Shown: one piece after another, positions 1 through 64,000 of the stretch
Layout of the letters: each line of letters begins with the position of its first letter
Numbering within the stretch: the stretch's first letter is position 1
NCBI RefSeq assembly: GCF_028369105.1
Contig: NZ_JAQNDO010000001.1
Coordinates: forward strand, 5,672,501-5,736,500
DNA length: 64,000 nucleotides
From: Polyangium mundeleinium
GTDB taxonomy: Bacteria; Myxococcota_A; Polyangia; Polyangiales; Polyangiaceae
Reading direction: 5' to 3'
The notes under the pieces: model-generated
Told to the model about the DNA's origin: nothing
What the model saw: the letters and a program-made list of their open reading frames with translations, nothing else
Database searches by the model: none
Program-made: the position numbers and the translations under genes

Positions 1-180
1 AGCGCGGCCTCGTCGGGGGGGACGAGGGGAGCGAGGGCGCCTTCGGTCGGCGCGGTGTTTGGAGGCTGGTCCAGGAGCGAGGGAGATTCGAGGACTGGGG
101 CGACCATTCTTTGCACGCTACCGGATTGTCCAGGTTCGCGTCAATCCCGGAGCGCCGGGAGGACCCACCTTGCCGGGGCG

Positions 181-756
181 TTACCGTCTGCCCTTCACGT
201 TTCCTTTGACGTTGTGTGTCAGGTCCCAGCCGAGCCACGCGTCCTCGAACGCGGCGTCGACGAACCATTGACGGTTCGCGCCGGGCGTATCGTCCTCGAC
301 CACGACCCAGTCGTGATCCCGCAGCCCCGGCAGCGGCACGACCTTCTCGAACACCTCGGCGCGGTCGCTGTGCACCACGTACGCCCGCGCCGGGAGTTTC
401 GAGCGCGCCGCGGCCATGTCGAAGATCCGCGCGAAGAGGTGCGCGTACTCGACGCAGTTGCCCTCGCGCGGTTCCGCCCCGAACGAGAGCCGCGTCGGGT
501 GCCCGAGCCCGAAATGCAGCCGCGCGCCGGTCAAACGGAGCGAGAGCTCGATCGCGTCCTCGACCGTGGCGAGCCGCGCCTCGCGCAGCTTGAATTCGAT
601 CGCGGCTTCGAGCGATTTGTCGAGCGTCGCCGACGACGCGCGTGTCGTGTGCGGACCCGCGAGCCCCACGTTCGCCCGGGTGAGCGCGATTGTGAAGAGC
701 GTGAGCCCGACGATCGCGAGCAGGGCGAGCGCGAACATGCGCGCCTTTTTTTTCAT
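181..756 (-). CDS. Transglutaminase-like membrane-anchored protein
   Basis: A 191-residue protein starting MKKKARM, with one hydrophobic N-terminal segment (about residues 7-24) that should act as a signal anchor. The second half carries a candidate Cys-His-Asp triad of the transglutaminase-like fold: Cys in GNCVEYAHLF, His in LRDHDWVVVED and Asp in WFVDAAF. Such domains act as cysteine proteases, amidases or crosslinkers; the substrate is unknown here. The ATG at 756 overlaps the stop of the upstream acyl-CoA dehydrogenase gene by four bases (ATGA), so the two are probably translationally coupled. A longer in-frame start exists, but it would lie inside the upstream gene and destroy the signal anchor. 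Confidence 0.75.
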   Translation of the reverse strand: MKKKARMFALALLAIVGLTLFTIALTRANVGLAGPHTTRASSATLDKSLEAAIEFKLREARLATVEDAIELSLRLTGARLHFGLGHPTRLSFGAEPREGNCVEYAHLFARIFDMAAARSKLPARAYVVHSDRAEVFEKVVPLPGLRDHDWVVVEDDTPGANRQWFVDAAFEDAWLGWDLTHNVKGNVKGRR

Positions 757-2675
757 TCCGCGGCCGCGGGCTTCGCCTCGTCCGCCCTGGAGAGCGAGGC
801 GAGCAGTCGATCCCCGGTGGTCGTGATGGCGTCCGCGAGGTGCCGCGCGCGGATCTCGGCGCGTTCGAGGTGCCGTTCGAGGACCTCCCGTCGATCGGGG
901 TGCTTCTCGGCTTGCTTGAACAAAAGCTCCCCGATGGCCTCGTCGGCGAGCAGGCGCGTGAGCCGCTCGGCGTGCAGCATCGCATAGGAAAAGTCGCGCT
1001 TCGGATCCCAGCTCCCGAGGAGCTTCGTCGACCACGACCCGACGGGCGAGCGCAGCGCGTCGCCGAGCTTGTCGCCCGCCGTCCGCACGACGAGGTGCTG
1101 CTGCGCCGCGTGCGAGAGCACCTGCACGCGCGCGAGCTTGCGCTCCAGCGGATCACGCGCCGACACGCTCCGCACGCGCGCCTCGGCGCCCCGGCGCAGG
1201 AAGGCGGCCGGGCGCTTCAGGATGCCGGCGAGCGCGTCCTTCATGGCCATGAGCGACTGGATCTGGCTCGTACCCTCGTAGATGGGCATCACGGTCGCGT
1301 CCCGCAAAAGCTTCTCCGCGCCATAGTCCTTCGTATACCCCACGCCGCCGTGAATCTGCACCGCGCGCCGCGCCATCTCCACGGACTTCTCCGCGCCGAG
1401 GTATTTTACGAGCGGTGTCACCCGCCGCGCCTCGCGCTTGTGCCGTGCGATTTCGCGTCCCAGCCGGGCGCGCTCGATCTCCGAGAGCTGGCCGAACTGG
1501 AGGCGCAGCGATTTCTTTTGCGCGAGCTCCTCGTGCACGCCGCCGTGCATCGCGAGCGCGCGAATGCCCTGGATGTCCGTGCGCATCTCGTCGAGATAGT
1601 CGGCGATCATCTCGTGCCGCTCGATGGGTTTGCCCATGGAGTGCCGCTCGGCCGCATAGCCGCGCGCGATCGCGAGCGCCGCCTCGCAGAGGCCCAGGGT
1701 CTCGAACCCCACGCCGATGCGGGCGTTGTTCATCATCGTCAGCATGTATTGAAACCCCTCGCCGCGCTTGCCGACGAGGTGCGCGGGGGCGCGATCGAAC
1801 GAGAGCGCCGCGGTCACGGACGCGTGATGGCCGAGCTTCTCCTCGACGCGATCGAGCGTCACGATCCGCTTCCGCGTGCCGTCCGGGAGGTCCTCGTACG
1901 TCGGGACGAGGAACATGGAGAGGCCCCCGAGGCCCGCGAACGGGTCGGCTTCGTCCTGCGGCTCCTCGGTCCGCGCGATGACGAAATGGTATTTCCCGTG
2001 GCCCGACGTGATGAAGATTTTTTGCCCTGTGACGAACCAGTTTCCTTCGGCGTCCTGCTCGGCGCGCGTGCGGAGCCGCGCCATGTCGCTGCCGGCGTCG
2101 GGCTCGGTGATATCCATGCAGCCCCAGGCCTCGCCGCGGACGATCTCGTCGATGTACGAGCGGAAGCGCGTCCGGAGGATCCGGCCCGTCTCCGGATCGA
2201 TCTCGCTCGTGCCCTCGCGCATCGAGAACATCAGCATCGCCAGCGCGATGCCGCCGTGGAAGCCGTGGTGCGCCATCACCGAGACGTCGGCGCGGCCGAG
2301 GACCTCGGTGCCGATGAAATAAAGCATCGCCGGCGCGTTCGTCCCACCGAGCTCGCGCGGCAGGCACAGGCCGTGGAGCTCCATGCTGCGGATCTTCTCG
2401 AAGATCGACGCGAGCCGCGGCGGGAACGAGGCCTCGCCGTCCTGGAAGATCACGCCCTCCCGGTCGAGCTCTGCGGCGTGCGGCGCGATCTCCTCGGCGG
2501 CGAAGGTGCCGATCATGTCGAGGATGTCGCGGTAGAGGTCGAGGGCCTCGCCGAGGTTCTGCGGACCACCTTCGCTCCGGAAGTCGTGCTCGGTGGCGCG
2601 CGCGATGGGCTCCCAGTCGATCCAGCGCTCGACGTAGAAGCGGAGGTCCTCGTTGTCTCGGAAGAAGTTCGCCAT
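753..2675 (-). CDS. Acyl-CoA dehydrogenase family protein
   Basis: A 640-residue flavoprotein of the acyl-CoA dehydrogenase family, which oxidises acyl-CoA thioesters to the 2,3-enoyl form and passes electrons to ETF. Seen: the flavin/substrate region WGCMDITEPDAGSD, then FITSGHGKYHFVIA, the C-terminal helix region VQIHGGVGYTKDYGAEKLLRD, and IYEGTSQIQ, whose Glu is the usual catalytic base. It is longer than short-chain members (about 380-400 aa), with an added C-terminal helical domain of about 150 residues as in very-long-chain or fatty-acid-degradation types. The start at 2675 (MANFFRD) has AAGGG upstream; an in-frame extension to 2726 lacks support. It overlaps the transglutaminase-like gene by 4 bp. 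Substrate chain length cannot be told. Confidence 0.93.
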   Translation of the reverse strand: MANFFRDNEDLRFYVERWIDWEPIARATEHDFRSEGGPQNLGEALDLYRDILDMIGTFAAEEIAPHAAELDREGVIFQDGEASFPPRLASIFEKIRSMELHGLCLPRELGGTNAPAMLYFIGTEVLGRADVSVMAHHGFHGGIALAMLMFSMREGTSEIDPETGRILRTRFRSYIDEIVRGEAWGCMDITEPDAGSDMARLRTRAEQDAEGNWFVTGQKIFITSGHGKYHFVIARTEEPQDEADPFAGLGGLSMFLVPTYEDLPDGTRKRIVTLDRVEEKLGHHASVTAALSFDRAPAHLVGKRGEGFQYMLTMMNNARIGVGFETLGLCEAALAIARGYAAERHSMGKPIERHEMIADYLDEMRTDIQGIRALAMHGGVHEELAQKKSLRLQFGQLSEIERARLGREIARHKREARRVTPLVKYLGAEKSVEMARRAVQIHGGVGYTKDYGAEKLLRDATVMPIYEGTSQIQSLMAMKDALAGILKRPAAFLRRGAEARVRSVSARDPLERKLARVQVLSHAAQQHLVVRTAGDKLGDALRSPVGSWSTKLLGSWDPKRDFSYAMLHAERLTRLLADEAIGELLFKQAEKHPDRREVLERHLERAEIRARHLADAITTTGDRLLASLSRADEAKPAAAE

Positions 2676-2802
2676 CGCCCTTGCACCCTTCGCCCGGCGC
2701 CTCGTCCGGGTGGCCGGAGGATACACGGGCGTTGGTCTCCGTGGGCTCTTTACGTTCGGCCCGTCTCCGGTGTCTCATGGGGGCTCGAGAACGGAGCACC
2801 TC

Positions 2803-4125
2803 ATGACGAACAGACGATTGCGAGCGGGTGTGGTCCTCATTCCGATCCTGCTTTGGGCCTGCGGCGGCGGCTCGGCGACGCCGGGCGGCGAAGGCGGAGC
2901 GGGCGGGAGCGGCGGCGGGAACGGCGGCATGGGCGGCGGCCCGGACTTGCCGTGCGACGTGGCCGAGATCGTGGCCGAGAATTGCCAGATCTGCCACGGG
3001 GCCCCGCCCAAATACGGGGCGCCGATGGCCCTCGTGACGGCGGCCGATTTCCACATGGGAGCGCAGAGTGATCCTTCGAAAAAGGTCCACGAGCTCGTGG
3101 GCACACGCATCCACGACGCGGCCCGGCCCATGCCGCCGAAGGGCCTGCTCGATCCGGCCTCGCAGGGCGTGCTTGATGCGTGGATCGCGGCCGGGGCGCC
3201 CGGGGCCTCGGGCGAGTCGTGCTCGGGCACGGGCGGCGCGGGGGGAGGCGGCGGCTCGGACCCCGCGTGCACGCCCGATGTCTTGCTCCGGCCGAAGACC
3301 GCGTGGACCCTGCCGAAGCTCACGGAAGACGCGTACGTGTGTTTCGGCGCCGATGCCGTCGTGCAATCGAAGCGGCACATCACCGCGATCGCGCCGGCCG
3401 TCGACAACGACGTCATCGTTCATCACATGCTCTTGTACGAGGTGCCGACGGCGTACGGCACGACGCCGAAGCCGTGCGGCGCGGGCGATTCGGGGGGCGG
3501 GCGCCTCGTGAGCGTGTGGGCACCTGGCGCGCAGGCGCTCGTCTTGCCGGCCGCGGCGGGCCTGCCGATCGAGGGCACGGGCCATTACATGATCCAGATG
3601 CACTACTCGAACCTGATGCATCTCGACGGCCAGACGGATCAGAGCGGGTTCGACCTGTGCACGACGACGGACTTGCGCCCGAACGACGCGGACATCCTCG
3701 CGTTCGGCACGACGCAGATCAACATCCCGGCGCACAACACCCTCGACCTGAGCTGCAACCTCACGGTCCCGGCGGGCTTCCCGAAGCTCAACACGTTCGC
3801 GATCGGCCCGCACATGCACAAACTCGGCACGATCATCTCGGCCCAGCACAAGAAGGGCAGCGGTGGCGCCGTCGAGCTGACGCACCGCGAGCCGTGGAGC
3901 TTCGACGACCAATATTGGGACATGACGAGCACGACCATCAATCCCGGCGACACCATCACCACGCGCTGCGTCTGGCAAAACCCGAGCAATTCGAACGTGA
4001 CCTTCGGCGAGGACACGTCGAGCGAGATGTGCTTCGTCTTCGCCGCGTATTACCCGCGTGTCCAGGTCCCGAACTGGCACTGGGGACTGCCGGCGGTCAG
4101 CTCGGAATGCCAGGCCGCGCCCTGA
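2803..4125 (+). CDS. Lipoprotein with haem-c motif and copper monooxygenase (PHM/DBH-like) domain
   Basis: A 440-residue lipoprotein: the signal peptide ends in LLWAC, followed by a Gly/Ser spacer. Residues about 45-130 contain the haem c motif CQICH and a possible Met ligand in RPMPP, as in a small cytochrome c domain. The rest resembles copper type II ascorbate-dependent monooxygenases: HHMLLYE (CuA-type His pair), GHYMIQMHYSN, and GPHMHKLG (CuB-type His-x-His). The family hydroxylates organic substrates with copper and oxygen. An attached cytochrome could supply the electrons, which is an inference. The gene is followed 16 bp later by a carboxylesterase lipoprotein gene, suggesting an operon. 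The substrate is unknown. Confidence 0.85.
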   Translation: MTNRRLRAGVVLIPILLWACGGGSATPGGEGGAGGSGGGNGGMGGGPDLPCDVAEIVAENCQICHGAPPKYGAPMALVTAADFHMGAQSDPSKKVHELVGTRIHDAARPMPPKGLLDPASQGVLDAWIAAGAPGASGESCSGTGGAGGGGGSDPACTPDVLLRPKTAWTLPKLTEDAYVCFGADAVVQSKRHITAIAPAVDNDVIVHHMLLYEVPTAYGTTPKPCGAGDSGGGRLVSVWAPGAQALVLPAAAGLPIEGTGHYMIQMHYSNLMHLDGQTDQSGFDLCTTTDLRPNDADILAFGTTQINIPAHNTLDLSCNLTVPAGFPKLNTFAIGPHMHKLGTIISAQHKKGSGGAVELTHREPWSFDDQYWDMTSTTINPGDTITTRCVWQNPSNSNVTFGEDTSSEMCFVFAAYYPRVQVPNWHWGLPAVSSECQAAP

Positions 4126-4141
4126 GAAAGAAGGAACCTCG

Positions 4142-5833
4142 ATGAACCTCGGTCACCCACGTTCGGCCTGGGCGCTGCTCGTCCCGCTCGCGGCCACCCT
4201 CCTCGCCTGCAGCGGAAGCGGCAGCGGCAGCGGCGGCGGCAGCGGCGGCGGCGGCAGCGGCGGCGGCGGCAGCGGCGGTAGCGGCGGCGACTCCGCGCGT
4301 TGCGTGGTGGAGACGCCCTCCGATCCGGGCATCGTCGCCACGGACAGCGGCCTCGTCCGCGGCACCATGGAAGGCGCGAGCTGGGTTTACCGGGGCATTC
4401 CTTATGCGGCGCCGCCCACGGGCGATCTTCGCTGGAAGCCGCCCGCGCTCGCCGCCTGCTGGGAGGGCGTGCGGGACGCGAGCGCGTTCGGCGCGAAATG
4501 CCCGCAGATCGACGAAAAAACGAAGATGGCCATCGGCGAGGAGGATTGCCTCTCCCTCAACGTATGGGCCCCCGACGTCCAGGAGGGCAGCGCGCCGCTG
4601 CCCGTCCTGTTCTTCGTCCACGGCGGCGGCAACATCCAGGGCTCCAGCAGCGAGACCCTCCCCGGCGGCGCGCCGATCTACAATGGCCAGGACCTCGCCG
4701 AATCGCAAAAGGCCGTGGTCGTCACGATCAACTATCGCCTCGGGGCCCTCGGCTTCCTCGCCTTGCCCGAGCTCGCCGCGGAGTCGCCCGTCGCGGCGTC
4801 CGGCAATTATGGCCTGCAGGATCAGATGGCCGCGCTGCAATGGGTCCAGAAGAACATCGGCGCGTTCGGCGGGGATCCCGCGCGGGTCCTCCTGTTCGGC
4901 GAATCCGCCGGCGCGCTCGACACGCTCACGCTCATGGCGTCGCCGCTCGCGAAGGGGCTCTTCGCCGCGGCGCTCGCCGAGAGCGGGGGCACGACGTCGA
5001 CGCCGAAGCAGGACGCCGAGGCGGCGATGAGCGAGCGCGTCGCGGAATCGTCCTGTGGGAGCGCTGCCGACAAACTCGCGTGCCTGCGGGGCAAGACGCC
5101 GGCGGAGCTGCTCGCGGAGCTGCCGGGGTCCGTGGGGATCGGGAGCGTCTCGATCGGGTCGGATGCCTCCAAATACGGCCCCGTCATCGACGGCTATGTC
5201 TTGCCCAAGGCGACGCTTTCGACGTTCACCGCGGGCGAGCACAACCACGTGCCGCTCGTGATCGGCACGAATGGCGAGGAGCTCGCGAAGGGGATGGCGA
5301 TCGAGGTCTCCACCGCTGCGCAATTCGAGAACGTCATCAAGCAATCGTTCGGCCCGCTCGCGCCCGAGGTCCTCGCCGCCTATCCGGTCGGCGATTACCC
5401 CACGCCCCAGGACGCGCTCGTCGCGCTCTACTCGGATCTGCGCTTCAACTGCCCGAACCGGAGCATCGCGCGGGCCGTCGCGGGGAGCCAGAGCGAGGCC
5501 GTGTACCGGTACTTCTTCACGCGGCGGGCGAAAACCGCGCAAGGCGAGAATCCGGCGGCCCACGCGGTCGAGCTGCTCTACGTCTTCCACACGCTGACGG
5601 ACATCGCGCTCTTCACGCCGGCCGCCGAGGACGTCGCGCTCTCGGACGCGATGATGGGCTACTGGGGGCGCTTCGCTGCGAAGGGAGATCCGAACGGCGG
5701 CGGCGCCGCGGCCTGGCCGCCATACGACGCGCAGAAGGACACGCACATCGTGCTCGATTCGCCGATTTCGAGCGGCGAGGGCGTGCGGAAAACCCAATGC
5801 GACGCCTGGGAGCAGATCGTCGCCGCGCCCTAG
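4142..5833 (+). CDS. Type B carboxylesterase lipoprotein
   Basis: A 563-residue alpha/beta hydrolase of the carboxylesterase/lipase type B family, predicted as an outer-membrane lipoprotein (signal peptide ending TLLAC, then a (GSG)n spacer of about 30 residues). The family signature is clear: YRGIPYAAPPTGDLRW near the start of the domain, EDCLSLNVWAP, FFVHGGG (oxyanion hole), FGESAG with the nucleophile Ser, GTNGEE with the likely acidic residue, and AHAVELLYVF with the catalytic His. It should hydrolyse carboxylic esters at the cell surface; the substrate is unknown. AGAAGGA lies just upstream of the ATG. It is probably co-transcribed with the preceding copper/haem lipoprotein. Confidence 0.93.
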   Translation: MNLGHPRSAWALLVPLAATLLACSGSGSGSGGGSGGGGSGGGGSGGSGGDSARCVVETPSDPGIVATDSGLVRGTMEGASWVYRGIPYAAPPTGDLRWKPPALAACWEGVRDASAFGAKCPQIDEKTKMAIGEEDCLSLNVWAPDVQEGSAPLPVLFFVHGGGNIQGSSSETLPGGAPIYNGQDLAESQKAVVVTINYRLGALGFLALPELAAESPVAASGNYGLQDQMAALQWVQKNIGAFGGDPARVLLFGESAGALDTLTLMASPLAKGLFAAALAESGGTTSTPKQDAEAAMSERVAESSCGSAADKLACLRGKTPAELLAELPGSVGIGSVSIGSDASKYGPVIDGYVLPKATLSTFTAGEHNHVPLVIGTNGEELAKGMAIEVSTAAQFENVIKQSFGPLAPEVLAAYPVGDYPTPQDALVALYSDLRFNCPNRSIARAVAGSQSEAVYRYFFTRRAKTAQGENPAAHAVELLYVFHTLTDIALFTPAAEDVALSDAMMGYWGRFAAKGDPNGGGAAAWPPYDAQKDTHIVLDSPISSGEGVRKTQCDAWEQIVAAP

Positions 5834-5864
5834 CACGACACCCCGCTGCAGCGGCCGGTGGCCG

Positions 5865-6467
5865 TCAGCGGTTCTCGCAGTCGGTCGCCCAGCGGAGGTT
5901 GATCCCGTATTCGCGGTGACAGTAAACGACGCTGTTGTGGATGACGTCATTCCATAGGATGACGGAACTGCCGATCCTCACGTTGTTGCCGGCGGTTCCG
6001 CCTCGAAGACGCCATTCGTACGCCGGCTCGTTGCTCCAGACGAGGTTGATCCCGTACTCGCGCTCCTGGTAGCGGAGGTAGCCGCCTCCCTCGACGCTGA
6101 TCGCGATTCGCTCGTCGTACTTCACGGGCCCTACGACACCGCTGTACTTCCGGAAGCGGATCGGACGCGGCGATACGGGGTTTGGGCTCCAGACGAGGTC
6201 GATCCCGTACTCGCGGACTTTGTAACGGATGTACTGCTGGAGGTACGGGTTCAGCAGGTTGTAGCTGTCATTGCTGTAGATCTCGGTCCTGACGGGGTGC
6301 CTGACTTGCCAGTCCGCCGTGAGGGCCGGGAGCGTCTGCGCGGCCTCGTCGACCTCGGCCCCGGGCTCGACCGAGATGCTCCCCGATCCGCACCCGACGA
6401 GCGCCGTCGCGAGCAAGGTGGCCGTGACCCATCCCCCGGCGATCTTCCGAGCATCCATTGCACGCAT
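5865..6467 (-). CDS. Small lipoprotein with three YGI(D/N)LxW repeats
   Basis: A 200-residue predicted lipoprotein (signal peptide ending ALVGC). I do not recognise the family. The mature part contains three spaced copies of a short motif, REYGIDLVWS, REYGINLVWS and REYGINLRWA, each preceded by a Tyr-rich strand. Three similar modules spaced about 45-55 residues apart would fit a beta-trefoil, carbohydrate-binding type of fold, but this is only an inference from spacing. Start at 6467 (MRAMDARK) was chosen because GGGAGGGG lies about 8 bp upstream; a second ATG at 6458 is possible. It is convergent with the carboxylesterase gene. Confidence 0.7.
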   Translation of the reverse strand: MRAMDARKIAGGWVTATLLATALVGCGSGSISVEPGAEVDEAAQTLPALTADWQVRHPVRTEIYSNDSYNLLNPYLQQYIRYKVREYGIDLVWSPNPVSPRPIRFRKYSGVVGPVKYDERIAISVEGGGYLRYQEREYGINLVWSNEPAYEWRLRGGTAGNNVRIGSSVILWNDVIHNSVVYCHREYGINLRWATDCENR

Positions 6468-6652
6468 CCCCGACCCCTCCCGTGACAGCTCAGCGAAGGT
6501 CGCCGCGCTGTCATCGAGGGTTGCATCCGCCGTGCCGGCACCACGCGCCCCGGATAGAACGGACCCGAGCTGCGGAGGAGGTCTTCGAGAGAGTGGAGCG
6601 CACGGCGAAGCAGGTGGGCCGCGCTCGCAGCGATTCTCGGCAATCTGCTGAC

Positions 6653-7402
6653 TCAGCGCGACTCGTACACCTGCCCGGACGGGAGCTCCACACACGTCAG
6701 ATAACCACCCTTGCCACAACGCGTGTCGATCCCGATCACGCACGGGCCGACCCACGCGTCCTCCTTGTCCTCCGGCGTATACTCCGAGAGCTCGGGCGGG
6801 AGGTATTTCGTGGCCGTGTGCCCGAAAATGACGAGCTTGCCCCGATACTCGCGCACGAAGTCGTCATCCCGGCACCAGAGCATCGCCAGACGCTTTTGCG
6901 TGGTGGAAGGGTGCTCGAAGCCGTTCGCTCCCTTCGGCAGGGCCGCGTGTACGTAAATCGCGTGCTCGTCCTCGTACCAGTACGGGAGCTGCCGCATCCA
7001 TTCGACGACGTCGGGCGGGAAAAAGGTGCCTTTGAAGAGAGGCTCGACCTCGTCGTCGGCCATGCCTTCGCCCTCGGCCGGAGGCGGTCTGCCAAGGTAC
7101 GAGCGCAGCGTGGCGAGGCAGCCGTTTTGCGGGGGGATGACGAATTCGGGCCAGCCGCGCTCGAGGATGCGGAGCCAAGCGTCTTCATGATTGCCGCGGA
7201 GGGGGACGACCTTCGCGGGCGTCTGCGAAGGGAGGGCGCGGAGGAGCGCGACGACGTCGGCCGAGCGGGGGCCTCGATCGAGGTAATCGCCGACGAAAAC
7301 GAGGGTGTCGGTCGTGTCGAGCGGAGGCAGGGTGCCGAGGAGGCGCTGGAGCGCGTCGAGGTCGCCGTGAATGTCGCCGATGGCGAAGGTGCGGCCAGGC
7401 AT
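6653..7402 (-). CDS. PPP-family serine/threonine protein phosphatase
   Basis: A 249-residue metallophosphoesterase of the PPP type. Metal-binding motifs are all present in order: GDIHG (residues 9-13), GDYLDRG (about 39-45), RGNHE (about 69-73), a His in YVHAALP (about 150) and FGHTAT (about 193). These match bacterial PphA/lambda-type protein phosphatases that use two metal ions to remove phosphate from Ser, Thr or Tyr. No signal peptide is seen, so it is cytoplasmic. It is transcribed away from the adjacent kelch gene, sharing a 144-bp intergenic region. Its natural substrates are not indicated by context. Confidence 0.9.
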   Translation of the reverse strand: MPGRTFAIGDIHGDLDALQRLLGTLPPLDTTDTLVFVGDYLDRGPRSADVVALLRALPSQTPAKVVPLRGNHEDAWLRILERGWPEFVIPPQNGCLATLRSYLGRPPPAEGEGMADDEVEPLFKGTFFPPDVVEWMRQLPYWYEDEHAIYVHAALPKGANGFEHPSTTQKRLAMLWCRDDDFVREYRGKLVIFGHTATKYLPPELSEYTPEDKEDAWVGPCVIGIDTRCGKGGYLTCVELPSGQVYESR

Positions 7403-7423
7403 GGGGCGGCGAGAGCAGCAGGG

Positions 7424-7546
7424 ATCTCTGGGGAAGGCAAGGGGCTTTTGCTTGCTCTCGTGTTGACGTCCTCACCCCATCCATGCACGGTGGCGACGCG
7501 TCGTACCAGGAATGGGGGGGCGTATCTCGACACCCATGGGAGATCC

Positions 7547-7549
<3 letters not shown>
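7424..7549. repeat. Upstream copy of a duplicated promoter/leader segment
   Basis: About 125 bp immediately before the first kelch gene is repeated almost exactly before the second at 9176-9303. The matching block includes the likely promoter, the leader and the first codons. Both genes were evidently duplicated with their regulatory region, so they may share expression control. Confidence 0.8.
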
Positions 7550-9175
<1,626 letters not shown>

Positions 9176-9303
9176 CATCTGGGGGGAAGGCAAGGAGCTT
9201 TTGCTTGCTCTCGTGTTGACGCCCTCACCCCATCCATGCACGGTGGCGACGCGTCGTACCAGGAATGGGGGGCATCTCGCGACCCCCCATGGGGAGATCC
9301 ATG
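9176..9303. repeat. Downstream copy of the duplicated promoter/leader segment
   Basis: Near-identical to 7424-7549, including the stretch just before the ATG. It begins immediately after the stop codon of kelch copy 1, so the duplication unit was promoter plus gene. Confidence 0.8.
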
Positions 9304-10896
9304 CACCTTCGGAAACCATTCATTGCTTGCATCGCGCACCTTTGCCTTTCGCTCGTTTCGTCTTCTGCGCTCGCGGCTCCGTCCTGGCAGGGCCTGCCGG
9401 ACATGGGCGTGGCACGCAACGGCCATGCGGCGGAATTTTTTCCAGGCATTGGCGTGGTCGCCGTGGGCGGGTCCTCCTTGTTCGAGGCGCTCGATCTGGC
9501 CACCGGTACGTGGACGCCGCGAAATCCCGCGCCCCACATGGGTTCCGTGACAGGGGCTCTGCTCCCCGATGACCTGTGGATCGTCGTCGAGCTCGAGCAG
9601 GCCTACACGTATGACCCCGTGAGCGACACCTGGATCGCAGAACCCGAGCTCGTCACCTTTGACTACGATCTGACACTCAGCGCGCTCCCGGACGGCGATG
9701 TGCTCCTCACGGGCGGACTGATGGACTTCAACACGTCGGGTTATTCGCGACGTTATCATCGCACGACCCAAACGTTCCTCGCTCGAAGCCTGAATCAAGC
9801 CCGCTCCAGCCATACGGCGACGACGTTGCCTTCCGGGCGCGTGCTCGTCGCGGGCGGCCGGGCGTGGGGCCCGACGGAAGAAGGCGACGAGATTCAGTGG
9901 CCCCGGGCCGAGGCGGAGGTGTACGACCCCACGACCGATACGTGGACCCTCGTTGCGCCCATGCACGCGGCCCGCTACCGGCACGCGGCCGCGCTCTTGC
10001 CGTCCGGCAACGTGCTCGTCGCGGGAGGCTTTCCGCCCACGGCGACGGCAGAGGTCTATGACCCGGCCGCGAATACGTGGGTCGAGATCGCGCCCATGAA
10101 CGAGGCGAGGTGGGGGCATACGATGACGTCGCTCCCGAGCGGGCGCGTGATGGTTACCGGCGGCCTCGGTGGCGGCACGGCGCTCACGTCCGCGGAGGTG
10201 TATGATCCCACGACGGGGACCTGGACGTTGCTCCCGCCCATGGCCGTGAACCGCTGGCGACACACGGCTACGTTCGTGCCGGGGCACGGTTTGGTTGTGG
10301 CCGGCGGACAGATGTACGCGTTCAACGGACCCATTTGGGCGAACGTGGAGCTCTACCCGCTCGGCAATGCCGCGCTCGGCGTTGCATGTGTGATCGGCGA
10401 TGAATGCGCGAGCGGCGATTGCACGGGCGGCGTGTGCGTGGATGGCAGCGGGAGTGGAGTGGGCGGTGCTGGCGGCGCGGGTGGAGCAGGTGGAGCAGGT
10501 GGAGCAGGTGGCTCCGGCGGCGCGGGTGGAACTGGTGGTGTGGGTGGTGCTGGCGGTGCGGGTGGAGCTGGCGGTGTAGGCGGTGTAGGCGGCGCAGGTG
10601 GAGCTGGCGGCGTAGGTGGCTCCGGCGGCGTAGGTGGCTCCGGCGGTGTAGGCGGCGCAGGTGGTGCTGGCGGCGTAGGTGGCTCCGGCGGTGTAGGTGG
10701 CTCCGGCGGTGTAGGTGGCGCAGGTAGCGGGGGTGGAGCTGGCGGTGCTGGCGGTGTAGGCGGCGGAAGCGGCGGCCCGGATGTCCCTCCCGGTGGCGGC
10801 GGCGCGCAATGCGCGATCGACACGCGCTCTTCGGGGAATGCCGGATGGCTCGCGCTCGTCGGCGTCGGCCTCCTTCTTCGCCGTCGTCGACGTTGA
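9301..10896 (+). CDS. Kelch-repeat MYXO-CTERM surface protein, copy 2
   Basis: A 531-residue paralogue of the protein encoded just upstream, with the same layout: signal peptide MHLRKPF, kelch modules with EVYDPTTGTWT and GRVLVAGG, the Cys-containing CASGDCTGGVC segment, a long linker and a tail with Cys, WLALVGVGLLL and RRRRR. The linker differs in composition: this copy uses Gly-Ala-Gly-Val-Gly-Ser units, while copy 1 is almost only Gly and Ser. The two linkers have therefore expanded independently since the duplication. It should be surface-displayed by the MYXO-CTERM route. The ligand or substrate is unknown. Confidence 0.88.
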   Translation: MHLRKPFIACIAHLCLSLVSSSALAAPSWQGLPDMGVARNGHAAEFFPGIGVVAVGGSSLFEALDLATGTWTPRNPAPHMGSVTGALLPDDLWIVVELEQAYTYDPVSDTWIAEPELVTFDYDLTLSALPDGDVLLTGGLMDFNTSGYSRRYHRTTQTFLARSLNQARSSHTATTLPSGRVLVAGGRAWGPTEEGDEIQWPRAEAEVYDPTTDTWTLVAPMHAARYRHAAALLPSGNVLVAGGFPPTATAEVYDPAANTWVEIAPMNEARWGHTMTSLPSGRVMVTGGLGGGTALTSAEVYDPTTGTWTLLPPMAVNRWRHTATFVPGHGLVVAGGQMYAFNGPIWANVELYPLGNAALGVACVIGDECASGDCTGGVCVDGSGSGVGGAGGAGGAGGAGGAGGSGGAGGTGGVGGAGGAGGAGGVGGVGGAGGAGGVGGSGGVGGSGGVGGAGGAGGVGGSGGVGGSGGVGGAGSGGGAGGAGGVGGGSGGPDVPPGGGGAQCAIDTRSSGNAGWLALVGVGLLLRRRRR

Positions 10897-10936
10897 ACGG
10901 AAGCAGATTCGCCGCGCGTGGGTGTCCGGACGCGGC

Positions 10937-11638
10937 CTACAGCCCGGCTGGGGTGTACTCGCAGACGTAGTGGTATTCGTACGTGCAGTTGTCGTCGTTC
11001 CACTCGCCGGTCACGTGGTACATCTCGACGCAATCCTCCGACGCGTTGTAGTCGTCCGGCTGACCCGTCTCCCAGTGGGTGTACATGAACGGCTCGCCGC
11101 TCTCCCACGCGAACGCGCCCTCCGTGTTGATATCGGTCAACCCGATCCAGCGTGGCAGGAGGAGGGTCTTGTCGATGACCGTGCCATACACGAAGTCCTG
11201 CTCGCCCTGGCTCGTCAGGGAGACGAGCACGCCCCCGTTGGCCGCGCAGGCTTGGAGCGCGTTCGCGTAATTGGTCTTCTGCGCGGTGAACTCCGCATAG
11301 CAGTGATGATTCCCGGTCCACTCTTGCTCGTCCGGGAGGCATTTCACCATGCAGCCGTCACAGCGGTCCGCCGGATTGGCATTGGCGTCGTCGCACTCCT
11401 CGCCCGGGTCCAGGAGACCGTCGCCGCACACGGCACCGCCGCCCGCGCCGCCCATGCCGCCCGCGCCGCCCATGCCACCCGTGCTCGTGGTCGACCCGAC
11501 GTTTCCGTCACCTCCGCTTCCGCCCGTCGAGGAGCTCGACGTGTCCTGCGCACCGGCGCCCCCCTCACCGCCGGACCCCGCCGCGCAGCCCCAGGCAGCG
11601 ATCGACATTCCCAGAATGAGCCCTTGAATTTTCCTCAT
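10937..11638 (-). CDS. C-type lectin domain lipoprotein
   Basis: A 233-residue predicted lipoprotein (signal peptide ending AAWGC). After a Gly/Ser/Thr spacer comes a short Cys-rich element, CGDGLLDPGEECDDAN, common in myxobacterial surface proteins. Residues about 115-230 form a C-type lectin-like domain: WIGLTD, W-x-SGEP, THWETGQPDD with QPD (the galactose-type calcium-site motif, rather than EPN), and EWNDDNC with the WND motif, ending in YVCEY. It probably binds sugar with calcium at the cell surface. Start 11638 gives a proper signal peptide; a longer in-frame start runs into a low-complexity Arg/Lys-rich stretch and is unlikely. Confidence 0.88.
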   Translation of the reverse strand: MRKIQGLILGMSIAAWGCAAGSGGEGGAGAQDTSSSSTGGSGGDGNVGSTTSTGGMGGAGGMGGAGGGAVCGDGLLDPGEECDDANANPADRCDGCMVKCLPDEQEWTGNHHCYAEFTAQKTNYANALQACAANGGVLVSLTSQGEQDFVYGTVIDKTLLLPRWIGLTDINTEGAFAWESGEPFMYTHWETGQPDDYNASEDCVEMYHVTGEWNDDNCTYEYHYVCEYTPAGL

Positions 11639-12072
11639 GTGCACTCGCCTCCGTGTCTTTCGGCGCGCGAAGATACGCGCGCGAATGCCCCGTAGGCCAC
11701 AAGGAAACGGCTCCGCTTCCGCTTCCGCAACGGATTCCGGGGACCGTGACTCGGCGTAACCCGCTGGATCCGCATGCCGCTGCTGCTGTTTCCGCTTCCG
11801 CTTCCGCTGCTGCTTCCGCGACCGCTTCCGCGACCGCAACCGGGGTTTTGGGAACGCCTGTTCTTTGTTCTCGTCCGGGGAAGTCGATTGTGCCCGCGTG
11901 CTCGGAAGGCGAAAGGCCAAGCCGTGCTCGCCATCCTCGCCGTGCTCGCGCTTCGCGCTCCGCGCGGCTCCGGGTGGCTGCGCGCGGTGCGAGGCTTCGC
12001 CTCGCAGCCTTTCGCCTTCCTCCGCGCGCGGGCCGGGGTCGGGGGGCCCCGGTCGGGGATACGGAGGAAAAT
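11639..12072. repeat. Gene-free stretch with GCTTCC repeats; left 30-bp inverted repeat at 11790-11819
   Basis: This 434-bp interval holds hexamer-like GCTTCC/GCTGCT repeats (about 11715-11850). The 30 bases at 11790-11819 recur in perfect inverted orientation at 12491-12520, on the other side of the four-helix-bundle gene. The rest is GC-rich sequence with Ala/Arg-like codons and no convincing gene. The ribosome binding site of the four-helix-bundle gene (ACGGAGGAAA) lies at its right end. Confidence 0.75.
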
Positions 12073-12399
12073 ATGACGCTCAGGATTTATGGTGTGGCGA
12101 TCGAAATGCTCAGGGCTTTGCGACCCGTGATCGAACGGGTGGGGACGAAGGATCCGAATCTCGGGGATCAACTACGACGGGCGGCTACGAATATCGCGCT
12201 GAACCTGAGCGAGGGTGCTTATTCGCAGGGAAGGAACGAACGGGCGCGGTGGCATACAGCCATGGGTTCGGCAGCGGAGGTCCGCGCATGCCTGGAGGTA
12301 GCAGAAGCACTCGGGTACATTGAAAAAGCGGACGAGAACCTGCTCGACACGCTGGACCGTATCGTCGCCACCCTCCACCGCCTAACACGCCGGTCATGA
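12073..12399 (+). CDS. Four-helix-bundle protein (S23/IVS-encoded protein family)
   Basis: A 108-residue all-helical protein. The pattern matches the family first seen in the intervening sequences of 23S rRNA genes and related to the Avd accessory protein of diversity-generating retroelements: an N-terminal helix, the segment LRRAATNIALNLSEGAYSQG, W-H-x-AMGSAAEVRACLEVAEALGY, and a last helix. The ATG has a strong binding site, GGAGGAAAAT. The gene is not in an rRNA operon here. It lies between 30-bp perfect inverted repeats, and a 126-bp fragment of a second copy exists at 23901-24026. Its function outside DGRs is unknown; nucleic-acid binding is plausible from the family. Confidence 0.87.
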   Translation: MTLRIYGVAIEMLRALRPVIERVGTKDPNLGDQLRRAATNIALNLSEGAYSQGRNERARWHTAMGSAAEVRACLEVAEALGYIEKADENLLDTLDRIVATLHRLTRRS

Positions 12400-12435
12400 C
12401 CCGGGCGTGCCGTCCCCGCGGGCGGCACGCCTCCC

Positions 12436-12530
12436 AGCGGCAACGGCAACGGCAGCGGCAGCGGCAGCGGAAGCGGAGGCGGAGGCGGAAGCGGAAGCAG
12501 CAGCGGAAGCGGAAGCGGAAGCGTGAAGCG
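12436..12530. repeat. GGAAGC repeat tract containing the right 30-bp inverted repeat (12491-12520)
   Basis: The tract is the reverse-complement counterpart of the GCTTCC tract left of the four-helix-bundle gene. Bases 12491-12520 are a perfect inverted match to 11790-11819. Low complexity makes chance similarity possible, but the shared irregular GCTGCTG interruption within the 30 bases argues for common origin. Confidence 0.7.
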
Positions 12531-12549
12531 AAATCCGTTTGCGTACCGT

Positions 12550-12654
12550 CCTTTGCGTTGCCCGGAGGGCAACGCAACCAAAGGGTCAAGGGACAATGCC
12601 CCTGGTCGGGTCAAGGGCGGAAGCCCTTGTGGGGTGAAGGGGCAACGCCCCTTC
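12550..12654. terminator. Cluster of tandem GC-rich hairpins at the 3' end of the hybrid kinase gene
   Basis: Several short perfect hairpins follow one another: GCGTTGCCC/GGGCAACGC at about 12552-12572, CAAGGGC/GCCCTTG at 12612-12629 and GAAGGGGC/GCCCCTTC at 12636-12654. The last two lie inside the final codons of the kinase gene. A related cluster occurs near 49942-49990 behind another minus-strand gene, so this is probably a dispersed intergenic repeat that may stop transcription. There is no U-tract. Confidence 0.5.
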
Positions 12655-15600
12655 GCTCTCGGTCGAGAGCGGCAGCTCGACGCAGAAGGTCGAGCCCCGG
12701 CCGATCTCGCTCGACACGCGAATTCGGCCGCCGTGCGCCTCGACGATGGTGCGCGTGATGTAGAGGCCGAGCCCGAGCCCACCGTAATGCTGCGACGAGA
12801 CGCCGCGTCGAAATCGTTCGAAGAGCTGCGCCTGCACCTCGGCCGGGATCCCGATCCCGCGGTCCGTCACCGAGAGCCGTGCGACCCGATCTTCTCCGGT
12901 GATGGTGATGTCGATCGGCTGGCGTTCCCCGAACTTGATCGCGTTGGTGAGGAGGTTGGTCACGACCTGCTCCAGGCGGTGCGGGTCCCACCGGCCGATG
13001 ACCGGCTGCTCCGCGCGCACGGCGAGCGCGCTGCCTGACTGCGCGATCTGATCACCGAGGTGGGCGACGACCTCGTCGACGAGCGCGCGCAGATCGACGG
13101 GCGCCGTGTTCAGCTCGAGCCTCCCCGCCTGGATCCGGGAGACGTCGAGGAGCATATCGACGAGGTCGGCGAGGCGCTTGATCTGGCGGCCAGAGAGGGC
13201 GACCGCGGAGCGCACGCGCTCGACGTCCATGCCCCGCGCGAGCCTTTGCCCCAGCGATTGAATGGCGAGCTGCAGGCTGGTGAGCGGGGTGCGGAGCTCG
13301 TGCGAGGCAATCGAAAGGAACTCGTCCCGCAGCTGCACGGCCTCCTCCGCTGCCGTGCGCGCGCGCCGCTCGTCCAGGAGGAGCTGGTCGCGCTGCTGCT
13401 CGGCGCGCACGCGCGCGGTGATGTCGCGGAAGCTCCAGACCCGCCCGACCACGCGCCCGCCGAGGCGCTGGGGCTGCGAATAACGCTCGAAGAGGCGCCC
13501 GTCCGCGAACGGGATGACATCGACGCTGGACTCCTCGGGCGAGGCATAGAGAGCGCGGATCCTTTGCAGGAACGCCTCGGGATCGAGGAGCTGGTCGCAG
13601 ACGAACGTACGGAACGTGTCGTCCGACCCGGTGGAGAGGATCTCGTCCGGGATACGCCACATCGCCGCGAACCTGTGATTCTGACGCACGACGCGCTGCT
13701 CGTCGTCGACGACGAGGATGCCGTCCGCCGTCGATTCGAGCGTGGCCTCGAGGAGCGAGTAGGAATGGCGGAGCACCTCCTCGGCGCGCCGTCGCTCCGC
13801 GTTCTCCTGCTGCAAATCCGCATAGAGGCGCGCATTCTCGATGGAGTTGGCCGCCTGGGCCGAGAGATGCCGGATCACCTCGACGCGATCGGGGGTGAAA
13901 GCAGAGCGGGTGAGGTCGTTGTCGAGATAGATCACGCCGGCGAGGCGGCCCTTGTAGACGAGGGGCGCGGCGAGCGAGGAGCGCGGCGCACCGCCGGCGA
14001 AGCAGGGATCGCGCCCGAACGGCCCGTCGAGCGCGAGGTCGTCGAGCAGGACGGTCTCGCGCGTCCGCGCCACGTACGTCACGACGCTGATCGGCAGGTC
14101 CTCGCGGCCCTCGAGGGGCGCCGCGCCGAGCCTGTGGACGGCCGCCTCGCCGGTGCGGTGCTCGGCCTCGACGACGAGCCGTCCGTCACGCAGGAGCAGG
14201 AGGACGCCGCGCCGCGCGCCGGCGTTTTCGACCAGGATGCGCATGAGCGCGTCGAGCAGGCGGTCGAGGACGATCTCGCCCGAGATGGCCTGGGAAGCCT
14301 TGAGCACCGAGCCGAGGTCGAGCGCGGCGCCGGCGGGCGCGGCGGCCTCCGGGCCCGTCGCGCCGCGGAGGATCTCGCTGGGGACGAGGTCGGGGTACGA
14401 GCGCTCGAGACGCCGCATCGCCTCCGTCGCGCCCCATCGTCCGTACGCCCTGTGCGCCTCGGTCAGGTAGGTGCGGGCGATGGTGGTCTTGCCGAGCGCG
14501 CGGAAGGAAAGGCCCGCGAGCTCGTTGGCGAGCGCCTCGTCGTGGAGGTAGCCGCCGCGCTGGGCGAGGGCGATCGCCTCGTCGTAGCGAACCCACGCGG
14601 CGCGCGCATCGCCGCGGACGCGCTCGAGCTCGGCGCCGAGCAGGGCGCTTCGGTGCGCCAGGTTCTCCGGGCAGAGGTCCGCCCAGCGCGAGAGTTTTTT
14701 AGCGAAGATCTCCGCGCGGGCGAGGAAGAGCGCGCGCTCGTCCGGGGAGACCACGTCCGCCGCCTGCGTGAGCGCGACGCCAGCGTAGCAATGTAACGCG
14801 GGGGTGCCGTGCCAGGACACCACGGTCGGGATCTCGATGTTCAGCGAGAGCGCGGTGCGCGCCGCTTCCTCGAACGCGCCCTGGAAGACGCCGAGGAGCA
14901 CGACGTAGAACTGCGCGAGGTAGGCCGAGATCTGGTTGTCCATCCGGCGGCACTCCTCGATGACCTCGTCGATGTCGACCCATGCGCCCTTGAGCTTGGC
15001 CGGGCGCGCGGTCTCGACCGAGAGCTGGTGCGCGAGCTGTCCGACCGCGCCGACCATCCAGGTGATGGTTTTGAACTCGTCGAGCTTGCATATCGGCTGG
15101 TAACTCTGCGCCTCGGCGAGGAGGTCGGAGAGCGGCAGGCCGCGCAGGAGGCTGTTCGTGATGAGGTTGATCGTGTTGTAGAACGCCCAGATGTACTGGC
15201 CCGTCTCGAGCCCGGCGTGCATCCCCGCGAGCAGCGACTTCTGGCAGGCGGGGTAGCCCTCTCTCCAGTGCTGCACGTGGGCGCCCCACATTTGCCGGAG
15301 CATCGCCTCGGACTTCTTGTCCGGGTAGCGCTCCGAAAGGTCGATGGCAGCGCGGCCAAAGCGGTAGCCGAGCTCGACGTCGCCGCGGCCGCCGAGGAAC
15401 ACCCCGAAGTTGATACAGCCGTAGATCGCGTGCCGCGACAGGCCGTGGCGCACCGTGTTCTCGAGGATCTTCGCGACCGTGATGCAGTAGTGGTTGGGGC
15501 TCAAGAACCAGCAGGGAGAAAAGAGCTCCTGGAGCACGTCCTGCATGGCGCAGATCTCTGGGTCCGCGAGCGGCGGCAGGTCTGGCAGCGCCTCGAGCGT

Positions 15601-18198
15601 CTTTTCCCGGACCAGATCAATGGTCGCCCGGATCTGGGCGTCGAGCGTGGCTTGGTCGAGGAAGGGGGGCAGGTCGATCCCGAACGGGCGCAGGGCGGCG
15701 AACCCCTCCGCGAGCGCGGCGGGCAGGTCGTTCTTGAGCACCTGCACGTTCAGCTTGAGCCGCAGCACCTCGGTGCGATCGAGCCGGCTCGCGGCCCGCT
15801 CCAGGCAATCGGAGAGGATCGCGAGGGCGTCGTCATGCTGACCGCAGAGCGAGACCATGAGGGCGGTCTTCATCGCGTACTCGAGGCGGAGCCGGTACTG
15901 CGACGTCCAGGCGTCCTCCGGAAGGCGCAGGAGGCCGAGATTCAGGTAGCGCAGGGCCGCGCCGAAGGCGGCCGCGTCCTCGGCGCGGCAGGCGGCCTCG
16001 AGGCTCATGCGGGCGATGCGCAGGCGCTCCGCGGGGTCCGACACCAGGTCGCCCGCGCTGCTCAGGTGGCCGACGACGTCGAAGAGGTTCTGGCTCTCGG
16101 AGAGGTCTAGCTTGCCTGCGAGCAGCCGGCCGATCCGGAGGTGGAAGGCGGGCCGGTCCGCCTCCGGGATCATCGCGTAGGCGCCCTCCTGGACCTTGTC
16201 ATGAGCGAAGCGGTCGCCGTCGCGCCCGGCGATCACGAGCCTCTCGCTCACGGCGGGATCGAGGCGGCCATACGCTTCTTCCAGCGAGCACTCGCTCACC
16301 GTGGCGAGCACGTCGAGCTCGAACCGGTTGCCGATCGCCGCGGCGAGCTTCAGGGCCGCCTGGGTCGTCGCTGGTAGCCGCGCGATGGTGCGCACCATGA
16401 GGTCGACGACGTTGTCCGTGTACGCGAGCGCATCGATCTTGGCGAGGTCCCAGCGCCATCCCGACCCGGCTGCGAACGTGAGCACGCCGTGATCGTGCAG
16501 CGACCGGACGAACTCCTTGACGAAGAACGGGTTGCCGCCGGTCTTCTTCAGCACCGCATCGACGAGCGGTCCGCAGTCGTCGCGCTTGAGGCTGTCCGAG
16601 AGCATCTCGAGCAGGTGCGGGCGCGCGAGCGGGGCGAGGACGATGTCGCGCACGACGAGCCCGGCGTGCTCGAGCGCCTCGATGGCCAGGACGAACGGGT
16701 GCCCGGGCGAGACCTCGTTGTCGCGGTAAGCGCCGCAGAAGAAGAGCGCCTCGAGCGAGTCGTCGGCGAGGAGCGCCCGGAGCAGCCCGAGGCTCGCGGG
16801 GTCGATCCACTGCAGATCGTCGAGGAACAGGACGAGCGGGTGCGCGTGCCGCGCGAACACCGAGACGAAGAGCAAGAAGCACCGGTTCAGGCGGTTCTGC
16901 GCCTCGACGGGCCCGAGCTCGGGGACGGGCGGCTGCGCGCCGAGCACGTGGGATAACGAGGGGATGACGTCGCAGATCACCTGCCCGTTCGGGCCGAGCA
17001 CGTCGAGGAGCAACCTCCGCCACGCCTCGCTCCGCGCCTCGCTCTCGGTGAGGATCTGCCGCACGAGGCCGTCGAACGCCTGGATCACCGCGCTGTAGGG
17101 CGTGTCGCGGTTGTACTGGTCGTATTTGCCGCTCGTGAAATAGCCCTTCTGCCGTGCGAGCGGCTTCAGGATCTCGTGAACGAGCGAGGATTTGCCGATG
17201 CCCGAGTAGCCGGAGACGAGGACGATCTCGCGGCTCCCCGCGAGCGCGCGCTCGAACGCGGCGGTGAGCGCCTCGATGTCATGCTCGCGGCCGTAGAGCT
17301 TCTGGTGGATCCGGAAGAGGTCCTGACGATCGCGCTGGCCCACGACGAAGGGCTCGATCGTCCCCGTGCCGCGCAGGGCCTCACGGCAGCGCTCGAGGTC
17401 GGCGAGCAGGCCCTCGGCGCTCTGGTAGCGGTCCTCGGCGTTTTTCGCGAGCAGCTTGAGCACGACGTCGGAGACGGCCTCGGGGATCGTCGGATCGACG
17501 CGGGACGGCGGCGCGGGCGCGAGGGCGAGGTGTGCGTGGATGAGCTCCATCGGGTCCAGGACCTCGAAGGGGCGCTGACCCGTGAGCATCTGGTAAAGGA
17601 TGACGCCGAGCGCATAAAGGTCGGTCCGGTAGTCGACGCCGCGGTTCATGCGGCCGGTCTGCTCGGGGGAGACGTAGGGCAGCACGTCGGCGATCACCGC
17701 CGGCTCGTAGAGCCGCTCGTGCGCGCGGGTGATCTCGGCGTCGACGCCGAAGTTCTTGATCTTGACCGCGCCGTGCGCGCCGACGAGCACGTTTTGCGGG
17801 CGCAGGTCGCGGTGGACGAGCCCCGCCGCGTGCACCACGGCGAGACCTTCGGCGAGCGCGGCCGCGAGATCGAGCGCATCGACGACGGGCATTCTGCGTG
17901 ACGGACGCGCGGCGAGGATCCGCGCGAGATCGCGGCCCGGGAAGTCCTCGAGGACGACGATCAAGGAGCCCGCGAGCTCCTCGACGCCGCGCAGCGCGAC
18001 GAGGCGGGGCGAGGCGAGGCGCGCGATGCGCTCGTACTGGTGCTTGAAGCGCGCGACCTCGGCGCGCGTCGATCCTTCCGCGCGGAGGATTTTCAGCAAG
18101 ACCGGGACGCCGTCGCCCTCGCGGTACGCGCGGTACAGGCTAAAATCGGCGCTTTCCTCGATCTTCTCCCGGAGCGCGTAGCCTCTCCCGACGACCAT
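12586..18198 (-). CDS. Giant hybrid: STK-like domain, AAA ATPase, TPR-like region, GAF, PAS and histidine kinase
   Basis: A 1870-residue multidomain signalling protein. Residues about 8-275 are a protein-kinase-like domain with K36 in VLLKIL and HRDLRPQN (129-136), but the Mg-binding DFG is NFG at 149-151 and no Gly-rich loop is evident. An AAA predicted-ATPase module follows, with Walker A GYSGIGKS (about 330-337) and Walker B LVLFLDDLQW. A long helical TPR-like stretch runs to about 1340, then GAF (about 1360-1500) and PAS (about 1515-1625). The HisKA motif ASHELRTPLTS has its phospho-accepting His near 1633. The HATPase domain shows NLLTNAIKFG, DRGIGIP and GLGLGLYI. No transmembrane segment was seen. 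This layout is known from cyanobacterial and myxobacterial sensor proteins. No receiver domain is present, so the output partner lies elsewhere. Confidence 0.93.
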   Translation of the reverse strand: MVVGRGYALREKIEESADFSLYRAYREGDGVPVLLKILRAEGSTRAEVARFKHQYERIARLASPRLVALRGVEELAGSLIVVLEDFPGRDLARILAARPSRRMPVVDALDLAAALAEGLAVVHAAGLVHRDLRPQNVLVGAHGAVKIKNFGVDAEITRAHERLYEPAVIADVLPYVSPEQTGRMNRGVDYRTDLYALGVILYQMLTGQRPFEVLDPMELIHAHLALAPAPPSRVDPTIPEAVSDVVLKLLAKNAEDRYQSAEGLLADLERCREALRGTGTIEPFVVGQRDRQDLFRIHQKLYGREHDIEALTAAFERALAGSREIVLVSGYSGIGKSSLVHEILKPLARQKGYFTSGKYDQYNRDTPYSAVIQAFDGLVRQILTESEARSEAWRRLLLDVLGPNGQVICDVIPSLSHVLGAQPPVPELGPVEAQNRLNRCFLLFVSVFARHAHPLVLFLDDLQWIDPASLGLLRALLADDSLEALFFCGAYRDNEVSPGHPFVLAIEALEHAGLVVRDIVLAPLARPHLLEMLSDSLKRDDCGPLVDAVLKKTGGNPFFVKEFVRSLHDHGVLTFAAGSGWRWDLAKIDALAYTDNVVDLMVRTIARLPATTQAALKLAAAIGNRFELDVLATVSECSLEEAYGRLDPAVSERLVIAGRDGDRFAHDKVQEGAYAMIPEADRPAFHLRIGRLLAGKLDLSESQNLFDVVGHLSSAGDLVSDPAERLRIARMSLEAACRAEDAAAFGAALRYLNLGLLRLPEDAWTSQYRLRLEYAMKTALMVSLCGQHDDALAILSDCLERAASRLDRTEVLRLKLNVQVLKNDLPAALAEGFAALRPFGIDLPPFLDQATLDAQIRATIDLVREKTLEALPDLPPLADPEICAMQDVLQELFSPCWFLSPNHYCITVAKILENTVRHGLSRHAIYGCINFGVFLGGRGDVELGYRFGRAAIDLSERYPDKKSEAMLRQMWGAHVQHWREGYPACQKSLLAGMHAGLETGQYIWAFYNTINLITNSLLRGLPLSDLLAEAQSYQPICKLDEFKTITWMVGAVGQLAHQLSVETARPAKLKGAWVDIDEVIEECRRMDNQISAYLAQFYVVLLGVFQGAFEEAARTALSLNIEIPTVVSWHGTPALHCYAGVALTQAADVVSPDERALFLARAEIFAKKLSRWADLCPENLAHRSALLGAELERVRGDARAAWVRYDEAIALAQRGGYLHDEALANELAGLSFRALGKTTIARTYLTEAHRAYGRWGATEAMRRLERSYPDLVPSEILRGATGPEAAAPAGAALDLGSVLKASQAISGEIVLDRLLDALMRILVENAGARRGVLLLLRDGRLVVEAEHRTGEAAVHRLGAAPLEGREDLPISVVTYVARTRETVLLDDLALDGPFGRDPCFAGGAPRSSLAAPLVYKGRLAGVIYLDNDLTRSAFTPDRVEVIRHLSAQAANSIENARLYADLQQENAERRRAEEVLRHSYSLLEATLESTADGILVVDDEQRVVRQNHRFAAMWRIPDEILSTGSDDTFRTFVCDQLLDPEAFLQRIRALYASPEESSVDVIPFADGRLFERYSQPQRLGGRVVGRVWSFRDITARVRAEQQRDQLLLDERRARTAAEEAVQLRDEFLSIASHELRTPLTSLQLAIQSLGQRLARGMDVERVRSAVALSGRQIKRLADLVDMLLDVSRIQAGRLELNTAPVDLRALVDEVVAHLGDQIAQSGSALAVRAEQPVIGRWDPHRLEQVVTNLLTNAIKFGERQPIDITITGEDRVARLSVTDRGIGIPAEVQAQLFERFRRGVSSQHYGGLGLGLYITRTIVEAHGGRIRVSSEIGRGSTFCVELPLSTESEGALPLHPTRASALDPTRGIVP
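12849..12937. repeat. 89-bp perfect inverted repeat, copy inside the HATPase coding region
   Basis: This block of the kinase gene, encoding the KFGERQPIDITITGED to DRGIG part of the ATPase domain, recurs without mismatch at 18268-18356. That copy reads on the plus strand and lies just upstream of the kinase start codon. The two copies flank about 5.3 kb that contains nearly the whole gene. Confidence 0.9.
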
Positions 18199-18267
18199 TG
18201 AAGACCTTGCTCACTCGCCCGTGCAAGGCGGCGCATATGACAAGCTACTTATATGCCGAAGGGTGAG

Positions 18268-18356
18268 CAAGTTCGGGGAACGCCAGCCGATCGACATCAC
18301 CATCACCGGAGAAGATCGGGTCGCACGGCTCTCGGTGACGGACCGCGGGATCGGGA
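18268..18356. repeat. 89-bp perfect inverted repeat, copy upstream of the kinase gene
   Basis: A displaced, inverted copy of HATPase codons in the intergenic space between the hybrid kinase and the GH5 cellulase. It is followed by a GGAAGCGG-type low-complexity stretch like those around the four-helix-bundle gene. It has no start codon and no gene context, so it is a sequence relic or recombination arm rather than a gene. Confidence 0.9.
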
Positions 18357-18475
18357 GCGGAGGCGGGCGCGGGAGCGGAAGCGGCAAGCAAATTTGCTTG
18401 TGTACCGCTTCTCCCTCTCGGTGAATGCCTTCCCGGACAAGGCGATGGAGCTCCCGCTCCCAGGCCGCACGAGCG

Positions 18476-19603
18476 TCAGCGCAAGAGCGCATCCTGCAGG
18501 TACGTGACCCAGCTCCCGGTCTTCACGTCCATCGCCTTCATGGTGCCGCCGTCGTCCCAGTACGCCCAGGCAATGCCGCGCAGCTCGGCCTCGCGCCGGA
18601 TCAGGCGCACATACGTCGCGCGCGATTGCTGATCCGCATTGTCGATGCAGCCGAACTCGCCCATGTACACCCGGCGCCCGCTGGCCTGGATGTAGCGGTC
18701 CACCTTCTCGAACTCGGCCCGCACACCCGCCGGCCCGTTTGGGTTCTGTGACAAGGGCTGCGTATTGTAGCGGCTGAACCAATCGTTCACCCAGCCCACC
18801 CGCTGCGCCGCCAAGGCGGGCGTGAGCGGCGCGGCCGGTGGGCCGGGGAAGACGATCCCGGTCGTGCCGTATTCCGGGGCCATCCACGGCGCGCCCTGGT
18901 GCGTGAAGAGAATGGGCTGGTACATGTGGAACGTGGGGATCAGGTTGGGGTCGTCCTTGGGCAGCGTGAGCTCGTCCAGCCAATCGGCCGAGGCCCAGAA
19001 GTACCCGTCGACGATGATCCGCCGCGTGGGGTTTTTCGCGCGGATGATGGCGATCGCCTTGTTCGAGATCTCGTTGACGATGTCGGCGTTCAAGTTTCCG
19101 TTGGGCTCGTTGAGCAGCTCGAAAACCACGCTGGGGGGGCGACGCGCGTAGCGCTCGGCGAGCTGCGTCCAGATCCCCAGGAACCGCGGTGTGTGCGCGG
19201 CCGGTTCCTTCATCAGCTCCTCGTAGTGGTGGAAATCGAGGATCACCGACAGGCCCCGCGCCGCCGCCCGATCGAGCGCCCAGTCGACGCGCTCCAGGAA
19301 CGCCGCGTCCACGGTGAACGGCGCGCTCGCCTGGGCGTGCGCGTTGAAGCGCACCGGCAGCCGGACGTGATCCAGGCCCGCGGCGGCCGCCATCTCGAAA
19401 TGGCGCTCGTCGAGCGTCACCCCCCACGCGCCCTCGTTCGGCGCGTCGAGGGCGTTGCCCAGGTTGATGCCGCGCCGGAAGCCCTCGAACGGCGCGGACT
19501 GCGCGACGCCGGCGGGGTTCGGCGTGATGTCCCGGGCCGAGCCCCGCGGGATGCAGCCGGAAACCAGGGGAATCCACAACAGCGTCTGCCACAGCGCGCG
19601 CAT
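18476..19603 (-). CDS. Glycoside hydrolase family 5 (cellulase-type) lipoprotein
   Basis: A 375-residue secreted lipoprotein (signal peptide ending PLVSGC). The catalytic (beta/alpha)8 domain begins soon after with FRRGINLGNALDAP. Diagnostic residues are the Arg in VRLPVRF, HHYEEL, the acid/base Glu in LLNEPNG, the His/Tyr pair in FHMYQP, and the nucleophile Glu in GEFGC, with a Trp in AYWDDGG. GH5 enzymes cut beta-1,4 glucans or mannans with retention of configuration. GGAGGCGATTCG precedes the ATG. It lies 127 bp downstream, on the same strand, of the GH45-like gene, so the two may act together on plant cell wall polysaccharide. Confidence 0.92.
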   Translation of the reverse strand: MRALWQTLLWIPLVSGCIPRGSARDITPNPAGVAQSAPFEGFRRGINLGNALDAPNEGAWGVTLDERHFEMAAAAGLDHVRLPVRFNAHAQASAPFTVDAAFLERVDWALDRAAARGLSVILDFHHYEELMKEPAAHTPRFLGIWTQLAERYARRPPSVVFELLNEPNGNLNADIVNEISNKAIAIIRAKNPTRRIIVDGYFWASADWLDELTLPKDDPNLIPTFHMYQPILFTHQGAPWMAPEYGTTGIVFPGPPAAPLTPALAAQRVGWVNDWFSRYNTQPLSQNPNGPAGVRAEFEKVDRYIQASGRRVYMGEFGCIDNADQQSRATYVRLIRREAELRGIAWAYWDDGGTMKAMDVKTGSWVTYLQDALLR

Positions 19604-19730
19604 CGAATCGCCTCCGACCGTCACGCTGCCCTGATCGGCGGCGGGCTGCAAGACACACCACGCGGAAACACCCTGAACCCGTGGTGCAGAGCCTCGCCCA
19701 GGGACGCGCTCGGGCTCCGTTGTCCTCCGT

Positions 19731-20957
19731 TTATTGTTTCACGACCGGTTTGCCGTCGCTCCGGCACGAATAGAACGAGTCATACCCGTCCACGGTCGGG
19801 CTCTTGACGTTGTTCTTCCAGGCGCAGGTGGGCATGCAGCAATCCTGCATGGTCGTCGTGTGATAGGGCTCGTTGTTGAGCGTGCTGACGAAGCCGGCCG
19901 CCTTGGCCTGCGCGGCCGTCTGGATGTTCGGATCGGGCGCCGGGAGGCCCTGTGAAGCCAGCTTGCATCCCGTGACCTCCATGAGATGCGTTGGACAAGC
20001 CACGCGCTTGGCGAGGACCTTCCAGTTCTCATGGTAGTACGAAGTGGCCTGGTTCGACTGGATACAAGACTTGCGTGTCTCGTCCTGGAGCGTGGCGTCT
20101 GCGGCCGTGATGGTGTTGCACGCGCTCGTGACTTTTTGCTGGCAGGTATCGGACGCGATCAATGCGTCGCTCAAATTCCCGCCGTCATCACATTTCAGGC
20201 TGTCGGGCCCGGGTTTCACGCCACCGTTGAAGGCTTGCCCCTCCGCAGGATAGGTCTGGTACTGCGAATACCCGAACTTCGTCCCGTAGTTCAGGTCGGC
20301 GTCGCATGCGTTGAAGGCGCCGAGGCCTCCCGCTCCCATGTAAATGTCGAATCCCGTCGCCCCCGATGCCTGGGTGTTGAAGCTCTGCACGATCAGCGGC
20401 TTCGGTGGTGTCAACGTCGAGTTCGTCAGGTACCTGGGTGCGTCGAAGACGAGCTGGTAGCACTGGCAGCACGAATCGGGGAGGCCCACGTCGAGGTTCG
20501 TCCCGTCGGGATCGTGGCCCGCGACGGCATAGTTGAATGTATCCTCGAAGCCATCATCGATCGCGGCCTGCTCCATCTCGTCCGCAAACAGCATGTAACG
20601 AGGGCAGGCGTACTGAACGGGGACCCCCTCCTTGCCACCCTCGCAGGCGTTTTTCGACGTGGGACCATAATCGTTTGCACAAGCGCCGCCGCACGTGCTG
20701 CTTGGGTCCCCCTTTTTGCATCCATCGACGGAGAACTGGTTCGAGCATTCGCTGGGCGGCGGAAGCGCATACCCCCCAGGCATGTCCGGACCCGTCCCGC
20801 TCGACGAGCTCGATGCCCCGCCGTTTCCCGTGGGAGACGTCGTCGAGCTCGAACCATCCATCCCTCCAGCTCCCCCGGTGTTCGTAGCGCCAGAAGATTC
20901 GTCGCAGGCGGCATGCGCGAGGCAAAAGACGATTGGAAAGAAGCGCGTCAACTTCAT
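19731..20957 (-). CDS. Secreted GH45-like glycoside hydrolase with circularly permuted motif order
   Basis: A 408-residue predicted lipoprotein (Cys18 after FCLAHAA) with a Ser/Gly spacer to about residue 65 and many Cys. Residues 101-171 align with GH45 endoglucanases (ACEGG...VQYAC, then SCCQCYQLVF). LIVQSFNT and TGFDIYMGAGGLGAFNAC follow at 188-218, where Asp204 matches the GH45 general acid. VACPTHLMEVTGC (319-331) matches the usual GH45 C-terminal region. The motif that opens normal GH45 enzymes, T-x-x-DCC-x-P-x-C-x-W, is instead at the C-terminus: TTMQDCCMPTCAW (368-380), with Asp372 as the putative base. An expansin-like role without hydrolysis is an alternative. The stabilising Asp of the GGD loop seems absent. 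Confidence 0.8.
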   Translation of the reverse strand: MKLTRFFPIVFCLAHAACDESSGATNTGGAGGMDGSSSTTSPTGNGGASSSSSGTGPDMPGGYALPPPSECSNQFSVDGCKKGDPSSTCGGACANDYGPTSKNACEGGKEGVPVQYACPRYMLFADEMEQAAIDDGFEDTFNYAVAGHDPDGTNLDVGLPDSCCQCYQLVFDAPRYLTNSTLTPPKPLIVQSFNTQASGATGFDIYMGAGGLGAFNACDADLNYGTKFGYSQYQTYPAEGQAFNGGVKPGPDSLKCDDGGNLSDALIASDTCQQKVTSACNTITAADATLQDETRKSCIQSNQATSYYHENWKVLAKRVACPTHLMEVTGCKLASQGLPAPDPNIQTAAQAKAAGFVSTLNNEPYHTTTMQDCCMPTCAWKNNVKSPTVDGYDSFYSCRSDGKPVVKQ

Positions 20958-21174
20958 ACAGAACTCCAAAAATCGTGAAGGTCGTAGGGAGAGACCCCAC
21001 GATGATTCCAAGGGGAGGACAGGGCGTCAACGCAAAGCGTCAGGCCACGCGCTGGATTTCGACGAGGCCTGCAGGTCGATTGCACAGCGGGCTGGAAAGA
21101 GAGGGGCGACGACGGGTCCGATCTGGAGATGAATCCCGGCGCCGAGCCGCGTCGTGGTGGTAGGCTCACGCGCC

Positions 21175-21894
21175 ATGGATCGGGCTTCGTCACGGCGCCG
21201 CGAGGCGCTCTTTTTCGCGGCGTTCCTCGCGAGCGCGGTGGCTGCGTGTTTGCTCGCCGCGCTCGCGCCGGGCTCGATCGCGGTGCGCCTCGTGAAGCTC
21301 GTTCCCCTCGTTTTGCTTTGCGCCGCTCGTCTGCGCGAGCGGCGGGGGCGGCTCGCGGGGCTCGTCGGGCTCGGGCTCCTCGCGTCGCTCCTCGCGGACG
21401 CCCTCATCGATGGCGTATTCGTGGCCGGGCTCGGGGCGTTCCTCGTTGCGCACCTCTTTTATCTTGCCGGGATGGGTTTGCCGAAGCGCGCGGCGGGCGC
21501 CGCGCTCCCCATGCTCCCGGCCCTCGTCTTCGGCGGGTTCATGTGGTGGATCCTCGTCGGATCCAGCCGCGCGCCGGAGGCCCTGCACGTGCCGATCACG
21601 GCTTATGCGATCGCCATCTCGTCCATGCTCGGCCGGGCGATCGGGCGCGCCTTCGTCGAGCCGAAGGACCACGCTTCGCGTGTCCTCTGTGCCGGCGCGC
21701 TCTTCTTCGTGATATCGGACTCGCTCATCGGCGTGAATCGCTGGGTCTACCCCGTGCCCCTCGGGCGGGTCTGGATTCTGTCGACGTACTACGTGGGGCA
21801 ATACCTGATTTTTCGAGGCTCCGCGCCGCCCCAGAGCGAGGCAGAGGACGCCGAAGGCCGCGTCGAGACGAACCATTCTCCCCAGGTCACCTGA
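21175..21894 (+). CDS. YhhN/TMEM86-family integral membrane protein
   Basis: A 239-residue membrane protein with about seven or eight hydrophobic helices. Family hallmarks are GAFLVAHLFYLAGM in the middle and FFVISDSLIGVNRW near the end, both typical of YhhN proteins. Eukaryotic members (TMEM86) and some bacterial ones are lysoplasmalogenases that cleave the vinyl ether bond of lysoplasmalogens. Plasmalogens and ether lipids occur in myxobacteria, so the role would fit, but this is inferred from family only. ATG at 21175 is preferred over an upstream in-frame GTG at 21154. The C-terminal 20 residues are polar and cytoplasmic-looking. Confidence 0.82.
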   Translation: MDRASSRRREALFFAAFLASAVAACLLAALAPGSIAVRLVKLVPLVLLCAARLRERRGRLAGLVGLGLLASLLADALIDGVFVAGLGAFLVAHLFYLAGMGLPKRAAGAALPMLPALVFGGFMWWILVGSSRAPEALHVPITAYAIAISSMLGRAIGRAFVEPKDHASRVLCAGALFFVISDSLIGVNRWVYPVPLGRVWILSTYYVGQYLIFRGSAPPQSEAEDAEGRVETNHSPQVT

Positions 21895-21908
21895 CCTCCA
21901 CGGCTTGG

Positions 21909-22197
21909 TCACACCGCCGCGACGAAGCGCCCCTCGGCGGTCGCAAAGCCATCGAGGTACACCTTGTGCGGAGGCGCGGGGTCGACGAGCAGCGCGCAGA
22001 AGCCCCCAGGCTGGACGAAGAACATCTGCACGTCGCACACGAACCAGTGCACCTTCACCCGCGAGGCCAGGAGGGATCCCGGCGGCGGGACGGCGACGCC
22101 CGGTGCGCCCGACGCGCCCATGGCCACGAACGCGTCCACTTCGAGGTGGACCTCGATCCTGTACTGGTTCCCCGTGAACAGGATGCGGTCCCGGTAT
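21909..22197 (-). pseudogene. 3' remnant of an unrecognised gene, truncated beside the insertion sequence
   Basis: The last roughly 95 codons (RILFTGNQYRIEVHLEVD... to FATAEGRFVAAV) have the strong GC third-position bias of native genes. At about 22195 this changes abruptly to AT-containing sequence (TATAGTAAAGTAAAACC) without coding character, and no good start is present. This looks like the C-terminal end of a gene whose 5' part was lost when the insertion sequence and neighbouring foreign DNA arrived. I do not recognise the protein. A short complete ORF starting further upstream (to 22307) is possible but less likely. Confidence 0.5.
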
Positions 22198-22430
22198 AGT
22201 AAAGTAAAACCTCTCCAAGGCAAGTCACAAGCGGCCTGAATTCGCGAGGCCCACGCGCCACCGAGAGTGCCACCGTGCTCGCGTTGGGCAACTCGCGTCC
22301 TCGCCATCCTCGCCGGGTTTGGCTTCCAGGCGGCCGCGGTTGCTGCCCGGCGCAGCCCCGAGCATCTCGCCGCGGCTGCGGGTGGCTCCGGGCGCGAGAT
22401 TGCCCTTTGCTGCGCGCGGCGGCTCCGCGA

Positions 22431-23393
22431 TTATGCGGGCGATGGGCAGACGGAGCCTCCGGCGGGGGCTCGGAGCTCCGGATGCGCAGCCGCCCTCGCT
22501 GCCAGGCGACGCTGCCGCCGCGCCTCACGAGCTGCCTCGAGCTTCGTGTCACGTGCGGCCCAGATGATATCGGCTCGGCCCGCGAGCGCGTCGTTCGGTG
22601 TGATGTACCCGATGGCGCTGTGCAAGCGCACGCCGTTGTAATGGTCGACGAAGCGCCCGACGATGCGGCGGGCATCCGCGAGCGATGACGGCGGCGTCAC
22701 CCGAATCGCGTCGCTCTTCAGCGTCCTGTGCCAGCGCTCGATCTTGCCATTCGACTGGGGGTAGTTGACCGAGATGCGCACGTGCGTCATGCCCGCGATT
22801 CGGATGAACTCCTTGAAGTCCTTCGCGATGAACTGCGGGCCGTTGTCCGAGATGATGCGTGGCCTTTCGTCAGGGTACTTCTCGCGCGCACGCTGTGCGA
22901 TGCACTCGACATCCAACTCGGTCATCGCTTCGCGAATCTCCCAATGGACGATCGCGCGGCTGGCGCCGTCGAGCAGCGAGCACAGGTAATAGAACGTGCC
23001 AGCTACGTTCAGGTAGGCGATATCGATGTGCCAGTGCTCGTGCGGCCTGAGCGGCTGCACGAAGCCGGTGCCCTTCTTCGACGCGCCCCGCTTCCAGCGG
23101 TCGAGGCGGCCTGCCGCCGACAGCACCCGATAGGTGGTCGAAGGACTGACGGCGACGACGTCCTGGTCCAGCATCATGAACGTCAATCGGCGATAGCCCT
23201 CGAGCGGGTTCTTTGCGTGGAAGTCGAGCACCTTCTGCCGCTCCTCGGGCCCGATCCAGAAGTCGCGTGGCACATCTGCATTGTGCTCGTTCGCCTTACC
23301 GTAGCGCTTCTTCCAGTCGAAGAACTTGCTGCGCGCGACGCCGAGCCAGCGAATGAAGCTCTCCCCGATGATATTCGTCTTGTCGGCCCACAC
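22431..23393 (-). CDS. IS3-family transposase, OrfB (DDE catalytic subunit)
   Basis: About 320 residues with the rve integrase core: HIDIAYL (first Asp), ISDNGPQF (second Asp) and NGKIERWHRTLK (Glu), plus the upstream HTH_21-like segment EGYRRLTFMML. This is the catalytic part of an IS3-type transposase. The frame stays open upstream to overlap the end of OrfA (LTGRWVPHDTRDEVVDFVR precedes the GTG at 23393), so the protein is probably made as an OrfAB fusion by -1 frameshifting. The C-terminal extension is Arg/Ala-rich. The gene appears intact. Terminal inverted repeats could not be identified, so the element ends are unknown. Confidence 0.92.
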   Translation of the reverse strand: MWADKTNIIGESFIRWLGVARSKFFDWKKRYGKANEHNADVPRDFWIGPEERQKVLDFHAKNPLEGYRRLTFMMLDQDVVAVSPSTTYRVLSAAGRLDRWKRGASKKGTGFVQPLRPHEHWHIDIAYLNVAGTFYYLCSLLDGASRAIVHWEIREAMTELDVECIAQRAREKYPDERPRIISDNGPQFIAKDFKEFIRIAGMTHVRISVNYPQSNGKIERWHRTLKSDAIRVTPPSSLADARRIVGRFVDHYNGVRLHSAIGYITPNDALAGRADIIWAARDTKLEAAREARRQRRLAARAAAHPELRAPAGGSVCPSPA

Positions 23394-23446
23394 GCGGACG
23401 AAGTCGACGACCTCGTCACGCGTGTCGTGGGGAACCCACCGGCCGG

Positions 23447-23770
23447 TCAGGGCTCCCCAAGTTCTTTTTTCAGCTTGACGTATTCCTCGGAGATCTCCGC
23501 GATCACCGCGTCCTTCTTCGAGAGCTTGGCCTCCAGCTGCGCGACGCGCGCTTCGAGCTCACGCTCGCGTGCCGAGGGCTTGTCCTTCGGCGGCCCATCG
23601 AACACGACGGCCGCGTTCTCGAACAGCTGCCGCTGCCAGGTGTAGAAGAGGCTCGGCTGCAGCTTCGTCTCGTCGCAAAGGCTCGAAACGGGCACCTTCT
23701 CCACGTGGTGGCGCTTCAGCAGCGCGGCCTTCTGCTCGCTCGTGTGGTTTCTTCGGATTCGCTTCGGCAT
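23447..23770 (-). CDS. IS3-family transposase, OrfA (HTH/leucine zipper)
   Basis: A 107-residue protein with an N-terminal helix-turn-helix (EQKAALLKRHHVEKVPVSSL, then SLFYTWQRQLF) that would bind the element ends. A C-terminal coiled coil (ARERELEARVAQLEAKLSKK) is typical for OrfA multimerisation. Its last codons contain AAAAAAG (complement of 23464-23470), and OrfB lies in the -1 frame, the classic arrangement for IS3 programmed frameshifting. The gene is intact. Confidence 0.92.
   Translation of the reverse strand: MPKRIRRNHTSEQKAALLKRHHVEKVPVSSLCDETKLQPSLFYTWQRQLFENAAVVFDGPPKDKPSARERELEARVAQLEAKLSKKDAVIAEISEEYVKLKKELGEP
23464..23470 (-). promoter_or_regulatory. Candidate -1 ribosomal frameshift site (AAAAAAG)
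   Basis: An A6G heptamer lies nine codons from the start of the coding overlap, near the end of OrfA, and shifting back one base enters the OrfB frame. The phase is AAA AAA G rather than the textbook A AAA AAG, so efficiency is uncertain. Confidence 0.5.
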
Positions 23771-23900
23771 GAACGGTTTGTCCTCGACCGTGTAGCACGG
23801 CGGTCAGGTTTGTCCCGTTCCGAGGGAGGCAGAACACCTTCGGGGCACCAGCGTCGGAGGAGCAAGCCGTCGGTGTCAGGACGGGGGTGGGCGAGGTGGT

Positions 23901-24026
23901 ACGAACGAACGGGCCCGGTGGTATACAGCCATGAGTTTGGCAGCGGAGGTCCGCGCATGCCTGGAGGTAGCAGAAGCGCTCGGGTACATTGAAAAAACGG
24001 ACGAGAACCTGCTCGACACGCTGTGA
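23901..24026 (+). pseudogene. 3' fragment of a second four-helix-bundle gene
   Basis: Reads ARWYTAMSLAAEVRACLEVA, then EALGYIEKTDENLLDTL and a stop. This is nearly identical to residues about 55-96 of the intact protein encoded at 12073-12399, differing at a few positions. Similarity begins at GAACGAACGGG and ends at the codon before the stop, 4 bp from the stop codon of the DUF262 gene. It has no start codon or binding site. It marks a recombination junction between a four-helix-bundle cassette, the insertion sequence and the defence-like operon. Confidence 0.85.
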
Positions 24027-24029
24027 GAG

Positions 24030-25559
24030 TTATGCTGTTCGCTGTTGCAGGAAGCTGCGTACTGCATCTTCGAGAGCCGCACGCCGTAGCGTTAAGAATT
24101 CGTCCCATCTATTAACGCTCAGCGCATACCGTGCTTTTGCCGATATACAATGACTTTCTAGTATGTCGGGTGCTGTTCGGCAGATTGCCTGACGGAGCTG
24201 GGGGAGTTTGTTGTGGAGAATTCGGTTCTCGGTGGCGCCTGCGCTGTCGGCCCTGTCCCGCACAATGCGGACTAGCGCCTCATCGCCATGCTCATCGAGA
24301 AGCGACTTGACATCTAGCTCCTCGCCCGTTTGAAGGTGTCGGGGCCGGCGAGAGGCCAAGACCGCACAGACAAGCTTTGTTCCGGCCTCGCGAAAGTCGT
24401 GTCGCTGAGGTAGGTCGAATGGCCTTTCCGGAAGGGGTGTGCTCTGGATTAACTGCTGAATTGTCGCTGATTCATCGTCGGTGACGCTTTTGAGTGCTGC
24501 CCGGATCGTTGGAGCGTCAGCGCGTGCGTGCGAAGCTGACCACGCTCCTCGCCAGAACCAGGCTGCGAGCTGCCGTCGCGTCGCAGGAGATGGCCTCCGG
24601 ACAAGGTGAAAGAGCTTCGTAAGCGGGACGAGAGGGAAACGATACGGTAGGAGCTTCACATGTACGATGCCTACCTCCTCTTGAAGAAATGCAATCACGT
24701 TTTCAATCGCACGCTCGGTAGCATCAAGCGCGGTACGGACCTCCTCTTGAGGCTTTTCACGCAGGGCTTCCCCGAAGTTGCGCGTCACGTCTATCCCTAG
24801 CACTGCAGCGGCGGCTTTTAGCAACCACTCCTCCTCCGGCGCGCCGAAGCCGAGAGCATTAAGACGTGCTCCCAATGCAGCGAGATCCGTACCAGGTCGG
24901 CCCCGGTGAATCGCTGCGAATACCTCCTTAGCTTCAAGCCGCTTACCCGTAGTGTTGAGTCGCTCGAAGATCTCGCGGATTTGTCCTTCGTCTTGTGCAT
25001 GGACAATATAGACAGGTATCCGATAGTCCCTTAGTGCGCGTACGAGTTGATTGGCAACGTTTACGAGCGGTGGGGGTAGTCGCCGAGCTTGTAGCCACTG
25101 CAAAAAACGCATTGTGTCGGCTACTTCGGGCAATGGGAGCCACGATTCAGCAACGCGCTCGCGTGGTTGAGCGTATTCGAACTTGCCTTCTGCAAGATCA
25201 AAAAATAGGCTGAACTTGCCGGAAGCCTGTGTGCCTCTCGCGAGCAGGACGGCTACCAGTGACGTGACACGTTGTTGCCCGTCGATAATGAGATGGTTGC
25301 GGCCACGCGACGGTTCAAAGCGCAGCGGGCCAAAATCAGTCCGGACCCCTTCCGTATGCTCCGTCTCCCATAGAAGGAGATCGCCAATGGGATAGCCTCG
25401 GTAAATGCTGTCGAAAAGCTTCCGCACATCTTCCGCTTCCCAGACGAAGTTGCGCTGGAACACTGGGATATAGAGTTGGCCTTCTTTGGCCTTGCGCAAG
25501 ATGTCGTCGACACTCCACGTCGTCGCCTCTGGACGAACGAACGGTTCAGGCTGGTTCAT
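24030..25559 (-). CDS. DUF262 domain protein, third gene of a candidate defence operon
   Basis: A 509-residue protein of the DUF262/GmrS-N type. Seen: IPVFQRNFVW (31-40), YRGYPIGDLLLW, the hallmark IIDGQQRVTSL (91-101) and IFERLNTTGKRL (197-208), which form the ParB/sulfiredoxin-like nucleotide-binding fold. The C-terminal region resembles that following DUF262 in GmrSD-like proteins (ENRILHNKL; SVNRWDEFLTLRR), but the HNH-type HHIFP motif expected there is missing (only DEHGDEA is found), so nuclease activity is doubtful. It overlaps the upstream gene by 4 bp. DUF262 proteins act in type IV restriction and phosphorothioate-sensing systems. GC content is lower than in surrounding genes. Confidence 0.85.
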   Translation of the reverse strand: MNQPEPFVRPEATTWSVDDILRKAKEGQLYIPVFQRNFVWEAEDVRKLFDSIYRGYPIGDLLLWETEHTEGVRTDFGPLRFEPSRGRNHLIIDGQQRVTSLVAVLLARGTQASGKFSLFFDLAEGKFEYAQPRERVAESWLPLPEVADTMRFLQWLQARRLPPPLVNVANQLVRALRDYRIPVYIVHAQDEGQIREIFERLNTTGKRLEAKEVFAAIHRGRPGTDLAALGARLNALGFGAPEEEWLLKAAAAVLGIDVTRNFGEALREKPQEEVRTALDATERAIENVIAFLQEEVGIVHVKLLPYRFPLVPLTKLFHLVRRPSPATRRQLAAWFWRGAWSASHARADAPTIRAALKSVTDDESATIQQLIQSTPLPERPFDLPQRHDFREAGTKLVCAVLASRRPRHLQTGEELDVKSLLDEHGDEALVRIVRDRADSAGATENRILHNKLPQLRQAICRTAPDILESHCISAKARYALSVNRWDEFLTLRRAALEDAVRSFLQQRTA

Positions 25560-26656
25560 AGCCAGTCCTCCAATAGCTCGGCGATCGCAAGGAGTTCGGC
25601 CCTTGCATCATCGTCCAGCCATGAAGTATCGAAGTTTTCGTCATGTAGGTGTTGAATTGCCTTTTCCGCAGCATTTTCACCGAAACGCAGCTTCAGATCG
25701 TCGACGTGCTTGAGTTTTTGCTTGTCGTCGAGCGCACGCCACGCTTCAAACTGTTCATGTAGAATAGGGCGGGAGAGCGTCGTGTTGGCTTTGCTCTTGA
25801 TTTCTTTGGCAACATTGTCGAGCGCTTCCTTGTTGGCATCCTTGATTCTGTTGCCATGATGCTCGAGTTGCTTCAGAATCCAGCTGTAAATTAGGACTGC
25901 GCGCTGACGGGCCCTGCGCCTCTTGGTTGTGTCCCTGATGGTCTGCGACTTTGAACCTTTCCACTCTGCGAGCATTGACCAAATGCTTGAAGGTACATAA
26001 TTTTCGAGTTCTCGGCGTGCTAATATGTGGATCGGTATTTTCTTTGCGTCGCAGCTTTCTTTGATTTTGCGTGCCGTCTTGCTTGGTCCATCTTCAGGCT
26101 CATCGCGATCGCTATCGATTATTACGAATGAGCGCTCCGAACCAGACACTCTGTCGACGGCATTTTTGACCTCGCCCGAACCTCCACACCCCCGAGGTTG
26201 AATCCATTTTTGTTCGAGCGCGCTTTGGAGCTTGGGAGATTTACTCACTCGGATCGCTAGCCGGACCAAAATACTGTCCTTGTCGTTTTCGAGCAAGACA
26301 TCCAGAGATTGTTCCGCCCATATACCCACCTCCTCGGGGGCGAGGACGAAGGCGATCTCGGGTTTATCCAGTAGCGGCTCCCCTGATACGACCGCACACA
26401 TTCCTGGCTTGTTGGCAGGTGCGAATGGATCTGCGGGACTTCGTTGCAGGAATTCTTCCCACCTCTGGCGCAGTCGTTCACGAAGCATAGGGGCACATGC
26501 CTGAACCATGAAGTCGCTGTCCAGAATTGCCTCGGGATCATCAATGTCGATCTCGTGTTGAGTGCGATAGGCACGGTCGAACAGGCGCCGCAGTTGTTCA
26601 TAGATGCGCTCGTCGCGGCAGTTGAAGAGCGTTGTGTCGCGGATGCGAACTTTCAC
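25556..26656 (-). CDS. TOPRIM/DUF4435-like protein, second gene of a candidate defence operon
   Basis: A 366-residue protein. The central part has features of the TOPRIM-like nuclease fold in OLD and PARIS-type systems: an acidic patch PEEVGIWAEQSLDVLLEND (108-124), SFVIIDSDRDEP (176-187) with the Asp-x-Asp pair, and ARRELENYVP (213-222), typical of DUF4435. The N-terminal 100 residues and the helical C-terminus are not recognised. A GTG start at 26656 overlaps the stop of the ATPase gene by four bases (GTGA), and its own stop overlaps the DUF262 start by four. A longer start at 26740 would overlap the ATPase gene by 88 bp and is rejected. It is probably the effector or nuclease partner of the ATPase. 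Confidence 0.75.
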   Translation of the reverse strand: MKVRIRDTTLFNCRDERIYEQLRRLFDRAYRTQHEIDIDDPEAILDSDFMVQACAPMLRERLRQRWEEFLQRSPADPFAPANKPGMCAVVSGEPLLDKPEIAFVLAPEEVGIWAEQSLDVLLENDKDSILVRLAIRVSKSPKLQSALEQKWIQPRGCGGSGEVKNAVDRVSGSERSFVIIDSDRDEPEDGPSKTARKIKESCDAKKIPIHILARRELENYVPSSIWSMLAEWKGSKSQTIRDTTKRRRARQRAVLIYSWILKQLEHHGNRIKDANKEALDNVAKEIKSKANTTLSRPILHEQFEAWRALDDKQKLKHVDDLKLRFGENAAEKAIQHLHDENFDTSWLDDDARAELLAIAELLEDWL

Positions 26657-27828
26657 GGCAAGAGGCCTCGGCGTACGAGTTCTCGACGAAGAGCTGCAAA
26701 TTCGCGCTGAGGTTCGGCAAATACGTCCTTGGGCCACCAATCTGGAGTCGCACGCTCATCGAATGCGATTTCTTTGACTTGGCCACCAACAGCGGTGTCG
26801 TCTTCGACAAAGTACATTTTTACGTCTCGTGGCGACAGGCGTCCGGCTGCAATCTCGCGACGGATCCGGAGGACCAATACATCGGAGTGCGTTTCCACGA
26901 GTAGCCGTGTAGACGGCCGCTGCTTTACGCACTCGATGAGCAACTCGGCAACAGCGACATGCGCCCGCGGGTGCAGGTGCAACTCAGGTTGTTCGAGACA
27001 AAAAAGCGATGGCTGTGCGCGAGCAAGCCGGATTGCCACTACCAAGGGCAGGATCTGAGCGATGCCAGCGCCACTGTCCAGCATGCTCACTGGCTCCCTG
27101 GAGGTTCCTTCGGCTAGGACCTCAAAGGTATCCTTGCGCGTCTCGAAGGCGTCCTTGAGTTCGCGAACATGTAGACGTACGCGAAGCGGGGCGAAGAAGT
27201 CGTTGATTTCATCGATCCCTTTATCTCCAGACGCAGCCAGGATCATGGGAGCGCGTTCGCCGAACTGGCCCACATCGTCTGGCGTGTAGCCGAGATAGTC
27301 GTGGTAGCGTTCTCCTAGCGGGCGCATCCCGCGCAGAACATGGATACTCGGAGGAATCGATGCGAGTTCGGGGACCTCGGCCAACGCAGAGCGTGCCGCA
27401 CTCCATGTAATGTTCGTAAACTCCCGCGCTCGTCCCGTCCCATCGTCGATCGACAAATGTGTCACGACCTGTTTGTGCCCGTGCTCGGGTAACGATGTAA
27501 CACCCATCGCTAAGCGGTTTGCTCCTGCAACACCGGCGAGCCCAAGCTTCCACTGTAGGCCTGTCGCCTGGCGGCGAAAACATACTGATGGGAGTGCGCC
27601 AAAGTCGATCCCACCGACCTTCGTGGGTAATGGGGATGGCGCATCCTTGCCAAGCGGATGGGTCAGGTACGAAGGGGCAAAGCAAAGCGCGGTTTTGCCT
27701 GCGTTGTTACGCCCGAGTAGGAGGGTGAGCTTCCCCAACTCCACGCGTGCCTCTTGGCCGAATGCCTTATAGCCCTCGACTGAGAACCACGTGAGATCGG
27801 GACGCGGAATGAGCAACTCTGCGGACAT
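26653..27828 (-). CDS. SMC/OLD-like AAA ATPase, first gene of a candidate defence operon
   Basis: A 391-residue ATPase of the AAA_15/AAA_21 (RecF/OLD-like) class. Walker A is GRNNAGKT (39-46). An ABC-type signature region follows (MLDSGAGIAQILPLV), then Walker B LFCLEQPELHLHP and the switch His in VETHSD. The end, WWPKDVFAEPQREFAAL, resembles the DUF3696 C-terminus. There is no long coiled coil. Such ATPases act as sensors in defence systems such as PARIS, Septu and OLD/Gabija-like systems. ATG at 27828 was chosen; a TTG at 27849 is also possible. Base composition is lower in GC than the flanks, suggesting transfer. Confidence 0.88.
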   Translation of the reverse strand: MSAELLIPRPDLTWFSVEGYKAFGQEARVELGKLTLLLGRNNAGKTALCFAPSYLTHPLGKDAPSPLPTKVGGIDFGALPSVCFRRQATGLQWKLGLAGVAGANRLAMGVTSLPEHGHKQVVTHLSIDDGTGRAREFTNITWSAARSALAEVPELASIPPSIHVLRGMRPLGERYHDYLGYTPDDVGQFGERAPMILAASGDKGIDEINDFFAPLRVRLHVRELKDAFETRKDTFEVLAEGTSREPVSMLDSGAGIAQILPLVVAIRLARAQPSLFCLEQPELHLHPRAHVAVAELLIECVKQRPSTRLLVETHSDVLVLRIRREIAAGRLSPRDVKMYFVEDDTAVGGQVKEIAFDERATPDWWPKDVFAEPQREFAALRRELVRRGLLP

Positions 27829-28574
27829 CGGGAGTGTATCATGCCACAACTAACCCCGTAGCTCCCAACAAGTTCCTAACGATGATGCCGCGCGGCATGC
27901 GCGTGGCTGTCTTGACAGGTTGGCGCGCTAGCGGGAGCGCGCTTCCACGTGTACACGGCGACTGGAGTCTCCATAAGCCGAGTCGAGTCCACGCGGGTTG
28001 CTCCTCCTTCGGTTCCACGGACACACGTGAACGGGAGGGACGATGCTCCATGAGAGTTATGGTGATGCGAGGGGGACCAAATGTGACCTTGAGCCGCAAG
28101 CCTCGTAGAGCGTATGGCGGCAGCGTTAAGTCGTGGCTGATGGGTGCAGTTGCAGTTGTAGACCAAGCGTGACGACGTCCTCGTTGACGCTCCAGCTGTC
28201 CGCCCCTTGGTGGGCGTTCAGACCCGATTCCGCCCCCGCCTCCTATCCGTCATCGCAACAAGCCTCCATCTCCCGCTGCCATCGCCCCTCCGCACGCCCT
28301 CACATCCTTCATCCCCCACCGCCGTCCCTTGCCCGCGCGTACGAACAACCTCCGTCGCCCGTCGATGCTACCTGTCTCCCCTGACCACCCTCGACCCGCG
28401 CGCCGCCCCGCGTCTTGCCCGCGCGTACGAACAACCCCCGTCGCCCGCCGCCGCCACCTGTCCGCACGCCCATCCACCCCTGTCGCCCGCCGTTCCTTGA
28501 GGATCGCGCCCGCGACCTGGTCCCGTCGTCCGCCGCCACCCCAAGATCCCCCTCCCAACCAGAAGGAGCCCGTC
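27829..28574. other. Gene-poor interval upstream of the defence operon
   Basis: No convincing gene was seen in these 746 bp. The first part (to about 28160) has mixed composition and must hold the promoter of the minus-strand ATPase operon. The second part is C-rich with Pro/Arg/Thr-like codons. A unit beginning CTTGCCCGCGCGTACGAACA occurs twice, at 28327-28359 and 28412-28444. AGAAGGAG at 28561 is the binding site for the next gene. Confidence 0.6.
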
Positions 28575-28997
28575 ATGTTGCATCTTCGTTCGATCCTCCG
28601 CTCGTTCGCCGTTGCTCTGACCCTGGCGGTGGTGGCCGCGCCCGTGGTCGCGCAGGCCGACGAGGGCCGCGCGCCGGCCGCCGCGAGGCACGAGGGGAAG
28701 CAAGGGGGCAAGCATGAAAAGCATTTCCCGATCGCCGCGGTGAAGTTCGAGAAGCACGTGGACAAGGGCCTGGCGAAGCAACGCGAGCGGCTGGAAAAGA
28801 GAATGGCGGCGCATCACGTGCCGGAGGCGAAGCGCGCCGAGCGCTGGAAGCAATTCGATGAGGGCGCCGCGAAGATCCGCGCCGAGGTGAAGCGGGTGGG
28901 CGCGGACGGGACGGTGACGAAGGAAGAGGCGCAGCAAGTGAGGGCTCTGGCGCGCCCGCTGCACAAAGAGGCGCGGACGCACCACAAGCGCGGGTAG
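28575..28997 (+). CDS. Small exported, highly charged protein
   Basis: A 140-residue protein with a clear signal peptide (SILRSFAVALTLAVVAAPVVA, cut after AQA or similar) and a Lys/His/Glu/Arg-rich mature part predicted to be helical. GADGTVTKEEAQQV near the C-terminus resembles half of an EF-hand loop, but key ligands are lacking, so calcium binding is doubtful. AGAAGGAG stands 6 bp before the ATG. I do not recognise the family. The His/Lys-rich helices could bind metal or act as a small periplasmic chaperone, as in Spy/CpxP-like proteins, but that is speculation. Confidence 0.75.
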   Translation: MLHLRSILRSFAVALTLAVVAAPVVAQADEGRAPAAARHEGKQGGKHEKHFPIAAVKFEKHVDKGLAKQRERLEKRMAAHHVPEAKRAERWKQFDEGAAKIRAEVKRVGADGTVTKEEAQQVRALARPLHKEARTHHKRG

Positions 28998-29133
28998 TGC
29001 CTAAATCGTCCTCATTTGCCAACCTAGGGCATTTTGACGATTGCGCTGATGTAGAGTTGCGCCGCTTCAAACGGGCGTGCCCCGAGGACTGCCTTCGGTT
29101 GACATCGAGCGTCCTTCAAGGCAAAAGTGCCAC

Positions 29134-29337
29134 ATGACATACGTCAAGGTCGCTGTGGGCAACAAGGTCCTCGGTGTCCTCGCATTCGCTCGCCTTCCTC
29201 GTATCGGAGAGCACATGATCGTCGACAAGACGCTGTACCGCGTGACCATGGTGGTACACACGCCTCAGCGTGAGCCGTTGACGAAGAAACAAACGATGCC
29301 GCTGGCGCTGGTCGACGTTGAGCCAGAGCTCGGTTAG
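29134..29337 (+). CDS. Small hypothetical protein (67 aa)
   Basis: Reads MTYVKVAVGNKVLGV through GEHMIVDKTLYRVTMVVH to VDVEPELG. The alternating hydrophobic pattern looks like a small beta-barrel and unlike a random frame. No strong binding site is visible, and codon bias is weaker than in neighbouring genes, consistent with its place in a foreign-looking segment. Function unknown; it might be a phage- or plasmid-derived small protein. Confidence 0.45.
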   Translation: MTYVKVAVGNKVLGVLAFARLPRIGEHMIVDKTLYRVTMVVHTPQREPLTKKQTMPLALVDVEPELG

Positions 29338-29401
29338 CCCCATGGTGGGGGCACTCATTTGAAGCGTCAGCCTGCCCTCATGAGGGCACTACCCGTCCTC
29401 G

Positions 29402-29824
29402 CGAACCCCCTCTCGCGTCCTGGCCCTCGGCGTTCGCTCGGACGCGGACCCCCTCTCGCGTCCTAGCCCTCATCGTTCGCGTGGACGCGAACGCCCTCTC
29501 GCGTCCTAGCCCTCATCGTTCGCGTGGACGCGAACGCCCTCTCGCGTCCTAGCCCTCATCGTTCGCGTGGACGCGAACCCCCTCTCGCGTCCTAGCCCTC
29601 ATCGTTCGCGTGGACGCGAACCTCCGCCCGCGTCCTAGCCCTCGGCGTTCGCGTGGACGCGAACCCCCACTCGCGTCCTAGCCCTCATCGTTCGCGTGGA
29701 CGCGAGCGCCCTCTCGCGTCCTAGCCCTCGGCGTTCGCGTGGACGCGAGCGCCCTCTCACGTCCTAGCCCTCATCGTTCGCGTGGACGCGAGCGCCTTCT
29801 CGCGTCCTCGCCCTTCGCGCGACC
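29402..29824. repeat. 43-bp minisatellite, about 9.8 units
   Basis: Nine full 43-bp units (29402-29788) plus a partial tenth are arranged head to tail without spacers. Units differ at a handful of positions (for example TCATCG or TCGGCG, CGAACG or CGAGCG). Each junction forms an interrupted palindrome, GTTCGCGT-GG-ACGCGAAC, and each unit also pairs CGCGTCC with GGACGCG. The array ends about 100 bp before the gene at 29924. It has no ORF. It may bind a protein, act as a transcription block, or simply be a slippage-prone repeat. Confidence 0.93.
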
Positions 29825-29923
29825 GGCCACGGAGCAAGATTCCGCCGGATGACAGCATCCGCCCCCTGCTTACCTTCCCGCCCTCACCCCAACAGGTCCC
29901 GCTCCTTCCCTGAGGGTGCGGGC

Positions 29924-30451
29924 ATGGAGGTTTTCGTGAACGACAAGATTGCTCCGTACATGGGTCCCAGCGTCATCGACGTTTCCAGCGTTCGCCCGAA
30001 GCTCGTGGACGTCGTCAATGGCACGCTCACGGGCGCGCAGCGCGAGAAACCCGGTTTTCCGGAGGTCTTCGACGAACTTTCGAAGGCCCTCCCGCAGTAT
30101 GGCGAGACCCTCGGCATTCACCCGGGCATCTGGCAGAAGATCGTCGACAAGACCGCCACGATCGACGAGATCCGCGCGCTCAAAAAGGATGTCCTCAAGC
30201 TCGCCGAGGTCCTCGAGGAGAGCGAAATCTACTACGAGGACGCGCGTGAAGCCGACATCAGCCGTATCGGCGGCTTCGTCGACACCACCGTCCAGCACGG
30301 CGACCCGTCCGTGCAGGCCGCCTTCAACCAGACCCTGGCGTATCGCTCCCAGTACGCCAAGAAGGCGGCCGACCAGCGCCGCAAGAACAAGCAGACGCGC
30401 GCCGAAACGAGCGCCGAGCCCAGCGCGGAATCCAAGCCGAGCCCCGCCTGA
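29924..30451 (+). CDS. Hypothetical helical protein
   Basis: A 175-residue soluble protein without signal peptide. It begins MEVFVNDKIAPYMGPSVIDV, continues with predominantly helical, charged sequence (DEIRALKKDVLKLAEVLEES) and ends in a Lys/Arg/Ser/Pro-rich low-complexity tail. I do not recognise the family. Third-position GC bias is that of native genes. ATG at 29924 was chosen; an earlier in-frame ATG at 29849 would add a Pro/Arg-rich stretch overlapping the repeat edge. The 43-bp minisatellite lies directly upstream. Confidence 0.75.
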   Translation: MEVFVNDKIAPYMGPSVIDVSSVRPKLVDVVNGTLTGAQREKPGFPEVFDELSKALPQYGETLGIHPGIWQKIVDKTATIDEIRALKKDVLKLAEVLEESEIYYEDAREADISRIGGFVDTTVQHGDPSVQAAFNQTLAYRSQYAKKAADQRRKNKQTRAETSAEPSAESKPSPA

Positions 30452-30500
30452 GGGAACCCCGGACGCCGCCGCAGCAGCAGCCGCAGCGGCGGCGGCTGCG

Positions 30501-30575
30501 GCCTCGTCCGACGCAGGACCAGGGCGCTCCCACGCGCCTGAGCCCACCGGGGCATAGCATGAATGCGGCGGACCC
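30501..30575 (+). repeat. Relic of a MYXO-CTERM gene end, duplicated from 33511-33585
   Basis: This block encodes the same C-terminal tail (GLVRRRTRALPRA and stop) and 3' flank as the large lipoprotein gene ending at 33551, with only a few mismatches. It stands alone upstream of that gene behind an Ala-coding CAGCAGCAGC-type repeat. It suggests that an earlier paralogue was deleted by recombination between tandem copies. Confidence 0.8.
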
Positions 30576-30617
30576 GGTTCTTTCAGCAGGAGAGCGATTC
30601 TTGGTAGGGTCGTGCGC

Positions 30618-33551
30618 ATGAACCCGCCCAGGCTCCGGCGCTCGCGGAGCGCGTCCTCTGCATACCTCCGCGCCCTCGTCCCCCTGCTCGGCCTGCTCAC
30701 GGCTTGCGGCTCCTCCGAGAACGCCGCCGCGCCCTCGGCGGGGCGTCTTTCCGACGACGTCCTGCACGCGCCGAGCGTACCCACCCATGCGCAGAACTTC
30801 GTTCTCCTCCCCGAAGTCCCGCTCGACGCGGCCGCCGTCCTCACGCCCGCGCCGGGCTCGAGAGCGCAGGCCGCGTTCGGCGGTGGGCAATGGCTGCTCG
30901 CCTGGTCGGACCTGCGCACCTCCCGCCCGATCCTCTACGGCACGCGCGTCGCGCAGGACGGCACGGCGCTCGATCCGTATGGCATTCGGCTGCTCGACGA
31001 CTGGTACGGCGATCCCTACAGCGGCTGGCCGTATTCCCCGGCGGTCGCCTTCGACGGGACCAATTACCTGGTGGTCACCGTGCAGAACAGGAAGGTCCGC
31101 GGCGTGCGGGTCAGCCAGGCCGGGGCCGTGCTCGACCCGGGCGGGTTCGATATCGGAGGCATGCCGCTCGAGCTCCAGGGCCCTCCGTCCGTCGATTTCG
31201 ACGGAACCCATTACTTCGTCGCCTGGAGCCGCATGGCGACCCAGAGCGATCCCATGGGCGGCCTCTATTATGCGCGCGTCGCGCCCGACGCGACGGTCCT
31301 CGATCCGGGCGGGATTTACGTGCCCGCCGACGTCTGCAGCCCGGTCGACGTCTCCTTCGACGGGACGAACCATTTCGTCGTCTGGGCCACCTCCTCGGGC
31401 GACGCCACGGTGCGCGGCGCGCGCATCACGCCCCAGGGCACCGTGCTCGATCCGGGGGGCATCGCGGTGAACTCCCTCCCGACCATCGACTGCCGCTCCC
31501 CCCACCTGGCCACGAGCTTCGACGGCCAGAACCACGTCGTCGCCTGGTACAACCTCGACTGGGACGTGACCGAGGAGCATATCTTCGCCACGCGCGTCTC
31601 GCCGCAGGGCACCGTCGTTGATCCCAGCGGGATCCTGGTCGCGGCGGAGTACGTCGAATTCGAAGGAATGAACCGGCTCGACGTGGCCCCCGACGGCGCG
31701 GGCACGCGGATCGCGTGGAGCCGCGACGGCGGGGATGATGGCGGAAACTTCTGGACGCGCGTCGAGCATGCACGCCTCGCGCAGGACGGCACGCTCACGG
31801 TGCCTGTGCAGTTCCTGCCCGACAGGGGCGTGGACGTGGCCCTCGCCTCGGACGGCGCGGGCGTGCTGGCCACGTGGACGTCGGAGACCAGCAGCACGCC
31901 GGTCGTGGGCAGGCGTTTCGGCGCGGGCATGGCCCCGCCGATCGACACGCAGCCCCGGACCTTCTCGACACACGGCAACGCGCAGGAGGTGCAAGCCGCG
32001 GCCTCGGACGGGCAGACCTCCTTTGTCATCTGGAGCGATTCGCGCCTGCCGAACATCGAGGGCCAAGGCCTCTACGGGGTGCGCGTGGGGCCTTCGGGGC
32101 AGGTCCTCGACGCCACGCCGATCGCGATCACGGACCAGCCCTTCGACGAGGCCACCGTGGTCTTCGACGGCGCGAACTTCGTGGTGATCTTCGTGCGCAA
32201 GTACATCGGCAACAACAACCCCTACCAGGCCGTGCGCGTGAGCCCCCAGGGCGCCGTGCTCGACGCGACCCCGGTGCAGATCCCGCTCTGCGGCCAGGGT
32301 TTCAACCAACTGAGGGCGACGGCCGCGAGCGACGGCGTTCGCACGCTGGTCTTCGCCAACGGCTGCGAGCTCGAGAACATCGGCCTCTCCGGCGTGCTGC
32401 TCGACCACGACCTGCTCCCGGTCGCGCCGGTGCTGGGGCTGGCCGATGAGCATCATTATCCCCAGCAGGCGCAGGTCGCCTACAACGGGACGAACTACCT
32501 CGTCATCTGGCACCAGTACAATGGCGTGTGGGGGCGCCGTGTCGACACCCTGGGCACGCTGCTCGACAGCGTGGATCTCCCCATCGTCTCGGGGGGCGAC
32601 TACGTTTCTTCAGCGCTGGTCAGCGGCGGGGGCGCTGGAAATCACCTCGTCGTCTGGCACCAGGGCAACGAGGTGCGGGCGGGGCGCGTCGACCCCGCGG
32701 GGCAGCTCCTCGATCCGCAGGGCTTCCCCGTCGCCGGCACGGGCTTCGACAGCTCGGCGGTGGCGTTCGACGGAACGGAGTACGTCCTCGCCTGGCACGC
32801 GCTGACGAACGCGGACGATCCCGGGTCGCTCGATCTGTACGCCGCGAAGATCGATCCCCAGGGCAGCGTAGGGGCGAGCTTCCCGCTGTCGATGGCGCCG
32901 GAGCATGAGGGCTCCGTGGCCCTCGCGCCGGGCGGGGGCAGGGTGCTGGTGGCGTACACGCGCTACGTATCCCCGGCGCCGTACAGCGCGCGCCGTGCCT
33001 ATGCGAGGCTCTTGGATCCGCTCGGCGGCAGCGGCGGCGCAGGCGGCAGCGGCGGCGCAGGCGGCAGCGGCGGCGCAGGCGGCAGCGGCGGCGCAGGCGG
33101 CAGCGGCGGCGCAGGCGGAAGCGGCGGCGCAGGCGGCAGCGGCGGCGCAGGCGGAAGCGGCGGCGCAGGCGGAAGCGGCGGTGCAGGCGGCGCAGGCGGC
33201 GCAGGCGGCGCAGGCGGCGCAGGCGGAAGCGGCGGCGCAGGCGGAAGCGGCGGCGCAGGCGGCAGCGGCGGCGCAGGCGGTAGCGGCAGCGGCAGCGGCA
33301 GCGGCAGCGGCAGCGGCAGCGGCAGCGGCAGCGGAAGCGGTAGCGGAAGCGGTAGCGGCAGCGGCGGCGGCAATGGCGGCACAGGTGGCCAGGGCGGGAG
33401 CGGCGGCGAACCGACCGACACGTATATCGATCGCGGCTGCGGTTGCCGCGCGTCCGGGCCTTCCCCTGGGCCGCAGCACCTGCTGCTTCTCGCCGCGCTC
33501 GGCATCGGCGGCCTCGTCCGGCGCAGGACCAGGGCGCTCCCACGCGCCTGA
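30618..33551 (+). CDS. Large repeat lipoprotein with MYXO-CTERM tail
   Basis: A 977-residue exported protein. It has a lipobox-like LLGLLTACG and a MYXO-CTERM-like end (CGC, then HLLLLAALGIGGLV and RRRTRALPRA), so it carries two possible anchor signals. Residues about 60-790 are built of roughly a dozen beta-rich modules of about 55-60 residues, with recurring FDGTNYLVVW and VRVSPQGAVLDP elements, as in a beta-propeller or tandem WD40-like repeats. A Gly-Gly-Ser-Gly-Gly-Ala and Gly-Ser linker of about 120 residues precedes the tail. It is probably an adhesin-like or binding protein; no catalytic motif was found. ATG at 30618 was chosen over GTG at 30612. Confidence 0.85.
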   Translation: MNPPRLRRSRSASSAYLRALVPLLGLLTACGSSENAAAPSAGRLSDDVLHAPSVPTHAQNFVLLPEVPLDAAAVLTPAPGSRAQAAFGGGQWLLAWSDLRTSRPILYGTRVAQDGTALDPYGIRLLDDWYGDPYSGWPYSPAVAFDGTNYLVVTVQNRKVRGVRVSQAGAVLDPGGFDIGGMPLELQGPPSVDFDGTHYFVAWSRMATQSDPMGGLYYARVAPDATVLDPGGIYVPADVCSPVDVSFDGTNHFVVWATSSGDATVRGARITPQGTVLDPGGIAVNSLPTIDCRSPHLATSFDGQNHVVAWYNLDWDVTEEHIFATRVSPQGTVVDPSGILVAAEYVEFEGMNRLDVAPDGAGTRIAWSRDGGDDGGNFWTRVEHARLAQDGTLTVPVQFLPDRGVDVALASDGAGVLATWTSETSSTPVVGRRFGAGMAPPIDTQPRTFSTHGNAQEVQAAASDGQTSFVIWSDSRLPNIEGQGLYGVRVGPSGQVLDATPIAITDQPFDEATVVFDGANFVVIFVRKYIGNNNPYQAVRVSPQGAVLDATPVQIPLCGQGFNQLRATAASDGVRTLVFANGCELENIGLSGVLLDHDLLPVAPVLGLADEHHYPQQAQVAYNGTNYLVIWHQYNGVWGRRVDTLGTLLDSVDLPIVSGGDYVSSALVSGGGAGNHLVVWHQGNEVRAGRVDPAGQLLDPQGFPVAGTGFDSSAVAFDGTEYVLAWHALTNADDPGSLDLYAAKIDPQGSVGASFPLSMAPEHEGSVALAPGGGRVLVAYTRYVSPAPYSARRAYARLLDPLGGSGGAGGSGGAGGSGGAGGSGGAGGSGGAGGSGGAGGSGGAGGSGGAGGSGGAGGAGGAGGAGGAGGSGGAGGSGGAGGSGGAGGSGSGSGSGSGSGSGSGSGSGSGSGSGSGGGNGGTGGQGGSGGEPTDTYIDRGCGCRASGPSPGPQHLLLLAALGIGGLVRRRTRALPRA
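33020..33370. repeat. Gly/Ala/Ser-coding tandem repeat (GGCGGCGCAGGCGGCAGC and GGCAGC units)
   Basis: In-frame 18-bp units followed by 6-bp GGCAGC units encode the linker of the large repeat lipoprotein. All unit lengths are multiples of three. It is probably hypervariable in length between strains. Confidence 0.9.
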
Positions 33552-33605
33552 TCCCACCGGGGCGCAGCATGCGTGCGGCGATCCGGAAACCGACCAGGAG
33601 CCATC

Positions 33606-34487
33606 GTGAAACACGACATCGCCCAGGAGCTGAACGAGGTATGCGGAGCGCTCGCGGCGTCGCTTCGGTGGCCGTCGGGCAGGGTGGAAACGAGCTTCGG
33701 CTCCTTCGCGTGCGTCGAGGCTCCCCCCCACATCTCCGTGGTGCCGAGCAGCGGCCGGCCCATGTTCGTATCGCGGCGGCTCGATCCGCTCTTCCTTCCA
33801 TCGAAGGCACTCCTGGATGCGGTCACGCTCGATGCTGTCGACGATGCATCGGCGCCCCGCTCGGCCGAGGAGGGAGAGGCGACCGGGGGCGGCCAGACCG
33901 TTTCATGTCCCCATCTTCACGCCCATCTCGTCGATACACTCTCGCGCAAGAACGTCGTCAAGTTGTCCGGGCTCGGAGAACTTCGCATCGAGAAGAAGGG
34001 GGGAAAGCGACGCCTCTCGTTCAAGCCGAGCCCGGTGCTCAAGGGCGCATTGCGTGGAGAGCCCACGGAGCCCGTTCCCCTCGAGAAAAACCATCCCTTG
34101 GAGCTTCTGGTGGCTCGCGCCCTCGACCACGCGATGACGGACTCCGATCCGTCGGCGCAAACGTATCCCTTCGTGATGGTTGAGGCCCCCGGTGCTCCCG
34201 AGAGCGCGCTCGTTCGGTTTCTCGAGCTCGAAGGCGCGTACGAGCGCCTCGTGGACGATGCGCGCAGGTTCGTCCGCACCCTCGACGCGGCGCGATACGC
34301 GCTTACCTACAACGCCGAGCTCCGGCGCAACTACGGCCTTTCGTACGATGCCGTGGTCGTCGAAGTCGCGGAACGCGGAGACGCGCATGCACGTGTCCTC
34401 TCGCGCCGGTACGGCACGACCGTCGCCGGCCCGGTCCCGACGGACGTCGAGCTCATCGGCGCGACCGAGAATTTGCTGAAGGGATAA
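33606..34487 (+). CDS. Protein with two HU-like DNA-binding modules
   Basis: A 293-residue cytoplasmic protein starting with GTG at 33606, preceded by CAGGAG. Two stretches resemble the HU/IHF fold as seen in divergent HU-like domains: residues 3-72 (IAQELNEVCGALAASL, then VETSFGSF and FLPSKALLDAV), and 105-150 (LVDTLSRKNVVKLSGLGELRI, then RRLSFKPSPVLKGAL). FGSF/GLGEL plus F-x-PS-x-x-L match the HU G-F-G-x-F and FKP-x-x-x-L pattern. The rest (160-293) is helical and unrecognised. A role in DNA binding or nucleoid organisation is inferred. It is convergent with the prolyl oligopeptidase gene. Confidence 0.65.
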   Translation: MKHDIAQELNEVCGALAASLRWPSGRVETSFGSFACVEAPPHISVVPSSGRPMFVSRRLDPLFLPSKALLDAVTLDAVDDASAPRSAEEGEATGGGQTVSCPHLHAHLVDTLSRKNVVKLSGLGELRIEKKGGKRRLSFKPSPVLKGALRGEPTEPVPLEKNHPLELLVARALDHAMTDSDPSAQTYPFVMVEAPGAPESALVRFLELEGAYERLVDDARRFVRTLDAARYALTYNAELRRNYGLSYDAVVVEVAERGDAHARVLSRRYGTTVAGPVPTDVELIGATENLLKG

Positions 34488-34500
34488 CGCGGCGGCAGAA

Positions 34501-34526
34501 GCGGCAGCAGCCCTCGCCGCTGCCGC
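34501..34526. terminator. Candidate bidirectional terminator between convergent genes
   Basis: GCGGCAG and CTGCCGC pair around a 12-base loop in the 46-bp gap between the HU-like gene and the prolyl oligopeptidase gene. No U-tract is present. Confidence 0.35.
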
Positions 34527-34533
34527 CTCTCTC

Positions 34534-36741
<2,208 letters not shown>

Positions 36742-36868
36742 CGGCGCGCATGATGCTCACGCGTCGCGAGGGTTTTCAAGGGCTGCATCCCGTGGCAGAA
36801 TCGCGGGGGTTCGGGGTGCAGCTCGGCTTGCCCGAGCGTCGCGTGATTTCCGGCCGAGGGAGGTGCTC

Positions 36869-37453
36869 GTGCGAACGTGGATGTTGTCGCTCTTCGCGCT
36901 CGTCGTTCCCCTGGGGTGTGCGGTTCCGTCGAACTTCCCCTCGCAAGAGGAGCTCTACGACGAACCCCGGGACTACAATCGCTTCGCCGTCTTCAGTCAC
37001 GGCCGCGAGGTCATCGGCGGTCAGGTGAACGCGGGCGGGGTGCTCGGGCTCGACGTGAACCTCGGCCGTTACACCGAAGCCGACGATCACGCGCTGCGCG
37101 GGCGCGTCTACGGTCGGCTCGTCGACATGCGCATCGAGGGCGATCGCGTGCGCGGGCTCGCGTCGTCGCTGCCGTTCGAGCTCGCCATCGCGCGTGAAGA
37201 ACGCGTGGTCACGGCGCGTGGGCTCGTCTACGGGAGGAACGTGGAGGTCGCGATGAGCGACGAGCGCGCGCGTGTGGTGCTCGGGCAGTGTGAGCTCGAC
37301 CTCGGGCGCCGCGGACCGGTGTACGTGGGGCGCAAGCGTTGTGACGGGCGCTGGCAGCCGGAGGAGGTGGAGCTTCAGGTCGGCCGCGGGCTCGCCTCGT
37401 GGAGCGATGTCGAGCGGCTCTCCGCGCTCTCCTTGATGCTCTTCATGGACTGA
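36869..37453 (+). CDS. Hypothetical lipoprotein
   Basis: A 194-residue predicted lipoprotein (MRTWMLSLFALVVPLGC). The mature part is beta-rich with repeated short strands (HGREVIGGQVNAGG, LRGRVYGRLVDMRIEGDRVRG, VYGRNVEVAM), ending in a segment with two Cys (GQCELDLGRRG, RKRCDGRW). The family is not recognised. GTG at 36869 is chosen because GAGGGAGG lies about 6 bp upstream and the signal peptide begins there; longer in-frame starts overlap the divergent S9 gene. Confidence 0.75.
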   Translation: MRTWMLSLFALVVPLGCAVPSNFPSQEELYDEPRDYNRFAVFSHGREVIGGQVNAGGVLGLDVNLGRYTEADDHALRGRVYGRLVDMRIEGDRVRGLASSLPFELAIAREERVVTARGLVYGRNVEVAMSDERARVVLGQCELDLGRRGPVYVGRKRCDGRWQPEEVELQVGRGLASWSDVERLSALSLMLFMD

Positions 37454-37515
37454 TCACGTTCCGTCACGACTGCCTTGACGAACGGCGCCTTCCGGGACTC
37501 TACTCTGCCCCGACC

Positions 37516-38457
37516 ATGAAAGGCACCTCGCTCGTCTACAGCTCGCACGACCGATCCGACCTGATCCACGATCACTTCATCGTGCAGCGCGCGCTGCGCG
37601 GCGAGGACAACAGGCGGATCCTGTTCCTTCCGATGTCCGAGACCCCGCAGAACGGGAGCGAGTACGAACGCCAGGAGTTCGCCTGGGGCAACTTCCGGTA
37701 TTTCTTCAGCTTCTACGATCGGTTTGGCCTCGAGTACCTGCCGTTTTACTGGAACAGCGGCCTGCGCGCCGAGGACGTCGAGACGTTCTGGCATTCCCTG
37801 TGGTCGTCGGAGGTCGTGATCCTCGGCGGCGGTCACAGCGTGACGGGGTTGCACCGCTACAAGGAGCTCGGCGCGCGCTTCAACGGCGAGCCCGGGCTGT
37901 TCGGGCGGATCCTGCACGAGCGCAAGGCGCGCGGCCTGCTCACGGTGGGCTTCTCGGCGGGCGCCGATCAGCTCTGCGAGCACATCTTCCGGCGCACGTA
38001 CGACGACTACACGGACACGAAGGGTTTTGGCCTGGTGCGCAAGTCGATGATCACGCTGCACCATGACTCCAGCCGCAACGGCGATCTCTGGGACGCGGCG
38101 CGGCGCTTCGGGGACTACCGGGTCTTCGGGCTGCCGAACGACGCGGGTCTGAACACGGACTGGGGCGTGCTGCCCTCGGGCAACATCTGGCAGATCTACG
38201 AGTTCGTCGTGGATCGGACGTGGGACATCCCCTCGGATCAGTTCCACATCCGCACGCGCCAGGGCGCGCTCATCGATCACTTCGATCCGCACGGCCGGCA
38301 CTGGGCGTTCGACAACGGGGATCACCTCGTGCGGATCCAGTCCCCCGACGGCCGCTTCGACGAGTCGTGGATGACGGCCGGCGGCGGTCTTTTGCACTAC
38401 GGCACGCGCGCGCCGAGCCGGTACTCGAGCATCGCGGAGATCCTCGCCTCGCATTGA
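37516..38457 (+). CDS. Peptidase S51-like (dipeptidase E/cyanophycinase-type) protein
   Basis: A 313-residue cytoplasmic protein of the class-I-glutamine-amidotransferase-like fold. VVILGGGHSVTGLHRYKELG and TVGFSAGADQLCE match the S51 family, with the nucleophile Ser in GFSAGA; a His follows in TLHHDSS. Known members cleave Asp-X dipeptides or cyanophycin. The exact substrate is unclear because the N-terminal half (YDRFGLEYLPFYW) is atypical. Its stop TGA overlaps a TTG start (TTGA) for the downstream transpeptidase gene, so the two probably form an operon. Confidence 0.85.
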   Translation: MKGTSLVYSSHDRSDLIHDHFIVQRALRGEDNRRILFLPMSETPQNGSEYERQEFAWGNFRYFFSFYDRFGLEYLPFYWNSGLRAEDVETFWHSLWSSEVVILGGGHSVTGLHRYKELGARFNGEPGLFGRILHERKARGLLTVGFSAGADQLCEHIFRRTYDDYTDTKGFGLVRKSMITLHHDSSRNGDLWDAARRFGDYRVFGLPNDAGLNTDWGVLPSGNIWQIYEFVVDRTWDIPSDQFHIRTRQGALIDHFDPHGRHWAFDNGDHLVRIQSPDGRFDESWMTAGGGLLHYGTRAPSRYSSIAEILASH

Positions 38458-40009
38458 TCCGATCCCGCCTCACGCTCCTGCTCGCGCTCGCGGTCGGCTG
38501 CGGCGGCCCCAAGGCCGCGCCCGTGCCCGATGCGGGCGCAGAAGCAGGAGCGGATGCGGATGCGGCAGCGGATGCGGCAGCGGACGCAGCAGCGGACGCG
38601 GAAGCGCCTGCAGACGACGAGCCACCGCGGCTCGGCTCCATCGGCTTCACCACCTTCATCTACCAGGATCGCTCCCGAAAGCGCCGGATCGGCGAGGTTC
38701 GTCCGGGGACGATCGTCCTCCTCACGAGCGACGAGCCCGTCGAGGTGCCGCCTTCGCAGCTCGGCGGCTGCAAGAGCGGCCGCTTTTATCCCGTCGCGCC
38801 CCGCGGGTTCATCTGCGAGGACGAGACCATCACCCGCAACCTCGACGATCCCCGCTTCCGCGCGCTCGCGCTCGCCGCCCCGCGGGAGGGCCCACGTCCG
38901 TACGACTACGCGTTTTCCACGCGGGCGCCGATGTACGGCCGGGCCCCCACGCCGAGCGAGCAGGCCCGGACCGAGCGGCGGCTGCGGCCCGTGGCGGAGC
39001 TCGCGCGGGTGCGCCGCTCGATGGACGGGCACGAGGATCTCGCCGATCTCGCGCCCACGCCGCCGCGGGATTCCATTCCGGAGTTTTTGCTTGGCGGAAA
39101 GGAGGCACCCGTGCCCGCGGGCCGGCGCGGCGGCCTCGTGCGCAAGGAGATCCCGCACGGATCCATGCTCTCGTTTTCGCACGCGTTCGACGTCGAGGGA
39201 CGCACCTTCCTGCTCGCGCCCGATCTGACGCTCGTCCCCGCCGATCGCATGCGCCCGTTCCGCCCGAGCGCCTTCCGCGGGGTCGCCATCGGCAGCAACA
39301 ATCCCTTGCCCATCGGCTGGTTCCGCAAGACGGCGCGGACGAAGCACAAGCGCGAGGCGAGCGGCGCATTCGTCGCGACGGGCGAGACGTGGGCGCCGCG
39401 TACGTTCGTGCGGTTGTCGGGGACGTCCATCACGCACGAGGGGGAGCTCTACTGGGAGACACGCGAGCCGGGGCCGACGTATGCGCGGGCGCGCGACGTT
39501 TCCGTGGTCGCCGCGCCGGAGGCGTGGCCTCGGATGGTGGGGGCCGACGAGAAATGGATCGACGTCTCGCTCTCGCGCGGGACGATGACGTTGTTCGAGG
39601 GGCGCCGCGCGGTGTATTCGACGTTGATGTCGCGGGCGCGGGGGGCGTGACGGAGTCGCCGAAGGCGACCACGGAGGAGCTCGTCCGCGGGGCGTTTTCG
39701 CCGCTCGGGAGTTACCGGATCGCCGTGAAATACCGCGCGGCGCCACTCACGAGCGAGGCGACCCCGGATCCCTCGTCGTTCTGGATCGCCGACGTGCCCT
39801 GGGTGCAATACTTCCGAAATCCCTTCGCGATTCACGCGGCGTACTGGCACGAGGATTTCGGCAGCCCGAAGAGCGGCGGTTGCATCAACCTCTCGCCCGA
39901 GGACGCGTCGATCGTGTTTGCCTGGACGGATCCGCCCGTCCCCGACGGCTGGTCGAGCGCGGACGCACGCCCGAGCGAGCCGGGGACGTGGATTGTCCTT
40001 CGGCGGTGA
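38454..40009 (+). pseudogene. L,D-transpeptidase (YkuD) lipoprotein gene with a frameshift near 39640
   Basis: The first frame (TTG 38454 to TGA 39650) encodes a lipoprotein (LLLALAVGC) with an Ala/Asp-rich spacer, a central domain, and the beginning of a YkuD domain (WIDVSLSRGTMTLFEGRRAV). The domain then continues in the -1 frame (VTESPKATTEELVRGAFSP) with HAAYWHEDFGSPKSGGCINL, the His and Cys of the L,D-transpeptidase active site, stopping at 40009. The frames meet at a run of six G (about 39639-39644). One missing G would explain the break, so this is either a sequencing error or a recent inactivation. Intact enzymes crosslink peptidoglycan or attach proteins to it. Confidence 0.85.
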
Positions 40010-41421
40010 ACGAGCAGGTGTCCTCGTGCTTCTGCGGGGGGCGGGGTTCTTCCGAATCGAACGGCGTGTCGGAGAGCGAGCTTGTCACGGCCTTGGCTCT
40101 GCCGTATCAAATGAAGATGACGGCTGCTGTTCGCAGTCTGGTCGAGCCCGCGCGTCTCGGGGATGGGCGGGAGCCTTCGCCGGTCTCTCTCGTCGGCGTT
40201 GTCCAGGATCTATCGCTCGCGCGCGACATGCCGGCCCTCATGGAGGTCGTGCGGAAGGCGGCCCGGGAGCTCACCGGCGCCGACGGCGCGACGTTCGTCC
40301 TGCGGGACGGCGACCTCTGCTACTACGCGGAGGAGAACGCCATCGAGCCGCTCTGGAAAGGCCGGCGATTCCCGATGACCGCGTGCATCAGCGGCTGGTC
40401 GATGCTCCACCGCGAGGCCGTCACCATCGAGGACATCTACGAGGATCCTCGCATCCCTTTCGAGGCGTATCGGCCGACGTTCGTGAAGAGCCTGTGCATG
40501 GTCCCCATCCGGACGAAGGCGCCCATCGGCGCCATCGGCAATTACTGGGCGACGCGGCACCAAACGACGCCGTACGAGCTCGCGCTCCTCCAGGCGCTCG
40601 CCAATAGCACCTCGGTGGCGATGGAGAATATCGAGGTCTACGCCGAGCTGGAGAAACGCGTCCAGGACCGGACGCGCGAGCTCGAGGAGAAGAGCCAAAG
40701 GCTCGCCGAGGAGCACGCGGCGCTGCTCGAGCTTCAGCGGCAAAAGGAGGAGCTGAGCGCGCTCGTCGTGCACGATCTCAAGAGCCCCGCCGCCGCCATC
40801 GTGCTCGCCGCTTCTTTGCAGCTTCGGAGCCCCGACCTCGGGCCCGCGGAGCGGCGCCGCTGGGGCGTCGTATGTTCCTCCGCGGAGCGTATCGTCCGCA
40901 CGGCGGCGAACGTGCTCGATATCGCGCAGAGCCAGGAGGGCAGGCTCGTGCCGCGTTACGCCATCGTGGATCTCGGCGGGCTGATTGCCGAGATCCGCGA
41001 GCTGCTCTTGCCGCTCGCCGAGAAACGCGAGCAGCGGATCGAGGTGTCGTGTGATGTGCCCGAGGGCGCGCTGTGGGCCGATCGAGAGTTCCTTGGGCGC
41101 ACGCTGCAGAACCTCGTCGACAACGCGATTCGTTACAGCCCCACGAAGAGCACGGTGCGCATCGAGGCGCACGCGGACGCCGCGTGGGTGACGGTCGCCG
41201 TCTGCGATGAGGGCCCCGGGGTCCCGGCCGACATGCGCCAGCGCATTTTCGATCGGTACGTGCGGCTCGATGAGAAGGGCCGCACGGGGTGGGGGCTCGG
41301 GCTCGCCTTTTGCAAAATGGCCGTCGAGGCGCACGGCGGCACGAGCTGGATCGACGACGGCGCGCCGCGGGGGAGCCGGTTCTGCTTCCGGCTCCCGGCC
41401 GCGCGCGTCGGCGTGAGTTGA
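40006..41421 (+). CDS. GAF-domain sensor histidine kinase
   Basis: A cytoplasmic kinase of 471 residues if GTG at 40006 is used, which overlaps the transpeptidase stop by 4 bp. ATG at 40111 (436 residues) is the alternative. A GAF domain (VVQDLSLARDMPALMEVV to FVKSLCMVPI, then PIGAIGNYWA) is followed by a coiled-coil linker (QDRTRELEEKSQRLAEEH). HisKA has VVHDLKSPAAA with the phospho-accepting His. The ATPase domain shows QNLVDNAIRYSP, CDEGPGVP and GWGLGLAFCKMAVEAHGG. No response regulator is adjacent. It may sense a small ligand or light through GAF; no chromophore Cys is evident. Confidence 0.9.
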   Translation: MNEQVSSCFCGGRGSSESNGVSESELVTALALPYQMKMTAAVRSLVEPARLGDGREPSPVSLVGVVQDLSLARDMPALMEVVRKAARELTGADGATFVLRDGDLCYYAEENAIEPLWKGRRFPMTACISGWSMLHREAVTIEDIYEDPRIPFEAYRPTFVKSLCMVPIRTKAPIGAIGNYWATRHQTTPYELALLQALANSTSVAMENIEVYAELEKRVQDRTRELEEKSQRLAEEHAALLELQRQKEELSALVVHDLKSPAAAIVLAASLQLRSPDLGPAERRRWGVVCSSAERIVRTAANVLDIAQSQEGRLVPRYAIVDLGGLIAEIRELLLPLAEKREQRIEVSCDVPEGALWADREFLGRTLQNLVDNAIRYSPTKSTVRIEAHADAAWVTVAVCDEGPGVPADMRQRIFDRYVRLDEKGRTGWGLGLAFCKMAVEAHGGTSWIDDGAPRGSRFCFRLPAARVGVS

Positions 41422-41446
41422 GCGCGGGCGCGCGTGATCGAATGCG

Positions 41447-43150
41447 TCAGGGTTCGTAAGCGCCCAGCGTGCACTGCGCCGGATTGCGGGGGTTGCCCCG
41501 TTGATCGGTGGGCGGGCAATCGGTGCCCGCGCCGATCGCGGGGCTCCCCGCCTGGGGCGCGATCGTCCGTGTGGGTCCGCCGTTGTCGGCGAGGTCGCCG
41601 AGGAGCGGATCCATGCGGGAGATGCCCGGCGTGCAATCCATGTCGTCTTTGATGCCGATGGGCCATTGAAGGTTGTTCGTGCCGGTGCCGGGCGGCTGCG
41701 CGTAGGCGCTGCCCGTGCAGTTGAGGGGCGTGTACGGGTTCTCCGCGTCGTTGTGGAGGATCGTGTTGTGGAGCTCGAGGTTCGAGACGTTGGCGATGCC
41801 CGAGGCGAACTGGGCCGCGTTGCCGACGATGGTGCAGTTCGTGAGCTTGCCGGTGGTCTTTTCGCCGATGTAGAGGCCGCCGCCGATGCCACGGGTCGTG
41901 AAATCGGCGCGGGAATAGGTCGTGTTGCCCGTGAGGGTGACGTTCGTGAGGTCGGCGATGGCGGGCGTCTCGCCGTGGCCGAGGATCCAGAGGCCCGCGA
42001 CGGCCTCGGATTGGTTGTTCGAGACCGTCGACGCGGTCATCGTGACGTGCGTGCCCTGGATGTAGAGGCCGCCGGCGCTGCTCGGCATTCCCACGGCGTC
42101 GTTTTGATCCACGATGGAGTTCCCGTCGAAGGTCGAACGATCGATGATCGTGGGTTCGGTCTCGTAGCCGGTGCGAAAGAGCGCGCCGCCGTAGGCGCGG
42201 CCCTGGTTGTTCTGGACGAGCGTGCCGCAGATCGAGAGCGTCCGCCCCTGCCCATCCATGCAGATCGCGCCGCCATTGCCGCCGCGGCCGATCTGCTGGC
42301 CATTCGGCTCGACGGAATTGGCGCCGTAGCCCGTGGCCCGGTTGTCTTCGATCGTGCTGTCCGCGAGGAGGATCGCTGCGCCGAGCGCGCCGAGGGCCCC
42401 GCCGTTCGAGGCGCGGTTGCCCGAGAAGCGGCTGCCCGTGACGCGGAGCGTGCCCCGGCCGATGCTGTAAATGGCGCCGCCCGCGACGTCCGGGCCCTCC
42501 AGCGCGGCCTCGTTGTCCAGAAAAACGCAGTCGACGACGCTGACGTTGCCGCCGACGTGGTAGATGGCGCCGCCGCCGCCGTCGATGTCGGTGCCGAGCG
42601 GAATGGCCGTGCCCGAGGCTTTGCCGTCGCGGAGCGTGAGGCGTTGCACGGTGAGGGTGGGGCTCGTGGCCTCGAAGTTTTTCGTGTCCATCTCGAAAAT
42701 GCGGGTCGTCTTGGCGCCGCTCAAGGTGACGCGGCCGCCGCCGTCGACGACGGTGTCGGCTTGGATGGTCTTTGCGTTGCTCAGGAGGATGGTGACCGGG
42801 TCGGGGCCACAATCGAAGACGATGACGCCGCCGTTCGTGATCGCCGCGTCGAGCGCCGCTTCGGTGCAGCTCGCGGGCGTCCCCGTGCCGATGACGGCGG
42901 TCGGGCTGGAGACGTCGACAAGCTCGCTCGGCGGCGCGCAGCCCATCGAGGCGTTGCCGCCGCCGCCACCGCTACCGCCTGCGCCGCCGCTACCGCCGCT
43001 ACCGCCTCCGCCACCGCTGCCGCTTCCGGCGCCGCTTCCGCTTCCGGCGCCGCTTCCGTTTCCGATTTCGCCGCCATTGCCTCCGCAGGCGGTGAGGAGC
43101 GTGCTGCAGGCGAGCGTGGCGAGGGCGATGGACGAAAAGAAAGATCGCAT
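41447..43150 (-). CDS. Right-handed beta-helix lipoprotein, choice-of-anchor Q type
   Basis: A 567-residue predicted lipoprotein (STLLTACGG) with a Gly/Ser spacer. The body has many short N/T/G-rich rungs (VSVVDCVFLDNEA, LRVTGSRFSGNRASNGGALG, TLSICGTLVQNNQ), typical of a parallel beta-helix like polymorphic outer membrane proteins. The end, DPLLGDLADNGGPTRTIAPQ then GSPAIGAG and QRGNPRNP, is the choice-of-anchor Q signature. It is probably surface-bound and may bind polysaccharide; no catalytic residues were identified. GGAGGTCCTCC precedes the ATG. It is divergent from the gamma-glutamyltransferase gene across a 107-bp interval. Confidence 0.88.
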   Translation of the reverse strand: MRSFFSSIALATLACSTLLTACGGNGGEIGNGSGAGSGSGAGSGSGGGGGSGGSGGAGGSGGGGGNASMGCAPPSELVDVSSPTAVIGTGTPASCTEAALDAAITNGGVIVFDCGPDPVTILLSNAKTIQADTVVDGGGRVTLSGAKTTRIFEMDTKNFEATSPTLTVQRLTLRDGKASGTAIPLGTDIDGGGGAIYHVGGNVSVVDCVFLDNEAALEGPDVAGGAIYSIGRGTLRVTGSRFSGNRASNGGALGALGAAILLADSTIEDNRATGYGANSVEPNGQQIGRGGNGGAICMDGQGRTLSICGTLVQNNQGRAYGGALFRTGYETEPTIIDRSTFDGNSIVDQNDAVGMPSSAGGLYIQGTHVTMTASTVSNNQSEAVAGLWILGHGETPAIADLTNVTLTGNTTYSRADFTTRGIGGGLYIGEKTTGKLTNCTIVGNAAQFASGIANVSNLELHNTILHNDAENPYTPLNCTGSAYAQPPGTGTNNLQWPIGIKDDMDCTPGISRMDPLLGDLADNGGPTRTIAPQAGSPAIGAGTDCPPTDQRGNPRNPAQCTLGAYEP

Positions 43151-43257
43151 GGAGGACCTCCGCGGTTGCTGTCCATCCTTACGCGAGTCGCGTGGCGGCA
43201 TGAAGGCGATCGTAGGATCGATGCGAGTCTTCGCGATGCGCGTGGTATGTAGCGCCC

Positions 43258-45048
43258 GTGAACGCCAACGCTGCTGCGCGCCGGCTCCTCGCCCGCGCCA
43301 CTTTCCTCGTTTCCTCCATCCTCGCGGCCTCGTGCGGCGAAGGCACAAAGCCCCCGGAGGTGCCGGTGGCCGTGTCCTCGCCTGCCGCGGTGCCCGCGCT
43401 TGCGCGTGTTCCCGCGAAGTGGCGCTTCGATCTGCGCGCCGCGCCCGCGTCGGGGCGCGAGGGCATGGTCACGAGCGACGCGGCCGATGCGACGCGCGTG
43501 GGCGTGGAGATCCTCCGCAAGGGCGGGAGCGCAGTGGACGCGGCGGTGGGTGTGGCATTCGCGCTCGCCGTGGTGCTCCCGCAGGCGGGGAACGTCGGCG
43601 GCGGGGGATTCATGGTCGTACGCGCGGAAAAAGGCGAGGTGCGCGCGCTCGATTTCCGCGAGACCGCGCCGGCGAAGGCGACACGGGAGATGTTCTTCGG
43701 GAAAACCGGCGCGTCGCTCGTCGGTCACCTCGCCGCGGGGGTGCCGGGCGCGGTGGCCGGGTTATGGGAGGCGCATCGTACGTACGGAAAACGCCCGTGG
43801 AAGGAGCTCGTCGCGCCCGCGATCCGGCTCGCGGAAGAGGGGTTCGTCGTGGACGAGGGGCTCGCCGAGATCCTCCGGGATCGCGCGGTGGACATCGCCC
43901 GGTTCCCGGCCTCCGCCGCGATGTTCATGCCGGGGGGAAAGCCGCTCGGCGTGGGGGCGGTTCTGAAAAACCCGGAGCTCGCGCAGGTGCTCGCGCGGAT
44001 TGCGGAGCGCGGGGCGCCGGGGTTTTACGAGGGCGAGACGGCAAAACTCCTCGTCGAGGAGATGAAGGCGGGCGGGGGGATCGTGACGGCCGAGGATCTC
44101 GCGGCCTATCGGCCGGTCTGGCGGACGCCGGTCGAGATGGAGTATCGCGGGCACAAGGTGTTCGCGATGCCGCCGCCCTCGTCCGGCGGGCTCGTGCTCG
44201 CATTCACGCTCGGCCTGCTCGAGGGCTACGATCTCGGGAAGATGGGGTTTCTTTCGACGGAGGCGCTGCACGTCACGGTGGAGACGTCGCGGCGCGCGTT
44301 CGCCAAGAGAAACCATTTCCTCGGGGATCCCGCGTTCGTGCCGGTTCCGACGGGCGAGTTTCTCTCGGCGGAGGCCCTTCAGCAGGCGCGCGCCTCGATC
44401 GATCCGGCCCGCGCGACGCCCTCGTCCGAGGTCGGGCCCGGGCGCGGGGGCGCGAACGAGAAAAAACACACGACCCATTTCTCCATCGTCGATCGCAGCG
44501 GCGCGGCCGTGGCGTTGACGACGACGATCAATACATCCCTCGGCTCGGCCGTGGTCGTGCGGGGCGGGGGGTTTCTCCTGAACAATGAGATGGACGATTT
44601 CGCGACCGAACCCGGAAAGCCCAATGTCTTTGGCCTCGTGCAGGGCGAGGCGAACGCGGTCGCGCCGGGCAAGCGGATGCTCTCGTCGATGACGCCGACG
44701 ATCGTGGTGGGGCCGGACGGCGCTGTGCGGATCGTGACGGGCGCGGCCGGCGGGCCGACGATCATCTCGGCCGCGCTCGCGGTGATCACGAACGTGCTCG
44801 ATCACGGAATGGGCGCGACCGCGGCGGTGGGCGCGCCGCGGGTGCATCATCAACATTTGCCCGATCAGATTTTCATCGAGGAAGGCGGGCTGCCGGAGGA
44901 CGTACTGCGGGTGCTCGGCGCGCGCGGGCACAAATGCGAGGCGTGGGACGCGATCGCAGACGCGCCGTCGATCGTGCGGGGTCCGGGTGGCGTATGGACG
45001 GGCTCCGCCGAGCCGCGCAACAAGAGCGGGCTCGCGCTGGGTCTTTGA
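43258..45048 (+). CDS. ggt: Gamma-glutamyltransferase lipoprotein
   Basis: A 596-residue Ntn-hydrolase of the gamma-glutamyltranspeptidase family, which cleaves glutathione and transfers the glutamyl group. A signal peptide ending LAASC predicts lipoprotein attachment. The large-subunit signature is seen (GGSAVDAAVGVAFALAVVLP, GNVGGGGFMVVR, FRETAP). The autocatalytic cleavage site is in KKHTTHFSIVD, where Thr begins the small subunit, followed by NTSLGSAVVVRGGGFLLNNE and GGPTIIS. GTG at 43258 is the start. The gene may be co-transcribed with the EGF-RCC1 gene 104 bp downstream. Confidence 0.94.
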   Translation: MNANAAARRLLARATFLVSSILAASCGEGTKPPEVPVAVSSPAAVPALARVPAKWRFDLRAAPASGREGMVTSDAADATRVGVEILRKGGSAVDAAVGVAFALAVVLPQAGNVGGGGFMVVRAEKGEVRALDFRETAPAKATREMFFGKTGASLVGHLAAGVPGAVAGLWEAHRTYGKRPWKELVAPAIRLAEEGFVVDEGLAEILRDRAVDIARFPASAAMFMPGGKPLGVGAVLKNPELAQVLARIAERGAPGFYEGETAKLLVEEMKAGGGIVTAEDLAAYRPVWRTPVEMEYRGHKVFAMPPPSSGGLVLAFTLGLLEGYDLGKMGFLSTEALHVTVETSRRAFAKRNHFLGDPAFVPVPTGEFLSAEALQQARASIDPARATPSSEVGPGRGGANEKKHTTHFSIVDRSGAAVALTTTINTSLGSAVVVRGGGFLLNNEMDDFATEPGKPNVFGLVQGEANAVAPGKRMLSSMTPTIVVGPDGAVRIVTGAAGGPTIISAALAVITNVLDHGMGATAAVGAPRVHHQHLPDQIFIEEGGLPEDVLRVLGARGHKCEAWDAIADAPSIVRGPGGVWTGSAEPRNKSGLALGL

Positions 45049-45152
45049 AGGGGCAAAGGCGATCCAGCTCCGCGCACGGCAGATGGAAAGGCCATCTGGA
45101 ACCGGGTACATGGACGTGGTACGCGGCGAGATCCAGAGGGAGGAGTCGAGCA

Positions 45153-46622
45153 GTGGACCAAATTCGAACGATGACGAGCTGGACAGCGCTGGCCACGTTG
45201 CTGAGCGGGGCGCTCCTCTCGGGCGTGCTGGGAACATCGGGCGGGGGCTGCGCGCGGGCCTCCGGGACGATTGGCGAGGGGGGCTCCGGAGGGGAGGGCA
45301 GCCAGGAATGTGGGGATGGGATCGTCGGCGGTGGCGAGGACTGCGACGACGGCAATACGGCGGACGGTGACGGTTGCTCGGCCACGTGCTCCACGGAGCA
45401 GGGCTTCACATGTAGCGGCGAGCCCACGAAATGCGAGGACATCGACGAGTGCGCGTCGAACCCGTGTAGCGCGAACGCGACCTGCACGAACACGGATGGC
45501 GCCTTCGTATGCGTTTGTGCCCCCGGATATACGGGTCCCACCTGCGAAAAAGGGCCTTGCCTCGTCGACGTGGCCGGCGGTCGCGGGCATAGCTTGGCGG
45601 TGCGGGGCGAGGGCACGGTCATGGCCTGGGGGAGCAACGCCTCGGGCCAGCTCGGCGAAGGGACCACGAACAATCAGCCCACGCCGGTGCAGGTCAAGGG
45701 GCTGACGGGAGCCTTGCGTATCGCCGCGGGTCGTGTCCACGCGGTATCGGTCAAGAGCGATGGCACGGTCCGAGCCTGGGGCTCGAATCTTTATGGACAG
45801 CTCGGCGACGGGTCCACCACGCAACGGAATACGCCGGTGCTGGTGCAGAACCTCGCCGAGATCCTCACCGTCACTGCGGGCTCTTACCATTCGCTGGCGC
45901 TCACCAAGGCCGGCGCGGTATGGGCTTGGGGGCAGAATACGAACGGTCAGCTCGGCGATGGGAGCGTCAACAATCGCACGGCGCCCATCCAGGTGCAGAA
46001 CCTCGCCAATGTGGCCATCGTCGCGTCCGGACAGCTCCACAACCTGGCGCTTCGGGCGGATGGATCGGCGTGGGCCTGGGGATTGAATCTGTATGGCCAG
46101 CTCGGCGACGGCACCACGATGCAACGAAATACGGCCGTGCAGGTGCAAGGCATCACGGGGGCCGTGGCCGTGGCGGCCGGGCAGGGGCATAGCTTGTTGC
46201 TGAAGTCCGACAAGACCGTATGGGCCTGGGGCCAGAATACGAGCGGTCAGCTCGGCGACGGCACCACCACGCAGCGAAATACGCCCGTGCAGGTGCAGGG
46301 GCTCTCCGACGTGGTGGCCATCGCTGCAGGCGATCTGCACAGCATGGCGCTCCGGAGCGACGGGACCCTATGGACCTGGGGCGATAACCAGAACGGGCAG
46401 CTCGGCGATGGCAGCACGTCGCCACGATCGACGCCGGCGCAGGTCACCGGCCTGCCGGCGATCAAGACCATCGCGGCGGGTCCGGACGCGCAGCACAGCT
46501 TCGCGCTCACGGCCGACGGCCTGGTCTACGTATGGGGGCGCAACGACGCCGGGCAGATCGGCGATGGCACGGCCGTCCTTTTGAAAGCGACGCCGGTGCA
46601 GCCGCAGCTCACCTGCAATTGA
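45153..46622 (+). CDS. Lipoprotein with DUF4215-type, EGF-like and seven RCC1 repeats
   Basis: A 489-residue exported protein. The signal peptide ends near GTSGGGC, giving a likely lipoprotein. Then come CGDGIVGGGEDCDDGN (myxobacterial Cys-rich element), an EGF-like domain of calcium-binding type (DIDECASNPCSANATC, CVCAPGYTG), and seven RCC1 blades with W-G-x-N-x-x-GQLGDG every 50 residues (VMAWGSNASGQLGEGT to VYVWGRNDAGQIGDGT), enough for a complete seven-bladed propeller. The C-terminus closes the propeller. GTG at 45153 is favoured by GGGAGGAG 6-7 bp upstream; ATG at 45171 is the alternative. Probably a surface binding protein. Confidence 0.88.
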   Translation: MDQIRTMTSWTALATLLSGALLSGVLGTSGGGCARASGTIGEGGSGGEGSQECGDGIVGGGEDCDDGNTADGDGCSATCSTEQGFTCSGEPTKCEDIDECASNPCSANATCTNTDGAFVCVCAPGYTGPTCEKGPCLVDVAGGRGHSLAVRGEGTVMAWGSNASGQLGEGTTNNQPTPVQVKGLTGALRIAAGRVHAVSVKSDGTVRAWGSNLYGQLGDGSTTQRNTPVLVQNLAEILTVTAGSYHSLALTKAGAVWAWGQNTNGQLGDGSVNNRTAPIQVQNLANVAIVASGQLHNLALRADGSAWAWGLNLYGQLGDGTTMQRNTAVQVQGITGAVAVAAGQGHSLLLKSDKTVWAWGQNTSGQLGDGTTTQRNTPVQVQGLSDVVAIAAGDLHSMALRSDGTLWTWGDNQNGQLGDGSTSPRSTPAQVTGLPAIKTIAAGPDAQHSFALTADGLVYVWGRNDAGQIGDGTAVLLKATPVQPQLTCN

Positions 46623-46646
46623 CGGGATCCGGCGAGGGAGGGGAGC

Positions 46647-46674
46647 GCGGCCGGGACGGGTTCGTCCCGGCCGC
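46647..46674. terminator. Perfect 12-bp-stem hairpin between convergent genes
   Basis: GCGGCCGGGACG pairs with CGTCCCGGCCGC around the loop GGTT. It lies in the 73-bp gap between the convergent EGF-RCC1 and Cys-rich repeat genes and should stop transcription from both sides. There is no U-tract. Confidence 0.65.
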
Positions 46675-46695
46675 GGAGGGGTGGGTCGTTCCGGG

Positions 46696-49632
46696 TCAGG
46701 GCTGGAGCGCGAAGTTCACGGTCGCGGTTTGTCCGATGGTGACCGTGACCGTCTTGACCATGTCCTGATATCCCGCCTTGCTCACGCGCACCTCATATTG
46801 CTGCGCGAAGACCGAGTTCGCGAAGGCGAAGCCGCCGCTCGCGTTGGTCGACCCGTCGTGCATGCCGCGGTTCAGGGTGACCGTCGCGCCCGACACGAAC
46901 TGGCCCGTCATCGCGTCGGTGACCGTGCCCGACACGCTGCCCTTGCCCGGATCGGTGCCGATCTGGACGCGGAAGTGCGTGGCGTTTTTCGTCAGGTTCC
47001 CCATCGTGTCCTCGGCGATCAGGTGGAAGAACCAGATGCCGTTGGCCTTGCCGGGCAGGAGGATCTGCTTCGAGTTCTGCGGGCTCGTCAGATCCATGGG
47101 GATCTTGTTCGAGTCGTGATCCGGCATGGTCGTCGCGTAGGGATCGAACTCCCAGTAGAAGTTCTTCGTGTTCTCGTCCGCCTTCGGCAGCGTCCACGCG
47201 AAGTACGGCGAGTTGTTCGTGTACCAGGTCGACGGGCTCGTGTGGCTCGACGAGGACACCGCGGGCGTGGTCGCGTTGATGTTGACGACGAAGCGCGACT
47301 CGACAGTGCCGAAGTTGGCGAAGGGCCCGAGCGTGCTGATGTGGAAGTAGTTCGTCCCGACGGCGAGGTCGGCCGGCGTGTAGAGCATGCTCTCCTCCGG
47401 CTTGTAGCTGGCGTTCGCGGAGTTCGGAACGAAGCCGTAGGTGGTGTTGAGCTTGTAGTAGTAGCCGGCCGACGCGGTGAACGGCTTGCTCCACGCGAGC
47501 TCGAAGGACGGATACCCGTCGTTGTACCAGAGGTTGGAGCTCGGGTGCGTGGACGACGAGACGTCGAACGGCGCCATGTAGGACTCGAACTTCGAGGCCA
47601 CGACCGAGCCGGTCAGCGTCTTCGAGTTGCCGTAGAACAGCTTGACCGCGCCATTGGTGCCGGCGCCGCCGCTCGCGCCGCCGTTGCCGCCCGCGGTGGA
47701 GATGGAGCCGGAGAACTTGAGGTCGTTCGTCGCGCGGAGCAGGACGCCGCCGCCGGAGCCGCCGCTGGCGCAGCCGGATGCGCTTTGGCCGTTGACGGTG
47801 ACCTGGCCGGCGATCGTGATGTTCTCGGCGTAGATCACGAGCATGCCGCCGCCCTTGCCGCCGGTGTTGCCCGTGCAGCTACCGCCGGAAGAGCCCGCCG
47901 CGGCCTCGTCGTCGGCGATGGCGTACGAGGAGCCTCCCGCCGTCGTGACGTTGCAGTACCGATAGCCGTTGTAGTAGCAGCTCAGTTGCGTGCTGATGGA
48001 GTTCGTCGACCCGCCGTAGCCGCCGCCGGTGGAGGGTTTCGTTCCGGTGGCGGTGCAGAGCCCCGCCGCGAGGCAGGAGGCCGAGTTCGAGCCATCGCCG
48101 CCCTTGCCGCGCGGATCGTCGCCCGTCGGGGTCACGACGATCTGCGAGCTCGCGTCGAGGACGAAGTTCTTCGCGCGGATCACGAGCTTGCCCGAGGGGA
48201 CCGTGAGCACGCTCGAGTTGATGATGGTCACGTCGCCCGCGAAGACCTGTTCGCCGTCGAGCGTGGCGTTGGCGTTGGCGTCGATGACCAGGCTCGGCTG
48301 CGCGCAGTCACCGTTGAAGCAATACGTCGCGCAGGTTTGCCCCTGCGTCCAGGCGGTGCCCGTGGGGTTGCAGGTCTCGGGCGTGTTGCCATTGCAGCGC
48401 TTGTCGCCCGCCTCGCAGGCGCCGGCGCAGAGGCCGCTCCCGTTGTCGCAGGCGATGGCGCACGTCTCGACCGTGAGCCACGCGGTGCCGGTGGAGTTGC
48501 AGACCTGCGTCTGCAGGCCGTTGCAGCGCCGCGAGCCGGCCACGCAGGCGGTCGTGCCCGTGCAGGCCTTCATCGCCGGGTCGCACGCCTGCGCGCAGAC
48601 CTGCTGGGTTTGCCACTGGTTGCTGCCGTTGCAGACCTCGAGGAGGTTGCCGTTGCAGCGCAGGTCGTTCTGCACGCACGTCGACGAGGCGCACGCGCTT
48701 CCCTGGCAGATCTGCGGCGACGGGCAGGCCATCGGCGCGGCCCAGTCGTAGCAGCCGGTCGGCTGCATCGCGCAGGACTGCACCTGCGTCCCCGAGCACT
48801 TGGTTTGTCCCTGCGTGCACTTGTCGTCGCACTGGGAGGCGCAGGCTCCGGCCTCGCAGGCCTGGCCCGAGGGGCAGCTCGCGCCGGGGTTCCAGTCGTA
48901 ACAGCCGTTCGCCTGGAGCCCGCACGTCTGGACCTGCGGACCCGAACACTGCGTCGCGCCGCCCATGCATTGATCGGTGCACGAGCTGACGCACTGGCCG
49001 CCATTGCAGGTCTGGAACGTCGGGCAGTTCTGCGCAGGGTTCCAGTCATAGCAGCCATTGACCTGCAGGCCGCAGCTCTGGATCTGCCCGTTCGCGCATT
49101 GCGTGGCGCCATTCGTGCACGTGTCCGTGCACGCGAGCGCGCATTGGCCGGCGGAGCAGGTCTGGAACGTGGGACATGCCTGCGCCGGGTTCCAATCGTA
49201 GCAGCCGTTCGCCTGGAGCGCGCAGGACTGGACGTTCGCCCCGGAACACTGCGTCTCTCCCGCGGAGCACTGATCGGTGCAGGACGAGACGCACTGCCCG
49301 CCGGAGCACGTCTGGAAGGTGGGACAGCCCTGCGGCGTGGACCAATCGTGGCAACCATTGGCCTGGAGCGCGCACGTCTGGAGCTGCGTGTTCGAGCACT
49401 GCGTCTGCCCCGCGCTGCATTGATCCGTGCACTCGCCGCCCCCGCCGCCCTGTCCCATCCCGCCGGTTCCGGAGGGGTTGTTTCCCCCGTCACCGCCGCT
49501 CCCGGCGTCGCCGCCCTGGCCGTTGGCGCCGCTGCCGCTCGACTCGCCGCCAGCCGGGCCGCATCCCGCGATGCCGATCAGCGAGGCGCAGACGAGCGTC
49601 CATCCGAATTGCAACAACATAGATCTGTGCAC
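46696..49632 (-). CDS. Cys-rich tandem-repeat lipoprotein with carboxypeptidase-like C-terminal domain
   Basis: A 978-residue predicted lipoprotein (ASLIGIAGC), then a Gly/Ser spacer. Five repeats of about 46 residues follow (CTDQCSAGxTQCS, QxCALQANGCYDW, CPTFQTCSGGQC), then three of a second Cys type (RCNGNxxEVCN, CAxxC). The middle holds a beta-rich region with Gly-rich turns (GGSGGGVLLRATNDLKFSG) and extracellular Ig/FN3-like modules. The last about 80 residues match the carboxypeptidase regulatory-like fold (GSVSGTVTDAMTGQFVSGAT, VRVSKAGYQD). GTG at 49632 is preferred, with GGAGG 7 bp upstream; ATG at 49620 is too far from it. Likely a surface adhesin-like protein. Confidence 0.85.
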   Translation of the reverse strand: MHRSMLLQFGWTLVCASLIGIAGCGPAGGESSGSGANGQGGDAGSGGDGGNNPSGTGGMGQGGGGGECTDQCSAGQTQCSNTQLQTCALQANGCHDWSTPQGCPTFQTCSGGQCVSSCTDQCSAGETQCSGANVQSCALQANGCYDWNPAQACPTFQTCSAGQCALACTDTCTNGATQCANGQIQSCGLQVNGCYDWNPAQNCPTFQTCNGGQCVSSCTDQCMGGATQCSGPQVQTCGLQANGCYDWNPGASCPSGQACEAGACASQCDDKCTQGQTKCSGTQVQSCAMQPTGCYDWAAPMACPSPQICQGSACASSTCVQNDLRCNGNLLEVCNGSNQWQTQQVCAQACDPAMKACTGTTACVAGSRRCNGLQTQVCNSTGTAWLTVETCAIACDNGSGLCAGACEAGDKRCNGNTPETCNPTGTAWTQGQTCATYCFNGDCAQPSLVIDANANATLDGEQVFAGDVTIINSSVLTVPSGKLVIRAKNFVLDASSQIVVTPTGDDPRGKGGDGSNSASCLAAGLCTATGTKPSTGGGYGGSTNSISTQLSCYYNGYRYCNVTTAGGSSYAIADDEAAAGSSGGSCTGNTGGKGGGMLVIYAENITIAGQVTVNGQSASGCASGGSGGGVLLRATNDLKFSGSISTAGGNGGASGGAGTNGAVKLFYGNSKTLTGSVVASKFESYMAPFDVSSSTHPSSNLWYNDGYPSFELAWSKPFTASAGYYYKLNTTYGFVPNSANASYKPEESMLYTPADLAVGTNYFHISTLGPFANFGTVESRFVVNINATTPAVSSSSHTSPSTWYTNNSPYFAWTLPKADENTKNFYWEFDPYATTMPDHDSNKIPMDLTSPQNSKQILLPGKANGIWFFHLIAEDTMGNLTKNATHFRVQIGTDPGKGSVSGTVTDAMTGQFVSGATVTLNRGMHDGSTNASGGFAFANSVFAQQYEVRVSKAGYQDMVKTVTVTIGQTATVNFALQP

Positions 49633-50006
49633 GAAGAATCCTCCGCGGGGGATCTCAATCGGGAACCTCCCGAATGTCAAGAGATGATGTGGTACGGTGC
49701 GCATAAAGCCCGATCGTCAAGCGCGCGGCACCCCCACGCGGCTCGTTATCGGGGCGCCCGCCGTCCGCGAGCACACGCAAGCCCTGGACGCGCGCTGTCG
49801 CAGGGAAGACGTTCCCAGCACCTAGGGCAGCGCTGCTGTCTTGGTGGGCGAGGTCGCTCGTGGTCTTGCCACGGACCCGTTGTAGAAACCGCGCATCGCG
49901 CGGATTCTACGCCTTCGGTCCAGGCCGTGCCTGGTCCGGGGTGAAGGGGGCGGACAGCCCCTTCCGGGGTGCGGGGCAGAGCCCCGCGCGCGCGCTCGTC
50001 CCCGTT
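49633..50006. other. Gene-free interval with palindromes
   Basis: These 374 bp contain no gene. It includes the promoter side of the Cys-rich repeat gene, a strong hairpin at 49882-49910 (GTAGAA-x-CCGCGC arms, one mismatch) and a cluster of GC hairpins at about 49942-49990 (GAAGGGG/CCCCTTC and GCGGGGC-AGA-GCCCCGC). The cluster sits just behind the stop of the minus-strand gene at 50007 and resembles the cluster at 12612-12654. Confidence 0.7.
49942..49990. terminator. Tandem GC hairpins, dispersed-repeat type
   Basis: Two adjoining hairpins of the GGGGTGnnGGGGCnnnGCCCC type lie directly downstream of the minus-strand gene ending at 50007. The same design occurs at 12612-12654. A transcription stop is likely. 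Confidence 0.5.
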
Positions 50007-51230
50007 TTAGTCGAGGTTGCCTTCGGTCGCGATCTTGAACCACGATCGCGTTGGGGTCTTCTGCTCGCGCGTGACGAAATCGTCGATCTTCGCGAGCACG
50101 GTGGCCGTGCGGTGGCCTTCCATCTGCTTCGGGTGCTTCTTGCCCTGGTCGAGGTAACAGCGCAGGAAGAGCGCGTCGTCTGCGCGCGGGAGGGCGGCGA
50201 CGTTCCGGATCCATTTCGACCACGTGGGCGGTTCGAGCAGGTATTGCTCGACGTTGGATACGTAAAGTGTGCTCACGCGGAGATCGTTTTTCTGGAGGAA
50301 CGCGGCGATGGCGGGGAATGCGCCGTCGCCCGCGAAGTCGCCGACGACGGGGACCACGCGGCCCTCGCGCTCCATCGTCTGGACGAACCGGAAGGCCTCG
50401 TCCGTCGCGAGGAACCCGCGCTTCTTGCCCGCCGGATCCGCCGCGCCGACGAGCTCCCGCAGCGAGGGGTATTTGCGGCCGGAGTTTTCCTTGAGCTCGA
50501 ACCGGAGGTCGAGCTGTTTGTCGAAAAAGACCTGCGTCATCCGCGCGAGCGAGCGTTTGTCCTTGTCCGTGAGCGTGACGCCGTACGCCTCTTGCATGCG
50601 CTTCATGGCCCGATCGACGGTCGTGGCGAAGAGCTTCGGATCCGGCGCTTTCGTCTCGGCGTGTTTCAGGACGGCGTCGACGTCCGCGGTCGCGGGCGGG
50701 GCCGTGGCCGCGTCGTAGGGCCTGCCGACGAGCAAGGCGAGGAAATGGGAGCGGCTCTCGGCCTCCTCGAAGAGGAATCGATAATAAAGGTGCTGGAGGA
50801 GGTTGTCCCGGCGGATGTCGACGATGAACGCGAGGCGCGGGCGGGTGAGGGCGAGATACGTAAAATTCTGCTCGGGCCCGACGCCGAGGTAGACGCCTCC
50901 TGCGGGCCGCGCCGCGAGCGCGTCGGCGGTCTGGAGGTACGAGGTCTCGTTCGAGATGAGGTTGTCCGAGATGAAGTCACCTCCCGGCTCGGAGAGGGAG
51001 CGAACGAGCTCACCAAAGGGGCCGAACGCAGGAGCGGCGGAGGCGGAGGCCGGGGTGACGGCGGAAGCGGAGGCGGCAGCGGGAGCGGAGGCGCGCGCGG
51101 AAGCGGTGACGGCGGCGGACGCGGGCGCGGAGGCGGCGGGTTCGTGCTTGGGCGGGTCGCACGCGGCGGCGACGAGGAGGGCGAGGACCGGGGCGAGGCG
51201 GGTGAGCAGGCGCGGGGTCTTGGGGGCCAT
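50007..51230 (-). CDS. Hypothetical lipoprotein of the LIC_10091-like type
   Basis: A 407-residue predicted lipoprotein (LALLVAAACD) with an Ala/Ser-rich spacer of about 45 residues. The conserved part begins FGELVRSLSEPGGDFISDN, then GGVYLGVGPEQNFTYLAL and RLAFIVDIRRDNLLQHLYYRFLF. This looks like a Rossmann-type, methyltransferase-like fold (glycine motif, acidic residue at the end of the second strand), as in a poorly characterised family known from Leptospira and myxobacteria. A methyltransferase in the periplasm would be unusual, so the function is open. ATG at 51230 encodes the signal peptide. Hairpins lie just downstream. Confidence 0.8.
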   Translation of the reverse strand: MAPKTPRLLTRLAPVLALLVAAACDPPKHEPAASAPASAAVTASARASAPAAASASAVTPASASAAPAFGPFGELVRSLSEPGGDFISDNLISNETSYLQTADALAARPAGGVYLGVGPEQNFTYLALTRPRLAFIVDIRRDNLLQHLYYRFLFEEAESRSHFLALLVGRPYDAATAPPATADVDAVLKHAETKAPDPKLFATTVDRAMKRMQEAYGVTLTDKDKRSLARMTQVFFDKQLDLRFELKENSGRKYPSLRELVGAADPAGKKRGFLATDEAFRFVQTMEREGRVVPVVGDFAGDGAFPAIAAFLQKNDLRVSTLYVSNVEQYLLEPPTWSKWIRNVAALPRADDALFLRCYLDQGKKHPKQMEGHRTATVLAKIDDFVTREQKTPTRSWFKIATEGNLD

Positions 51231-51358
51231 GGCAGACCGGGAACGCCTCGGCGGGCGGGCGTCGTCCAGGGCGTCGAGGGTCTGACGGAAGCCCGCGGGA
51301 TGTCAAGGCGCGGGGCGACTCCGTGCGGGGGATCTTGGCCGCGCGCCCACGTTGTGCC

Positions 51359-52003
51359 ATGGATGCCAGCGCTGCCATGAAGAAGCAAAGGCGCCGCCGC
51401 TTCTCGATGATCCGTGACTTTCAGGTCGCGGATTTCTTGACCCTCGGCAATGGCTTTGCCGGCACCGGGTCGATGCTGGCGACGATGAAGTACGTGGCTT
51501 CGGGCGACGTCACGTTTCTCCGGCTCGCCTTCGGGCTGCTCCCGGTCGCGTTGTTCTGCGACTTCCTCGACGGGCGCGTGGCCCGGGCGCGGCGCGAGGT
51601 CTCGATGCTCGGGCAAGAGCTCGACTCGCTCGCGGACCTCGTGTCGTTCGGCGTGGCCCCGGCCGCGCTCGCGTTCGGGCTCGGGATGCGCGGGGGCTGG
51701 GACGCGATCGCGCTCGTGTATTTCGTGGCCTGCGGCATCAGCAGGCTCGCGCGGTACAACGCGACGGCGAGCCAGCTCGCCGACGAGGGCGGGAAGGTGA
51801 AGTATTACGAGGGGACGCCGATCCCGACGAGCCTCGCGCTCGTGGCGCTCTTCGGCGCGTTCTCGGCGCACGGGCTCATCGGCGCGGCGCTGCCGGGCGG
51901 GGCCGTCGCGCTCGGGCCGTGGGAGCTGCACCCGATCGTTTTGCTCTTCGCGGTGAGCGGCAGCGCAATGATATCGAAGACGCTCCGCATTCCGAAGCCC
52001 TGA
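51359..52003 (+). CDS. pssA: CDP-alcohol phosphatidyltransferase (phosphatidylserine synthase type)
   Basis: A 214-residue integral membrane enzyme with about six hydrophobic segments. It contains the CDP-alcohol phosphotransferase signature D-G-x2-A-R-x8-G-x3-D-x3-D as DGRVARARREVSMLGQELDS plus LAD, in the form typical of CDP-diacylglycerol-serine O-phosphatidyltransferase. FLTLGNGFAGTGS at the N-terminus and YYEGTPIPTS are further matches. It would make phosphatidylserine, the precursor of phosphatidylethanolamine. ATG at 51359 or 51377 is possible. It is divergent from the 50007-51230 gene. Confidence 0.88.
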   Translation: MDASAAMKKQRRRRFSMIRDFQVADFLTLGNGFAGTGSMLATMKYVASGDVTFLRLAFGLLPVALFCDFLDGRVARARREVSMLGQELDSLADLVSFGVAPAALAFGLGMRGGWDAIALVYFVACGISRLARYNATASQLADEGGKVKYYEGTPIPTSLALVALFGAFSAHGLIGAALPGGAVALGPWELHPIVLLFAVSGSAMISKTLRIPKP

Positions 52004-52029
52004 ACCCGTGAAACCCGATCGGTTGTTCA

Positions 52030-52072
52030 GGGACAAGTTTTCAGCGCACGAATCCGGGACAAGTTTTCAGCG
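52030..52072. repeat. Two direct copies of a 17-bp element
   Basis: GGGACAAGTTTTCAGCG occurs at 52030-52046 and 52056-52072, 26 bp apart, in the spacer between pssA and the adenine methylase gene. The motif resembles insertion sequence ends, but no transposase is near. It could be a scar or a protein-binding site. Confidence 0.7.
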
Positions 52073-52149
52073 ATAGAATCTGTCCCGAACTTCTTTGATC
52101 GAAAGTTTTGCCGAGCTCGATTCCCCATTGTAGGTGCTGGGGTATCCAC

Positions 52150-53067
52150 ATGCTCGAGCGCGCGATTCGACCGCTCCCCACCCCGGCCGCAGTTCCCCTT
52201 CCGTCCGTCCGTCCCGGGCCCCTCAAGGCCCGCGGAAAGCCGCGTCCGGACATTCGTGAAATCGAGCCGGGGACGGCAAAACCGTTCATCAAGTGGGTCG
52301 GCGGAAAACGGCAGCTCATCCACGAGCTCGAGCCGCGCATTCCGTCGCGCTTCAATACGTACCACGAGCCCTTCGTCGGGGGCGGCGCGCTCTTCTTCCA
52401 CCTCATGCCCGAGCGCGCCGAGCTCAGCGATACGAACGAGCGGCTCGTGCGCACGTACCTCGGCGTGCGCGACGCCGTCGAGGACGTGATCGACAGGCTC
52501 GCGTCCTACCCGCACGATCGCGAATTCTTCATGAAGTTGCGCGCGAGCGACATCGACACGAAGACCGACGTGGAGGTGGCCGCCTGGTTCATTTACCTGA
52601 ACCGCACGGGGTTCAACGGGCTGTACCGGGTGAACCGGGCAAACCAGTACAACGTGCCGTTCGGCGATTACCAGAACCCCACGATCTGCGACGCGGAAAA
52701 CCTCCGCGCCTGCTCGCGGGCCCTGAAACACGCCTCGATCCGTGTCGCTTCGTTCGAGGACGTCGCCGCGCGGGCGCGGGCGGGCGACTTCGTGTATTTC
52801 GATCCGCCTTACGTGCCGCTCTCGGCCTCGTCGAGCTTCACGTCGTACACGAGCGGCGGGTTCGGGATGCGCGAGCAGCAGAGGCTGCGTGACGTGGCAC
52901 GCGAGCTCAAGGAGCGCGGCGTGCGCGTGCTCCTCTCGAATTCGTCGGCGCCCGAGGTGTACTCGCTCTATGGGGACGGCTTCGAGCTCGCCGCCGTGGG
53001 CGCATCACGCGCCATCAACTGCAAGGGCACGGGGCGCGGACGGATCCAGGAGCTCATCATTCGGTAA
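52150..53067 (+). CDS. DNA adenine methylase (Dam/D12 class)
   Basis: A 305-residue N6-adenine methyltransferase. Motifs are in order: KPFIKWVGGKRQL (target recognition and SAM site), FVGGGALFFH (F-x-G-x-G, motif I), FIYLNRTGFNGLYRVN, and YFDPPYVPLS with DPPY (motif IV). It transfers methyl from SAM to adenine in DNA. No restriction gene is adjacent, so it looks like a solitary methylase or the methylase of a lost system. The N-terminal 40 residues are Pro/Arg-rich and variable. ATG at 52150 was used; a longer start at 52108 lacks support. Confidence 0.92.
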   Translation: MLERAIRPLPTPAAVPLPSVRPGPLKARGKPRPDIREIEPGTAKPFIKWVGGKRQLIHELEPRIPSRFNTYHEPFVGGGALFFHLMPERAELSDTNERLVRTYLGVRDAVEDVIDRLASYPHDREFFMKLRASDIDTKTDVEVAAWFIYLNRTGFNGLYRVNRANQYNVPFGDYQNPTICDAENLRACSRALKHASIRVASFEDVAARARAGDFVYFDPPYVPLSASSSFTSYTSGGFGMREQQRLRDVARELKERGVRVLLSNSSAPEVYSLYGDGFELAAVGASRAINCKGTGRGRIQELIIR

Positions 53068-53130
53068 AGCGGCCGCGAGCGCCCCTCCGGAGGGCTCCCG
53101 GTCCCGGATCCCGCGTCCGATGAACCGCGC

Positions 53131-53832
53131 ATGCGCGCCGTTCTTCCGCATCACCGTCCAGGCACCCTCGTGCTCTCTGCGTCCCAGTGGGAAACGATCG
53201 AGGCGCTCCGCGCCGGCGAGCCAGTGACCGACGAGGCGCTGGACACGCTGTATCCCGCAGACATCCGCGAACTCTCGTCACGATTCTGGACACCCGCCTC
53301 CGTCGCGGTGCGCGCGGCCCAGCTCTGCGCGCCCGAGGGGCGGGCGCGCGTGCTCGACGTGGGCGCAGGCGTGGGAAAATTCTGCCTCGTCGGCGCGCTC
53401 GTCACGGAGAGCATTTTCGTCGGGGTCGAGCACAGGCGGGCGCTCGTCGACGTGGGCCGCGAGGTGATTGCGGCCGTGGGCGCGAGGAACGCGCGGCTCG
53501 TGCACGGGACGATCGAGGACATCGACTTTTCGTATTTCGACGCGCTCTATTTCTACAACCCGTTCGAGGAGAACCTGGTCGCGCCGTCGTGGCAAATGGA
53601 CGGCGCGGTGCCGCTTTCGCTGGAGCGGTTCCAGGAGGACGTGACGCGGATCGAGGCTGCGCTCGAAGCCGCGCCGCCCGGGATGCGCGTGGTGACGTAC
53701 CAGGGGTTCGGCGGGAAGATGCCGCCCGATTACGAGATCGTGGAGGAGGACCCCGAAGGCGCGCCGCACCTCCGGCTCTGGGTGAAGCAGGAGCACGGGC
53801 CGCACAGGATTCCGCAGGGAACGCGGCGATAG
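53131..53832 (+). CDS. SAM-dependent methyltransferase (class I)
   Basis: A 233-residue cytoplasmic enzyme. VLDVGAGVGKFCLVGAL is motif I; the acidic residue after strand 2 lies in FVGVEHRRALVDVG. ALYFYNPFEEN takes the place of the usual motif IV. The C-terminus (MRVVTYQGFGGKMPPDY) completes the Rossmann-type fold. The substrate is unknown; the gene starts 63 bp after the adenine methylase gene and may be in the same transcript. Confidence 0.87.
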   Translation: MRAVLPHHRPGTLVLSASQWETIEALRAGEPVTDEALDTLYPADIRELSSRFWTPASVAVRAAQLCAPEGRARVLDVGAGVGKFCLVGALVTESIFVGVEHRRALVDVGREVIAAVGARNARLVHGTIEDIDFSYFDALYFYNPFEENLVAPSWQMDGAVPLSLERFQEDVTRIEAALEAAPPGMRVVTYQGFGGKMPPDYEIVEEDPEGAPHLRLWVKQEHGPHRIPQGTRR

Positions 53833-53838
53833 AGGGGG

Positions 53839-55143
53839 TTACGGATCGCTTCCGGGAGGTTCTTCGCGGGAGCGGCTCCAGAAGGCGACGACGTCGTCCG
53901 GGGTTTCACGGTCTTTCAGGACGGAGAGGGTATCTCCGTCATACCCGAGGACGAGCGGCAGGCCGCGGCTGCAATGGCGCGACCACATGCCGAGCGTGTA
54001 GGCGCCGACGTCGTGGATGAGCACGAAATCGCCCGGATCGATGCGAGGGAGGGCGAGGCCCTTGGCGAGGACGTCGCCCGAAAAGCAGAGGGGGCCGACG
54101 ATCGTGACGGGCTCCGCCTGTCCACCCTTGGGCCGCCCTTCGGCGTCGAGGACCGCGATCTCGTGGTGCCATTCGTCCGGGCAATAGGCGCGCCGGACCA
54201 GGAGATCGGCGCCGAGGTGGATCACGGCGAGGCGCTCGCCGCCGGCCTGCTTGACGTATTCGACGCGGCTCGCAGCCCAGCCGGCCGTCGCGTGAATGGC
54301 CCGGCCAAACTCCGTCACGAGCCCGAGGTCGCCGGCGAAGAGCCCGGGGATGGTTGCCTTTAATGCGTCGACGTACGCGGAGAGCGGGATCGGCGCGTCG
54401 TCGGGCCGATAGGCGACGGGCAGGCCGCCGCCGAGATCGAAGGTGCGGACGCGGCCCGGCGAGGTGCGCGCCTCGATTTCGGATCGCAGCGAATACACAC
54501 GCTGCACGCCCTCGACCAGGCTCGCGAGCGGCATGCCTTGCGAGCCGACGTGCACGTGCAGCGCGCACAGGAACGGGTGCGCCTCGAATGCGGCGACGAT
54601 CTCTTTCCGGCGTTCGATCGGGACGCCGAACTTCGAGGAGCGGGTCGCGACGCTGGTGAGCGCGATCGTGCCCCCGCCGACCTGGGGATTGACGCGCAGG
54701 CCGATGTGTACAGGCGTGGTTTGTCCAATCCTCGACGCAATGCGCTCGAGCTCGTCGAAATTGTCGACATTGATCCGGACGCCGAGCGCGAGGGCCCAGG
54801 CGAGCTCGTCCTTCGTCTTCGCGGGCGAGTCGAAGACGATACGGGAGGGCGGGCAACCGGCCGCCATCGCAAGGCGGACTTCTTCGAACGACGCGGCTTC
54901 GAGGCCCGCGCCCGCCGCGACGAGCGCGCGGAGGATCTCGACGAGGGGGTTCGCCTTGATCGCGACGGCGTGCAACGTGTCTTCGGGGAAACGCGCGCCG
55001 AGCTCGGCAATCCGCGCGCGGACGCGGCCGAGGTCGTGGAAGAGAGCGGCCGGCGTGTCCTCGCGGAAGTGTCCCGCGGCGATGGCGCGCCGGAGCACGG
55101 AAGAGGCGTCCTCGACGTGGGTACGTTCGAGCCAGCGACTCAT
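53839..55143 (-). CDS. PLP-dependent decarboxylase, alanine-racemase fold (LysA/ODC-like)
   Basis: A 434-residue fold-type III enzyme. AVAIKANP holds the pyridoxal Lys (K63), HVHVGSQG and FDLGGGLPVAY are PLP phosphate-binding loops, EFGRAIHATAGW is the usual Arg region, and GPLCFSGDVLAKG with DVGAYT gives the Cys and Tyr from the partner subunit. Family members decarboxylate diaminopimelate, ornithine, lysine or arginine, or carboxynorspermidine. The lack of a biosynthetic neighbour prevents assignment; the catalytic Cys region reads CFSGD rather than the DapDC-like CESGD. It is divergent from the FAD oxidase gene (84 bp between starts) and convergent with the methyltransferase gene. Confidence 0.88.
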   Translation of the reverse strand: MSRWLERTHVEDASSVLRRAIAAGHFREDTPAALFHDLGRVRARIAELGARFPEDTLHAVAIKANPLVEILRALVAAGAGLEAASFEEVRLAMAAGCPPSRIVFDSPAKTKDELAWALALGVRINVDNFDELERIASRIGQTTPVHIGLRVNPQVGGGTIALTSVATRSSKFGVPIERRKEIVAAFEAHPFLCALHVHVGSQGMPLASLVEGVQRVYSLRSEIEARTSPGRVRTFDLGGGLPVAYRPDDAPIPLSAYVDALKATIPGLFAGDLGLVTEFGRAIHATAGWAASRVEYVKQAGGERLAVIHLGADLLVRRAYCPDEWHHEIAVLDAEGRPKGGQAEPVTIVGPLCFSGDVLAKGLALPRIDPGDFVLIHDVGAYTLGMWSRHCSRGLPLVLGYDGDTLSVLKDRETPDDVVAFWSRSREEPPGSDP

Positions 55144-55227
55144 CGGGCTCGTGGTAGCCGTGGCGCCCGTCACGTCAAGCGGCGCTTGTCGGTTGCAGGG
55201 AGGACGCGGGCACTGTATCGAGCGACC

Positions 55228-56619
<1,392 letters not shown>

Positions 56620-56630
56620 GGCGAGGCGGG

Positions 56631-57878
56631 TCAGTAGACGACGCGCGTCCGGATGTTCGAGGGCAATGCCTCGAGCCGGCGGCTCACCTCGGCGGAGACG
56701 TCCTGCTCGAGGTCCATGATGAGGTAACCAATCGCGCCCTCGGTCGCCAGGAACTGGCTGTCGATGTTGGCGTTGAGATCGGCGACGACGCGGTTCACGT
56801 CACGGAGCACGCCGGGCTCGTTTCGGTGCACGTTCAGGATGCGGTGCGTGCCCTTCACCGGCGGGAGCTCGACCTGCGGGAAGTTCACCGAGCCCGTCGT
56901 CGCCCCCATCGCCGCGAACTTGCCGAGCACCGCCGCGACCTCGCGTCCGATGGCTTCCTGCGCCTCCTCCGTCGAGCCGCCGATGTGCGGCGTGAGCAGG
57001 ACGTTCGAAAGGTTCTGGAGATCGGTCTTGAACTGATCCGTGTTCGACTCGGGCTCCTCGGGATACACGTCGATCGCCGCGCCCGCGAGGTGCCCGCTCT
57101 TCAGCGCCGCGACGAGCGCCGGGATGTCCACGACGGTGCCGCGGCTCGCGTTGAGCAGGTAGCTGCCCTTGCGCATCTTCGCGAGTTCGGCCGCGCCGAT
57201 CATGTTGCGCGTCTCCGCGGTCTCGGGCACGTGGAGCGAGACGAAGTCGGCCTCGGCGAGCAAGGCCGCGAGCGAGGGGACCGAGCGGTTGTTGCCCATC
57301 GGCAGGCGCGCGGCGATGTCGTGGTAGAGCACGCGCATGCCGACGGCCTCCGCGAGCACGCCGAGCTGACGGCCGATGTGCCCGTAGCCGATGATGCCGA
57401 GGACCTTGCCGCGGACCTCGTAGCAATTCGCGGCGACCTTCTTCCATACGCCCGTGTGCACCTCGCGCGAGCGATCGCCGAGCTGGCGGGCGAGCAGGAT
57501 GATCTCGCCGATCATGAGCTCGGCGACGCTGCGCGTGTTGCTGAACGGCGCGTTGAAGACCGGCACGCCGCGGGCGTTGGCGGCGACGAGGTCGACCTGG
57601 TTCGTGCCGATGCAGAAGCAGCCGATGGAGAGCAGGTCGCGGGCGTTCTCGACGACGCGCGCCGTGATCCGGGTCTTGCTGCGGATGCCGAGGAGCTGCA
57701 CGCCCGGGAGGGCGGCGATGAGCTCGTCCTCCTTGAGCGCGCTGCTCTTCTTGGTGATGGCGTAGGAGCGCCCCTCGCTGAAGGCGTGGAAGGTCTCCGT
57801 GGCGCTCGGGTGGATGTTCTCGAGCAGGAGGACCTGGATCGTGTCGCGGGGGAGCTCGGCCGGGGCAGGCGTGGTCAT
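56631..57878 (-). CDS. serA: D-3-phosphoglycerate dehydrogenase
   Basis: A 415-residue NAD-dependent dehydrogenase of the 2-hydroxyacid family, first step of serine biosynthesis. LLGIRSKTRITARVVE and IGCFCIGTNQVDL form the N-terminal substrate domain. VLGIIGYGHIGRQLGVLAE is the NAD loop. Catalytic residues are Arg in NASRGTVVD, Glu in YPEEPES and His in TPHIGGSTEEAQ. A C-terminal ACT domain (HRILNVHRNEPGVLRDVN, then GYLIMDLEQDV) suggests allosteric control by serine. The length matches the E. coli-type short SerA (about 410 aa). ATG at 57878 is used; the upstream in-frame extension is low-complexity. Confidence 0.94.
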   Translation of the reverse strand: MTTPAPAELPRDTIQVLLLENIHPSATETFHAFSEGRSYAITKKSSALKEDELIAALPGVQLLGIRSKTRITARVVENARDLLSIGCFCIGTNQVDLVAANARGVPVFNAPFSNTRSVAELMIGEIILLARQLGDRSREVHTGVWKKVAANCYEVRGKVLGIIGYGHIGRQLGVLAEAVGMRVLYHDIAARLPMGNNRSVPSLAALLAEADFVSLHVPETAETRNMIGAAELAKMRKGSYLLNASRGTVVDIPALVAALKSGHLAGAAIDVYPEEPESNTDQFKTDLQNLSNVLLTPHIGGSTEEAQEAIGREVAAVLGKFAAMGATTGSVNFPQVELPPVKGTHRILNVHRNEPGVLRDVNRVVADLNANIDSQFLATEGAIGYLIMDLEQDVSAEVSRRLEALPSNIRTRVVY

Positions 57879-58029
57879 GGCGCGTCCTCGTTCGGGGGCG
57901 CCTTCTCTACCGCATGGGCGGGCGCAGGCCAGCCGGAAAACCGCCCGACCCGGGGAGGGTGTCCACTCCGTGGCTCTTGCCTCGACGCGACGTTGCACGA
58001 CGTGCATAGAAACTGGTAAGAAAATAGCC

Positions 58030-58641
58030 ATGCAACGTCTCGTTCTCTTCTCGGCCGCGACGGCCGCAATCTTTGTTGCCTGCGCGGCGCCTCCGCGTTT
58101 CCAGGACATGCGCACGCCGTCGGGCGAGTTCTGCACGGACATGCCCATCTTCGCGGGCAAGACCCAGCCCGACAGGGAGTTCCACCGCCTGGAGCCGGTG
58201 CAGAGCGAGCCCGGGGCCCGCACCGAGCCCGAGCGCCTGCGATCGCTCCGCAAGTCCGCGTGCATGGCAGGCGGTGACGCCGTCATCGAGGCGATCGAGG
58301 AGGAGATCCGCCTGCCCGATGCCTCGTATGGAAAGGTCGCCACGGGGACGGCGATCGTCTGGATCCGGCGCGAAGGTGCCTCGTCGAAGCCGATCGACAT
58401 GGGCGCCCACTCCGAGGCGGACAAGGGCGCCGAGCCGGTGCCGGCCGCGGATCCGAACCCGCCGAAGGAGGCGACGCCGGTCAACACCGCGGCCGAGGTG
58501 AAGTCGGCGCCGGTGCCGCAGCCGACTGCAGCGGCGACGCCCACGACGACGGCCGCCGCGCCGACGCCGACGCCGACGACGACGGCGACGGGCTCGACGA
58601 CGAAGACGAAGACCACGACGAAGACCACGACGAAGAAGTAG
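58030..58641 (+). CDS. Small lipoprotein with Thr/Pro/Lys-rich tail
   Basis: A 203-residue predicted lipoprotein (AIFVACAAP). A short conserved-looking domain (residues about 25-125, with CTDMPIF and KSACMAGGDAVIEAIEEEIR, two Cys) precedes a Thr/Pro/Ala/Lys-only tail (TTTATGSTTKTKTTTK). The positively charged tail could interact with peptidoglycan or surface polymers. The family is not recognised. It is divergent from serA. Confidence 0.75.
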   Translation: MQRLVLFSAATAAIFVACAAPPRFQDMRTPSGEFCTDMPIFAGKTQPDREFHRLEPVQSEPGARTEPERLRSLRKSACMAGGDAVIEAIEEEIRLPDASYGKVATGTAIVWIRREGASSKPIDMGAHSEADKGAEPVPAADPNPPKEATPVNTAAEVKSAPVPQPTAAATPTTTAAAPTPTPTTTATGSTTKTKTTTKTTTKK

Positions 58642-58809
58642 CCCGCCGCAAGGCAACGGGAGACGAGGTCGCGCGCGAGCCTCCACAAGGGGAGGGTCGC
58701 CCGCGGCCTCGTTTCGTTTGTGCACCAAAAGAGATCACGGCCTCGCGCGACGGGCGCGCGCGAGCGTGATCGAGCGAGATCGTGAGGAAGGGCGGGGGAG
58801 GGGACGCGG

Positions 58810-58838
58810 GGCCTCGCTCCGTTCGTCGGAGCGAGGCC
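58810..58838. terminator. Strong hairpin downstream of traB
   Basis: GGCCTCGCTCCG pairs with CGGAGCGAGGCC around a 5-base loop, 8 bp beyond the traB stop. It lies between the convergent traBA operon and the 58030 lipoprotein gene and can serve as terminator for both. No U-tract is present. Confidence 0.65.
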
Positions 58839-58845
58839 TCGGGGA

Positions 58846-60819
58846 TCAGCGCGGCGCCGTGGGGTTCGGCGTAGGGGGCTTCGCGGGCGCAGGTGCAGGC
58901 GGCTTCGCGGGCGCGGCGCCAGGCTTCGGTGCTGCGGGCGCAGGAGCGGCACCGGGCTTCGGCGCTGCGGGCGCAGGAGCGGCGCCGGGCTTGCCGGGTT
59001 TGTCCTTGCCGTCAGTCGGTTTGTCCTTGCCGTCGGCCGGTTTGTCCGCGCCTTCCTCCTTCGGCGCCTCGGGCTGCAGTTGCTCGCCGGAGCGCGGGAG
59101 GGTGCTGCCGGGAAGGGTCGGATCCTTCTTGTCGAGCACGCCGTTCCCCTTCGGCAGGATGCCGCCGCTCGGCAAGGTGCTGCCACCGTTCAGCACACCG
59201 TTGCCGTCGATCACGCCCTCGCCGTCGAGCGTGCCGCCCGGCGAGAGGATGGTGTCGCCGCCGCCGACGGCCTTCCCAGGCGCGTGGCCCTGGCCCTTGA
59301 TGCGGAAGACGACGCGGCGGTTCGTCGCGGTCATGAACTTGCAATCTTCCGAGAGCTCTTCGTCTTTTCCGAGGCACGCAGAGTCATCGTAGATGGGTTT
59401 GGTGTGACCGTACCCCTTCGCCGTGACGCGCGAGGGATCGATCCCTCTCTGGATCATGTACTCCCGGACGCTCTCTACGCGGCGTTGCGAGAGGTTGTGG
59501 TTGTACACGTCGCCCGCGCGCACGTCGGTGTGGCCCTCGATCTCGACCGAGCGGATCTCGGGGTTGTCCCTGAGGACTGTGATGACCGCGTCGAGCACCT
59601 TCTTCGAATCGTCGAGGATGATGTCCTTGTCCGTCGCGAAGTGAACCTGATCGAGGATCTTGATCTCGTCGTCCTTGACGAACGCGCCGGGGCAACCGCC
59701 ACGGCCGCCCGCGATCATCGGGCACTTGTCGTCGCGATCCGGGACGCCGTCCTTGTCGGAGTCGGAGTCGGGGCAGCCCATGTTTTGCGGGACGCCCGGC
59801 AGCTCGGGGCAATGATCCGCGTCGCCGATGAGGCCGTCGTGATCGGGATCCTCGCTGTCGACCTGCTTCAGGCGATCGATCTCCTGCTGCTCGCGCGATC
59901 TCGAAGGCTGCCACGTGAGGCCCGCGAATGCGCGGAAGACGGGCGCGCCGAACCCGCAGTTCGCGCCGAACGTGCCGCCGACCGTGAGCCCGAAGCCGCT
60001 CGCCCACTGCCAGCGCATCGCCATGAGCACCTCGGCCGGGACCTGCGAGGGGCTGTCCGGGAACTTCACCATCGAGACGCTGCCGTACACGCCGCCGAGC
60101 ACGGACCAACCCCAGCGCTGCACGACGTACATCTCCGCGCCGATGCCGAAGTTCGCCATGTCGCCGACCTTCGTCCCGGCAAACTGTCGGTCGGGCCGGA
60201 GCCAGACGCCGCCGTTTGCCGTGACGAGCAGGCCGAAGTTGAAGCGATAATCCGCGACGAGACCGAGGCCGCCGGAGACGGCGCCGTCGCTGGCGAACGC
60301 GTTCTGATTCCCCGTGGGCAAGTTCAAGTTGCCCGTGACCGCCATGCCGAAGCCCTCTTTGATCTGGGCTTTCCGGTTCAGGTAGGGGATCGCAATCTTG
60401 GTGTTGAAACGAAGATCGCCGAGCGCGTTCGGCGAGATCTCACCCTCGGTGCCGAGTGGCCTCAGGTTGTCGGACATCTGCCAGGCGACGAACGGCATCG
60501 CCATCGTGATGTCGAAGATGTCGTAGAAGCCAATGCCCGCGAGGCCCGTGACCTGAAGGCGCGCGCCGACGGCGCGGATCTGTTGCCCCGTCGTGATCGC
60601 TGCAACGGCGAGGGGATCGAGGCCGATGTCCGTGTAGATGCCGAACGTCGGCGAGAGATGGCCGACGACCTCGGACTTCTGGATCATCACGAGATCACGC
60701 GGGGCCGCGGAGGGGCGGAAGGTCTGCGCGTCGAAGCGGCCTTCTTCGGCGGCTTCCGCGGCCACGGGCGCCGCGGCGAGCGTCGCGAGCGAGAGCAAGA
60801 ACGAGATCGATCGCTTCAC
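58846..60819 (-). CDS. traB: Outer membrane exchange protein TraB-like: OmpA-domain outer-membrane protein
   Basis: A 657-residue exported protein (signal peptide [16 protein letters not shown]). Residues about 30-320 are beta-rich with alternating aromatic strands, as in an outer-membrane beta-barrel. Thrombospondin type 3-like repeats with calcium ligands follow ([19 protein letters not shown], then [15 protein letters not shown]). A C-terminal OmpA domain contains [30 protein letters not shown] and AKGYGHTKP for peptidoglycan binding, and a Pro/Ala/Lys-rich tail ends the protein. It starts with GTG after GAGGTGA and overlaps the traA-like stop by 4 bp. This order matches the traAB locus of Myxococcus xanthus. 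Confidence 0.82.
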
Positions 60820-62861
60820 GGCTCACCTCGGAGGGTTGAACGGAGGCGGCGGCGGCCCAGCAGGCCAAGGACGGAGAGGACGAGCAATGCAGCTCCGGGC
60901 GCGCCGCCTCCATGTCGACCGGGCCTTGCAGAGCATATCGTGGCGAGGGTGCCACCGCAATCGACGCCGTCGGGCATCGGGCCGAGCGAGCACTCCTTCG
61001 CGGTCTCCGCCTCGTTCCAGCGGCAGTGGTCGCTGCCGAGGCAGTCGACATTGGTCTTGCACGAGGGCGTGCACGTGTTCGTGGAGAGGTTGCAGGTGCC
61101 GCCGCAGGGGCAGTGCGAGTCGGCGTAACAAGCGACGCAGGTCGTGCCGTTGCAATAAGGCGTCTCGGAGGAGCACGTGAGCATGCAGCCCGTGCTGACC
61201 GTGCAGGTGTGGGTCGCCGTGTCGCAGGTCGAGCTTGCCCCGCATTGCGCGTCGTCGACGCAACGCACGCACGCAGCGACGGCGGCGTTCTGGCCGAAGC
61301 AGAAGGGCGTGTCGCCGCCGCAGCTATCGCAGCGCATGCCGCAGCGTTTGTCGCGGGTGCAGGGGGTGCAGGTGCCGCTGAGGCAGAAGGCGCCTTCGCC
61401 GCAATCCATGTCGTGGCGGCACTCGGCGCACGCGGTGCCGACGGGGCCGGGGAGGCAGAACGGATACCGCGGCTGGGCCGTGCCGTTGACGACGATGGTC
61501 TCGAGCGCGGTGCAGTTGACGCAGCCGTCGCCGCAGCAGGTCGGCGTGTTGTTCGCGGGGAGCGTGCCCTGGCAGCGGCCGACGGAGAGGTTGCAGATGC
61601 CGCCGCCGCACTCGGCGTCGGTCGTGCACTCGACGCAGCTCGGGTTGCCGTTCGGCTCCAGCGGGGCGCACTTCATCTGCTGGCCGTTCGCGCCGTCGGG
61701 ACAGCAGTTGCACGAGGAGCCGGCGCACTCGGCGCTCGTCGCGCAAGGCTCACACTTGTTCTCGATGCACGCCGCGCCCTTGGGGCAGTCGGAGTTCTCG
61801 TTGCACTCGTCGCACGTCTTCGTGTCGGGGTTGCAGGTGAAGCCGCCCTTGCAGTCCGCGTCGGTGTCGCATGCGCCGCACTGGACGTTGCCGTTGATGT
61901 TCACGCAGAAGGGCGTGTCGGCGCCGCACTTCACGCAGCTCGGGCCGCAGAGATTGTCGGTGTCGCAGGGAGCGCAGAGCGCGGCCTCGTTGCAGTAGTA
62001 CCCCGAGTCGCAGCCGTTGTTGCCGGGCACGTTGATGAACTCGCGCTTGCACTGCTTGCAGACGCCGAGGTCCGGGAACGCGGGGGTGCCGCTCAGCGTC
62101 TGGAAAAACATCGTCTCGGGGAAGAGCGTGAAGCCCGCGTCGCTGAGCTTCACGATTGGAGGGGCGTTTGCGGGGCGCTCGAAGTCGATGAAGTCGCCGA
62201 CGAGGTAAGACATCTCGAGCGCGGCGTGCTCGATGATCTCGGCGTAGAGGAGCTCGACCGGATAGAGGCCGGCCTTCTGGAATGTGACCTGATTCGTCAT
62301 GCGATACTGCGCCGCGCCGACGACCAGAGGACGGAACACCACCTGATAGCCGACGGCGGACTTGTCGTAGATCACCATGCTGAGGGCGTCGTCCACGTAA
62401 AACCCGAAGTGCACGGGCTTGTTCACGAACTCCGACGTCACGTTCAAGAAGCCACGGATGCGGGTGCCGAACTTCGTCGTCGTGTCGTTGACGAAGAAAT
62501 CGCAGCCGCCGGTCTTGCACCCCTGAGCGAGCGCGGCGTCGACGAAGTCGCCGTAGCTCAGCGCCTGGTTCGCGGCGTTGTTGTTGGACAGATCGAGCAG
62601 CGTGCGGATGGTCGACTCGACGCGGTCGAGCGCGTGCGCCTCGATGAACGAGTTGACCGCGCCGCTGTAGTTGTCCGGGTTGAACACACTGAAGTCGGCG
62701 TTTTCGTTCGTGGAGATCGCCGAGGCCGCGCAGAGGCCCGTACCAAGGCCGTCGATGGGATCGTCCACGCCCTCTGGGATCGTGACCGGCGCGGCGCTCG
62801 CGACCCGAGGAGCCATCGCGAGGAGGGCGACTGAAGCAAGGAGGATGCGTCTGAGTTCCAT
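60816..62861 (-). CDS. traA: Outer membrane exchange receptor TraA-like
   Basis: A 681-residue surface protein. The signal peptide ([23 protein letters not shown]) is followed by an N-terminal variable region with a PA14-like segment ([21 protein letters not shown], then [14 protein letters not shown]). A very Cys-rich repeat stalk follows (CxxCxxxxxC units from about residue 270 to 630), and the tail has Cys, [13 protein letters not shown] and RRRLR, a MYXO-CTERM signal. This layout equals the TraA receptor, by which myxobacteria recognise kin and exchange outer-membrane lipids and proteins through homotypic binding; specificity lies in the PA14-like domain. The 4-bp overlap with traB supports one operon. 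Confidence 0.85.
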
Positions 62862-63014
62862 GTCACCGTCGGCCTTCGCGCCGCACTCCGCGGCACTGCC
62901 GCGGACCCTACCACGGACCGCGTGATCCGTACAAGATCGCAGGCTTACGGCGCAGCCAGAGGACAGCCTCGGAGGACGCGGGAGCGTCGACCGTCGTCGT
63001 CGGATTCCTGCGTG

Positions 63015-64000
<986 letters not shown>

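Follow-up and report, generated by a model that had tools for sequence, protein, structure and literature searches.

Is the open reading frame at 19731-20957 of the window (the whole 64,000-nt stretch of Polyangium mundeleinium DNA analysed here) a member of the GH45 superfamily whose barrel has been circularly permuted? The gene lies in a genome of 13.25 Mb, has GGAG directly 5' of its start codon and ends 10 residues past an FYSC motif. The preliminary description had placed the motif that normally opens GH45 enzymes at the C-terminus of this protein, with the rest in standard order ahead of it, and the translation bears this out. The opening block (TTMQDCCMPTCAW...FYSC) stands at the end of the chain, with DCC at residues 372-374 and FYSC at 395-398, and the remaining landmarks keep their standard relative order (NACEGG 103-108, YAC 116-118, SCCQCYQLVF 162-171, GFDIYMGAGGLG 202-213 and CPTHLMEVTGC 321-331). 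All of the landmarks that it had named, as well as the numbering of Asp204 and Asp372, hold in the 408-aa translation, and the arrangement recurs in 20/20 members of the family described below. The parts of the gene are as follows.

19731-20957, minus strand: whole ORF of the permuted GH45-like protein, 408 aa (ATG at 20957, no internal stop)
20904-20957, minus strand: signal peptide, residues 1-18, ending in AHAAC (from sequence)
20772-20903, minus strand: Gly/Ser/Thr-rich linker, residues 19-62 (from sequence)
19965-20660, minus strand: GH45 barrel body, residues 100-331, strands beta2 to beta6 (from alignment, hhalign and predicted models)
20346-20348, minus strand: Asp204, corresponding to the general acid of GH45 enzymes, HiEGV Asp121 (Asp in 20/20 permuted and 33/33 canonical sequences)
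19872-19964, minus strand: new linker, residues 332-362, between the former C-terminal end and the former N-terminal strand (from alignment)
19734-19871, minus strand: displaced N-terminal block, residues 363-408, with beta1 (363-370), DCCxPxCxW and FYSC (from hhalign, model and alignment)
19842-19844, minus strand: Asp372, corresponding to the general base of GH45 enzymes, HiEGV Asp10 (Asp in 20/20 permuted and 33/33 canonical sequences)

Judging from its residues, the signal peptide is probably a lipoprotein signal (the relative L046 has LALAGC), and the protein would be exported and probably lipid-anchored via the flexible Gly/Ser/Thr linker.

We aligned the permuted and canonical proteins jointly with two fungal GH45 sequences after rotation. 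All 14 cysteine columns of the two fungal sequences were occupied by cysteine in 20/20 permuted members. The catalytic residues Asp12 and Asp122 (5gly numbering; HiEGV Asp10 and Asp121) matched Asp372 and Asp204, invariant in the 20 permuted members and present as Asp in the 33 canonical ones, so that the counterparts proposed earlier for both catalytic aspartates hold across the family. In HiEGV, Asp121 is the general acid and Asp10 the general base, and the two lie 11.3 A apart, as given in a passage of PMC5829257. The acid lies in the FD motif on beta5 in 20/20 permuted proteins (Asp204), and the base lies beside CC on beta1, likewise in 20/20, at the C-terminus instead of the N-terminus (Asp372). 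Cysteines 88 and 200, which form a disulfide in fungal GH45 enzymes, were both present in all 20 permuted members and both missing in all 33 canonical myxobacterial GH45s. Being kept or lost as a pair is as expected if the bond persists in the permuted members, and the pattern speaks against the permuted clade having recently descended from the canonical one. The permuted family has two further invariant cysteines, 256 and 272.

Profile comparison allowed the rotation to be examined directly. Nineteen permuted proteins were aligned (A1, of which the hhalign filter kept 17 rows) and compared with an alignment of nine canonical proteins (A2). In native order, hhalign aligned 146 columns with canonical columns 85-238 (score 76.7), and the second-best match placed the C-terminal block on canonical columns 9-40 (score 39.7, P 1.1e-4). 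When residues 355-408 were placed before residues 60-345, the rotation suggested in the preliminary description, a single end-to-end alignment was obtained (222 columns, canonical 9-238, score 94.4), and the rotated profile minus residues 60-99 scored 107.0. In 200 controls with the columns of the moved block shuffled, the mean score was 76.5 and the maximum 76.7, with 0/200 shuffles reaching 94.4. Taken alone, the C-terminal 69 residues (340-408) matched canonical columns 9-40 with a score of 41.1 (P 2.2e-6), as compared with a mean of 12.4 and a maximum of 23.4 in 200 column shuffles of this block. A scan of cut positions in steps of 6 columns yielded scores of ~95 for cuts at residues 219-369; end-to-end coverage (canonical 8-9 to 233-238) was confined to cuts at about residues 331-363, while cuts at residues 219-325 also scored ~95 but covered canonical columns 9-153 at most.

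HMMER showed no such gain when the rotated profiles were compared with the nine canonical proteins (mean best-domain score 29.8 in native order and 30.0 at most after rotation), and cuts inside the body lowered the mean best-domain score. We propose that this reflects the ~70 extra residues between the blocks, because inserts would cost what the moved block gains.

These data bear on a different reading, in which the Cys motif at the C-terminus is a small domain of other origin, its likeness to the GH45 N-terminus being due to chance or convergence, and the body is a GH45 from which beta1 has been lost. The moved block is indeed short (32 aligned columns), and the preliminary description had named a Cys motif of a different domain as an outcome that would count against permutation. 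Instead, hhalign places the block on canonical GH45 columns 9-40, which the body does not match, none of the 200 shuffles reached the observed score, and the four cysteines of the block complete the set of 14.

At E values up to 10, the A1 profile matched ten of 177,635 PDB sequences. Each is a GH45-type endoglucanase, the set is identical to that obtained with the canonical profile, and 5glx is the best (E 2.5e-8). The permuted block order was seen in all three printed alignments; in that with 5glx, query residues 309-328 align to chain residues 10-29, 88-161 to 80-142, and 257-278 to 188-209. The window protein itself had no match up to E 10 in Pfam and NCBIfam, and phmmer with this protein alone returned chance-level PDB matches only ('gelation factor', E 0.09 to 0.19). 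PF02015 was detected at E 10 or better in 5/20 permuted members (best 1.2e-9), and L046, at 35 bits, exceeded its cut-off of 27 bits over profile positions 46-170 of 214, with the opening 45 positions absent. Pfam misses the window protein, which would therefore be absent from a PF02015-based tally of myxobacterial cellulases.

The AlphaFold model of window protein residues 60-408 (pLDDT 84.1, pTM 0.88; pLDDT 77-97 by block over the C-terminal 69 residues, model 281-349) contains predicted barrel strands at 142-148, 166-174, 188-194, 202-206, 312-319 and 363-370, the sixth of which is the strand running into DCC at the C-terminus. One short predicted helix lies in the linker that spans the old termini. 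In VIA-align 2, ten GH45 chains came on top (Z 10.9-11.9, 165-178 residues, rmsd 2.9-3.2), and the next row was a GH45 too (Z 3.6). Seven of these matches began at GH45 residue 25 or 27 and the others at 48, 48 and 40 (own numbering); they ended at or near the end of the GH45 chain, spanning model residues 7-10 to 277-285 of 349. With a start at 25 or 27, the opening two dozen GH45 residues, DCC included, are left without a sequential partner, and the C-terminal block of the model is left over. The matched span includes chain residues 25-33, before Cys33, which fits imperfectly with the sequence reading that FxSC has moved as well. Foldseek found no match to this model at E 0.001 or better.

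The model of the diverged relative L046 (pLDDT 78.5, pTM 0.85; pLDDT 64-70 past the C-terminal strand) gave the same picture, with VIA Z of 10.3-11.4 to GH45 chains and only 2.0-2.4 to expansins. Here Foldseek did match eight GH45 chains (E 1.3e-5 to 8.7e-5), with target TM-scores of only 0.45-0.54 and rmsd of 5.0-8.4. A model unlike the GH45/expansin barrel, a second outcome named beforehand as speaking against permutation, was thus seen for neither protein, the best VIA matches of both being GH45 chains (Z 11.9 and 11.4). The six strands of a double-psi barrel are seen in the predicted models only, those of the window protein and L046.

For the C-terminal block as a domain of its own, the models cut both ways. 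The window model has a second short strand in the block (388-393), with which a local hairpin would be possible, and the sequential VIA match takes in chain residues 25-33 without the block. In L046, the block holds a single strand of at least 3 residues (model 263-271) with no partner of that length inside it, so that the partner of this predicted strand should lie in the body, and pTM values of 0.85-0.88 suggest that the placement of the block relative to the body is confidently predicted. On the shuffles, the cysteine set, the L046 strand and pTM, we rejected the separate domain, which we regard as very improbable. Circular permutation of a GH45-type barrel, as claimed in the preliminary description, is supported by profile rotation with its controls, by the correspondence of cysteines and aspartates, by two diverged predicted models and by recurrence in a monophyletic family, and we hold it with high confidence.

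This recurrence emerged from sequence searches. A pattern scan of genome contigs (84,980 species) with the window protein, which detects close relatives only, yielded 13 loci in records titled Polyangium, Polyangiaceae, Myxococcales or Deltaproteobacteria; the best named match was from Polyangium fumosum (91% identity). In a profile search, the gene or a piece of it was present in 12 of the 183 genomes of the window's order, being full-length or nearly so in ten (G000, G057, G071, G091, G092, G132, G138, G144, G148 and G160), reduced to fragments in G136 and to a 3' remnant in G149. A second search gave the same twelve genomes. L046 (G483) is a permuted member from outside this order but within the same class (377 genomes searched). 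Some genomes carry more than one permuted copy. The block order was permuted in 20/20 distinct full-length members (window included) and normal in 33/33 canonical myxobacterial GH45s: DCCxPxC lies ~190-240 residues after CC(Q/E)CY in the former and ~60-80 residues before C-G-x-C-Y/F in the latter. Among the ORFs listed (20 distinct permuted and 33 distinct canonical rows), none had both orders or an intermediate one. A natural circular permutation is common to a whole bacterial lineage.

Those weak matches of the profile search that were fetched turned out to be canonical GH45 genes, and a canonical GH45 co-occurs with the permuted gene in 8 of the 12 genomes (G057, G071, G091, G092, G132, G136, G138 and G160). 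PF02015 was found in 22/183 genomes of the order, in G144 solely through its permuted copy. In the window's own genome, neither PF02015 nor the canonical profile A2 found a match; control genomes were likewise without a PF02015 match, and empty results of this kind do not amount to absence. No relatives of the permuted protein were found on plasmids or viral contigs. Duplicate fetches were left out of the counts (L015=L001, L016=L002, L017=L004, L018=L005 and later re-fetches; L014 is the window), and fragments or broken copies were kept outside A1 and A3 (L005/L018/L076, L010, L013/L025/L047, L024/L064, L033/L077 and L035). Four loci that matched at the N-terminus only (L026, L027, L028 and L029; within residues 3-134, largely linker), also missing from the profile-search results, were not counted as members.

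Some copies are broken. At L013 (4167-5186; also L025 and L047, all from one Polyangium genome) the permuted gene is reduced to its final ~55 residues, the remainder of the open frame being unrelated to it; this remnant is a decaying copy of the permuted gene. At L010 the family is split over two reading frames. Copies such as these are what might be cited for an artefact, be it a chimeric assembly, a fused gene or a pseudogene confined to one genome. Such an origin is contradicted by the 20 distinct full-length copies (window included), which come from many genomes and have the same order in a single open frame, and by dN/dS of 0.13 for the window gene and its P. fumosum counterpart (dN 0.031, dS 0.246, NG86; 0.07 by YN00). 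We put the likelihood of an artefact close to nil; assembly artefact and simple pseudogene were rejected through the recurrence of the permuted order across genomes. The C-terminal 54 codons behave similarly in the comparison with P. fumosum (dN 0.024, dS 0.252). The permuted gene is under purifying selection in the pairs tested.

In a tree with the canonical sequences (canonical-profile score of at least 200 bits and the DCC motif, identical ORFs taken once; 33 distinct), the 20 permuted sequences formed one clade with a support of 100/100 and a stem of 1.93 changes per column. The root, set on two fungal sequences, is arbitrary, and the direction of the permutation is therefore deduced from the wide occurrence of the normal GH45 block order, not from the tree.

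The preliminary description had also pointed to an adjacent GH5 cellulase:

18476-19651, minus strand: GH5 cellulase ORF, 79 nt downstream of the permuted gene as listed (PF00150, E 9.5e-44)

This neighbour is real, and its sequence suggests that translation likely starts at an internal ATG (residue 17), but the association is not conserved. A GH5 homologue was found at 1/13 related loci (some with little flanking sequence), and the sole case is L013, where an intact GH5 gene, 96% identical to that of the window, stands beside the 3' remnant. In P. fumosum, no homologue of the window's GH5 was found within 11.2 kb around the permuted gene. GH5 was accordingly rejected as a conserved operon partner. 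Eight chosen ORFs around L001, L003, L005, L008, L010 and L011 included six with mutually unrelated Pfam families (carbohydrate phosphorylase, FKBP, FGE-sulfatase, GGDEF/FHA, STAS and aldo/keto reductase) and two without any. Because the surroundings are not conserved, the neighbourhood says little about function.

Elsewhere in the window, all on the minus strand, we observed, ~1.5 kb 5' of the permuted gene, an insertion-sequence transposase pair at 22431-23770 (HTH_Tnp_1 and an rve integrase core), and a 1870-residue chain at 12586-18198 that combines Ser/Thr kinase, AAA_16, GAF, PAS and histidine kinase modules. Two adjoining genes at 24030-26740 are a candidate anti-phage system by sequence: one encodes a GmrSD_N (PF03235) protein that matches PADLOC PDC-M55C (E 1.8e-73), and its neighbour matches PDC-M55B (E 3.6e-20).

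How might the permuted enzyme work? The canonical chain runs from beta1 (with the base in DCC) through beta2, beta3 and beta4 to beta5 (with the acid in FD) and beta6, and the permuted chain as beta2-beta3-beta4-beta5-beta6-linker-beta1. The old termini would be bridged by about 30-40 residues, and the new ones, to judge from the alignment, would have opened in the loop that separates FxSC from the cysteine after it (fungal C33 and C49, 5gly numbering). The fold is most likely the same double-psi barrel, with beta1 supplied, and presumably packed, from the C-terminus, and with the same seven disulfides, whose pairing we infer. By the GH45 pattern the pairs would be 373-218, 374-105, 378-163, 398-118, 164-331, 166-321 and 280-298. 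With the two aspartates in the presumed catalytic geometry, the protein would hydrolyse beta-1,4-glucan or a related polysaccharide by inversion, Asp204 protonating the leaving group and Asp372 activating water. As a whole, this account of a naturally permuted GH45-superfamily member with the proposed barrel and mechanism appears likely to us. Of its parts, catalytic activity as a hydrolase is somewhat probable, and beta-glucan as the substrate is evenly balanced.

The reservations about activity stem from the cleft. TRYWD is replaced by TTMQD in the window protein and by T(T/S)M(Q/E)D across the family (full motif T(T/S)M(Q/E)DCC), and PGGGVG of GH45 by GAGGLG. The position of 5gly Asp115 holds Asp in 1/20 permuted members, and Asp179 of NADNP, present in 33/33 canonical proteins, is found in 0/20, the NADNP loop being missing. 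These changes make a loss or change of activity possible, and the substrate may not be plain cellulose. Two motifs, GHD (residues 147-149; 20511-20519) and Y-H-x-N-W (residues 308-312; 20022-20036), are invariant in the 19 A1 rows (bar x in the second) and absent from the canonical rows printed; they are possibly family-specific cleft residues.

A permuted barrel that is no longer hydrolytic and serves in cell-wall loosening or binding, like an expansin or loosenin, would agree with the altered motif TTMQD and with the loss of Asp at 5gly positions 115 and 179, and expansins do have the same barrel (Z 2.0-2.4 with the L046 model). Expansins consist of the barrel domain followed by a second domain of CBM63 type, and the ORF here, which stops 10 residues past FYSC and has no Pfam domain match, would seem to leave little space for such a domain at its C-terminus. 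In VIA, moreover, GH45 subfamily A matches lie far above the expansin ones. Both catalytic aspartates are invariant in 20/20 members, including the base, which is absent from expansins and PcCel45A according to a passage of PMC5829257. We consider the non-hydrolytic alternative unlikely, and favour the permuted hydrolase.

To our knowledge, few natural circular permutations have been described in carbohydrate-active enzymes. The preliminary description knew of no permuted GH45, and we found none described among the matches listed from the full text of 5.39 million open-licence PMC papers. PMC12093494 and PMC5010890, both on myxobacteria, each mention GH45 a single time, within a family list. 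We give equal weight to either side of the following proposition: the GH45/expansin barrel superfamily has here its first natural case of circular permutation, an active enzyme lineage whose cleft has been remodelled and whose substrate may be new, which predates the canonical GH45s of these bacteria or stands apart from them and merits a GH45 subfamily of its own. The older or separate origin is suggested because the permuted clade keeps two cysteines absent from all 33 canonical sequences compared. A disulfide-rich barrel, of a kind found in cellulases, expansins and plant defence proteins, has here been rewired with its catalytic acids and the cysteines of seven presumed disulfides kept. 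The order of folding, the formation of the disulfides and how permutations arise can therefore be put to direct test, the controls being the canonical GH45s that some of these genomes also carry.

Among known systems, GH45 subfamily C and expansins have the normal block order. They share the double-psi barrel and the FD acid but are without the Asp10 base, according to part of PMC5829257 (PcCel45A for subfamily C), and reach VIA Z of only about 2-3 with the permuted models. The label 'expansin relative', which the preliminary description had offered as an alternative, is thus less apt, since subfamily A matches at Z 10-12 as compared with 2.0-2.4 for expansins and since its base, absent from expansins in that passage of PMC5829257, is present here. 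GH75 chitosanases (V-Csn) have a DPBB core reported in a passage of PMC9485262 to be similar to GH45; they were not among the structure-search matches listed, which excludes nothing, and 'permut' occurs 0 times in the main text of that paper.

Canonical myxobacterial GH45s (for example L034, L036, L037 and L038) come from the same order of bacteria and have similar Gly/Ser/Thr linkers and both catalytic aspartates, but differ in their normal block order, their separate clade and a PF02015 match in 9/9 tested. Four others (L039-L042) carry a Cys-rich C-terminal tail of ~45 residues, roughly CDCxWxxGGxxCGxDDGSxCWxxCC. The leading structural matches (Z 10-12) are GH45 enzymes of subfamily A type. 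The nearest known systems are the endoglucanases of this subfamily, from Humicola insolens (EGV, 2ENG), Thielavia terrestris (5GLY) and Neurospora crassa (6MVI), with which the permuted protein shares the barrel strands, the 14 cysteines, the general acid and base and the predicted body fold, and ~28% identity to two fungal GH45 sequences after rotation. The linear order beta1-beta6 with an N-terminal T-R-Y-W-D-C-C, by which subfamily A is recognized, was seen in none of the 20 permuted members. Unlike in subfamily A, beta1 and DCC (and by sequence also FSC) follow beta6, extra inserts and cysteines 256 and 272 have been added, and the cleft residues are altered.
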